NCBI GenBank assembly: GCA_022426185.1
Contig: JAKMEB010000165.1
Location: 1 to 47,490, forward strand
DNA from: Schleiferiaceae bacterium
GTDB taxonomy: Bacteria; Bacteroidota; Bacteroidia; Flavobacteriales; Schleiferiaceae
Direction of reading: 5' to 3'
DNA length: 47,490 bases
The position numbers were made by a program, and so were the translations under genes. The stretch's first letter is position 1. Each line of letters starts with the position of its first letter. Positions 1 to 47,490 of the stretch are shown here, piece after piece. The notes below the pieces were generated by a model. That model saw nothing but the letters and a program-made list of their open reading frames with translations, did not search any database and was not told the origin of the DNA.

Positions 1-422
1 ACTTCGCTTAGCGTAGCATTCGAATCTAGTGTGCGACAGAGCAAATAACGCTGGTCTGCCTGTCGGTCGTAGCTCTCGTAAAAAAGATATTGTGTTTCTT
101 CTATAATGACGCTTGTCTTAAAATCAACGCGACGCCCTTTCCACTCCCATCGTGCATTTTTAACAAGCCAATTCTCGCCTAAATCGTAACGGTCGTAATA
201 AGCAAAGTACTCATGACGCGAGGAGCCCAATAAAGACGCGTTAGCCGTCTTGTAGGTGTAAAAGCCATTATCACCCACTTGAAGCAAGCGATCAAATTTC
301 GCAGAACGGGCGGAATACTCTGGACTCCATTCTAAAATTGGAAATGAACCTTGTGCTACAGCAACGGTTAACATGAAAAGCGAAAGAATCAGCGTGAGGA
401 TGCTTTTTTTTAGATTCAGCAT
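1..422 (-). CDS. Secreted protein of unknown function, 3' part beyond window edge (partial)
   Basis: Open frame reading leftward from ATG (complement of 420-422) to the window edge without stop: MLNLKKSILTLILSLFMLTVAVAQGSFPILEWSPEYSARSAKFDRLLQ...; clear signal peptide. Not in the ORF track because it is truncated. Confidence 0.7.
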   Translation of the reverse strand, partial: MLNLKKSILTLILSLFMLTVAVAQGSFPILEWSPEYSARSAKFDRLLQVGDNGFYTYKTANASLLGSSRHEYFAYYDRYDLGENWLVKNARWEWKGRRVDFKTSVIIEETQYLFYESYDRQADQRYLLCRTLDSNATLSE

Positions 423-498
423 AAGATAGGGGAGTACATTTTTTGTAATTTAACTCTGTTGAAGTCAAGATACATCACCCCTACAAGAAATCAACACT

Positions 499-1248
499 AT
501 GAAGAGATTTATTTACAGCCTTATCGCAGTCCTAGCGTGGTCATTAAGTGGCGATGCACAGACAGTGATTGTAAGAAAAAGGGACCTCAACACAGCGCAA
601 GGAGCAGGCAGTATAAGCAGTAGTATAGCTTCCAGTTCACTTTCCTCAAGTGGTAGTTTGTTTTACAGCAGATACAACCACGGTATAAAACTTAGTCCAA
701 TAGCCATGTTGGCAGGAGACATTCCCATTTCTTACGAACACAAAGTCTCAGATTATATGAGTTTCGAAGCGGGAATTGGAGTCACAACATTTAACATTAC
801 TGAAGAGGCTATTCGCGGATACAGTATGCGTCAGGACGGGCAAACCCAAAGCAGATTGGGATACAGCGGAAACATAAACATGAAGTTCTTCCCGGAAGGA
901 AATGCCTTCGATGACGGCTATTACATTTCCTATACCATGGGGCATCGAAACTACGCTCAAGATTTTTATACCACTACGCCGGCAGGTATAGATACGACAG
1001 TTAACGAAGGTTTTAACTGGACCGATTTTGGATTCACAGTGGGCTATCAAAGTCGCCCATCAGAGCGAATGATCGTCGACTGGTTCATTGGAGGTGCCAT
1101 TCGCCAAAAGCAACGTAGAACCTCAGATTATGTTGAAGAGTTTGATCCGGTTTCAGGAATTTTCACTGGCGAATATCAACTGATCGATTCTAAAAACGCA
1201 GCGCCAGCGATACTTGGGGGAATGAAAATCAGCATTTTATTTCGGTAA
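499..1248 (+). CDS. Outer-membrane beta-barrel-like secreted protein
   Basis: Signal peptide (MKRFIYSLIAVLAWSLSGDAQT), alternating aromatic/polar beta-strand pattern, ends in ...GGMKISILFR (terminal aromatic strand). Confidence 0.65.
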   Translation: MKRFIYSLIAVLAWSLSGDAQTVIVRKRDLNTAQGAGSISSSIASSSLSSSGSLFYSRYNHGIKLSPIAMLAGDIPISYEHKVSDYMSFEAGIGVTTFNITEEAIRGYSMRQDGQTQSRLGYSGNINMKFFPEGNAFDDGYYISYTMGHRNYAQDFYTTTPAGIDTTVNEGFNWTDFGFTVGYQSRPSERMIVDWFIGGAIRQKQRRTSDYVEEFDPVSGIFTGEYQLIDSKNAAPAILGGMKISILFR

Positions 1249-1282
1249 ATAGTAAACCGTATCACGCACACTTCAGTGCCGT

Positions 1283-1975
1283 TTACTCTTGAACACTTAA
1301 ACTAAATGCAGCGGGTAAGTTATTAGACAGCTTCACCGCTATATCATAGTCATCCACCATAGAATGGGTCATGGTCTCCGTGGCTAAACTTATTCCACTG
1401 TAAAGTTCAGCAAGGTCAAAAGTCAGTACTAGATGGGCCCCTGGTTTAATGGTAGTGTTTATTTCCTTTGTTCTGTACAACGCGTTTTTACCCGTATGCC
1501 AAGCTAAAAGCTGGTCGTCCGTCCCTAGGTTACCCGTTGCGTTTACTCTACCGTCTATTTTGAAGAAACGGTACATAGTTGCCCAAGACCAGTACATTGC
1601 GTTAGAACTGGAAAGTGGATGATTAGAAGCAAATGATGTGGGATCTTGAATATTATTAATGGAATCTACACCCATTCCGAAGCTTATTTTGTCCACTTTC
1701 TTCGCTAAGGGCAGTACATAATTCATGGTAGCACTGTCCTGCGCATTAACGAAAATGATAGGCTCTTTTACCTCATCTCCAAGCGTAATTTGACTCAAGT
1801 AAAAATGAATCAACTCAAATTTAACAACAGTATCACCTTCATATAAGGTCTCACCTGCCTCAAAAGGAACGCCCTTATGTTCAAGGATAATCTCTAAAGT
1901 AACCTGCTGCGATCGATCACCACAAGAGCTAATTAAAAGTGCTAATGGAAAAATTAAAACTAATGCTGACCGCAT
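1283..1975 (-). CDS. MbnP-like family lipoprotein
   Basis: Lipobox MRSALVLIFPLALLISSC; MbnP-like pattern 'KFELIHFYLSQITL ... ISFGMGVDSINN ... NHPLSSSNAMYWSWATMYRFFKIDGR'. The track start at 2011 overlaps the neighbour; the internal Met at 1975 fits the lipoprotein signal better. Confidence 0.65.
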   Translation of the reverse strand: MRSALVLIFPLALLISSCGDRSQQVTLEIILEHKGVPFEAGETLYEGDTVVKFELIHFYLSQITLGDEVKEPIIFVNAQDSATMNYVLPLAKKVDKISFGMGVDSINNIQDPTSFASNHPLSSSNAMYWSWATMYRFFKIDGRVNATGNLGTDDQLLAWHTGKNALYRTKEINTTIKPGAHLVLTFDLAELYSGISLATETMTHSMVDDYDIAVKLSNNLPAAFSLSVQE

Positions 1976-1988
1976 GAAGCTGTGATTT

Positions 1989-2768
1989 TTACAGTTTAAA
2001 CTCGAACTCACTACTTACGTTGTCTCGTAAAATTTTCGCTAAATCATAATCTATAGATTCAGCTGGGTCGCTATTGATAATATTCATCGTAGACGGGCTT
2101 AATCCAATGAGGCTAAAAACTCCAGAAAAGAAATTATCGACATCAATATCCATCACAATAAATACATCCTTGTTTGAACCTACATTGAAATTGCGATTTT
2201 CACTTTTCATAACAATCAAATCCGGAGTAGCAAAACGCCAATTAAAGTTTGCTTCCGGCGTTGTAAACACGGTGTCTGCTGGATTGAAAATTCGACCTTC
2301 AATTTGAAAAAAGCTGTGACCAACATCACTGCCATTCCATACCAAGCCTTTACTTAGGGGATTAGTTGGGTCTAGTTGATCAGGAGCAGTAAAAGCGCGT
2401 GCGCTATCCAACCCTATGTTATACTCTAAGCTGCCATTGTAATTGCCCGAAGGTAGATAAGCGAGTTTCACTTCTGAATTTCCAATCAAATCGATCATAG
2501 TCAAGTCACTTTCTGTAAAAGTGGTATCCTGTTCGTCATAGCTCACGAAGCGTGCACCGCTAAGTGTAACGTAGATATGATCAAATTTCACTAAATCACC
2601 ATTGACCTCATACACCGTTGAGGTATCTATTATCGCACCGTCATAATATTTGTACGCCCGTATGTAAATGTTCCTATTGTCTAGCGCAGTAGGATCTACC
2701 ACTGGAATAGGATCTTCACATGCTGCAAACAGCGTTGATACGAGTACTAAAAGAATTAATTTTTTCAT
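1989..2768 (-). CDS. MbnP-like family lipoprotein, divergent paralogue of the downstream gene
   Basis: Lipobox MKKLILLVLVSTLFAAC; 'VKFDHIYVTLSGARF ... LEYNIGLDSARAFTAPDQLDPTNPLSKGLVWNGSDVGHSFFQIEGR' matches the block order of the neighbouring MbnP-like protein. Confidence 0.6.
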   Translation of the reverse strand: MKKLILLVLVSTLFAACEDPIPVVDPTALDNRNIYIRAYKYYDGAIIDTSTVYEVNGDLVKFDHIYVTLSGARFVSYDEQDTTFTESDLTMIDLIGNSEVKLAYLPSGNYNGSLEYNIGLDSARAFTAPDQLDPTNPLSKGLVWNGSDVGHSFFQIEGRIFNPADTVFTTPEANFNWRFATPDLIVMKSENRNFNVGSNKDVFIVMDIDVDNFFSGVFSLIGLSPSTMNIINSDPAESIDYDLAKILRDNVSSEFEFKL

Positions 2769-3517
2769 TCGTCTTTAATTTTCAAAAACTCAGGTGCTTG
2801 TTCAATAGCAACCATGATTTCATCTAACAGTTCATCGTTGGATTTGGAAAAGTCCAATTCCAACGGGTCTTTAAAGGTAATGTTTAACAGGTTACCATTG
2901 CTCTTCACAAACATACCCGTTTTGTCGAACGCTCTGCGAAAGCCATCAATTACTACGGGAACCACCACAGGCTTTAACTCTTTGATCAAATGCACTGTAC
3001 CTCTCCGGCCTTTAACAAAGGGTCTTGTGGTACCTTGAGGAAAGGTAATGGTCCAGCCGGTTTCCATCGCGCGCTTGATGTTTTCAATATCTTTTGGGTC
3101 TACCGATCTATTGACATTCTTGCCTGCTTCGCGCCAGGTTCTCTTTATACTGACACTACCTGCGTATTGCATGAGCTTGGGCAACAATCCCTTCTTCATG
3201 GTTTCAGCCGCGGCGACGAAAAACACGTTCAGTTTGGGACGAAAAAGCGTATGAAAAGGGACACTATTGTAACGGCGATTTTCTGCAGCGTTAAATACCT
3301 GATACATAGCACTAACATCTGCGAAATACGTTTGATGATTCGAGACAAACAAAACCCCCTGGTCTGGTAAGTTGCGCAACTTATCCGCTCCCACAATACG
3401 TGTACTATTGATTCGAAAAAATCGGTACCAAGTGATGAGACCAAAGACAAAAATCACACTCCGCTTAATCAGCAAATTGTAACCAAAGCTGTCGCGCTTG
3501 AATGGATTTAAGTGCAT
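2765..3517 (-). CDS. 1-acyl-sn-glycerol-3-phosphate acyltransferase (PlsC-like)
   Basis: HX4D motif 'SNHQTYFAD' and 'FPQGTTRPF' motif of the PlsC family. Confidence 0.85.
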   Translation of the reverse strand: MHLNPFKRDSFGYNLLIKRSVIFVFGLITWYRFFRINSTRIVGADKLRNLPDQGVLFVSNHQTYFADVSAMYQVFNAAENRRYNSVPFHTLFRPKLNVFFVAAAETMKKGLLPKLMQYAGSVSIKRTWREAGKNVNRSVDPKDIENIKRAMETGWTITFPQGTTRPFVKGRRGTVHLIKELKPVVVPVVIDGFRRAFDKTGMFVKSNGNLLNITFKDPLELDFSKSNDELLDEIMVAIEQAPEFLKIKDE

Positions 3518-3549
3518 GTGTTTATTGTTTCAGGTCGGCAAATATAGTG

Positions 3550-4161
3550 CTAAGAAAACAGAGCGCTTAGCTCCCCGAGAATCATCGCGGTCGCGCCCCA
3601 GATGACTTCGCCTTGCCAATGAAATGCAGGCACTGTTATCTTTCCATATTTTGTCACTACCTCAGCTTCACTCAATAGGGAGCGATCACAGATTTTAACT
3701 AATGGAACAGACAGCGTATAGGCTACCTCTTTTTCTTCTAAGACTAATTCTGGACACTCCGAACTGAAGGTCACATAAGGCTCTACATAGAAATTTGAGG
3801 GTGGGATATACAGCCAACTCAAAGCGCCAATGTGATGCAACTCTTCTTTACGAAGTCCCACCTCCTCAAAAGCCTCACGATATGCAGTACCTGCTAAATC
3901 TCCATCGCCCTTCTCGAATTTACCACCGGGAAAGCTGATTTGACCGCTGTGCGTACCGTCGTAAACCGGACGCTTCATGAGCAAGACCTCAAGACCATCC
4001 GCTCCATTAAATAGGTGCACTAGTACGCCCGCACGTCGAGGATTCTTAGACTCCACTGTATCGAGATGAAGTGCATTTCTATAAGAGGGCATTAAGAGTT
4101 GGTGCGCTTTAATACCGGGCAAGGGTTGTTCAAACACTTTTTTTAGTTCGGCCAAAGTCAT
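3550..4161 (-). CDS. NUDIX hydrolase, CoA pyrophosphatase-like
   Basis: Nudix box 'GGKFEKGDGDLAGTAYREAFEEVGL' preceded by 'SGQISFPGG', typical of CoA pyrophosphatases. Confidence 0.88.
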   Translation of the reverse strand: MTLAELKKVFEQPLPGIKAHQLLMPSYRNALHLDTVESKNPRRAGVLVHLFNGADGLEVLLMKRPVYDGTHSGQISFPGGKFEKGDGDLAGTAYREAFEEVGLRKEELHHIGALSWLYIPPSNFYVEPYVTFSSECPELVLEEKEVAYTLSVPLVKICDRSLLSEAEVVTKYGKITVPAFHWQGEVIWGATAMILGELSALFS

Positions 4162-4207
4162 AGTCTAAAAGTAACACAGGATACTTGCGGACGGCAACAA
4201 GAAGCGA

Positions 4208-4235
4208 TATCTTTGTTTTCTATCATTCAAATTTA
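4208..4235. promoter_or_regulatory. Putative divergent promoter pair for oxyR (+) and NUDIX gene (-)
   Basis: TATCTTTG (4208-4215, +) then 12 nt then CAAATTTA (4228-4235, = TAAATTTG on -); both fit the Bacteroidota -7 box TAnnTTTG. TTG at 4185-4187 lies 20 nt upstream of the + box. Confidence 0.5.
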
Positions 4236-4245
4236 ATAATAGGAA

Positions 4246-5172
4246 ATGACTATAACCCAATTCAAATATATTGTCGCTGTAGATAACCATCGCCATTTTG
4301 CTCGAGCGGCAGAAGCCTGTTTTGTAACCCAACCTACATTGAGTATGCAGCTTCAAAAACTCGAAGAGGAATTGGATATACTCATATTTGATCGATCGAA
4401 GCACCCTATTGTTCCCACTCCGTTGGGCGAACGCCTCATCGAACAAGCTAGGAAGATTCTGCACGAAAGTGCAGTCATGGAAAACATGGCAAAACGGATC
4501 AAAGGCTCCTACAGCGGTACATTGAGTTTAGGCGTCATACCCACCGTTGCACCCAGCTTACTCCCACGATTTTTACCTGAGTTCAAAGCTAAATTTCCCG
4601 ACATCATTCTTAAAGTGGAAGAGCTCAAAACTGAAGACATGATTGAAGCCTTGAGAAAGGATAGGATCGATGTAGGAATTGCAGCCACACCCCTAGAAGA
4701 AAAAGGAATAGTGGAGCAGCCATTGTATTACGAACCGTTCATGGCTTTCGTTCCGGATTACCATCCAATGAAAAACGATGAGTTTTTATTGGCTTCGGAA
4801 ATTAATGTGAAGGAACTGCTGCTTTTAAACGAAGGACATTGTTTCAGAAACAGCGTTTTAAAACTTTGCAAAGCGAATGCACAGGAAGGCCAGGGATTAC
4901 AAATGGAGAGCGGAAATTTTGACACTTTAGTAAAATTGGCCCACAGAGGTATGGGAATGACGTTACTTCCCTACTTAACAGCCATTGATCTCCAAGAAAA
5001 TTATAAATCCAGTGTAAAGCCGATTGCCACACCAACGCCTGGGCGTGAGATCAGCCTACTATATGCAAGAACACAACTAAAAATAGAATGGATTGAAGCG
5101 ATGGGATCATTAATCAAAACACATCTTCCAAAAAAGGTACTGTCTCGACCGGATGAGATTGTTAGCCCATAA
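4246..5172 (+). CDS. oxyR: LysR-family hydrogen peroxide-responsive regulator OxyR
   Basis: N-terminal LysR HTH; 'EGHCFRNSVLKLC' preserves the two OxyR redox cysteines with the same spacing as E. coli C199/C208. Confidence 0.9.
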   Translation: MTITQFKYIVAVDNHRHFARAAEACFVTQPTLSMQLQKLEEELDILIFDRSKHPIVPTPLGERLIEQARKILHESAVMENMAKRIKGSYSGTLSLGVIPTVAPSLLPRFLPEFKAKFPDIILKVEELKTEDMIEALRKDRIDVGIAATPLEEKGIVEQPLYYEPFMAFVPDYHPMKNDEFLLASEINVKELLLLNEGHCFRNSVLKLCKANAQEGQGLQMESGNFDTLVKLAHRGMGMTLLPYLTAIDLQENYKSSVKPIATPTPGREISLLYARTQLKIEWIEAMGSLIKTHLPKKVLSRPDEIVSP

Positions 5173-6565
5173 AATGAAACAGCCACGTCACCACAAAAAG
5201 AGCGACTACAGCAATTAAATTCAATGCAATACCGCGATAGATCATATACGACATACTGAGGCTACCGGTAGAAAATACAATGGCATTGGGCGGAGTAGCC
5301 ATCGGAAGCATAAATGCACAGCTTGCCCCCAAAACTAGCGGTAACGACAAGGAATAAAAATCTAATCCTAAGGCGGTGGCGAGCGTGTAAACTAAAGGAA
5401 GTAGAGCGCTTACTAAAGCCATATTACTTAACAATTCTGTTGCAAATACTCCAATAAGAGCCATGACTAATAGCCAAGCTCCAAAAGGAATTCCTTGTAA
5501 TGACTGAAGCTGTTCGCCCAATATCTCAAACCAAGGACTTGCTTGAAGCGTACCTGCAAGCGCTAAGCCTCCGCCAAATAAAAGTAAGATGCCCCAGGGT
5601 AAAGACTTTGTATCCTCCCATTTTAACAAACTTCTCGAGGAACCATCGGAAACTGTAAATAAGAACAAGGCAGCTGCAAGAGCGATGCCGGTATCCGACC
5701 ATTGAACTGAAGGCAGCCAAATACTTAAGTACGGCCGGAGGATCCATAACAATGCAGTAAGTGAAAAGATATAAGCAACACGACGTTGTGCAGGAGACAC
5801 AACCCCAAGTCGCGTCCATTCATCCTCAAGCCAACTCCTGCTACGCTCTTCCTCTGAGGCTGTAAGTGGTGTCTTTTCCAATCCACGGCGCAGAATAAAA
5901 AAGGCTATTGTACCCAACAAAGCACTGGCGGAAAGCCCTATAGGCAACCATTCTATGAAGCCAATTTGCCTATTTAAGTATTCGCTCATAAATCCAGCGA
6001 AAATCATATTGGGTGGCGTACCAATCAATGTAGCCATTCCCCCAATATTTGCTGCCCAAGCCACACTTAGAAGTATAGGACGAGCCAATTTTTCGCGTTG
6101 CTTTGGTTCAAGAACGGCAATAACACTGGTCACTATGGGTAACATCATTATGGACGTAGCTGTATTTGAAATCCACATGGACATGAATGCCGTTGCCAAC
6201 ATAAAACCCGCAAGTAATTGGTGGTCTTTTGTGCCTGTTTTTCGCAATATCCAGAGGGCCACTCTGTAATGGAGACCTGCTTTTTCAAGGGCAAGAGCCA
6301 ACACAAAACCTCCAAAAAACAGATACACTAAGGGATGTGCATAGTACGTTGCAAGCGACTTTGCCTGCGCAATTTCTAGTGCTGGGAACAACACCAAGGG
6401 CAGCAATGCTGTAACACCCAAATGGACCGTCTCTGTGATCCACCAAAGTAGCATCCATGCAGCCACGCCAAGCAACCAATATTGTGGCTGAAAACTTCCC
6501 AGCCCAGCAATAAGAATGGCCAAAACAGGCCCTCCAAGGCGAATTATAGGTGTAACTTTATCCAT
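5162..6565 (-). CDS. SLC13/DASS family anion permease
   Basis: Multi-TM protein with 'SNTATSIMMLPI', 'GTPPNMIFAGF' and 'PMATPPNAIVFSTG', hallmarks of the SLC13/DASS family. Confidence 0.88.
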   Translation of the reverse strand: MDKVTPIIRLGGPVLAILIAGLGSFQPQYWLLGVAAWMLLWWITETVHLGVTALLPLVLFPALEIAQAKSLATYYAHPLVYLFFGGFVLALALEKAGLHYRVALWILRKTGTKDHQLLAGFMLATAFMSMWISNTATSIMMLPIVTSVIAVLEPKQREKLARPILLSVAWAANIGGMATLIGTPPNMIFAGFMSEYLNRQIGFIEWLPIGLSASALLGTIAFFILRRGLEKTPLTASEEERSRSWLEDEWTRLGVVSPAQRRVAYIFSLTALLWILRPYLSIWLPSVQWSDTGIALAAALFLFTVSDGSSRSLLKWEDTKSLPWGILLLFGGGLALAGTLQASPWFEILGEQLQSLQGIPFGAWLLVMALIGVFATELLSNMALVSALLPLVYTLATALGLDFYSLSLPLVLGASCAFMLPMATPPNAIVFSTGSLSMSYMIYRGIALNLIAVVALFVVTWLFHFMG

Positions 6566-6580
6566 CTAAACGTATGGTAT

Positions 6581-7156
6581 ATGAAATTGGTCTTTGCAAC
6601 GCATAATCCGGGTAAGTTACAAGAGGTTCGTGAATTATTGGCACCAGATTACGAGGTAATTGGATTGGACGAACTTGGTGATCATGACGAAATCGAAGAA
6701 ACCGCAATGACTCTTGAGGGTAATGCTTGGATCAAAGCAAGAACCGTCTGGCAAAAACACGGACTGTCCTGTTTTTCTGATGATACCGGTTTGGAAATTG
6801 CCGCTTTAGATAACGCGCCGGGGGTGTTTAGCGCTCGTTACGCTGGACCTTCAAAAGATGCCGATGCTAATATGGACAAAGTCCTTCTTAAACTCGAAGG
6901 CAGTAGCAATCGAAAAGCTCGTTTTAGAACTGCTGTAGCATTAGTATTCAATGGTAATGAACATCTGTTTGAAGGCACCGTAAACGGAGAAATATCAACT
7001 TCACGTTCCGGTTCAAAGGGGTTTGGCTACGACCCAATCTTTACCCCGCATGGCTACACAGAGAGCTTTGCCGAAATGGATGCAAAAACGAAAAACGAAA
7101 TATCCCACAGGGGTTTGGCGATTAAAAAACTAGTAGCGTTTTTAAAGGCGCATTAG
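6581..7156 (+). CDS. rdgB: XTP/dITP diphosphatase (RdgB/HAM1)
   Basis: 'MKLVFATHNPGKLQEV', 'SDDTGLEIAALDNAPGVFSARYAG' and 'GFGYDPIF' motifs; start moved to the internal Met at 6581. Confidence 0.92.
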   Translation: MKLVFATHNPGKLQEVRELLAPDYEVIGLDELGDHDEIEETAMTLEGNAWIKARTVWQKHGLSCFSDDTGLEIAALDNAPGVFSARYAGPSKDADANMDKVLLKLEGSSNRKARFRTAVALVFNGNEHLFEGTVNGEISTSRSGSKGFGYDPIFTPHGYTESFAEMDAKTKNEISHRGLAIKKLVAFLKAH

Positions 7157-7707
7157 TCTTCTTGAGCTAAATCTTGAAGTCTCGAGAAGAAGCTGAAATT
7201 AACATGCCCGTAACGACGGTGGGCGAAGAAACCAGGAAGGTGACTCAAATCCGTCTGGTCGCTGTGTTCCAGAATGGCCTCACCACCTTCACGTAAAAGA
7301 CCTAAATCTAGGATGGTCTTTGCCAAATCTTCATAATGTTCCCAATCGTATGGAGGATCTGCAAAAATTAAATCGAAACTGGTTGAAGCGCGACGAACGT
7401 ATTGCAGTGCATCTGCCTGTACGATATGCATACCCGCATCAAGTGATTCCGAAGTTTCCGTTATAAAGCGAATGCAGTTCCTGTTTTGATCAACTGCGGT
7501 TAAATCAACCGTTCCACGGGAAGCAAATTCATAACTGATGTTACCCGTTCCTGAGAACAGGTCAAGGACACGAATCGCTTCAAAATCAAACCTATTATTT
7601 AGGATATTAAACAAACTTTCTTTCGCAAAGTCCGTGGTTGGTCGTGTAGGTAAGTTTTTTGGCGCAAAAATTCTTTTACTTCGCCACTTTCCGCTTACAA
7701 TTCTCAT
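7153..7707 (-). CDS. rsmD: 16S rRNA (guanine(966)-N(2))-methyltransferase RsmD
   Basis: 'MRIVSGKWRSKRIFAPKNLPTRPTTDFAKESLFNIL', 'VLDLFSGTGN' and 'FADPPY' motifs. Confidence 0.92.
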   Translation of the reverse strand: MRIVSGKWRSKRIFAPKNLPTRPTTDFAKESLFNILNNRFDFEAIRVLDLFSGTGNISYEFASRGTVDLTAVDQNRNCIRFITETSESLDAGMHIVQADALQYVRRASTSFDLIFADPPYDWEHYEDLAKTILDLGLLREGGEAILEHSDQTDLSHLPGFFAHRRYGHVNFSFFSRLQDLAQED

Positions 7708-8504
7708 AATCGTAAAAGGTTAACAAAGGCAAGCGCATCAAAATCGGATAACGCAGAGCTGATTTTCGCCCATTGCTGAATGTTGCACAACTGAACCTTG
7801 GAAAAATAGGGCTCCAAAACAGGTTTGTACGCGCGAGCGGAATAGCCGCTCAGCTCAATCTCTGTAGCCGTACGGTCCCATCCTAGCTGCTCTGAGACAT
7901 TCCCTAAATGATAGACCAACTCAGATTCATTACTACATGGAAAGCTATTTATGACTTGCCATTTAGAGGCTGTGGACGCAAAAATCTGTACACTATCCGA
8001 ATAAACATGAACCCATATTTTTGGATGTACAGTAGGCTTTAATCGCTCCAATTGAACCGCCCAGTTATGCCTGCAAACCAGCGTATCGCTTTGACTAAGG
8101 CTCAAATCTGAATCGTTTAAGTAGGTAAGAAAAGTCATGGAATTGGCTGAGCTCAAATCCATGAAATTAGCTTTTTGCCCCAACACGGTTTCGGTCCAAC
8201 CTGGTATTTCACCGCCACTCATAAGTTCAGGGATGAGCACCGTATGCGGAGCTTCAATGGCGTAGATCACCTCACTAGGCAGCTCCTGAAAGCCGGCAAG
8301 TACATCTCCTATGGGGTTTTTGCCCCACGACTGTCGTGGATGATAACCAAAGAGGTAAACCTGGCGGGTAGTTTTGTGACGTACCAAAAAAGAAAGTCCA
8401 TCCTGTTGATACAGGATGGACAAGGTGCTTTCACCTGCCTTTGCATTGGCAAAGGCGGGATCTAAATTATTCTGACTTACAGTAAGTATTTTCGTAGTTA
8501 CCAC
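7704..8504 (-). CDS. DUF3822-family protein
   Basis: Family recalled from overall sequence; stop overlaps the rsmD start, consistent with an operon. Confidence 0.6.
   Translation of the reverse strand: MVTTKILTVSQNNLDPAFANAKAGESTLSILYQQDGLSFLVRHKTTRQVYLFGYHPRQSWGKNPIGDVLAGFQELPSEVIYAIEAPHTVLIPELMSGGEIPGWTETVLGQKANFMDLSSANSMTFLTYLNDSDLSLSQSDTLVCRHNWAVQLERLKPTVHPKIWVHVYSDSVQIFASTASKWQVINSFPCSNESELVYHLGNVSEQLGWDRTATEIELSGYSARAYKPVLEPYFSKVQLCNIQQWAKISSALSDFDALAFVNLLRL
8396..8421. repeat. Perfect 11-bp inverted repeat with 4-nt loop inside the DUF3822 gene
   Basis: GTCCATCCTGT-TGAT-ACAGGATGGAC read directly. Confidence 0.85.
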
Positions 8505-9099
8505 TGATGGTAGGTTGTGTTAATGAGCCAATAACTAACGCTTCGTTTGCAACTTTACTGAAGGCTTGTGGGTAGCTCTTCTCAACATCTGCAAAGACCG
8601 TAGCGTAGGGTGCACTTACCTCAAAGGTAGCAACATCAACGGCATTTTTATTAATCTTGCCGGCGTTCATTGTAAATAAACTGTCCGTACCGGGAATTCT
8701 TAGTAACGTCGACCCGTCAAATCCTTCACCAAACAGCTGAACAGCTACCGGCTCTTGACCAAGAACGCGCAACATCACAGAATCCTTATTCATTTCCTTT
8801 TGGTATACCTTATCATAATACATGAAATTGGTATCCTTCCGTTCGATGATATTGATCACCCCCGTATCTACAAAAGCAACCAGTTCGTGAATGTCTGAAC
8901 AGAAAACTCCATTTTCGGCTTTATACGCCAATTGAGCCTCGCGAATATTTTCTAACTTCTCCGTTACCTCACAAATTCTTACACGCTCAATACGCTGGAA
9001 TTTAATAGGTTGCATAATGCTATTATAAATACGATACGTGAAGTACGTCGACAGAAGGATGAGAACTACTTTAATTCCTAGTTGTACCTTTGAATTCAT
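8467..9099 (-). CDS. Hypothetical membrane-anchored protein
   Basis: Single N-terminal TM (VVLILLSTYFTYRIYNSI) followed by a soluble region; intact 210-aa ORF in operon order with DUF3822/rsmD. Confidence 0.7.
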   Translation of the reverse strand: MNSKVQLGIKVVLILLSTYFTYRIYNSIMQPIKFQRIERVRICEVTEKLENIREAQLAYKAENGVFCSDIHELVAFVDTGVINIIERKDTNFMYYDKVYQKEMNKDSVMLRVLGQEPVAVQLFGEGFDGSTLLRIPGTDSLFTMNAGKINKNAVDVATFEVSAPYATVFADVEKSYPQAFSKVANEALVIGSLTQPTISGNYENTYCKSE

Positions 9100-9144
9100 G
9101 GGTCTAAATCAACAATTATGGTCCAAAACTACAATAATTTTTAA

Positions 9145-10575
9145 TTGCAATCACCTCAAAGTACATATGCAGATTTGAAAGGCTTTTTTCCTTTCGATCC
9201 AACCGACGATCAAGACCAATTACTGCGCAAATTAGCAGTCTACTTGAGCATTCGACGCATCCAACCAGAGGTGATGATCATCAAGGGCTACGCGGGAACG
9301 GGAAAGACGACACTTTTAAAAAGTGTCGTAGCAGTGCACAAAAAACATACCCGAAAGGTGAGACTGATGGCACCCACAGGACGCGCTGCGAAAGTTATGA
9401 GCGGTGCAACAGGGCATCCAGCACACACCATACACCGGAGCTTGTACCGTCCAAAAGTGAGTTCTGGCGGCGCCGCTACTTTTGTTTTAGCGAACAACCC
9501 CAATAAGAACACCACCTTTATCGTTGATGAAGCTGGATTGATAAGCACACAGCGTGATCGTTCACTGGGCGACCATTCCCTATTGGAGGATTTGTTGCAA
9601 TATGTTTTTGAAGATGCCTCAAACCACCTCATTTTAGTGGGTGATCCAGCCCAGTTACCCCCTGTGGGCCAACCCGAAAGCCCAGCGTTGTCTTCAGATT
9701 TCTTCGCGAATCAAATGGGGCTGCCGGCCACTGAGCACACCTTGCGCGCAGTTACCCGACAAGCGCTCGACAGCTTCATTCTTAAAAACGCAACGATGCT
9801 TCGAGAACTGATTGAAGCCGATTCAAGCGAACCTCCTGTTTTTGAAGCTGGCGGAGATTTAATCCGAGTAGAAGACGGTTACCAATTACAAGAGATTTTT
9901 GAGCAACTCTACACCGGTGATAATAGCGGAAACACAATGGTGGTAAGAAGCAATAAGAAAGCAAACCAATACAATCAAGGAATTCGCGGCCGTATAAAAT
10001 TCCAAGAGGAACGCATCTCGGCAGGCGATCAATTCATGGTGGTAAAAAACAATTATTTCTGGCTGCCGGAATCGAGTCAAATGGGTTTCATCGCCAATGG
10101 TGAAATTGGGGAAATCCGGAGCATCAGAAACATCCACGAACGCTATGGCTTCACTTTCTGTGAGGCGACTGTAGCATTTGTGGACTACCCGAAGCAAGAT
10201 GCTATTGACGTTATCCTTAATCTAAGTGCCTTAGAAAGTGAAGGACCTGCATTAAATAGTGCGCAAAGCAATAATCTGTACGAACAGATGATGGCAAAAT
10301 ATTCCTATCGGGGTTCCAAGGGAAAAATATATGAATCGGTCAAGAACGATCCGTATTTCAATGCACTTCAGATAAAGTTCAGCTATGTCATTACGTGTCA
10401 CAAGAGCCAAGGCGGACAGTGGGAACATGTGGTTGTGGAACACCCGTACTTACCAGAAGGACCCGCTCCTATTTACTATAAGTGGCTCTATACAGCGATG
10501 ACTAGAGCGACCTCTAAAGTCTACCTTGTGGGCTTCCCGGAAGCTTGGTTTGATGGCTTATCTTTGGATTCTTGA
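9145..10575 (+). CDS. RecD/Pif1-like ATP-dependent DNA helicase (UvrD_C_2 type)
   Basis: Walker A 'GYAGTGKTTLL', 'FIVDEAGLIS', 'LVGDPAQLPPVG', C-terminal 'FSYVITCHKSQGGQWEHVVVE' and 'YTAMTRA'. TTG start as given in the track. Confidence 0.85.
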   Translation: MQSPQSTYADLKGFFPFDPTDDQDQLLRKLAVYLSIRRIQPEVMIIKGYAGTGKTTLLKSVVAVHKKHTRKVRLMAPTGRAAKVMSGATGHPAHTIHRSLYRPKVSSGGAATFVLANNPNKNTTFIVDEAGLISTQRDRSLGDHSLLEDLLQYVFEDASNHLILVGDPAQLPPVGQPESPALSSDFFANQMGLPATEHTLRAVTRQALDSFILKNATMLRELIEADSSEPPVFEAGGDLIRVEDGYQLQEIFEQLYTGDNSGNTMVVRSNKKANQYNQGIRGRIKFQEERISAGDQFMVVKNNYFWLPESSQMGFIANGEIGEIRSIRNIHERYGFTFCEATVAFVDYPKQDAIDVILNLSALESEGPALNSAQSNNLYEQMMAKYSYRGSKGKIYESVKNDPYFNALQIKFSYVITCHKSQGGQWEHVVVEHPYLPEGPAPIYYKWLYTAMTRATSKVYLVGFPEAWFDGLSLDS

Positions 10576-10585
10576 ACCTACTGAT

Positions 10586-11143
10586 ATGAAATACCTCATC
10601 GCCCGATTTGTTTTCTTCGTTACCGGCTGGAAGCTCGTAGCAACAAAAGAAGATATTCAAGCCGCGCAAAATTCAGTCATGATTGCTGCTCCACACACCT
10701 CAAACTATGACTTGGTGTACGCTGTCGGTACGTTCTGGCTCATGCGTCTTCCATTAAAATTCTTCATCAAAGACTTTTATACCCGTTGGTACTTCTTCGG
10801 TTTTTTCAAGTGGATGGGCGCCATTGGGGTAAATAGAAGCAAAAGAAACCACTTAGTGGAGCATGCAGCGCAATTGCTTCAATCGGACAAAAACATCACC
10901 TTAATGGTTCCCGCTGAGGGGACACGTAAGCGCGTAGATAAATGGAAAACAGGATTTTATCAAATTGCTAAAAAAGCAGGTACGCCCATTTCTTTAGGCT
11001 ACCTCGACTATGAAAAGAAGCATGCAGGTATTTTAAAGGTGATTCCATGCCGCGAAGAATTACATACCTTTTCTGAGATTGAACAAGCCTACAAGGACGT
11101 CCATGGAAAATACCCGGAGCTGTACAATACGAAAATATTCTAA
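10586..11143 (+). CDS. Lysophospholipid/1-acyl-glycerol-3-phosphate acyltransferase family protein
   Basis: 'MIAAPHTSNYDLVYA' HX4D motif and 'VPAEGTRKRVDKWKTGFYQIA'; start moved to the Met at 10586. Confidence 0.8.
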   Translation: MKYLIARFVFFVTGWKLVATKEDIQAAQNSVMIAAPHTSNYDLVYAVGTFWLMRLPLKFFIKDFYTRWYFFGFFKWMGAIGVNRSKRNHLVEHAAQLLQSDKNITLMVPAEGTRKRVDKWKTGFYQIAKKAGTPISLGYLDYEKKHAGILKVIPCREELHTFSEIEQAYKDVHGKYPELYNTKIF

Positions 11144-11589
11144 TGGCCTATCCTAGATTGCTCTTTGCTCCAGAAATCACTTTGGAAGTCCAGATGCGCG
11201 AGACGACTTCTGGTCCGGAAATCTGGGATCCCGTGCGAAAAAAGTGGCTTGTTGGCGTTCCAGAGGAATGGGTACGTCAGCATTGTATTTCCTACCTCGA
11301 TGCGCTTGGCTACGCTACGAGCAATATGAGCACGGAAGCAGGGATTCAGACTGGTTTTAAGCAGAAAAGAACCGATATAGTGGCAAATAAAGCCGGGCAA
11401 CCTATTATTCTAGTGGAGTGTAAAGCACCTTCGGTCAAATTAAGCCAAGCTACCTTCAACCAAGCGTTCAACTACAATCAAAGTGTTGGCGCCGCTTATC
11501 TGTGGCTCACCAATGGAATGCAACATTTGTATTGGGACTGCACTAAGAACAAACCGTGCACTTCTTTGCCGTTAGCGGAGACGGTCTAG
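11143..11589 (+). CDS. Stand-alone HsdR N-terminal-like (PD-(D/E)xK) nuclease-domain protein
   Basis: 148 aa with 'RTDIVANKAGQPIILVECKAP' (D...ExK core), typical of type I restriction HsdR_N domains; no helicase region. Confidence 0.78.
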   Translation: MAYPRLLFAPEITLEVQMRETTSGPEIWDPVRKKWLVGVPEEWVRQHCISYLDALGYATSNMSTEAGIQTGFKQKRTDIVANKAGQPIILVECKAPSVKLSQATFNQAFNYNQSVGAAYLWLTNGMQHLYWDCTKNKPCTSLPLAETV

Positions 11590-11967
11590 ACTACGAACTT
11601 TATCCTCGTCTTTCTGAATGCCTTTTGAAGCTAAATAAGCGAATACGATGCAAGCGAAAGGTGCCGCAGCTCCCCAGCTTGCTGAGGCACCGGGTGTTGC
11701 TAAAACTGCTTGGATGATAAAGCCCATGGCCGCTAAAGCACTAAGCATACCGATCCGTACAACAATGAGCTGCATTTTCCGGTTGCCATAAAGTAAAACC
11801 GCTCCACTGAACAATGACATTCCTAATCCAAAAGTGAGAAACGTGTACATGCCTGCTGTCGCTCTAAATACCTCCGATTCTGTAGCATATAAAGGCAAAA
11901 TAAAAGCACCAAGTGTACTGATAATGGCTGCACAAAAAAGATATAAGGTCTGAATGCGTTGAATCAT
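11572..11967 (-). CDS. DUF4293-family membrane protein
   Basis: 'MIQRIQTLYLFCAAIIS' N-terminus and four predicted TM helices. Confidence 0.7.
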   Translation of the reverse strand: MIQRIQTLYLFCAAIISTLGAFILPLYATESEVFRATAGMYTFLTFGLGMSLFSGAVLLYGNRKMQLIVVRIGMLSALAAMGFIIQAVLATPGASASWGAAAPFACIVFAYLASKGIQKDEDKVRSLDRLR

Positions 11968-12039
11968 AAGAGTTGTATTTCTTGTGACAAAGTTGAAAAA
12001 AATACAGTGTCAATTTTCATTTAATCTCGAAATCTCACT

Positions 12040-12065
12040 ATTATTGTTGTGTAGAGCACAATAAT
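12040..12065. repeat. Inverted repeat in the rho leader
   Basis: ATTATTGT (12040-12047) - 10 nt - ACAATAAT (12058-12065), about 45 nt upstream of the rho ATG. Confidence 0.7.
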
Positions 12066-12109
12066 TATCGAGCACCGGCTCAACTTCTACCTATACTATC
12101 CCAAATAAC

Positions 12110-13642
12110 ATGTTGACTGAAAACGAATTACAGGCACGTAAGTTGCCTGAACTAAAAGACTTAGGAGCATCTCTTGATATTCCAAAAGCCCGTTACATGA
12201 AAAAAGGCGAACTCGTTAGCGCCATTTTAAGTAAAACCGGACAATCCTCCACTGCAGAGAAAACTACAGAGCAACCCGCTCAAATGCAGCCAAAGGCACC
12301 TGTGGCCACTCCTAAAGAGGACAAGAAATCGACCTCGGCGCAACATGAAAAGCGTGAAGCGAACGGAGAAAAAGAGCAGCAATCTTCTGCCGAAAAAGGC
12401 GAGCGCCATCCTAAAGGGAATCGTCCTGAAAGAGGTGGACGTCCTGAGAAAGGCCCACGTCACAACAATAACAGAGACCAGAACCAACGTGATCAGCGCA
12501 ATAAACGCAGACCTAAGGAGTTCCATTTTGAAGGTATTATCGCAAATGAAGGTGTCTTGGAAATTATGCCCGATGGTTACGGTTTCTTACGGAGTTCCGA
12601 CTTTAACTATTTGAATTCTCCCGATGACATCTACGTAAGTCAAAATCAAATAAGAGGAATGGGCCTTAAGACTGGTGATACCATCACTGGTGAAGTCCGC
12701 CCTCCACGCGAAGGTGAGAAGTACTTTCCGTTGGTCAAGGTCAACAGTATTAACGGACGTACTCCAGAATACGTGCGCGATCGCGTTGCATTTGAGCACT
12801 TAACTCCGCTTTTCCCGGAAGAGAAATTTGACATCACAACGAGAAGAAGTACCGATTCAACACGAATTATCGATCTCTTTTCACCTATCGGTAAAGGACA
12901 ACGTGGATTGATTGTGGCCCAACCTAAAACAGGTAAGACCACTTTAATGAAGGAAGTCGCTAATGCTATTGCAGCGAATCATCCTGAAGCCTACATGATC
13001 GTTCTCTTGATTGATGAGCGTCCGGAGGAAGTAACCGATATGAGTCGCAGTGTTAATGCGGAGGTGGTTGCTTCAACTTTTGACGAACCTGCTGATCACC
13101 ACGTGAAAGTAGCCAACATAGTTCTAGAAAAAGCGAAGCGCATGACAGAATGTGGTCATGATGTAATCATTATGCTGGACAGTATTACACGTCTTGCGCG
13201 TGCTTACAACACGGTAAGTCCGGCATCAGGTAAAATTTTATCCGGTGGTGTGGATGCAAATGCACTTCAGCGACCCAAACGCTTCTTTGGAGCAGCAAGA
13301 AATATTGAAGGAGGAGGCTCTTTAACCATATTAGCGACAGCACTCATTGATACCGGATCTAAAATGGATGAGGTGATCTTTGAAGAGTTTAAAGGAACCG
13401 GTAATATGGAAATGCAATTGGATCGTAAGATTGCAAACCGTAGAATTTGGCCGGCCATTAACCTTACTGAGAGCGGTACGCGTAAAGAAGATCTACTTCT
13501 TGCACCCGACGTTTTGCAACGCATGTGGATCCTAAGGAAATACCTTGCAGACATGACACCGATCGAAGCAATGGAATTCTTGAGCGATCGCGTTCGAAAG
13601 ACCAAAGACAACGCGGAGTTCTTAATCTCCATGAACGGATAA
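12110..13642 (+). CDS. rho: Transcription termination factor Rho with N-terminal low-complexity insertion
   Basis: '[25 protein letters not shown]', '[12 protein letters not shown]' and '[29 protein letters not shown]'. Confidence 0.97.
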
Positions 13643-13645
13643 GCA

Positions 13646-13674
13646 AAGCGGCCCTCAGGGGCCGCTTTTTTTTT
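13646..13674 (+). terminator. Rho-independent terminator downstream of rho
   Basis: AAGCGGCCC-TCAG-GGGCCGCTT followed by a T run. Confidence 0.85.
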
Positions 13675-15433
13675 ACTCTGCGGAAGCGAACTGCTTCTCG
13701 TATAAACTAAAATAGGCCTCGCCTTTATCCAGTAATTCTTGGTGATTTCCTATCTCCACTATCCTTCCCTTATCTAAGACTATAATTCTATCGGCATGCT
13801 GAATGGTGGAAAGGCGGTGTGCGATGATCACAGAAGTTCTGTTTTTCGTAAGCGCAATTAATGCGCGTTGAATGAGCTCCTCCGTATGCGAATCGATAGA
13901 TGAAGTAGCTTCATCCAATATAAGAACGGCCGGGTCTGTAATGTACGCACGAAGGAAAGCCAACAACTGGCGCTGTCCAGCAGAGAGCACTCCACCACGC
14001 TCCTGTACATTGTAATCTAATCCTTGCGGCAATCCATCAATGAATTCCGTTATACCAATACGTGCAGCAGCCTCAGTTATGGCAACATCGGTAATGGATT
14101 CATCACCTAAAACAATATTTGAACGAACGGTATCTGAAAATAAAAACACGTCTTGGAGCACTAGGGCCAATTGCGTGCGCAACTGATGTAGGTCCAACTC
14201 ATTGAGAGCTACCCCATCGATACTTACTCGACCTTTTGAATAGGGATAAAAGCCCATAAGTATGGAAATGATGGTACTCTTGCCCGCGCCCGTTGCTCCG
14301 ACTACAGCCACAGTCTCGCCAGGCGCAACAGCAAAACTCACATCGTGCAGTATAGGCTCCCCTTCGTTGTAATGGAAATCTACCGATTCAAAAGCAATGG
14401 CACCCTTTAGCGGATCTAAGCGCTTCGTTCCGTTTGCTTCGCGCTCATGATCACTTTCAAGAAGTTTCAATACACGCTCAGAGGCAACCATACCCATTTG
14501 AAGGGTATTGAACCGGTCGGCTAACTGGCGTAATGGACGAAAGAGCATTCCTATGAAAATAATCATTGCTGTAAGCTCCCCTACAGTTACCGCACCCCCT
14601 TGAGCGGCGTTCATACCACCGTACCAAACCGCAAGTCCAATAGAGATCGCACTAAGGACTTCAATAATGGGAAAGAACAAAGCGTAATAAAAAATGCTCT
14701 CGATGTTGGCATCACGATGCCGCGCGTTGATGGCACGAAATTTCTGCGCTTCTTGGTGTTCGCGTCCAAAAGCTTGAACCACGTTCATCCCTCCCAAATG
14801 TTCTTGTACAAAGGTATTTAGGTTCGATACTTCCGAACGGACCCGTTGGAATGCACCTTTAATACCACGCTGAAACCAGCGCGTCGCAATAAAAAGTACC
14901 GGTATGATGGAAAGGCTAATTAAAACCAAAATTGGATTAAAATAGAAGAACATGGCCACCAACATAACCACAATTCGAAAGAGATCACCAAATATCACAA
15001 GTATGCCCTGTGAAAAGATTTGGGCTATGGTTTCGATATCTGAAACAACACGAGTGACCAATTGGCCGATTGGTGTCCGATCATAAAATCCCAGTTTAAA
15101 CGTCTGCAATTTGTCGTAAAGCTCGATTCGAATGTCTTTAATGATACTCTGACCCAGCCAATTTGCGGCATACATAAACATAAATTGGCCTAAGCTCTCG
15201 ACAACAAGTAAAGCGACCAACCACAAACTTAATTCGATGAGATAAGGGCCATCTAGCGTAAGTATGGCATCGTCGATGATCATTTTCGTGATGATCGGTC
15301 GTGCAGTACCCAATGCACCGAGAAGCACTGTCAATAGAACTGCCCCAAAAAACAAGCCCCGATAAGGCCGTGCGTATGCCATCACCTTCGTGAAAAGTTG
15401 AAAATCAAACGCCTTACCGCCTACTTTAGACAT
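13673..15433 (-). CDS. ABC transporter, fused permease/ATP-binding protein (MsbA/MdlB-like exporter)
   Basis: N-terminal six-TM exporter domain; 'GATGAGKSTI', 'LSAGQRQLLAFLRA' and 'VLILDEATSSID'. Confidence 0.9.
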   Translation of the reverse strand: MSKVGGKAFDFQLFTKVMAYARPYRGLFFGAVLLTVLLGALGTARPIITKMIIDDAILTLDGPYLIELSLWLVALLVVESLGQFMFMYAANWLGQSIIKDIRIELYDKLQTFKLGFYDRTPIGQLVTRVVSDIETIAQIFSQGILVIFGDLFRIVVMLVAMFFYFNPILVLISLSIIPVLFIATRWFQRGIKGAFQRVRSEVSNLNTFVQEHLGGMNVVQAFGREHQEAQKFRAINARHRDANIESIFYYALFFPIIEVLSAISIGLAVWYGGMNAAQGGAVTVGELTAMIIFIGMLFRPLRQLADRFNTLQMGMVASERVLKLLESDHEREANGTKRLDPLKGAIAFESVDFHYNEGEPILHDVSFAVAPGETVAVVGATGAGKSTIISILMGFYPYSKGRVSIDGVALNELDLHQLRTQLALVLQDVFLFSDTVRSNIVLGDESITDVAITEAAARIGITEFIDGLPQGLDYNVQERGGVLSAGQRQLLAFLRAYITDPAVLILDEATSSIDSHTEELIQRALIALTKNRTSVIIAHRLSTIQHADRIIVLDKGRIVEIGNHQELLDKGEAYFSLYEKQFASAE

Positions 15434-16184
15434 TTTCGAGGTTGTTATAAGTTACTTCTGTTAGGTATAAGCCTTGTGCAGGTGCACTTGTTCCCATAGC
15501 ACCTCTGTTTTTTTGTGCCATACGCGCTTCAAAATCGTCTACGGACCATTTGCCGCGCCCGACCTCATACAGTGAACCCACTATTGCACGTACCATGTTA
15601 CGAAGGAATCGGTCTGCAGTAATATGAAAAACCAGCACATCTGCTTCCAAGATCCATTCTGCGCGGGTTACCTGACAGATGGTGGTTTTATTATCCGATC
15701 CAGTTTTACAGAAACTTGCAAAATCTGTTTCTTCCAATAGGCGTTCTGCCGCTGCATTCATTTTTTCAACATCCGGCATCTGATCTACCATCCACGCTTT
15801 ATCACGCCAAAAAGGGGAACCTGAAGTACAAAGTGCGTATTCATAGCTACGAGAAGTCGCATCAAAACGTGCGTGCCAATCGTGCGGGACTTCACGGGCC
15901 TCATAGATGTATATGGCAGGATCTAGAAATCTATTTAAACGGTAGACCAATTGGTCTAGATTCAGTGCACCTTCCCCATATTCCGGTGACCAATCAAAAT
16001 GTACAAACATTTCTTTCGCATGGACCCCTGTATCCGTCCTACCCGCTCCCATAGTCTGAATGGGCTGACGCAAAAGTTTGCTCAGCGCATCATCGAGATC
16101 TCCTTGAACCGTGCGGTCGTTCGGCTGGATCTGCCAACCACAAAAGGGAGCACCATCGTAGGCCAATCTCAAGAGTGTACGCAT
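15426..16184 (-). CDS. truA: tRNA pseudouridine(38-40) synthase TruA
   Basis: 'LRLAYDGAPFCGWQIQPNDRTVQGDLDDAL' and 'GAGRTDTGVHAKEM' with catalytic Asp. Confidence 0.95.
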   Translation of the reverse strand: MRTLLRLAYDGAPFCGWQIQPNDRTVQGDLDDALSKLLRQPIQTMGAGRTDTGVHAKEMFVHFDWSPEYGEGALNLDQLVYRLNRFLDPAIYIYEAREVPHDWHARFDATSRSYEYALCTSGSPFWRDKAWMVDQMPDVEKMNAAAERLLEETDFASFCKTGSDNKTTICQVTRAEWILEADVLVFHITADRFLRNMVRAIVGSLYEVGRGKWSVDDFEARMAQKNRGAMGTSAPAQGLYLTEVTYNNLENV

Positions 16185-16214
16185 TACATTTGACTAATAT
16201 TCACGCCAAAGGTA
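16185..16214. promoter_or_regulatory. Putative divergent promoter pair for the phosphoesterase (+) and truA (-)
   Basis: TACATTTG (16185-16192, +), 14 nt, CAAAGGTA (16207-16214 = TACCTTTG on -); CAAA at 16236-16239 gives a -33-like TTTG for truA, 21 nt away. Confidence 0.5.
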
Positions 16215-16219
16215 CGCTT

Positions 16220-16756
16220 GTGACAACCAAAAGGACAAAAATCCTATTACTCTCTGATACGCACAGTCACATGGACGACAGAATTCTTGATTTTGCGGCC
16301 GGAGTGGACATGATCTGGCATGCTGGAGATATTGGAGCGCACGAAGGGATGGATGCGCTTGAAGCATTGGATAAACCTTTGATTGCCGTTTACGGGAATA
16401 TCGACGACCATACGATGCGAAGCCGATATCCACTGCACCAAAAGTTTGTATTGAATGGTGTGAAAGTCTGGATCACCCACATTGGCGGATATCCTCCTCG
16501 CTACAACAACAGAACACGAGAGGAATTAAAAAGAGAGCAGCCGGATGTATTTGTTTGCGGACACAGTCATATCTTGAAGGTGGTACATGATAAGCACATC
16601 AATTGTTTGCATATGAACCCAGGTGCGGCGGGAATCCACGGCTTTCATAAAATGCGTACCATGCTGAGGTTCGAATTGGTCCAAGAAGGAGAGGAAAAAG
16701 GAAAAGTCGCAAACCTTGAGGTCATAGAATTAGGAAAACGCGGCCAACTCCGTTAA
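16220..16756 (+). CDS. Metallophosphoesterase, YfcE/MJ0936 family
   Basis: 'LLLSDTHSHMDD', 'WHAGDIG', 'VYGNIDD', 'ITHIGGYPP' and 'VCGHSHI' motifs. The track start at 16175 overlaps the truA start and lies upstream of a good -7 box; GTG at 16220 is proposed. Confidence 0.85.
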   Translation: MTTKRTKILLLSDTHSHMDDRILDFAAGVDMIWHAGDIGAHEGMDALEALDKPLIAVYGNIDDHTMRSRYPLHQKFVLNGVKVWITHIGGYPPRYNNRTREELKREQPDVFVCGHSHILKVVHDKHINCLHMNPGAAGIHGFHKMRTMLRFELVQEGEEKGKVANLEVIELGKRGQLR

Positions 16757-16761
16757 TTTTG
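16754..16761 (+). promoter_or_regulatory. Putative -7 box upstream of purB
   Basis: TAATTTTG matches TAnnTTTG, 18 nt upstream of ATG 16780. Confidence 0.35.
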
Positions 16762-16779
16762 TGCTTTAATAGCCTTGCA

Positions 16780-18129
16780 ATGTCTACAGCTTTACATGCC
16801 ATCACACCCGTTGACGGTCGATATGCTTCAAAAACCGAAGCCCTCAGTCAGTACTTTTCGGAATTCGCGCTGATCAAATACAGAGTCCGTGTCGAAGTAG
16901 AGTACTTTATCGCATTGTGCGAGAGTGATTTACCTCAGTTAACAGGAGTAGACCACAAGCATTTTGACGCCTTGCGAGCGATCTACAAAAACTTCAGCAC
17001 GGAAGATGCGCAGAAAATAAAAGACATTGAAAAGGTTACCAATCACGATGTAAAGGCGGTTGAATACTTCATCAAAGAAGCATTTGAAAACCTAGGCTTG
17101 AGCAATTTTCAGGAATTCATCCACTTTGGACTTACTTCGCAGGACATCAACAACACATCCGTGCCTTTATCGGTGAAGGAAGCACTTGAAGAGGTCATCT
17201 GCCCTTCAATAGAAGCGCTTATTGAAGCTATTGAGACGAGTGCAAAGGCTTGGGAAGCCATTCCTCTTCTCGCGCGCACACACGGTCAACCTGCATCACC
17301 TACTACACTAGGAAAAGAATTCAAGGTGTTTTCGACACGTCTTCGTGGACAGCTGGCGCAACTGAAAGCGGTACCGCATAGTGCTAAGTTCGGAGGTGCC
17401 ACGGGTAATTTTAATGCGCACGCTGTCGCTTATCCAGGACGCGATTGGCACAAATGGGGAGATGATTTTGTAAGCAACCATCTAGGATTGCAACGCAGCT
17501 ACCCTACTACCCAGATCGAACATTACGATAATATTGCTGCACAGTTCGATGCCCTGAAACGCATTGACAATATCTTCATCGACCTTTGCCGTGACGTTTG
17601 GACGTATGTGAGTATGGATTACTTCAAACAAAAAATCAAAGCCGGTGAGGTAGGATCGTCTGCAATGCCGCACAAAGTGAATCCGATTGATTTTGAAAAC
17701 GCAGAAGGGAACCTAGGCCTTGCTAATGCACTGTTCGAGCACCTCGCTGGAAAACTACCGATATCGCGCTTGCAACGTGACCTTACAGATTCTACTGTTT
17801 TGCGCAATGTAGGTGTTCCATTTGGTCACCTTCTGATCGCCATAGCCTCGATGAACAAGGGATTGGGTAAACTTTTAGTGAATGAGGGTAAAATTGCCGC
17901 AGATCTAGAAGCGAATTGGGCCGTAGTTGCGGAAGCCATCCAGAACATCCTACGTAGAGAGGGCTATCCCAAGCCTTATGAAGCGCTCAAGGCTTTAACC
18001 CGCACAAATAGTGCTATAACTGCATCGAGCATCGCTGAATTCATTGATACCTTAGACGTAAAGGATGCCATCAAAGCCGAGCTTAAACAGATTACTCCGA
18101 GCAATTACATCGGTCAGGTACGAAGCTAA
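16780..18129 (+). CDS. purB: Adenylosuccinate lyase
   Basis: 'ALHAITPVDGRYASKTEALSQYFSE' and signature 'GSSAMPHKVNPIDFENAEGNL'; start moved from TTG 16759 to ATG 16780. Confidence 0.95.
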   Translation: MSTALHAITPVDGRYASKTEALSQYFSEFALIKYRVRVEVEYFIALCESDLPQLTGVDHKHFDALRAIYKNFSTEDAQKIKDIEKVTNHDVKAVEYFIKEAFENLGLSNFQEFIHFGLTSQDINNTSVPLSVKEALEEVICPSIEALIEAIETSAKAWEAIPLLARTHGQPASPTTLGKEFKVFSTRLRGQLAQLKAVPHSAKFGGATGNFNAHAVAYPGRDWHKWGDDFVSNHLGLQRSYPTTQIEHYDNIAAQFDALKRIDNIFIDLCRDVWTYVSMDYFKQKIKAGEVGSSAMPHKVNPIDFENAEGNLGLANALFEHLAGKLPISRLQRDLTDSTVLRNVGVPFGHLLIAIASMNKGLGKLLVNEGKIAADLEANWAVVAEAIQNILRREGYPKPYEALKALTRTNSAITASSIAEFIDTLDVKDAIKAELKQITPSNYIGQVRS

Positions 18130-18138
18130 ACCTACATT

Positions 18139-18543
18139 ATGAAGAAAGTGCTCATTACCCTGTCTTTCTTTGTTGCCGGAGCGCTGTCTATTGGTCTCTA
18201 TCAATATTTCAGAACACCCGAAAAAGCAATGGAACAGCAGCCTGTTTTCGAAGGCAGCGCAGATGGATTTGCAGGCCTATTAATGGACTACGAATGGGAA
18301 ACCGGTACCGTCGTTCAGCTGTCAGATACCATTCAAAGTGCAGAGCGCAAAAGCATCACCTTTCCTCAAGGGATTATTATTACCAGAGATACTGCCGATA
18401 AAGCCTTATGGCCTAATGAAGGCTACATTACTGTACAAGGTATTTACCAAGGATTGGAAGTAGATGAATTCTTTGGTGAAACGCTAATTCGCATTAACGG
18501 CGCTTTTCTTCTCAAGACCGCGAAGTCTGAAGATCTGAACTAA
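18139..18543 (+). CDS. Small membrane-anchored protein, possibly OB-fold (tRNA_anti-like)
   Basis: N-terminal TM; 'GTVVQLSD...ITFPQGIIITRD...GYITVQGIYQGLEVDEFFGETLIRINGAFL' resembles OB-fold tRNA_anti-like proteins of Bacteroidota. Confidence 0.6.
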   Translation: MKKVLITLSFFVAGALSIGLYQYFRTPEKAMEQQPVFEGSADGFAGLLMDYEWETGTVVQLSDTIQSAERKSITFPQGIIITRDTADKALWPNEGYITVQGIYQGLEVDEFFGETLIRINGAFLLKTAKSEDLN

Positions 18544-19773
18544 ACCAATGCCAAAAAACACCGTAAGTGCTAAAGCTGAATTTCGAAGATCGCCTGTAAC
18601 CGCTTCAAGCACCCCAATACTAAACATACCTATGGTTGTCGCTAATTTTTCCATGACGTCATAGAAACTAAAATAGGTCGTATGATCTTCCGTTTCTGGA
18701 AGCATCTTGCTATAGGTAGAACGCGATAAGCTTTGAACGGCACCCATCACAAAACCAAGCACCCCTCCTACCACATAAAATTGGCCGGCATTCTGGACAA
18801 AATAAGCCGCGAAACACAAGAGCATCCAAATGGTTACACCAACTAATATGGCGAATACATTTGTCGTGCGTTCGCTCAATCGTGCAAAAACTGCAGAACC
18901 TGCAATTGCAACAAACTGAATAATCAAAATGGTCATGATAAGTTGAGACGATTCTAAACCCAAGACTTTAGATCCGAAAACTGCGGCAAGTAAAATAATA
19001 GTCTGCATTCCCACACTGTACCAGAAAAAACCGCCGAGGAAAATGCGCAGGGACTTTATCCGACGAAATTCTTCAAACACAAGCAAAAGCTCGCGCCAGC
19101 TTTTCCAAAAAAGCTTACTCTCAAAATAATCCTTCACTTCATCTTTTGGCAATCTATTAATGGCAGGTAAACCAAATCCTAACCACCAGATACCCGTCAC
19201 TAGAAAAGAGGCCCTGGACGCTGCTCCCGCATCTGTAAAACCAAATGTGGTGGGCATTTGCACCAATACAAGACACATTATGAGCAATAATGCACTTCCG
19301 AAATAGCCTAAGGAGAAACCCCGTGCGGACAATCGATCTTGCATTTCAGCCGGAGCAATAACAGGTAAAAAGCTGTTATAAAACACTATAGAACCTGTAA
19401 AGCCAACACTCGCGATGTATGCTAAATAAAGTCCAAGCCACGGATTATCCGCTGTAAACAAGCCCATACAGGAAGTACTAAGCGCACCTACAATCATAAA
19501 AGTCCGCATGAACACTTTTCTTCGACCCGTTCGATCCGCCATCGCGGCGAGGTAAGGTGAAAGAATGGATATGGTCAAATAGGATGCTGCAATAACGTAA
19601 CTGTAGACTACCGTATTCTCCCACATACGTCCTAAAAACAGGACTTCATTAGTCTCGTTTTTAGTGACCGCCTCATAGTACAACGGAAACAAAACGGTGC
19701 TAATTACCAGTGAATAGACCGAATTGGCCCAATCATACATGGCCCAACCACGTTGTATTTTAGTGAATTTCAT
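18484..19773 (-). CDS. MFS transporter, UMF1/Atg22-like
   Basis: About 12 TM helices; 'QRGWAMYDWANSVYSLVISTVLFPLYYEAVT' N-terminus typical of the Vps22/Atg22-like (UMF1) MFS family. Confidence 0.85.
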   Translation of the reverse strand: MKFTKIQRGWAMYDWANSVYSLVISTVLFPLYYEAVTKNETNEVLFLGRMWENTVVYSYVIAASYLTISILSPYLAAMADRTGRRKVFMRTFMIVGALSTSCMGLFTADNPWLGLYLAYIASVGFTGSIVFYNSFLPVIAPAEMQDRLSARGFSLGYFGSALLLIMCLVLVQMPTTFGFTDAGAASRASFLVTGIWWLGFGLPAINRLPKDEVKDYFESKLFWKSWRELLLVFEEFRRIKSLRIFLGGFFWYSVGMQTIILLAAVFGSKVLGLESSQLIMTILIIQFVAIAGSAVFARLSERTTNVFAILVGVTIWMLLCFAAYFVQNAGQFYVVGGVLGFVMGAVQSLSRSTYSKMLPETEDHTTYFSFYDVMEKLATTIGMFSIGVLEAVTGDLRNSALALTVFFGIGLVQIFRLRGLEKKSAVNAN

Positions 19774-19804
19774 CGTTCGACTAATTTACAACGAGAAACG
19801 GCAT

Positions 19805-19832
19805 TATATTTGGTGTGTTTGGAACAAATTTA
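19805..19832. promoter_or_regulatory. Putative divergent promoter pair for the 19840 gene (+) and MFS gene (-)
   Basis: TATATTTG (19805-19812, +), 12 nt, CAAATTTA (19825-19832 = TAAATTTG on -). Confidence 0.45.
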
Positions 19833-19839
19833 AGGACCT

Positions 19840-20685
19840 ATGAAAAAGCTTTTACTCATTCTCGCCTGCTGTGCTGCCTTTTTAGAAGTTGCCGCTCAGG
19901 ATATGATTATCTATAAGGACAAGACTATCGATGAGGTGACCATCATAGAGGTCAATCCGGACTTCATTAAATACCGTGAATATGGATCACCAGTAAATTC
20001 TGCTACCTTCAGTATTGAAAAGGATTACTTGAGTAAAATCATTTTTGAGAGCGGTCGCGTTATGGATTTAAGTAAAACCATGATGGACGATGAGCGCATC
20101 TATGCGAACCAACGCAGACACGGTATTAAATTGGATATTGGCGCCATCAGTCAAAACTATATGTTCCTAGTTTACGAGGAAGCCATAAACCCGTCTAGCT
20201 CTTGGGAGGCAGGTGCTCTATTTGTAGGGGCGGGTTATGAAAACCAAAACGGCTGGAACGATCCAGAACGTGCCATGGGAGCCGGTCTTTATACCGGTTT
20301 TAAGTTTAAGCGAAGCCCGAATTTCTACATGCAGCGTATGCGCTACGGTCATATCATGAGAGGTTCTTATATCAAACCCAACCTCATGGTTACCACTTTT
20401 AACTACGATCGCATAGATTATGATCATCCACCAGACCCTGTTACATTCATGTATCCAACAACACGCGAGACCGCTTTTGCAGGGGCTGCAATGCTTGAAT
20501 TTGGAAATCAACTGGTGTTGTCTGAACTTCTAATGGTAGAATATTCAGTAGGTTTCGGCTATGGATTCACTTCAAAAGAAGTGAATTGGAATTATTCTAA
20601 TTATGGATTTAGTGGCGGCGTAGGAACGGACTTAGCGCCTTACGTTTGGAACTTCGGATTAAAAGTGGGCTACCTACTGAAATAG
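19840..20685 (+). CDS. Secreted/outer-membrane beta-barrel-like protein of unknown function
   Basis: Signal peptide MKKLLLILACCAAFLEVAAQ; C-terminal amphipathic strands ending in ...VGYLLK. Confidence 0.65.
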   Translation: MKKLLLILACCAAFLEVAAQDMIIYKDKTIDEVTIIEVNPDFIKYREYGSPVNSATFSIEKDYLSKIIFESGRVMDLSKTMMDDERIYANQRRHGIKLDIGAISQNYMFLVYEEAINPSSSWEAGALFVGAGYENQNGWNDPERAMGAGLYTGFKFKRSPNFYMQRMRYGHIMRGSYIKPNLMVTTFNYDRIDYDHPPDPVTFMYPTTRETAFAGAAMLEFGNQLVLSELLMVEYSVGFGYGFTSKEVNWNYSNYGFSGGVGTDLAPYVWNFGLKVGYLLK

Positions 20686-20706
20686 TATTTTTACCTTCTC
20701 TAATAG

Positions 20707-20738
20707 AAAAGGCCCGGCGCTTTGCGCCGGGCCTTTTT
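20707..20738. terminator. Bidirectional rho-independent terminator between convergent genes
   Basis: AAAAGGCCCGGCGC-TTT-GCGCCGGGCCTTTT perfect 14-bp stem with flanking A and T runs. Confidence 0.92.
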
Positions 20739-20764
20739 ATTTTCATCCATCAATGAATGTAATC

Positions 20765-23035
20765 TTAAGCGTTGTTTTGCGTTTTGATTAAATTCAGTGC
20801 GGATCCTGCTTTGAACCACTCAATCTGCTGTGCATTGTACGTGTGATTTAACTGAACAGTGTGTGTTGAACCATCTGCATGAACCACTTCAAGAGTCAGT
20901 TGCTTGCCCGGTGCAAACCCAGCGAGATCTGTGAAGTTGAACGTATCATCTACTTGGATGAGGTCGTAATCTGCTTCATTATCGAAGGTTAAACCCAACA
21001 TACCCTGCTTCTTAAGGTTCGTTTCGTGAATACGCGCGAACGATTTTACAATCACCGCACATACACCTAAGTGACGTGGCTCCATTGCTGCATGCTCACG
21101 AGAAGATCCTTCCCCGTAGTTATGATCTCCAACAACAATAGTTGGAACACCTGCTGCTTTATAGGCACGGGCTACATTAGGAACCTCATCAACAGATCCG
21201 TCGAGTTGATTCGTAACCGCATTCGTTGCTTCTGTATAGGCATTCACTGCCCCAATCAAACAGTTATTTGAAATATTATCTAAGTGGCCGCGGTAACGCA
21301 GCCAAGGACCTGCCATTGAAATGTGGTCCGTGGTACACTTGCCTAATGCCTTGATGAGTAATTTTGCACCATCAATGTTTGAGCCGTCCCATGGTTCGAA
21401 CGGAGCTAACAATTGCAGACGTTGCGAATCTGGATTCACCACAACTTCAATTCCAGAACCGTCTTTCGCAGGAGCTTGGTAACCGTTGTCTTCTACTGCA
21501 AATCCTTTACTTGGCAGCTCTTGTCCCGTAGGCTCTGCGAGTTTTACAGCTTCGCCGTTCGTGTTGAGGAGCGTATCCGTCACCGGATTGAAATCCAATT
21601 TTCCTGAAATCGCTATCGCTGCCACCATTTCTGGTGAGGTTACAAAGGCATGTGTATTAGGATTACCGTCTGCACGCTTTGCAAAGTTTCTATTGAAAGA
21701 GTGAACGATCGAATTTTTCTCTTGCTTTTCGGCACCTTCACGTGCCCATTGTCCAATACAAGGACCACATGCATTCGTAAAGATTCTGGTCCCCTCAAGC
21801 TTATTAAAGGTATCCATCAAACCATCGCGCTCCGCCGTAAAACGAACTTGCTCAGAACCTGGATTGATACCTAAGATTGCCTTAGGCTGCAAGCCTTTAT
21901 CTACTGCATCCGCAACGATGGAAGCGGCACGTGTCAAGTCTTCGTAGGAAGAGTTCGTACAAGATCCTATTAATGCCCATTCGATGTCTGTCGGCCAGTC
22001 GTTTGCTGCAGCCTTCTCCTTCATCTCAGCAACAGGAGTGGCTAAATCTGGAGTAAAGGGCCCGTTCAAGTGCGGCGTCAATTCATCGAGGTTAATTTCA
22101 ATTACTTGGTCGAAGTACTGCTCTGGATGAGCATATACCTCAGCATCCCCAGTCAAGTGTTCTGCCACCTTATCTGCAGCATCAACAACATCTTGACGAC
22201 CAGTAGCAGATAAGTAACGACGCATACTATCATCGTACCCGAAGGTCGATGTGGTTGCACCAATCTCTGCACCCATGTTACAGATGGTACCTTTACCTGT
22301 GGCACTCATACTCTCAGCGCCCTCGCCGAAATATTCTACAATTGCACCCGTTCCCCCTTTTACAGTAAGAATACCGGCTACCTTCAGAATAACATCTTTA
22401 GGTGCAGTCCAACCGTTCAAACGACCGGTGAGCTTTACACCAATGAGTTTTGGGAATTTTAGTTCCCAAGGCATTCCCGCCATCACATCTACTGCGTCAG
22501 CACCGCCTACACCAATAGCTACCATACCCAAACCACCTGCATTAACAGTATGGCTGTCTGTACCGATCATCATACCTCCTGGGAAGGCATAGTTTTCTAA
22601 AACTACCTGGTGAATAATACCTGCTCCGGGCTTCCAGAAACCGATTCCGTATTTATTACATACCGACGATAAGAAGTTGAATACTTCATTATTCTTATTA
22701 ATCCCTTCCTGAAGGTCTTTATCCGCACCGATTCTTGCTTGAATCAAGTGATCCGCATGGGCGGTGGATGGCACTGCAACTTTATCTTTTCCAGCCTGCA
22801 TAAATTGCAACAGGGCCATTTGCGCAGTAGCATCTTGCATAGCTACACGGTCAGGTGCAAAATCAACGTAGCTTGCTCCTCTGCCAAATGCCTGAGAAGC
22901 ATTTCCTTCCCACAAGTGGGTATATAAAATCTTTTCTGCTAAAGTCAATGGTTTTCCAACTGCCTCACGAGCCGCGGCAACGCGCTCTGGGTAACGGTCA
23001 TAAACCTTGCGGATCATTTCGATATCAAAAGTCAT
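20765..23035 (-). CDS. Aconitate hydratase (mitochondrial-type)
   Basis: '[11 protein letters not shown]', '[10 protein letters not shown]', 'DHISMAGPW' and '[22 protein letters not shown]' motifs. Confidence 0.95.
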
Positions 23036-23202
23036 AGAAGTCTAATTTTTCTATTAATTCGATGCGAATTTAGCACATAAATAGCGATTAGCAGGTGTGA
23101 TTTTGCGTTAGAATCAACAGGACAACCTACTCACTGAAAGATTAAAGATTATCGGTATGACAAATCTTTATTTCCGTAAAAATAGAGCCAACTATTTAAG
23201 AA

Positions 23203-24027
23203 TTAAGGAATCCAAACCTTAAGATTGTGGTGCCAACTATCGCCCTCTATACGAACGATATACATTCCTGTGGACCATAATTCCGTATTGAAGCGATGCG
23301 CTCCAGAGATTTTGGAAGATGCCGCAAGCACTTTTCCAGTGGCATCTAACACACTCACGTTTTGTGGGCTTCCCAAGGTAACGTCCAGATACCCTTCAAT
23401 TTGAGCGATGTTCAAGTCACGCAAAACGGTTTCCATGACATCTAATAGCTCAAAACCAGCAGTATGTAAACTGTCCTTAGCAGGGTTAAAACTCCAATCT
23501 TTTATAGTAAAGCTTTTGGCACTATCTGCTATATCAATACGTGCCCATCCATAACAAGCCGTATCCTCCTTAACGATGCGAAGACCTAGATAACCGTCTG
23601 TCATAGGACCCGCCCAATTTGAATTTGGATAGGCTACCCCATCTACGTGAAATGCCATGTAACCTGCCTCTGTAGTAGCATTGATGCCAGACCAAACCTG
23701 CGCCGCATCAATAGAAGTACCGGGAAGTACTTTTTCTACATAACTGAATCCGTTTTGCCCTGCACCCATTGCGAGATTTCCTTCGATACTATCTCCTGGA
23801 TGAAGCAGCACGGCATTCACATTACCTAATTGGCCACCGCCTAGAATGTGTTCAATGGTAAAATCTACAATGGTATCCCCGTCAAGGTCCAGTTCAAACA
23901 CCCCATCCACAATTGTGGTATCAGGAATATCTGTGTATTGATATTGTGCCTGTGCAGCTGTACCTCCTAATAAAGCGGCTGCCGTTGCTACATATTGACT
24001 GAGACGTTTAGAATCCGATTTTTCCAT
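23203..24027 (-). CDS. Secreted protein with T9SS type A-like C-terminal sorting region
   Basis: Signal 'LSQYVATAAALLGGTAAQAQ'; C-terminus 'FNTELWSTGMYIVRIEGDSWHHNLKVWIP' fits the T9SS CTD pattern (GxYxVxV...KxxxP). Confidence 0.7.
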   Translation of the reverse strand: MEKSDSKRLSQYVATAAALLGGTAAQAQYQYTDIPDTTIVDGVFELDLDGDTIVDFTIEHILGGGQLGNVNAVLLHPGDSIEGNLAMGAGQNGFSYVEKVLPGTSIDAAQVWSGINATTEAGYMAFHVDGVAYPNSNWAGPMTDGYLGLRIVKEDTACYGWARIDIADSAKSFTIKDWSFNPAKDSLHTAGFELLDVMETVLRDLNIAQIEGYLDVTLGSPQNVSVLDATGKVLAASSKISGAHRFNTELWSTGMYIVRIEGDSWHHNLKVWIP

Positions 24028-24043
24028 GAGGGCAAATATAAAA

Positions 24044-26527
24044 CTAAAAGCGGCGCAACTGCGTCTTTACAATCCCTTTGAGACTGGAAATATCCACTGT
24101 TTTACTCAAAACTTTTGTTAAAACTGCAAATGCCACTGCTAATCTCGGCGTTACCTCATCCAGTTCTTCAGCTTTTAAAAGATCCTCAAACCACAGATCG
24201 ACAACTGTGGCATGCGCATCCATCGCAAACAGTAAGGCCATTTCGTCATGTGCTTTTTCCCATCGGTCCATTTCCTCCCATTGCATAGGAGCCGATTCAT
24301 TGCTCATCATATGGCGCTGACTCTGCAGTAGTGAATGACCTTCACGACGCATGGCAATAATCACTTTTGGACCTTCGGGCAACGGTGCCTTCACGAGTAA
24401 TGGTGCAATAATTTTAATCGATCTACCCCGCTTCTCCTCCAGCCATTGCGCATCGAAAGTCCAATTCTTAATTTTCTCATGTTCATAATAGCCGGCTGCG
24501 TTGTACTGGTCGGCCTCTCGCACTTCATCTGTTTCAGGTTCCACTCCTAAGGACTGTAGTAACTGCATGGCAAGAGATGTACCACTTCGAGGCGGTCCCG
24601 TCACTATATATAGCGGTGCTTTACCTTCATTAGGAAGCAATGCAAGTTGTACAGCCTTGGCCGTGCGAGCCGCCTGCAAATCATCCGTTTTCTTAAATAA
24701 CCAAGCTAAAGCGCCGTGCACCCAAGGTTGATGAAACACTAATTCTGTACTATCAAGTGCAACGTTTATCGCTGCATCCCAGTTTTCGCGATGCAAATAA
24801 TAGCGCAGCCAAAGATTTAAAACATCCGGTCGGTCTTTTGCTATGGGCGATAAAAGTTCATAGAGTGAATCGTATTGGTTCGCTTTCACTAAGAATCTCC
24901 CCCAAAGTATAGCGGTAGACGCGTCCAAGGCATGCGCGGTAAAATCGGGCAGCGTCCATTCTTCATTTCTTGATAAAGCGACTAAAGCGCGGTAATACGA
25001 CCAAATCTCAGGTTGACTTTTCCCTTTTTCCACCCATGTAAGTAGTTCTTCTAAGGCCTGAAATTGTCCTGATTCTGAAAGTAATGCAGCGCCGAGCTGC
25101 AAATAACGCAGCGGTGAATTTTCATTCAATCCTAATGCAGTCAATTCCCGCCAAGCGTCTTCAGGTCGACCTTCAGCGCGAAGACTACGGGCGAGGTAAT
25201 AGCAGTTTTCCAATAAACGTTGATCCGTCACTTTCGTCGCATTGGCATCGAGATACCCCAAAGCAATCAAATCTGCAAGCATGGATGATTCGAGCGTTAC
25301 AGACTCCCTATGTTGCGTTTCAACTTGCGTATCAAGCGGTATTCGAGATTCACGTTGTCCTGGGGCAATGCAAGGTGCAACTCTCCCATTCATCGCAGGG
25401 GTCGCCTTAAAATCATGAACCGCCAGCAACGTAGGAGCCATATCTAAAAGTGTCAGTCCGCTGGTTAATGCATCCGCTTTAATCGCCGGACCTTTTGCCA
25501 AGAATATCCCAAAATGGCGGTGTTCCAATGCCGGTGCCCCAGCGTGATTAGGCAACTGACTCCAACGTTCATCGCCAGACTTGAATCCGTGGTCACTAAT
25601 CAAGAACGTGTTGGTTGCGGGATTTGTAAAACGCAGAAGAGCATCTAGAAAAAGATCGTGTAATCTATAAGCACCGGTAACAATATGCTGGTAGTTGTAA
25701 AATTCGGTATCCGAAACGCCATCAAGCTGTGGCGGATGGTATTTCATCCCTAAATGCTTGTAATGATCTAAGGCATCATAATATATACTTGCATGATCCT
25801 GAGTACCATATGCTAAAGCCAAAGTGGCAAGGGTATGCAGGTTAAGAGCGTGTGTGGTTATTTTTAATACGCTTCGAACAATTGCATCTTCACTGCTTAC
25901 TTCAAGACCCGGAAAAAACAAGGCAATTGCCTGAACAGGAATTTCCTCTGGCTTCAACAATAAAGCTTTAGCGAACGGTTCCAGATGAGAGGGCTGAATT
26001 CCTGCAGAAAGCCAATTCCCATCTTCCGCAGGAGCAAGGTTGGAAATCCGTATGCCACCGCCCTTACTTTCTGTCGCAGGGTGCGAGGGCCACCAACCTA
26101 CTGTTGTACACGACAGACCATTCTCTTCCAACACATCCCAATAAGCTGGGACTTGCAAGGAAGAACCTCGAACGGCTCGAACAGTACCCTTATTTACCTC
26201 TGTAAAACCATGAATACCATGCGATGAGGGCCATTGTGAGGTGGCGATGGAACTCCATAGCATTGGGGAAATAGGCGGGTCTAATGTGGCTAATTGTGCT
26301 TGTACACCACCGTCCATCAACTCCGTAAGATTGGGCATCTTCCCGCTGGTCAATAAAGGTGTCATCATCTGCCAATCTGCAGCGTCCCATCCAACAAGCA
26401 AGGAACGTAAAGACGCACTGTTTTCAGGCAGTGTAGGGAATTGAGTGGAATCAATTCCTTTAAACTGAGCGACTGCTCTGTAGCCACCAGCTAAAAACCC
26501 CAATGTATATATGTCCTTTTGAGCCAT
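24044..26527 (-). CDS. Fusion: alkaline-phosphatase-superfamily phosphodiesterase + helical-repeat linker + sulfotransferase domain
   Basis: N-term 'LLVGWDAADWQMM...MPNLTELMDGGV...PPISPMLWSSIATSQWPSSHGIHGF', 'LISDHGF' and 'HRHFGIFLAKGPA' (type I phosphodiesterase motifs); middle helical region with TPR-like 'ENCYYLARSLRAEGRPEDAWREL'; C-term 'LYIVTGPPRSGTSLAMQLLQSLG' (PAPS 5'-phosphosulfate loop). Met at 26527 preferred over 26569. Confidence 0.75.
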   Translation of the reverse strand: MAQKDIYTLGFLAGGYRAVAQFKGIDSTQFPTLPENSASLRSLLVGWDAADWQMMTPLLTSGKMPNLTELMDGGVQAQLATLDPPISPMLWSSIATSQWPSSHGIHGFTEVNKGTVRAVRGSSLQVPAYWDVLEENGLSCTTVGWWPSHPATESKGGGIRISNLAPAEDGNWLSAGIQPSHLEPFAKALLLKPEEIPVQAIALFFPGLEVSSEDAIVRSVLKITTHALNLHTLATLALAYGTQDHASIYYDALDHYKHLGMKYHPPQLDGVSDTEFYNYQHIVTGAYRLHDLFLDALLRFTNPATNTFLISDHGFKSGDERWSQLPNHAGAPALEHRHFGIFLAKGPAIKADALTSGLTLLDMAPTLLAVHDFKATPAMNGRVAPCIAPGQRESRIPLDTQVETQHRESVTLESSMLADLIALGYLDANATKVTDQRLLENCYYLARSLRAEGRPEDAWRELTALGLNENSPLRYLQLGAALLSESGQFQALEELLTWVEKGKSQPEIWSYYRALVALSRNEEWTLPDFTAHALDASTAILWGRFLVKANQYDSLYELLSPIAKDRPDVLNLWLRYYLHRENWDAAINVALDSTELVFHQPWVHGALAWLFKKTDDLQAARTAKAVQLALLPNEGKAPLYIVTGPPRSGTSLAMQLLQSLGVEPETDEVREADQYNAAGYYEHEKIKNWTFDAQWLEEKRGRSIKIIAPLLVKAPLPEGPKVIIAMRREGHSLLQSQRHMMSNESAPMQWEEMDRWEKAHDEMALLFAMDAHATVVDLWFEDLLKAEELDEVTPRLAVAFAVLTKVLSKTVDISSLKGIVKTQLRRF

Positions 26528-26544
26528 AGCGTAAAAGTAATTGC

Positions 26545-26552
26545 TAAATTTG
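26545..26552 (+). promoter_or_regulatory. Putative -7 box upstream of the ABC permease gene
   Basis: TAAATTTG matches TAnnTTTG, 23 nt before ATG 26575. Confidence 0.35.
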
Positions 26553-26574
26553 GAGTGACCCCACTGCAATGCTC

Positions 26575-27813
26575 ATGAAGACTAAAGCTTTTTCCGAGAC
26601 CCTATCCTTATCCTGGTCCGCTATTAAAGCGTCACCGCTTAGAACGGTGCTTACTTCATTAATTATATCCTTTGGAATCATGGCACTGGTTGGTATTTTA
26701 AGTGCTACTGACGCGCTCAAACAAAGCCTCGAAAGTAATTTTACCAGTCTAGGTGCCAACACTTTGACCGTACGAAATTCTCAAGGTGGCTTTTTCGCAG
26801 GCGGTTCAAAACGAAGACAAAATCCCAACATCTCCTACCGTCAGGCAAAATCGTTTAAAGATCGAATGGCGTTTGCTGGAGCTCGAACGAGCCTAACCTA
26901 TGTAGCAGGAGGCGCGGAGCAACTGAGTTTTGGAAACACCAGTACAAACCCCAACAATATGGTTACCGCTGCAGACGAAAACTATTTGTATACGGGAGGA
27001 TTTGAATTGTCTGAAGGACGAAACTTCACTGCAGACGACGTGCAACGCGGAAAGAATTACGTCATCTTAGGGAATGAGACAAAAACCACACTTTTTGGCG
27101 AAGCATCAGCCGTAGGAGAAACGGTAAAAATGCGTGGTAAACCCTACATGGTCGTTGGTGTTCTTGCTGAAAAAGGTAATTCAGGTATGTTCTCCGGAGA
27201 CCGTGGCGCCTGGGTAACCATTACCTATGCACGGGCAAATTTCACTGCCGGTCGTCCCAATTACACCCTAAGTGTCAATGCACCAAGCGCACCTTTATTG
27301 GATGCTGTACAAGGGCAGTGCACAGCCTTGATGCGTAGCGTTCGAAAGCTTAAGCCCAAAGAAGAAAACAACTTTTTCATCATACGCAGTGATAGTATCG
27401 CGAAAAGCTTGATTGACAACCTAGGAATGGTTACTTCAGGAGCATTTATCATTGGAATCATAACGCTTTTAGGCGCATCTATAGCCTTGATGAATATTAT
27501 GCTGGTCAGTGTTACGGAACGAACACGTGAGATTGGAACTAGAAAAGCGTTGGGCGCTACCAAGAAAAGCATAAGCACTCAATTCCTAGGGGAAGCCGTG
27601 GTCATTACACAACTGGGCGGCTGGACGGGTATCGTGTTTGGTATTGTTATCGGGAATGTGGTTGCAAATATGGTTGACGGTGAATTCTTCATCCCATGGA
27701 CTTGGATTACGGTAGCTTTCATTCTATCCGTCGGCGTTGGTCTCTTGGCTGGCTGGTATCCTGCGAGTAAAGCTGCTGGCTTAAACCCAGTAGATGCCTT
27801 GAGACACGAATAA
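26575..27813 (+). CDS. ABC transporter permease, MacB/FtsX-like
   Basis: N-terminal TM + periplasmic MacB_PCD-like region, three C-terminal TMs, 'SVTERTREIGTRKALGATKKSISTQFLGEAVVI' and 'GWYPASKAAGLNPVDALRHE'. Confidence 0.9.
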   Translation: MKTKAFSETLSLSWSAIKASPLRTVLTSLIISFGIMALVGILSATDALKQSLESNFTSLGANTLTVRNSQGGFFAGGSKRRQNPNISYRQAKSFKDRMAFAGARTSLTYVAGGAEQLSFGNTSTNPNNMVTAADENYLYTGGFELSEGRNFTADDVQRGKNYVILGNETKTTLFGEASAVGETVKMRGKPYMVVGVLAEKGNSGMFSGDRGAWVTITYARANFTAGRPNYTLSVNAPSAPLLDAVQGQCTALMRSVRKLKPKEENNFFIIRSDSIAKSLIDNLGMVTSGAFIIGIITLLGASIALMNIMLVSVTERTREIGTRKALGATKKSISTQFLGEAVVITQLGGWTGIVFGIVIGNVVANMVDGEFFIPWTWITVAFILSVGVGLLAGWYPASKAAGLNPVDALRHE

Positions 27814-27824
27814 ATACGGAGCGA

Positions 27825-27983
27825 CTACTTACGTTCCATTTTTTGATATCCTACTGCTGCACCTATACTCGTACCTAGGGAGATCCATAAACCTACATCA
27901 TCCGTATACAAACCAAGCAGCAGCCCTATAACTACTCCCATAGTCAAGTACTTCACGAAAATAGGGTGTTCTTCTTTTTGCAT
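27825..27983 (-). CDS. Small two-TM glycine-rich membrane protein (52 aa), missed by the ORF track
   Basis: Manual translation: MQKEEHPIFVKYLTMGVVIGLLLGLYTDDVGLWISLGTSIGAAVGYQKMERK*. Confidence 0.6.
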   Translation of the reverse strand: MQKEEHPIFVKYLTMGVVIGLLLGLYTDDVGLWISLGTSIGAAVGYQKMERK

Positions 27984-27995
27984 TTTTATGGGTAT

Positions 27996-28025
27996 AAAAA
28001 AGCCACCCCGTTGGGGTGGCTTTTA
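27996..28025. terminator. Terminator downstream of the rpsF-rpsR-rplI operon
   Basis: AGCCACCCC-GTT-GGGGTGGCT (28001-28021), A run on the left giving a T run on the minus strand, short T run on the right. Confidence 0.85.
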
Positions 28026-28043
28026 CTTGTAATTTAAACTGAA

Positions 28044-28493
28044 TTAAGCTTCAGCAATAACGTCAAATTCAAACGCTAAAACCACCTCGCGGTGCAAGCG
28101 AACGTTTGCAGTATAGTGTCCTAACGCCTTAACAGAACCACCCACGATCTGGATAAACTTCTTGTCTAATGACACGCCGTTCTTTGCAAGAGCATCCGCA
28201 ACATGACCGTTAGTGATCGAGCCAAACAATTTATTGCCCTGACCCGTTTTCGCAGACATTTTCAATTCAACTGCACCTAATTTTTCAGCAGTAGCTTTTG
28301 CATCCGCAATCGCTTTCGCTTCTTTGTGCGCACGTTGACGTAAGTTTTCTGATAAAACTTTCTTTGCACTTTCTGTGGCCAATACTCCAATCCCCTGTGG
28401 AATCAAGAAGTTGCGACCGTAACCGTCTTTTACAGTTACCACATCGTCAGTAAAACCTAAGTTTTCTACGTCTTTCTTTAGAATGATTTCCAT
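28044..28493 (-). CDS. rplI: 50S ribosomal protein L9
   Basis: 'MEIILKKDVENLGFTDDVVTVKDGYGRNFLIPQGIGVLAT'. Confidence 0.96.
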   Translation of the reverse strand: MEIILKKDVENLGFTDDVVTVKDGYGRNFLIPQGIGVLATESAKKVLSENLRQRAHKEAKAIADAKATAEKLGAVELKMSAKTGQGNKLFGSITNGHVADALAKNGVSLDKKFIQIVGGSVKALGHYTANVRLHREVVLAFEFDVIAEA

Positions 28494-28502
28494 GGTACTG
28501 AC

Positions 28503-28778
28503 TTATTTAAGGTTATCAGCTACGTAAGGCATCAATGCTATGTGACGAGCACGTTTGATGGCAGTAGACAATTTTCTTTGATATTTCAATGATGTACCGG
28601 TCAAACGACGTGGTAAGATTTTACCTTGAGGGTTTACAAAACGCAACAAGTAATCTGGATCCTTGTAGTCGATGTATTTAATACCGGATTTCTTAAAACG
28701 ACAGTATTTTTTCTGATTGCCGCTTTCTACGTTGATGGGCTGTAAGTAACGCACATCACCTTTTGCTTTAAATGCCAT
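28503..28778 (-). CDS. rpsR: 30S ribosomal protein S18
   Basis: '[63 protein letters not shown]'. Confidence 0.96.
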
Positions 28779-28789
28779 AGTCTAAGTTT

Positions 28790-29122
28790 TTATGCGTTAG
28801 CTTTTGCACGACGCTTTGCAGCGTACTCCATGCCGTATTTGTCCATTCTAACGGTCAAGAAACGCATGATGCGCTCGTCGCGTTTGAATTCAACTTCCAA
28901 TGGAGCAATAGCTTCACCTGGAGCTGTAAATTCTACAAAGTGGTAAAAGCCACTTTTTTTCTTTTGGATTGGGTAAGCCATCTTCTTGAGGCCCCAGTTT
29001 TCTTTGTTGATAATGCTCGCGCCCTTCTCTTTCATGAGGCCTACGAACTTATCTACCGCTTCCTTTACCTGATCTTCAGATAAAACGGGATTCAAAATGA
29101 AAACGGTTTCGTACTGATTCAT
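28790..29122 (-). CDS. rpsF: 30S ribosomal protein S6
   Basis: '[26 protein letters not shown]' and '[22 protein letters not shown]'. Confidence 0.96.
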
Positions 29123-29151
29123 AATTATTTGAACTTAAAAATTAAGGTCTG

Positions 29152-29159
29152 CAAATGTA
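29152..29159 (-). promoter_or_regulatory. Putative -7 box for the rpsF operon
   Basis: CAAATGTA on +, i.e. TACATTTG on -, about 30 nt upstream of the rpsF ATG. Confidence 0.45.
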
Positions 29160-29246
29160 CGAGACTTTTCCCATTCGGACAAGGTATGTTAGCAACGTGT
29201 TTACAGGTCTTTTTTTTATCCTGTAGAAACTGGAGCAATCACCGCT

Positions 29247-29254
29247 TATATTTG
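29247..29254 (+). promoter_or_regulatory. Putative -7 box immediately upstream of dnaX (near-leaderless)
   Basis: TATATTTG with only 4 nt between it and ATG 29259. Confidence 0.35.
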
Positions 29255-29258
29255 TCCT

Positions 29259-31172
29259 ATGGAGCAATTTGTAGTATCAGCAAGAAAGTACCGCCCGCAG
29301 GCCTTTGAGGCCGTAGTGGGACAGTCACATATTACCGATACACTGCTCAAAAGCGTCAACAACGATCATTTAGCTCAAGCGCTATTATTTTGCGGTCCGC
29401 GCGGTGTTGGTAAAACCACCTGCGCTCGTATCCTGGCAAAAGTAATCAATGGCGGGGCCGATTTGAACGATGACGAATTGGCATTGAATATTTTCGAACT
29501 CGATGCTGCTTCCAATAATTCCGTAGACGACATCCGCAGACTGATCGATCAGGTACGCTTTGCACCGCAAACTGGTAAGTTTAAAGTGTACATCATCGAT
29601 GAGGTACACATGTTGTCGCAACAGGCCTTCAACGCCTTCCTCAAAACCTTAGAGGAACCGCCAGCCCACGCTATTTTTATTTTAGCAACCACTGAAAAGC
29701 ATAAAATCATTCCTACCATCTTGTCGCGTTGTCAAATCTTTGACTTTAAGCGCATCACGGTGGATGACATTGCCGGTCACCTCGCCTTTGTTGCACAAAA
29801 AGAGGGGGTTCAAGCTGCGCCTGAAGCGTTGCACATGATAGCGGAGAAAGCGGACGGTGCATTACGTGATGCGTTGTCACTGTTCGACCGTATGGTGAGC
29901 TTCTCTGGTAATGAGTTGACCTACGAACAAGTGGTCAATGTTTTGGACATTCTCGACTACAACTATTTCTTTCGGACCGTAACCTTGGCCAATGAAGTGA
30001 ATTATCCAGACTTGCTTCTGCTGTACAATGAAGTGCTCGAAAAGGGCTTCAATGGTCACGAATTTGTTGTAGGAATGGCGAAGCACTTCAGGGATTTGTT
30101 AGTTGCACGTGAGCCACGTACCGTAGAATTACTTGAAGTTGGACCTTCCATTCGTGAACAATACCTCAGCCAAAGCAAGGCAAGCTCTACACGATTCCTC
30201 CTACACGGATTGAAAGTATTCAACGAACTGGACGGACAATATAAACTTGCAAGCCAACCCCGGATTTTAGTAGAATTGGGGCTTCTTAAACTGGTCGAAT
30301 TTATTTCGCAAGAAAAAAAAAAGTCGCAACCCAACGTAGCGTCTAAAACCACAGAAGATTTTCTACCCCCAACCCTTCCTAGACGAACGGAAAAAGCACC
30401 CGTTCAAGAACACGTATTGGTGCCGGATGCCTCACCTTCACCAGCTCCACCCGTTCAACCGGTAGCGAACGATGAGAAGTTAATCCCACAAAAAAAAGAG
30501 CCTGAAGTTCAACGACCAGCTCCCGCTAATGATTTGCCGGAAGAACCTGTGTTGCCTGAAACCTCAGCGGACGAACCGCCTACGGTAAGTCCTGAAGCTG
30601 CTTTTGACAATACGCCCACTACAGCACAACCTACGCCAACATCCCAAAAAACTAAAAAGTCAAAGCCGAACACACCTTCAAGCAATGCACCTGGTGGTGG
30701 CCTGTCGCTCATGGCAGCTTTGGATGATTTGTCTAAAAAAGAGAAAGCACCCGTTTATATCCCTGAATCCACTGATGAAGAAGCCGCTCCCCGGGTGCAG
30801 GAAGGTCCTCAGAGTGTATTCAACGAAAAAGAATTGGTCGACGCACTCGCGACCTATGTGAAGCAAAGACATGTAAAAACTGCCATACGCACCTTACTTT
30901 TAGCGCAGGTTCCTAAAATTCTTGATAAGAATACGCTTCAGATAGCGTTGGACAACAACATTCAATTAGGCTACTTCAATGAAGAGCAAAAAGAATTGGT
31001 CCCCTACTTAAGGAAGAATTTGAACAACTTTGCATTGCGTTTTGAAACCCTACTGGTAGAGAGAGCACAAGTGAAAAAACTGTACCTACCAGAAGAAAAG
31101 TACAAGCACATGGCTGAAAAGAATGCCAATCTCATTTACCTGCGACAGAAAATTAAAACCGATCTCGAATAA
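29259..31172 (+). CDS. dnaX: DNA polymerase III subunit gamma/tau
   Basis: 'KYRPQAFEAVVGQSHITDTL', 'FCGPRGVGKTTCARILAK' and 'IIDEVHMLSQQAFNAFLKTLEEPP'; Pro-rich linker in the C-terminal half. Confidence 0.95.
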   Translation: MEQFVVSARKYRPQAFEAVVGQSHITDTLLKSVNNDHLAQALLFCGPRGVGKTTCARILAKVINGGADLNDDELALNIFELDAASNNSVDDIRRLIDQVRFAPQTGKFKVYIIDEVHMLSQQAFNAFLKTLEEPPAHAIFILATTEKHKIIPTILSRCQIFDFKRITVDDIAGHLAFVAQKEGVQAAPEALHMIAEKADGALRDALSLFDRMVSFSGNELTYEQVVNVLDILDYNYFFRTVTLANEVNYPDLLLLYNEVLEKGFNGHEFVVGMAKHFRDLLVAREPRTVELLEVGPSIREQYLSQSKASSTRFLLHGLKVFNELDGQYKLASQPRILVELGLLKLVEFISQEKKKSQPNVASKTTEDFLPPTLPRRTEKAPVQEHVLVPDASPSPAPPVQPVANDEKLIPQKKEPEVQRPAPANDLPEEPVLPETSADEPPTVSPEAAFDNTPTTAQPTPTSQKTKKSKPNTPSSNAPGGGLSLMAALDDLSKKEKAPVYIPESTDEEAAPRVQEGPQSVFNEKELVDALATYVKQRHVKTAIRTLLLAQVPKILDKNTLQIALDNNIQLGYFNEEQKELVPYLRKNLNNFALRFETLLVERAQVKKLYLPEEKYKHMAEKNANLIYLRQKIKTDLE

Positions 31173-32056
31173 TGCGTCGCAGTGCTGTCATACTTATTCT
31201 TTCATTGGTCACTTACAGTGCTCAAGCTCAATTCAACTGGTGGAATCAGACGCACAATTGGGACGGTGCCACGCCATGGACGCAATACATGACGTATTCT
31301 CATGCCTTTTTGGGGCCAAATGCCTTGCCTATACCAACCGTGGCCGGCGCACATAAAAGTTACGCGAGCTCCAGTGCGCAAATCAGCCTTCGTGGAGATG
31401 ATCAATTCGTTAATTGGCACAATGAAGTCCAATTGGTCACAGGAAAAACATTATTTAACGTTGTACACCAGAGTGTAGAAGCGTTTAGAACGACCACAGA
31501 CGTGCGGGATCTGCGCGCTTCCAGAGGCGAAAGTGGTGAGGGTATTCAAGCGGGAGACGTTATTGTAAATATTTCGCATCTGCTCTATGAAGATGGGGTT
31601 AACGGCAGAAAAGAATTGTACTTCACTACCCACCTTAAGACCGCAGCAGGTCCACTAAATAATGCACGCTTTACCGATGCACCCGCGTATGCTTTCTTTT
31701 TCACTGGAAGATGGAACTTAAAGTATTCCGATTTTTGGGTTTCTTCCGATGCCGGCTTTCAGGTCTATCAGACCCATTGGGTGGACTACCCCCAAAACGA
31801 TGGCTTTCTCTATAACCTGAGGTTCACCCAAAGAATGGACCAGGGTTTTGGCGTCCACGCTGAATTAAAAACCTTTACTGGATATTTCAGAGACGGTGAT
31901 TGGCCCCGTATACTCAACCTAAGTATCGACAGAAATTTCAATGGAAAGAGCAGATCTGCCTTGCAGTGGACAAAAGGGCTGAACGACTATCCTTTCTCCT
32001 TCCTCAGCTTTACTCACATGATTTTCTTAGATCAACCAGCGAAGTCGCCACAGTAG
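31172..32056 (+). CDS. Secreted protein of unknown function
   Basis: Signal peptide MRRSAVILILSLVTYSAQAQ; aromatic-rich, beta-strand-like body; start overlaps the dnaX stop. Confidence 0.65.
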   Translation: MRRSAVILILSLVTYSAQAQFNWWNQTHNWDGATPWTQYMTYSHAFLGPNALPIPTVAGAHKSYASSSAQISLRGDDQFVNWHNEVQLVTGKTLFNVVHQSVEAFRTTTDVRDLRASRGESGEGIQAGDVIVNISHLLYEDGVNGRKELYFTTHLKTAAGPLNNARFTDAPAYAFFFTGRWNLKYSDFWVSSDAGFQVYQTHWVDYPQNDGFLYNLRFTQRMDQGFGVHAELKTFTGYFRDGDWPRILNLSIDRNFNGKSRSALQWTKGLNDYPFSFLSFTHMIFLDQPAKSPQ

Positions 32057-32881
32057 GTTTGTGGGAACTCGTGTTGCTTTTGCCTTTCGCAATGCTTCCT
32101 TTTTCCACTTTTTCTGCCCGTTTTCATCGCCGCGTTTTTTGTACGTCCGTGCAAGTTCATAGGCCTTACGCACCTCATAAAGTGCTACTTGCTGGTCATC
32201 AATATGGCCCAATTTCCTGGCCTTTATCACTGCTCGCATCACCTTATTTACATGACCTTCGGCATCGGCGGTCATTCCAAAATCCAATCGATACTTTGTG
32301 GTGCAATGCGGTATCTTCATAGGCATGATGCCTTGAGCAAACAACACTAAATAGGCTCCAACATCTTCTTGCATGTCGCGGTCCTCCTCCCACGTAAACG
32401 ACGTATCCGATCGCATAATCACCGTACTGGGTACAATGGGATTAAAAGCTAGAAAATCTTCCACACTATGGATCTTTGGACAAGCGCGCATGCGCATTCC
32501 TGCACCCTCCGTACCTGGACTCCATTCGAAAATGGGCGTATAAAACCACTGCACCTTTGGAAAGCGCGTCAAATAGTCTTTTCCCTGAGCCAATTTGTTT
32601 GAACCCCACTCATCATCTGCATCTAAAAAGACCCACGCATCACCTTTTGACGCGCGCATGCCTGTATTCCGAGCCGCACCCAATCCTGCATTTTCTTGAT
32701 TCACACAAACCAAAGGCAATCGGTCCATGAACGACTGAATCACCTTCGCCGTACCATCCGTCGAACCGTCGTTTACCACCACCACTTCAAAGGGTTGTAC
32801 GTGCTGCTGCTCCACGGATTGCAGCGCCTCACCAAGGGTAGCCGCTGCATTATAAGCCGGTATGATGACGGATAACTTCAT
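32027..32881 (-). CDS. Glycosyltransferase family 2
   Basis: 'LSVIIPAYNAAATLGEALQSV', 'VVVNDGSTDGT' and 'FLDADDEW' motifs. Confidence 0.9.
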   Translation of the reverse strand: MKLSVIIPAYNAAATLGEALQSVEQQHVQPFEVVVVNDGSTDGTAKVIQSFMDRLPLVCVNQENAGLGAARNTGMRASKGDAWVFLDADDEWGSNKLAQGKDYLTRFPKVQWFYTPIFEWSPGTEGAGMRMRACPKIHSVEDFLAFNPIVPSTVIMRSDTSFTWEEDRDMQEDVGAYLVLFAQGIMPMKIPHCTTKYRLDFGMTADAEGHVNKVMRAVIKARKLGHIDDQQVALYEVRKAYELARTYKKRGDENGQKKWKKEALRKAKATRVPTNLLWRLRWLI

Positions 32882-34657
32882 TTAATAGGGGAAAAACGTT
32901 TTTGGAAATAATCGAGCGGACAATTTCTTAACCGGTTCCTTTAAACCCATCGCCTTTATGACAGCACCTGTCGATTTGATTGCTGCGCTTTTCACTAAAT
33001 AGATGAGCAATCCGCTGCGATACGCGCTGAAAACGCGAAACAAACGCGCGTTATTTCGAAGCACATCCCAGTTCCACTTCATACTAAACACATTGCCTGC
33101 CCACCACATGGCGACTTGCGCTCGGGCAGACTGCAAGGTCTGCTCATCCGTCCATCTTTCGCGCTCGAAGATGGCATACATCGCCAAAATCTCATCAAAT
33201 GCGGTATAACTGGCAATGGCTCTTGAACGTTGCGTACGCTCGTGAAAACGAAAATAATTCCTCGCCTCCGCAAAAAACTGCAATTCACCGTACTGCAACA
33301 ACCGCGCATAGAACAACCAATCCCCGTTCAAACGCCAGCTCGTCTCCGGCGCACCTACTTGATCAAAAACCGATTTTCGGAACAAAACTCCGCTCGCATT
33401 GGGCACTGTATTTGAAAAAATCATACTCCGCGCGACCTCTACCTTGCCTTCCACCGTAAAGTCCGATTTCCAGCGTGAAGCATCGCCAAATATAAATCCG
33501 TAATCCTCTCTAAAATCTCGTAAAAACGCACCTTTCTCATCCACTAAATGACTGTGACTGTAGGCCATTACCGCTTTTTCATTGCGCTCAAGAGCATCCA
33601 CATGCAATGCCAACATATCCAATGCACACGCATCATCACTTTCGGCAATCCATAAGTATTTACCCTTTGCCCATGCGGAACCTCGTGCCCACTGTGCAAA
33701 GGGGCTTCCTGAATTCTCTTCGTTAAACAACACCTCCAGGCGATCATCTTTAGCCGCCCATTTTTCTAGAACGCTCCTGCTCTCATCCGGCGAACAGTCG
33801 TCCATGAGCAGCACTTCAATGTTTTTATAGGTTTGGTTAACAATAGTAGCTATTCGCTCGTCTAAATAGTCTGCGTGGTTGTAATTAGGAAGGATCACAC
33901 TTACCAACGGTCCATCGACAGGCAACACATACGTTGACTTATTCTGCACTACTTCTTCAACGTGTTTTTTACCACGACGTAAAAAGCCCGTCATCTGACC
34001 CGGCTTCACATTTGCAAACTGGTACAAACCAAACCAAGTCTTACGCTGCACCGCTTCGTTACTATGGGTTAAATCCTCATAATGAACCGCGCGGTAATCA
34101 AGGCCATACTGTTTGAGGAGTTTCGCTGCATTGGCATTGTATGCACGCGCCAACTCTAATGCACTTACAGCGTTTAAATCGCTGTATGCTTCATGAGAAA
34201 GTGACTGACGGCGAAGGAGCGAATCAACGACTGCAGCTTCGTCACGAAGAACCCAAATGACCTTGGCATTAGGAAAACGTTGCAACCACCAGGGTAAAGT
34301 CAAACTTAATCTTGGATCCTTAACAACCCAAGGCCCTGAATAATGCAACCACTGACGCAACGAACTCCCCGAAGCAATTTTCAAATGCGCCGCATAAATC
34401 TCGCGAGCTTGAATAGCGCTTAGTGCAGATTCCAAAGAATCTTCTAACGCCTGATTATCAGGTACTTGCCACCAATTTCCACCGGCCTGACTCAGTATCT
34501 TATCGTTGATGTCGATCGCATAAAGAGCTTCAGAATTATGATCGCAAACGGCTCCTGGGTATACCCCAGCAGCAGCTAAAGCTTGCGTCACCATAGTCGT
34601 CCCACTGCGGTGCATGCCTAGAATGAAGACGGGTGCCTGTATTTTGGTTTTTAACAC
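32882..34657 (-). CDS. Fusion: N-terminal sulfotransferase + C-terminal glycosyltransferase family 2
   Basis: 'PVFILGMHRSGTTMVTQALAAAG' and 'KVIWVLRDEAAVVDSL' (sulfotransferase 5'-PSB and 3'-PB-like), then 'VSVILPNYNHADYLDERIATIVNQTYKNIEVLLMDDCSPDES' and 'WIAESDDA' (GT2). GTG start. Confidence 0.85.
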   Translation of the reverse strand: MLKTKIQAPVFILGMHRSGTTMVTQALAAAGVYPGAVCDHNSEALYAIDINDKILSQAGGNWWQVPDNQALEDSLESALSAIQAREIYAAHLKIASGSSLRQWLHYSGPWVVKDPRLSLTLPWWLQRFPNAKVIWVLRDEAAVVDSLLRRQSLSHEAYSDLNAVSALELARAYNANAAKLLKQYGLDYRAVHYEDLTHSNEAVQRKTWFGLYQFANVKPGQMTGFLRRGKKHVEEVVQNKSTYVLPVDGPLVSVILPNYNHADYLDERIATIVNQTYKNIEVLLMDDCSPDESRSVLEKWAAKDDRLEVLFNEENSGSPFAQWARGSAWAKGKYLWIAESDDACALDMLALHVDALERNEKAVMAYSHSHLVDEKGAFLRDFREDYGFIFGDASRWKSDFTVEGKVEVARSMIFSNTVPNASGVLFRKSVFDQVGAPETSWRLNGDWLFYARLLQYGELQFFAEARNYFRFHERTQRSRAIASYTAFDEILAMYAIFERERWTDEQTLQSARAQVAMWWAGNVFSMKWNWDVLRNNARLFRVFSAYRSGLLIYLVKSAAIKSTGAVIKAMGLKEPVKKLSARLFPKTFFPY

Positions 34658-34671
34658 GTATTTTCGAGCCT

Positions 34672-35424
34672 ATGTCTAAGTCAAAGAAACTCGTTTTTAT
34701 TCACATCCCAAAAACCGCAGGGACTTCCTTGCGACTTTTATTGGAATCCAACTACAGTGAAGCCGAAAGAGCCGCTATTTATTCGCATCAAGATTTAGAC
34801 AAAAACCTTGCAAAAGCGCTGGCTGACCCGAAAATTAAATGCATCTACGGTCATTTTCCATTGCGCCCGGTCGTTATCGATTCTGACGCTACTGTAGTCA
34901 CCCTGCTTCGTGAACCTATCGCAAGAAGCATCAGTCATTACAATCACTACAGTAAACGAATGAATGACAAGCATGCGAAGCTCATGGAAGGAATAGAATC
35001 GCCTCAAGACTTTACAAAATTGGTGCAAAGCAATAACCGTCAGACGGCTTTTTTGAGTGGATACCTCAACCAAAAAGAATTTTTAAAAGACACTGAAGTG
35101 TTGAGTAAAGCATTCACCAATTTCGATCGACTCGACGCCGTTGGTTTCACAGAGCATTACAGTGCTTCTATTGCTTACTTCGGAGAACTCTTAGATTGGA
35201 AAAATACACAAGCAGAACACCACAATAAAGGCGGCGGCAAACCAGTGAGCAACCGCGATATATGGGCAGCGATGAATGCATACGACCTGCCACTTTATGC
35301 GAAAGCCCTTGAACGCTTCGGGCCTATGCTAGAAATCTATGAAGGAAGAAAACCGCGCATTCCGAGCGAGCCATTACACAAAAGAATAGCGGGTTATTTA
35401 CGCGGCCTAAGCTCGAAGTTCTGA
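34672..35424 (+). CDS. Sulfotransferase family 2-like protein
   Basis: '[19 protein letters not shown]' and '[19 protein letters not shown]'. Met at 34672 chosen because the track start (34633) overlaps the divergent gene. Confidence 0.85.
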
Positions 35425-36125
35425 CCTAAATAAACTCGACGTACCTGCTCATCTTCAGCCAACTCTTCTGCAGTACCACTTTTTAGGATTTTACCCTCAA
35501 ACATAAGATAGGTGCGGTCGGTGATCGCCAAGGTTTCTTGAACGTTATGATCTGTTATTAAGATACCAATGTTTTTCTTCTTAAGTCCGGCAACAATACC
35601 TTGTATATCCTCAACTGCGATAGGATCTACACCAGCAAAAGGCTCATCCAACAAAATAAATTTTGGTTTGGTAGCTAGCGCTCGTGCAATTTCTGTTCTA
35701 CGGCGCTCGCCCCCACTCAATAAATCACCTCGCGTAGTGCGTATGTGGCTTAAGCCAAATTCTTCTAACAATTCTTCCAGCCGTTCAGCTTGCTCCTTTT
35801 TGGAAAGGCTCGTCATTTCCAGCACGCCTTTTACATTGTCTTCCACACTAAGCTTACGAAAAACAGAGGCCTCTTGGGCTAAATATCCAATACCAAGCTG
35901 AGCGCGTTTAAACATAGGCATCTTCTGAATGGATTGACCGTCCAGTAGCACCTCCCCACTGTACGGACGAATGAGCCCAACAACGGTATAGAAGCTCGTG
36001 GTTTTACCCGCGCCATTTGGCCCTAGCAAACCCACAATCTCGCCTTGATTCACTTCAAAACTCACGTCGTTCACCACCGTTCGAGAACGGTATTTTTTGA
36101 CAATATTTTTTGCTTCTAGTTTCAA
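35394..36125 (-). CDS. lptB: LPS export ABC transporter ATP-binding protein LptB
   Basis: '[27 protein letters not shown]', '[21 protein letters not shown]', '[16 protein letters not shown]' and '[18 protein letters not shown]'. Confidence 0.93.
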
Positions 36126-36946
36126 GAGCGTGCGGCTTTTCTTTTCATAATTCTTCTACTCACCATAATGCTGATTTGATACAAGATAAGGACCGGCAGC
36201 GTCACTAGTATTTGGGAAGCGAGATCCGGTGGTGTAATAACAGCACTTAGCAACAGTATACCAACGATGGCATGGCGGCGATATTGTTTGAGTAGATCTG
36301 GCGTTACCATACCCAACTTGCTGAAGAAATAAACTACAATAGGTAATTGGAACAGAATTCCTGTGGCCAAAGTAATGGAGCTGACCATACTGATATACGA
36401 TGTCAAATCGATTCTATTCACCACTTCGGCACTCACCGTATAAGTGCCAAGGAATTGAATACTCAAAGGAACAATGACGTAATACCCAAACAAAACACCT
36501 AATAAGAAAAGCACGGTGGTGAATAGGATGACGCCATTACTGCTTTTCCGTTCGCTTTCGTGTAATCCGGGTTTTACAAATCGCCAAATTTCCCAAAACA
36601 CATATGGGAATGCGATAATAACACCTGCGACTAGAGATACCCATAAGTGCATTTGAAACTGACCACTCATGCGCATATTCAACAACTCAAAAGGTACTTC
36701 GTCAAAACAAAACACATCACCCCCAACGAAGCTGGACAGCCAACAGAAAAACCGATAGGTTAGAAAATCGGGTTGCTTTGGACCAAAGATCAGCTGGTCA
36801 AATACAATAGACCGATTCAGGAACGCGACAACCGAAAACAAGACGATGGCGACGGAACTGCGCATCAAATGCCACCGGAGCTCCCCAAGGTGCTCTAGAA
36901 AACTCATCGAATTTTTAGTTTTCGCAGTGTTCATAGTTTCATTCAA
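36122..36946 (-). CDS. tatC: Sec-independent protein translocase TatC
   Basis: '[17 protein letters not shown]', '[25 protein letters not shown]' and six-TM pattern; translation may start at an internal Met. Confidence 0.92.
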
Positions 36947-37032
36947 AGTCCAAAAATCCGAAAAACAATCTGTAGTACCTTCACAATCCGCTGAAAATTG
37001 GCGTATATTAATAGGGTATAAATCGCACGCTT

Positions 37033-39204
37033 ATGTCGGTGAATTGGGAAGACCACTTAAAGACCTACTTCGGTTTTTCAGGATTTAAAGGAAATCAACA
37101 GGCGATTATAGAGAGTGTCGCAAACGGCAAAGACACCTTTGTGATTATGCCAACGGGCGGTGGTAAAAGCATGTGCTACCAGTTGCCGGCGTTGTCCAGT
37201 CCCGGGACGGCCATTGTGGTGAGCCCTTTGATTGCCTTGATGAAAAATCAGGTTGATGCTATTCGCGGTCACTCTGAACGCGATAATATTGCACATGTTC
37301 TCAACAGCTCGCTTACTAAAAAGGAAATGGAACAGGTACATGCAGACCTACGTGCTGGCCTCACGAAGCTGCTTTATGTCGCACCGGAATCTTTGAATAA
37401 GGCCAGCAACATTGCCTTACTTAAAGAAATTGAGATTAGTTTTTTCGCAATTGATGAGGCGCATTGCATCTCAGAATGGGGGCACGACTTCCGACCAGAC
37501 TATAGGACTATCAAACAGAGTGTAAGAGAATTGGGCCGCAAACCCGTTATCGCACTTACTGCCACTGCTACACCCAAGGTTCAAGCGGATATCATAAAGA
37601 CAATGGGTATGGAAGCACCAAACATCTTCCTCTCCAGTTTTAACAGGCCTAACCTGTATTATGAAGTGCGCCCAAAACGGGACATCGACCACGACATTAT
37701 CAAACTACTTAGTCAGAACATCGGTAAAAGCGCCATTGTCTATTGCTTGTCGCGTCAAAAGGTTGAAGACCTCGCAGCACAATTACAGATTAATGGCATT
37801 AACGCCCTACCGTATCACGCTGGTTTGGAAGGTTCAAAACGAATCAAGCATCAGGATGCTTTTTTGAACGAAGATTGCGACGTCATTGTTGCCACGATCG
37901 CCTTTGGTATGGGCATTGATAAACCCGACGTTCGTTACGTGCTGCACTATGATATGCCAAAAAGTTTGGAGAGCTATTATCAAGAAACCGGTCGTGCCGG
38001 TCGCGACGGTGGCGATGGAAAATGCATCACTTATTTTGATATTAAAGATATCGAACGCTTACAGAAGTTTTTGAGCAAAAAGCCCGTAAGCGAGCAAGAA
38101 ATAGGTCGTCAGTTACTTGAAGAAGCTACCGGATACGCTGAAGCTGCGACCTGCCGGAGACGCGTGCTTTTGCATTATTTCGGAGAAGAATTTCACGAAG
38201 ACGATTGCGATAAAATGTGTGACAACTGCCGCCATCCCCGTGAAAAAGTGGATGCAAGTGCTGAGCTGCTCGATGTAATAGCCTGTGTGAACGAAACGCA
38301 CGGTAAATTCAAAACTTCGGAAGTCATCAACATACTACGCGGTAACAAAACTGCGATACTTGCTCAAAATGATGCGGAAACGCTGAAATCTTGGGCCAGT
38401 CAAAAAGATAAAACTGAGAGTCACTTACGCGCAGTAATACGCCAGGGTATTATTCGCCGCTACCTCGGGAAAAATATAGAAACCTACGGAACGGTGCACT
38501 TAACGAAGAAAGGGAATACCGGCAAGTTACCTAAAGCGTTCAGAGTTCGTAAAGAGCTTAATTATCAGCAACTCAACAGTGGCTTAAATGACACCAAAAA
38601 GGTAGTGGCTATGGATGACGCACTTTTTGTAATCTTAAAGGACTTACGTAAAAAGATTGCACAACAAAAAGGTGTACCGCCTTATGCCGTATTTGCTGAA
38701 AATTCCTTGAGCGAAATGGCTACCATTTACCCCTGCAGTTTAGACGAATTAAAAAACGTACAAGGCGTGGGTGAAGGGAAAGCCAAAAAGTACGGTACGC
38801 CCATCGCTGAGGCAATTGCAGCTTATGTCGAAGAAAACGATATCGACCGTCCACAGGATATGGTATTTAAAAGTATAGCCAATAAAAGTGCACTTAAGGT
38901 CTATATCATTCAAAGTACAGATCGCAAATTACCCTTGGAGGATATTGCCAGCGCAAAAGGGCTTAAAATGCAGGATCTTATTGATGAAATGGACCGTATC
39001 GTTCAAAGTGGCACCAAAATAAATATCGACTATTACTTCGAGGATATTATGGACGAAGACAGCATCGAGGAGGTGTTTGACTTTCTCACAGAAGAATGTG
39101 AAAGCGGCTCAATGAACGAGCTGCTGGAAGAGTTTGGTGACGACTACGATGAAACTGAATTGCAATTATTACGACTCAAATTTTTCTCCGACGTTGCTAA
39201 TTAG
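37033..39204 (+). CDS. recQ: ATP-dependent DNA helicase RecQ
   Basis: 'MPTGGGKSMCYQLPAL', 'AIDEAHCISEWGHDFRPDY', 'QETGRAGRDG', Zn-binding cysteines and C-terminal HRDC region. Confidence 0.95.
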   Translation: MSVNWEDHLKTYFGFSGFKGNQQAIIESVANGKDTFVIMPTGGGKSMCYQLPALSSPGTAIVVSPLIALMKNQVDAIRGHSERDNIAHVLNSSLTKKEMEQVHADLRAGLTKLLYVAPESLNKASNIALLKEIEISFFAIDEAHCISEWGHDFRPDYRTIKQSVRELGRKPVIALTATATPKVQADIIKTMGMEAPNIFLSSFNRPNLYYEVRPKRDIDHDIIKLLSQNIGKSAIVYCLSRQKVEDLAAQLQINGINALPYHAGLEGSKRIKHQDAFLNEDCDVIVATIAFGMGIDKPDVRYVLHYDMPKSLESYYQETGRAGRDGGDGKCITYFDIKDIERLQKFLSKKPVSEQEIGRQLLEEATGYAEAATCRRRVLLHYFGEEFHEDDCDKMCDNCRHPREKVDASAELLDVIACVNETHGKFKTSEVINILRGNKTAILAQNDAETLKSWASQKDKTESHLRAVIRQGIIRRYLGKNIETYGTVHLTKKGNTGKLPKAFRVRKELNYQQLNSGLNDTKKVVAMDDALFVILKDLRKKIAQQKGVPPYAVFAENSLSEMATIYPCSLDELKNVQGVGEGKAKKYGTPIAEAIAAYVEENDIDRPQDMVFKSIANKSALKVYIIQSTDRKLPLEDIASAKGLKMQDLIDEMDRIVQSGTKINIDYYFEDIMDEDSIEEVFDFLTEECESGSMNELLEEFGDDYDETELQLLRLKFFSDVAN

Positions 39205-39208
39205 AATT

Positions 39209-39237
39209 AAAATAGCCCGCTTGTAGCGGGCTATTTT
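39209..39237. terminator. Bidirectional terminator at the 3' end of recQ
   Basis: AAAATAGCCCGC-TTGTA-GCGGGCTATTTT perfect 12-bp stem. Confidence 0.88.
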
Positions 39238-39379
39238 AATTTTGATGAAGAAATTCTAATTCCCCAAGTTCATTTCCTAGCTTAATGCCAGCAGTTGCTT
39301 TACTGTAAGTCAGTAGAAACTGGATGGTTTTTTCAGACGCATCCACGTCCAGATTTTCATAAGGTAATGTTTTGGCCAT
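39236..39379 (-). CDS. Small soluble protein (47 aa) downstream of the sigma factor, missed by the ORF track
   Basis: Manual translation: MAKTLPYENLDVDASEKTIQFLLTYSKATAGIKLGNELGELEFLHQN*. The stop codon overlaps the terminator stem. Confidence 0.6.
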   Translation of the reverse strand: MAKTLPYENLDVDASEKTIQFLLTYSKATAGIKLGNELGELEFLHQN

Positions 39380-39448
39380 AGCGACTCTTTTAAGGTTACA
39401 AGGGGATAACGCAAGCGCTGCTTCCTTCGTATGGCTAAAACAAATAAA

Positions 39449-40033
39449 TTATTGCTCAAGGCTAATATTATGAGTAACCATGAGCTTTTGAATATTTGTA
39501 ATTGCATAGCGCATGCGCCCTAAAGCCGTATTAATACTAACATCCGTCTCCTCAGCAATATCCTTGAAACTGTATCCACAAAAAATACGGAGCTCTAGAA
39601 CTTTACGTTGTTCTTCAGGCAGCGCGTCAATTAAACGGTGTAAATCTTCACTTATCTGAGCCGCTATTAGAGCGGCTTCCATGGGCTGATCCGATTCGCC
39701 ATAAGTATCAAAAACCGTGTATTCACCACTGGTTCGAACTTCTTTTTTTCTTGTTTCACGACGAAAGTGATCCAAAGTTGTGTTGTTGGCTATCCGCAAT
39801 GCCCAAGGTAGAAACTTACCTTTTTCTTCATAATTAGATTTACGCAAGGAGCGAATGATTTTGATGAACGTCTCTTGAAACAAGTCGTCCGCGACCTGAC
39901 GGTCTTGTACTTTACTGTAAATCTGGAGAAAGATTCGCTTCTTATGACGACGAATCAACACTTCCAAGGCTATTTCTTGACCATTACGGTAACACTCCAC
40001 TAGTTCGTGGTCTGCTAGCTTTCCTAAGTTCAT
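39449..40033 (-). CDS. RNA polymerase sigma-70 family (ECF-like) sigma factor
   Basis: 'VADDLFQETFIKIIRSLRK', 'FLPWALRIANNTTLDHFRRE' and 'LPEEQRKVLELRIFCGYSFKDIAEETDVSINTALGRMRYA'. Confidence 0.92.
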   Translation of the reverse strand: MNLGKLADHELVECYRNGQEIALEVLIRRHKKRIFLQIYSKVQDRQVADDLFQETFIKIIRSLRKSNYEEKGKFLPWALRIANNTTLDHFRRETRKKEVRTSGEYTVFDTYGESDQPMEAALIAAQISEDLHRLIDALPEEQRKVLELRIFCGYSFKDIAEETDVSINTALGRMRYAITNIQKLMVTHNISLEQ

Positions 40034-40137
40034 AATAAAGGATTTAGAGTAATGGTCTTTCTATAGGCGAAATGTGTTTAATGATTAATTCTGATGTGAA
40101 TATAATTGTAAAGAAACAAAAACCGTTCCAATTCAGT

Positions 40138-40145
40138 TAAATTTG
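40138..40145 (+). promoter_or_regulatory. Putative -7 box upstream of uvrA
   Basis: TAAATTTG matches TAnnTTTG, 23 nt before the ATG. Confidence 0.4.
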
Positions 40146-40168
40146 TTGTTTGCCCACTACCCACCACT

Positions 40169-42937
40169 ATGACTACACATATAGAAATTAAACGCGCCGC
40201 TGTCCATAACCTTAAAGAGGTGAGCGTTGATATACCTAGAAATCAACTGGTTGTCATTACAGGAGTAAGTGGATCGGGTAAAAGTTCATTGGCATTTGAT
40301 ACACTTTTTGCTGAAGGACAACGCCGGTATGTAGAGAGTTTAAGTTCTTATGCGCGACAATTCTTAGGAAAATTAGATAAACCAAAAGTCGAATACATTA
40401 AAGGAATTCCACCAGCCGTGGCTATTCAGCAAAAGGTAAGCAGTAGAAATCCAAGATCCACTGTAGGTACAACGACAGAAATTTACGACTATTTAAAATT
40501 GCTTTTTGCACGAATTGGGAAAACGTACAGTCCCATCTCTGGTGATTTAGTAAAAAGACACAACGTAAGCGATGTAATGACAGCCATTCATCGGCTTGAA
40601 GAAGGCACCCGTTTTCTCATTACTGCCCCAGTAACGTTTAAAGACCGGACAACCCTCGAACATTTATCTATTCTGTCGCAACAAGGATTTGCCCGGATTT
40701 TAGTCGAAGATGCCATTGTGAGTATTGAAGACGTTTTAACAGAAAATACATTCTCTGCGGATATAATTCAACTTGTTGTAGACCGTGCAGTACTTCGAAT
40801 AAACGACGAAGAAAATGACTACCGTCTTCAAGATTCTATTCAGACTGCATTTTATGAAGGACGCGGAACCTGTGAATTGCGATTTTTAAACGAGCGCCCT
40901 CCATTGGTATTTAACAGTCTTTTCGAACTGGATGGCATGAGCTTCACAGAACCTACCCTCCATTTATTTAGTTTCAACAATCCTTTAGGGGCATGCCCGA
41001 GCTGTGAGGGTTTTGGGAGCATCATGGGGATCGATCAAGATTTAGTAGTGCCCAATCCACATTTGAGCGTATATGAGGGCTGTATAGCGCCTTGGAAGGG
41101 CGATACTATGGGTAAATGGAAGGACAAATTCATTTTAGGAGCAGCGGCTTACGATTTTCCAATACACCGTCCTTACATCGACTTAACCGAAGACCAAAAA
41201 ATATTGCTTTGGGAAGGTGCCAAAGGAGTAAAGGGCATTAACGACTTGTTCAAACACCTGGAGAGTAAGAGTTATAAAATTCAGTTTCGAGTAATGTTAA
41301 GCCGTTACCGTGGAAGAACGGTATGCACAACATGTAAAGGCAAGCGACTTAAACCAGAGGCAAATTATGTCAAAATTGACAGTCGTTCGCTGAGCGATTT
41401 AGTCGAATTACCGCTTCGAAAACTAAAGTGGTTTTTTCAAGAACTTGAACTAGATGAGCAAGATGCAAGTATTGCGAAGCGGTTACTCACTGAAATAACT
41501 ACACGAATTGATTTCTTAATTTCAGTGGGATTGCCGTATCTCACTTTGAACCGGGTTTCTAGTACATTGAGCGGCGGTGAAAGTCAGCGCATCCAATTGG
41601 CCACCTCATTAGGTTCTTCATTGGTTGGATCACTTTATATTTTAGATGAACCCAGCATAGGCCTGCACCCAAAGGATGCCCAACAACTCATTACCGTAAT
41701 AGAAGCATTACGAGATAATGGGAACACTGTCGTAGTCGTAGAACACGAAGAGGCTTTCATGCGTGCCGCAGATTTTCTCATTGATATAGGACCTGCAGCA
41801 GGAAACCTAGGTGGTAAAATAATTGCCGCTGGACTCCCTCAAGAGGTTCTTAGCAATCCAACCTCGCTCACGGCTGCCTATTTAAACGGTTCCAACACCA
41901 TCCCATTGCCACAGGAATTACGCAAACCATCGGGTTCCATTGTATTGGAAGGCGTTCGTCAGCACAATCTAAAAGGCTTTGATGTTGCATTCCCCTTGGG
42001 TGTTTTTAGCGTAGTGGCCGGAGTGAGTGGCTCTGGTAAGAGTACGTTGATTAAACAGATTCTTTATCCTGCTCTAAAAAAACATTTAGAAATGGTCGGG
42101 GAACGACCAGGTATTCATAAGGCCCTAAATGGTGACCTGAATGCGATACAACACGTTGAGATGGTCGATCAAAATCCTATCGGCAAATCGTCGCGCTCCA
42201 ATCCTGTGACCTACCTGAAGGCCTACGACGATATTCGTAATCTTTACGCTAGTGAAGAATTAGCCCGTGTAAGAGGCTATAAGGCAAAGCATTTCAGCTT
42301 TAACACCGATGGTGGACGATGCGATACCTGTAAAGGCGAAGGCGAAGTAACCATTGAAATGCAATTCATGGCGGATGTACATCTGCCTTGTGAAGCTTGC
42401 AATGGAAAACGTTTTAAAGCGGAAATACTCGAGATTAAGTTTAATGGAAAAACCATTGCTGACATCTTGGATTGCACTATCGATGAAGTCATCGAATTCT
42501 TTAAAACGCATGGTGAGGGCAAGATCGCGAACAAGCTGCAACCTTTACAAGATGTGGGATTGGGATATGCGCATGTTGGTCAAAGCAGTTCAACGCTCAG
42601 CGGTGGAGAAGCTCAGCGAGTTAAATTGGCTTTTTTCCTTTCAAAAGGAATTAAAAATGGCAAAACACTCTTTCTCTTTGACGAACCTACAACCGGCCTT
42701 CACTTTGACGATGTCAAGAAATTACTGCGTGCCTTTAATGAATTGGTTGACCTGGGGCATACTGTTCTTGTGATTGAACACGATTTAGATGTTATTAAGC
42801 GTTGCGATCATGTCATAGAGATTGGACCTGAAGGAGGTGAATTAGGCGGACAATTATTATACGCAGGTCCGCCAAATGAATTGATTTCAGTTGAAGGAAG
42901 CCCGACCGCTGAAGCATTAAAATCACACACACTTTAA
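40169..42937 (+). CDS. uvrA: Excinuclease ABC subunit UvrA
   Basis: Two ABC modules ('TGVSGSGKSSLAFDTLFAEGQRRYVESLSSYARQFL', 'AGVSGSGKSTL'), two 'LSGGE(S/A)QR' signatures, CxxC zinc fingers. Confidence 0.97.
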   Translation: MTTHIEIKRAAVHNLKEVSVDIPRNQLVVITGVSGSGKSSLAFDTLFAEGQRRYVESLSSYARQFLGKLDKPKVEYIKGIPPAVAIQQKVSSRNPRSTVGTTTEIYDYLKLLFARIGKTYSPISGDLVKRHNVSDVMTAIHRLEEGTRFLITAPVTFKDRTTLEHLSILSQQGFARILVEDAIVSIEDVLTENTFSADIIQLVVDRAVLRINDEENDYRLQDSIQTAFYEGRGTCELRFLNERPPLVFNSLFELDGMSFTEPTLHLFSFNNPLGACPSCEGFGSIMGIDQDLVVPNPHLSVYEGCIAPWKGDTMGKWKDKFILGAAAYDFPIHRPYIDLTEDQKILLWEGAKGVKGINDLFKHLESKSYKIQFRVMLSRYRGRTVCTTCKGKRLKPEANYVKIDSRSLSDLVELPLRKLKWFFQELELDEQDASIAKRLLTEITTRIDFLISVGLPYLTLNRVSSTLSGGESQRIQLATSLGSSLVGSLYILDEPSIGLHPKDAQQLITVIEALRDNGNTVVVVEHEEAFMRAADFLIDIGPAAGNLGGKIIAAGLPQEVLSNPTSLTAAYLNGSNTIPLPQELRKPSGSIVLEGVRQHNLKGFDVAFPLGVFSVVAGVSGSGKSTLIKQILYPALKKHLEMVGERPGIHKALNGDLNAIQHVEMVDQNPIGKSSRSNPVTYLKAYDDIRNLYASEELARVRGYKAKHFSFNTDGGRCDTCKGEGEVTIEMQFMADVHLPCEACNGKRFKAEILEIKFNGKTIADILDCTIDEVIEFFKTHGEGKIANKLQPLQDVGLGYAHVGQSSSTLSGGEAQRVKLAFFLSKGIKNGKTLFLFDEPTTGLHFDDVKKLLRAFNELVDLGHTVLVIEHDLDVIKRCDHVIEIGPEGGELGGQLLYAGPPNELISVEGSPTAEALKSHTL

Positions 42938-43062
42938 GTAGTCTCAATCGAGACACTTTTGACTAGAAACTATACATTTAAAAATTACGTAGGGAAGGTA
43001 AAACGCTTTAATTCTATGAGAATTAGCGGCACAAACAAAGATGTAGCCTTATATTTACAGTG

Positions 43063-43130
43063 TACCCGAAAGGGTAGCTTAGGTTTATTGGTTTGGTATA
43101 CGGTCCGCTTCGGCGGACCGTATTTTTTTA
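43063..43130 (+). ncRNA. Candidate short structured RNA or uvrA 3' UTR with two tetraloop hairpins
   Basis: TACCC-GAAA-GGGTA (43063-43076) followed by a strong terminator hairpin closed by TTCG; -7-like TATATTTA just upstream. Promoter evidence is weak. Confidence 0.25.
43098..43129 (+). terminator. Rho-independent terminator downstream of uvrA
   Basis: ATACGGTCCGC-TTCG-GCGGACCGTAT followed by a T run. Confidence 0.9.
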
Positions 43131-43139
43131 ACCCCTCGC

Positions 43140-43931
43140 CTATTTCGTTTGCGATCCAGCGCATTGATAGAGTAAAACTGCAGCAGCCACACTTACATTC
43201 AAACTATCAACAGATTTTCCTTTCATAGGGATGAGCACATTTTCGTAGGCTTTTTCTAACCATGCAGCTGAAAGACCTCGACTCTCCTCCCCTAATATAA
43301 TTGCAGATTTAGGTGCCCAATTCACCTCATATATTGACGTAGCATCTTCATGCATATGCGTTATGTAGCCTGTAAAACTATTTTCATGCAACCATTGCTG
43401 CACCTGATCGCTCGAGCCCATAAAGATCGGGAGCTCAAACAATGCGCCCGTCGCATTACGCACGACGTTGGGTCCAAAAGGATCCAGCGCGGGATCTGCT
43501 AAAATTATTGCCCCAGCACCCGCCGCTAGTGCGGTGCGCATTATTGCTCCCAGATTCCCTGGCTTTTCAATTCCCTCTACTACTACAACCCGACTAGCAC
43601 TGTCCAGAATTTTAGAACGTGATGCAAAACTGCTGTCTGGACGATAGAAAACAGCAACAACATCCTCAGTAGCATCGCGGTAGGCAATCTTTTCGTAGAC
43701 TTTAGCCGATACTTCATAGTGTTCGACACCCTCCGGCATCTCTTGTAGTGGCGCTGCATGTTCCAAGGACCACAATTCTTTCAACTCCCAATTGCATGCC
43801 AAAGCGCGCTCCACTTCTCGCCGTCCTTCAACGACACACACACCAAAGACTTTACGTACTTTACTTTTAGAGACTAATTGGACAATCTCCTTTACTTTTG
43901 GATTACTAAGACTAGAAATGTAGCGGCTCAT
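43140..43931 (-). CDS. TrmH/SpoU-family RNA 2'-O-methyltransferase
   Basis: 'ISSLSNPKVKEIVQLVSKSKVRK', 'EKPGNLGAIMRTALAAGAGAIIL' and 'ESRGLSAAWLEKAYENVLIPMKGKSVDSLNVSVAAAVLLYQ'; start at internal Met 43931. Confidence 0.92.
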   Translation of the reverse strand: MSRYISSLSNPKVKEIVQLVSKSKVRKVFGVCVVEGRREVERALACNWELKELWSLEHAAPLQEMPEGVEHYEVSAKVYEKIAYRDATEDVVAVFYRPDSSFASRSKILDSASRVVVVEGIEKPGNLGAIMRTALAAGAGAIILADPALDPFGPNVVRNATGALFELPIFMGSSDQVQQWLHENSFTGYITHMHEDATSIYEVNWAPKSAIILGEESRGLSAAWLEKAYENVLIPMKGKSVDSLNVSVAAAVLLYQCAGSQTK

Positions 43932-43935
43932 AGAT

Positions 43936-44301
43936 ATGGCTAAAAAGAATAGACCAAAGAAAATCAATTTAGAGGACTTAGGAGGCTTTGTCTTTAGTAC
44001 GAATCCAGAATTTGAACCCTCAGAATTTGAAGATGGCGATGAAAGACCCGTAAACCCAGACGAACAGCTTCTTGAACTTTATTTCGAAAAGAAAGGGCGC
44101 GGAGGCAAACAAGTGGTTTTAATCAGGGGTTTCGAAGGCAGTGAAGAAGCGCTTAAAAAACTGGGGAAATCGCTAAAGCAACACTGCGGTGTTGGTGGCA
44201 GCAGCAAGGATGGTGAGATCATACTTCAGGGCAATGTTCGCGATAAAGCCACTGATTTTCTACAAAAGGAAGGGTTTAAAACCAAACGAATCGGCGGCTA
44301 A
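43936..44301 (+). CDS. SUI1/eIF1-like translation factor (YciH family)
   Basis: 'GRGGKQVVLIRGFEGSEEALKKLGKSLKQHCGVGGSSKDGEIILQGNVRDKATDFLQKEGF'. Confidence 0.9.
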   Translation: MAKKNRPKKINLEDLGGFVFSTNPEFEPSEFEDGDERPVNPDEQLLELYFEKKGRGGKQVVLIRGFEGSEEALKKLGKSLKQHCGVGGSSKDGEIILQGNVRDKATDFLQKEGFKTKRIGG

Positions 44302-44376
44302 ACCAGCCTTAATTTGCGAAATATTAAAAAAATTAAAGTAGGCGACAGTTCAGTACAAATGATGTCTCAATCAAGA

Positions 44377-45504
44377 CTAATGGATTGCAGCAAGCGCCTT
44401 ATGATAGGCCGCTTCATACATAGGAACAATCTTTTCAATGGAGAATTCCTTCGCATGTTCAAAAGCCTGTTGTTTAAATTGTGCTAGTTTTTCATCGTCC
44501 TGTAATAATGAGAGTGCCAAGACTGCCATTTCTTCAACTTCTCCAGGTGCTGCGGTATAACCAGTGACTCCATGGATATTTACCTCCGGTATACCACCAG
44601 CATTAGAACTAATCACAGGCACCTTTGCGGCCATCGCTTCTAAAGCAACCAAACCAAAACTCTCATTTTCGGAGGTGAGTAGAAATAAATCGCTCATGCA
44701 AAGCAATCTGCGTACTTCAGAGGTTTTCCCTAGAAACTTCACCTTATTCGCTATACCTAGTTCACGAGCCTGCTGCTCAGCACGCTCACGTTCGGGTCCA
44801 TCACCTAACATCAATAAAACCGACTCTTCTTCCTGCTGTATGCGATGAAAAACAGAAATCACATCAGGAATACGCTTCAACTTCCGCATGTTTGAAATAT
44901 GAATGACTATACGCTCATTGTTAGGTGCCATTTGAGCTCTATTGCATCCGTCATTCATTTGATAGAGGTCAGTATCTATAAAATTGGGAATCACCTTAAT
45001 ATCATTTTTTATGACAAACGAACTTAGCGTATCCTTTTTGAGGCTTTCGCTCACGCTAGTAACGACATCGCTTTTATTAATGGAAAAGGTTGCTGCAGGC
45101 TTATAGGAAGGGTTCTTGCCTACTAACGTGATATCTGTACCGTGAAGCGTCGTTACTACCGGTAAATACTTCCCTTTTTCGAGTAAGATTTTTTTAGCCA
45201 TGTACGCGGCGTAGGCGTGCGGAATGGCATAGTGAACGTGCAACAGTTCAATCCCCTCTGTTAATACCGTATCCACCATTTTTGAACTCAGGGCCAATTC
45301 ATAAGGCTGGTATTCAAACAACGGGTAGTCGTGCACATTTACCTCGTGATAAAAAATATTCGGCTCCAGTATATCCAAGCGAACAGGCTGGCTGTAGGTG
45401 ATGAAATGAATTTCATGGCCTTTTTTGGCCAATTGAATTCCCAACTCTGTGGCAACCACCCCCGAACCACCATAGGTAGGGTAACAAACAATTCCAATTT
45501 TCAT
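44377..45504 (-). CDS. bshA: N-acetyl-alpha-D-glucosaminyl L-malate synthase BshA (bacillithiol biosynthesis)
   Basis: 'MKIGIVCYPTYGGSGVVATELG', 'HVHYAIPHAYAAYMAK', 'TTLHGTDITLVG' and GT4 'ENESFGLVALEAMAAKVPVISS'. Confidence 0.92.
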   Translation of the reverse strand: MKIGIVCYPTYGGSGVVATELGIQLAKKGHEIHFITYSQPVRLDILEPNIFYHEVNVHDYPLFEYQPYELALSSKMVDTVLTEGIELLHVHYAIPHAYAAYMAKKILLEKGKYLPVVTTLHGTDITLVGKNPSYKPAATFSINKSDVVTSVSESLKKDTLSSFVIKNDIKVIPNFIDTDLYQMNDGCNRAQMAPNNERIVIHISNMRKLKRIPDVISVFHRIQQEEESVLLMLGDGPERERAEQQARELGIANKVKFLGKTSEVRRLLCMSDLFLLTSENESFGLVALEAMAAKVPVISSNAGGIPEVNIHGVTGYTAAPGEVEEMAVLALSLLQDDEKLAQFKQQAFEHAKEFSIEKIVPMYEAAYHKALAAIH

Positions 45505-45522
45505 GCGGCTTAGGTCTTTCTC

Positions 45523-47490
45523 TTATTTAAGGGCGTCGTAAATGTACGCTTGTATGTTGGTTCGAACATCCAATTTACTCAGTTTCCAATTCTCAGCATC
45601 TGGATACGTTCTATTGCTCAGGAATACGTAGAGCAACTCTTCTTTTGGATCCATCCAAACCATAGTACCGGTAAAACCCGTATGACCAAAGCTTTGTTCA
45701 GAAGCACAAGTGCAACTGGGTCCTGGACCCTCCTCCAACTGTTTCCGATCAAAACCCAAACCCCTTCTGTTCTGCAATTCGCAAAATACACATCCACTAA
45801 ATAGTTCTATCGTTTTTGCTTGAAAAAACCGATGTCCACCATAATAACCACCATTTAAATACATCTGCATCATTTTGGCTAAATCGTTCGCATTAGCAAA
45901 CAACCCTGCGTGACCAGCAACTCCATTCATCATCGCCGCGCCCATATCATGCACCGTTCCATGAACCCGCACATTACGCCAATACCCATCCTCTTCTGTA
46001 GGTACAATCTCGCTTTTACCAAATCCAGTTTCTAAAGGATTGTAAGTAAGACGATGTGCCCCCAGTGGCGCATATAACGTATTCTTTGCCCATTGGTCGA
46101 GCGGTTCATTAAAACGTTCCTCCAGCATTTCTTGAAACAAGTAATAGCCGAGATCGGAATAGCGGTAATCTGTTCCTTTTAACGGACTATTTTGCAACAT
46201 GCTAAACATCGAATCACGAATGTCGTCGCGCAAATACATCTCAGAGACCACCTCGTTATACCCCTCCTTAGCGGTAGAACTGTACCAGTACGATTTTGTG
46301 CTGTCGTCTTTTATGGTTTCTGTATAAAATGGGATCCACGATTGCAAACCACTTTGATGCGCCAGGACATCTTCAAAAACTAATTTTTCCTTGTCCGATC
46401 CTTTTAAACGTTCTGTATGATTTCCTAAAGTCGATTTCAACAATAGAGGTTGTTTTTCATACCAAGTCATGATACCTGGAATTGTGGCTGAAATCTTAGT
46501 GATTGAGGCGATATCGTAAAGGTTCTTCCACTGCACGGAATCCTTATACTCATAAGTGTGGGTTCCAAAAGACTTCTGATAGACCACCGTTCCATGACGC
46601 GCCACTAGGACTTGTGCTCCAGGTGTTGCCCCGGCAGCTATAGCATGTTCTATGGTGGAATCGATGCGATTTAAGGGGCCTGCATTAAGGCCCACCTCAA
46701 AAGGGATGCCATACTTCAATCGAAGTAATTCTTCCGTGCTCTTACCATCGCCCGTTCTTCCCCACTTTTTAAGATCTACAGGCAAAGACCCTTTCGTTTT
46801 GCGAGCGCCAAACAAGAACTGAGGCGCCAAAAGCTGAGCGTGTTCGTTATTCTCATACATGATTAATATGCGGGCATTTTCTCCCAAACTTGGATAGGTC
46901 AAAATCCCGTACGGATTGGCAAAATGTAAGACATAAACCGGTTTGCCTGTGGCTGAAAGTCTTTTGAGCAATTCTTGCTCATATACTTCTAGTTTGTAGC
47001 GGCGCCATGGATTCTTCTTGTTTTGATGAAAGCTTACCACGAACGCGTCTTTCGATGCAATTTCGCGTTCGTCCACATCTACTCCGTGATGGTGAGGCAT
47101 CTCAATGTAGCGATCCAAATACTCCTTCAACGTTTCAGTAGCTTCAAAGTCGCCAATTGCGATGTGTAAAAAGTCTTGCTCCAAATTCTTAATGGGAAAT
47201 TCGGCGGTACCGCGTTCCAATAAAGTTGCAGCATTGCGAATGAGATTAAACGAAACTCTTTGATTATTCTCTTCTCTTTCGAAAAGACCATGTTGCGAGG
47301 TTTGCAACTCTGTGTTGGTCGGTATCTGTGCTTCTGACCAATCCTCATATGCGCTGCAACTTGATTTCGCCACCAAGATTCTTCTCACACGTTCGTCGAG
47401 GGATTTAAAAGATATCTTATCCGTGGCAAGTGCATTTTGGAAAGCTCTGGTTGCCGCAGGCACGTCCATAGGAAACATCAAAATATCATT
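45523..47490 (-). CDS. Glycoside hydrolase family 3 (NagZ-like) + serine beta-lactamase-like fusion, N-terminus beyond window (partial)
   Basis: Frame is open to the edge: ...NDILMFPMDVPAATRAFQNAL (GH3 N-domain end), then 'LYDIASITKISATIPG' (SxxK), 'YRYSDLGYYL' and 'GHTGFTGTMVWMDP' of class C beta-lactamase-like enzymes. Confidence 0.88.
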   Translation of the reverse strand, partial: NDILMFPMDVPAATRAFQNALATDKISFKSLDERVRRILVAKSSCSAYEDWSEAQIPTNTELQTSQHGLFEREENNQRVSFNLIRNAATLLERGTAEFPIKNLEQDFLHIAIGDFEATETLKEYLDRYIEMPHHHGVDVDEREIASKDAFVVSFHQNKKNPWRRYKLEVYEQELLKRLSATGKPVYVLHFANPYGILTYPSLGENARILIMYENNEHAQLLAPQFLFGARKTKGSLPVDLKKWGRTGDGKSTEELLRLKYGIPFEVGLNAGPLNRIDSTIEHAIAAGATPGAQVLVARHGTVVYQKSFGTHTYEYKDSVQWKNLYDIASITKISATIPGIMTWYEKQPLLLKSTLGNHTERLKGSDKEKLVFEDVLAHQSGLQSWIPFYTETIKDDSTKSYWYSSTAKEGYNEVVSEMYLRDDIRDSMFSMLQNSPLKGTDYRYSDLGYYLFQEMLEERFNEPLDQWAKNTLYAPLGAHRLTYNPLETGFGKSEIVPTEEDGYWRNVRVHGTVHDMGAAMMNGVAGHAGLFANANDLAKMMQMYLNGGYYGGHRFFQAKTIELFSGCVFCELQNRRGLGFDRKQLEEGPGPSCTCASEQSFGHTGFTGTMVWMDPKEELLYVFLSNRTYPDAENWKLSKLDVRTNIQAYIYDALK

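Follow-up and report, generated by a model that had tools for sequence, protein, structure and literature searches.

What does a single polypeptide do that carries a phosphodiesterase at its N-terminus, a sulfotransferase at its C-terminus and a series of helical repeats in between, and on what does it act? The question is raised by an open reading frame found in a stretch of 47,490 nucleotides of DNA from a marine bacterium of the Schleiferiaceae (the window, below). The closest named records to its product come from Schleiferiaceae, Cryomorphaceae or Flavobacteriales.

Domain organization of the fusion protein

The open reading frame starts with an ATG at position 26527; an alternative in-frame TTG start would extend it to 26569. 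Its main features are the following:

24044-26527, minus strand: fusion protein of phosphodiesterase (PDE), TPR-like repeats and sulfotransferase-like (ST) domain, 827 aa, stop codon included
25358-26407, minus strand: PDE domain of the NPP type, residues about 41-390
26267-26269, minus strand: Ser87, candidate nucleophile
24632-25300, minus strand: TPR-like helical repeats, residues about 410-632
24047-24619, minus strand: ST domain, residues about 637-827
24575-24598, minus strand: 5' PAPS loop GPPRSGTS, residues 644-651
24320-24346, minus strand: 3'-phosphate motif, R728 to S736

The phosphodiesterase family PF01663 of Pfam matches residues 43-320 with 74.2 bits against a cut-off of 23 (E 1.9e-20), and it is matched by 20 of 20 aligned homologues. 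The match of Sulfotransfer_3 (PF13469) to residues 723-787 has a score of 25.4 bits, just below the Pfam cut-off of 27. The same family is found at E <= 0.001 in 16 of the 20 aligned homologues, and homologues of the ST domain that are encoded by separate genes score above the cut-off. TPR family profiles are weak in the window's protein and clear in its homologues (11 of 20 aligned). The AlphaFold model (pLDDT 82.7, pTM 0.70) consists of three parts: an N-terminal domain of the alpha/beta type, a middle built of helical repeats and a second alpha/beta domain at the C-terminus. Foldseek relates the first of them to ENPP1, ENPP3, snake-venom phosphodiesterase and a Xanthomonas NPP. The sequence of the single protein has no direct match in the PDB; only profiles matched there, the family profile finding TPR proteins, OGT among them, and the ST profile finding TPST1/2 and SULTs as its best, weak matches (best E 1e-5).

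No signal peptide is evident on the fusion protein by inspection. A chance open reading frame is excluded by the homologues in other genera and phyla, which are 26-79% identical. A role in anti-phage defence was rejected, no PADLOC model matching at E <= 0.01, and a scan for promoters and terminators found such sites no more often than in shuffled sequence.

Conservation of the predicted active sites

In the PDE domain, seven residues (D48, S87, D254, H258, D312, H313, H336) are conserved, each of them in 65 to 67 of 68 distinct PDE-TPR sequences, the roles of metal ligand and nucleophile being taken from the motif pattern and not from a residue-by-residue superposition. The candidate nucleophile, S87, is the first serine of ISPMLW, and 65 of the 68 relatives have a serine there. 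In three PDE-TPR proteins (L107, L108 and L109) this position is occupied by D or N; two of them, L108 and L109, are yet encoded beside partner proteins of the kind described below, with a tyrosine in the leader. In the ST domain, 54 of 54 sequences have GxPRSGTS (644 and 646-651, that is, all of the PAPS loop but its second position), D667, R670, N676, G679, E682 and K705, together with R728 and S736 of the 3'-phosphate motif.

This invariance across relatives led us to reject the idea that one of the domains is degenerate in the window's protein. Both predicted active sites are conserved, the parts ascribed to single residues being those suggested by family patterns. Thus the original prediction, which had placed the open reading frame at exactly these coordinates, divided it into phosphodiesterase, repeat-like middle and sulfotransferase, and seen no signal peptide, holds on all these points: Pfam, AlphaFold, Foldseek and the homologue profiles agree with its domains, and the motifs that it quoted are real and intact.

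A module that is fused or split

The fusion gene is found in 24 of the 25 genomes of the window's genus (the one without it is a bin of 72% completeness). Of 12 other genera in the family, 9 have it. It was found in none of 23 genomes of other families within the order. PDE-TPR homologues also turn up further afield, in Planctomycetota, in Verrucomicrobiota and, among Pseudomonadota, in a single bin. There the ST domain often has a gene of its own at a distance of 0-3.6 kb, which may be on the opposite strand; in other cases this gene is elsewhere in the genome, or the two are fused (e.g. L037, L047 and L084). The fused form is that of Bacteroidota and of some Planctomycetota. In the tree of PDE domains, fused and split forms are intermixed, which implies that fusion or fission occurred several times. 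The architecture is that of a module with a PDE-TPR part and an ST part, which may be joined in one gene or encoded apart, and it is seen in Bacteroidota, Planctomycetota, Verrucomicrobiota and Pseudomonadota. The same tree has a long branch (1.2 changes per column) leading to the window's genus, which points to fast change of the phosphodiesterase domain.

The ST genes are found in 37 of 119 Planctomycetia genomes, against at least 12 of 119 for PDE-TPR, the latter count being a lower bound since the PDE search scored eight candidates per genome. Homologues of the ST domain also lie near other PDE paralogues, at L089 and L092. Some of the Planctomycetota that carry PDE-TPR are named strains (Botrimarina, Lacipirellula and Adhaeretor). 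At eight loci (L033, L038-L040, L042, L043, L049 and L051) the PDE-TPR gene is followed by a DUF1559 gene with a pilin-like N-terminal methylation motif, often situated between the PDE-TPR and ST genes; the DUF1559 assignment is from Pfam for L042 and from clustering for the other loci.

An exported partner protein encoded next to the enzyme

Sixteen bp separate the stop codon of the fusion gene from the start of a second gene, immediately downstream, which we call the partner gene:

23203-24027, minus strand: partner gene, exported protein, 274 aa
23944-24027, minus strand: leader of the partner, residues 1-28, of a conserved tyrosine type
23992-23994, minus strand: Tyr12, the near-invariant leader tyrosine
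23236-23379, minus strand: C-terminal sorting domain of the type IX secretion system (T9SS), residues 217-264

The sorting domain is recognized by TIGR04183 and by a fold match to T9SS cargo tails. It is the only part of the protein that the fold search recognized, the mature domain having no confident fold match in the PDB (best E 0.004, poor rmsd).

Homologues of the partner gene adjoin the enzyme gene in the genus and in 7 of the 9 other enzyme-bearing genomes of the family. More generally, 52 of the 68 distinct PDE-TPR genes have a partner homologue at a distance of no more than 2.5 kb, and at L037, L041, L046, L101, L104 and L106 a PEP-CTERM protein that is missed by the partner profile is encoded nearby. 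The partners of Planctomycetota also adjoin the enzyme gene, with a PEP-CTERM tail instead of the T9SS domain. Pairing of the two genes is seen again and again, in Bacteroidota, Planctomycetota and Verrucomicrobiota, and the partner gene may stand on either side of the enzyme gene, upstream in some cases and downstream in others. A second type of partner, with a PEP-CTERM tail and a different mature domain, is seen at L088, L091, L097 and L102. It has His or Gln at the place of the tyrosine (at L097 and L102, and also at L088 and L091, which are not beside a PDE gene).

The leader of the partner follows the enzyme

The leader is weakly hydrophobic, rich in alanine and marked by its tyrosine. 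Its pattern is roughly K-x-x-x-Y-x-x-x-A-A in Bacteroidota and R-R-x-A-Y-S-L-A-A-G-A-A in Planctomycetota. Tyr12 is present in 26 of 26 rows of the alignment and in 95% of 39 non-redundant partners, a conservation close to that of the best positions of the mature domain. Some partners, those of L037, L047, L098, L103 and L104, have no leader tyrosine.

A profile made from the leader alone finds one protein per genome in the genus, and this protein is the neighbour of the enzyme; a general signal of the genus was rejected on this ground. The profile is positive in all 9 of the other family genomes that have the enzyme. It has no match at E <= 0.01 in the three family genomes that have no enzyme gene, nor at E <= 0.1 in 15 genomes from the level of the order. 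In Planctomycetia, the leader is found in 7 of 119 genomes, all of them among the 12 in which PDE-TPR is detected at E <= 1e-100. The hypergeometric p value of this overlap is 1.4e-8, or 1.8e-5 when the three genomes that seeded the profile are removed, values to be read with the facts that related genomes are not independent draws and that the PDE-TPR count is a lower bound.

One genome shows what the locus looks like when the enzyme is missing. In G034, genes for FtsX, the partner, aconitase and an MFS transporter stand in the window's order, with identities of 41%, 31%, 76% and 49%, and the enzyme gene is absent despite this otherwise similar gene order. The leader of the G034 partner, MMLNKLHAAVAFIIGSYAVQAQ, has no tyrosine at the conserved place. 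Its hydrophobicity is 2.07, against a mean of 1.54 (sd 0.17, maximum 1.8) in enzyme-bearing genomes. In G025, which also has no enzyme gene, the leader hydrophobicity is 2.53, and a tyrosine may remain. The leader thus changes in type where the enzyme is absent, in the two cases, G034 and G025, that make up this comparison.

Supply of PAPS

Synthesis of the sulfo donor PAPS requires cysC and cysD. In the genus, APS kinase (cysC) is found in 6 of 25 assemblies and CysD in 5 of 25; neither gene was found in the window's own genome, which is 89% complete. Both are present in all 12 other genomes of the family. The flanks of the cys locus are partly variable, so cysC and cysD may have been lost during binning. 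Moreover, each of the genus genomes has between one and nine matches to Sulfotransfer_3, and since other sulfotransferases persist in the same genomes, the missing genes are not decisive.

The window itself has another sulfotransferase gene, at 32882-34657 on the minus strand, an open reading frame whose product is a fusion of a Sulfotransfer_3 domain, on the N-terminal side, and a family 2 glycosyltransferase, on the C-terminal side. In other genomes of the genus, open reading frames of some 600 aa that contain a matching stretch of sulfotransferase are found at a distance of about 10 kb from the PDE-ST gene.

What the enzyme may act on

A signal peptide is present on the partner and lacking from the enzyme, so the two could meet only while the partner is still a cytosolic precursor. 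Repeats of the TPR type commonly bind proteins. Together with the way in which the leader co-varies with the enzyme, this makes it the best reading that the enzyme holds the precursor and modifies it. The proposal, to which we give about an even chance, is that of a cytosolic enzyme with two active sites, dedicated to modifying the exported surface protein encoded by its neighbour before this protein is exported.

In such a mechanism, the TPR superhelix would hold the unexported precursor, probably via the conserved leader, and the ST domain would transfer a sulfo group onto it, with PAPS as the donor by analogy with the family. We infer direct action on the precursor, and as acceptor Tyr12 of the leader would be the first candidate and Tyr96 of the mature domain the second. 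The NPP-type PDE domain might act on the same precursor, by hydrolyzing or transferring a group that is linked through a phosphodiester. The partner would then leave the cytosol by means of its signal peptide and be fixed at the surface by the T9SS here and by exosortase in Planctomycetota. Sulfation of the leader tyrosine is a candidate reaction, weakened by the partners that have no such tyrosine and by the missing genes for PAPS synthesis. A group placed on a signal peptide is normally lost when the peptide is cleaved, which also counts against a mark on the leader. Two further observations count against the proposal: in Planctomycetia, ST genes are commoner than detected PDE-TPR genes, and in two genomes, G028 and G029, the partner genes lie elsewhere than the enzyme gene. 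We think unlikely a wider version of the proposal, namely that an undescribed system of wide occurrence has an enzyme guided by its TPR repeats that, in the cytosol, sulfates the leader of one dedicated exported protein and also edits it through the PDE domain. The mark on the tyrosine would then control the timing or manner of export and anchoring, and the system would be compatible with sorting by either T9SS or exosortase.

The adjacency of the two genes is not catalysis, and the reading that best survives beside this one leaves the partner unmodified. The enzyme would make or trim a sulfated or phosphodiester-bearing glycan or lipid that anchors the partner or is bound by it, the partner being only co-regulated. 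Sorting by T9SS and by exosortase both end at the cell surface, the genomes of the genus have many sulfotransferases, one of them fused to a glycosyltransferase in this window, and the proximity of ST homologues to other PDE paralogues fits such a role as well. The feature that co-varies with the enzyme is nevertheless the leader, which is cytosolic and removed; in addition, the pair in the genus consists of one enzyme gene and one partner gene, and other proteins with T9SS tails occur without the enzyme. We hold this reading to be possible, if rather on the unlikely side.

The genes might also be neighbours by shared ancestry or a shared promoter, with no functional contact between their products. 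Neighbouring genes within the genus are indeed syntenic too, but the pairing recurs in three phyla with the partner on either side, and the leader profile tracks the enzyme even where the genes are unlinked: the partners of G028 and G029 keep the tyrosine leader, from which it follows that the enzyme could act in trans. Such passive pairing seems to us improbable.

A different kind of explanation keeps both activities on one small molecule or nucleotide, and it is here that the original prediction fell short. Its account of the fusion stood, and it had missed the partner gene that begins 16 bp downstream, as well as the forms in which the module is split and the breadth of its distribution. 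It had proposed that the PDE domain removes a group from a substrate that is afterwards resulfated by the ST domain, or hydrolyzes the by-product PAP so as to pull sulfotransfer forward. The conservation of both sites, often on one chain, would suit either idea. In Planctomycetota, the PDE-TPR gene is often found without an ST gene nearby, yet it nearly always adjoins a gene for an exported protein, so that the partner of the enzyme is more probably that protein than a nucleotide by-product, and removal followed by resulfation of one substrate is left unsupported. Sites of the NPP type act on diesters and pyrophosphates, and PAP carries two phosphomonoesters, so hydrolysis of PAP finds no support in a site that resembles those of NPP diesterases and pyrophosphatases. 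The absence of APS kinase from most assemblies of the genus is a further point against two sites that work on one small molecule or nucleotide, which we judge very improbable. Finally, we give even less credence to an ST-like domain that no longer sulfates and binds, for example, CoA, whose diphosphate would be cleaved by the PDE domain and whose phosphopantetheine, for example, passed to the partner: CoA does contain the same 3'-phosphoadenosine 5'-phosphate moiety as PAPS, and the PAPS-type site is invariant although CysC and CysD were not found in most genus assemblies, but these bins, which keep other sulfotransferases, may have lost the PAPS genes, and all 12 other family genomes have them.

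Significance

Modification of the precursor before export is thus the reading that we prefer. Among the open-access papers searched, we found no description of the PDE-TPR-ST combination with a leader-bearing exported partner, and nothing relevant in those on PEP-CTERM, sulfotransferase, phosphodiesterase, TPR or Schleiferiaceae; the literature on CoA in relation to sulfotransferases likewise yielded nothing of use. The parts are known; it is their combination with this partner that is undescribed in these papers. We know of no coupling between the two enzyme families, phosphodiesterase and sulfotransferase; here, in several phyla, both are linked to a single exported protein whose leader is distinctive. 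The pairing with a tyrosine-leader exported protein in other phyla suggests that proteins are modified ahead of their export by a system not yet described, and with it a curious domain fusion becomes a defined hypothesis on an enzyme and its substrate. If true, it would extend bacterial protein sulfation beyond RaxST and suggest that signal peptides themselves can be modified.

Comparison with known systems

The PDE domain has the fold of the NPPs (ENPP1, ENPP3, snake-venom phosphodiesterase and Xanthomonas NPP; Foldseek E about 1e-6 to 1e-7), and it shares with these members of the alkaline phosphatase superfamily (PF01663) the conserved metal-type residues and a nucleophile of the S/T type. 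It differs from them in being only 12-15% identical in the structural matches, with a serine at the nucleophile position, and in belonging to an enzyme that has no signal peptide and is fused to TPR repeats and an ST domain. Likewise, the ST domain has the 5' PAPS loop GxPRSGTS and the R...S 3'-phosphate motif of TPST1/2, the cytosolic SULTs and Sulfotransfer_3. Compared with TPST1/2 and the SULTs, it is short (about 190 aa), gives a weak profile match and has an invariant signature of its own, D-x2-R-x5-N-x2-GYxE.

As to the arrangement as a whole, OGT is a precedent for TPR-guided protein modification. In OGT and SPINDLY, a TPR superhelix is fused to a protein-modifying transferase, as here. 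Theirs is a glycosyltransferase chemistry with broad substrates and no PDE domain, and the likeness is limited to the TPR repeats. RaxST of Xanthomonas, for which tyrosine sulfotransferase activity in vitro has been reported (PMC4216712), is likewise a bacterial sulfotransferase tied to a leader-bearing exported substrate. It is a lone enzyme encoded beside type I secretion genes, with neither PDE domain nor TPR repeats, whereas the candidate tyrosine of the present system lies in the leader of a protein sorted by T9SS or PEP-CTERM. As a proposed pair of enzyme and exported substrate, the system described here has its nearest functional precedents in RaxST and OGT and is a member of neither family.
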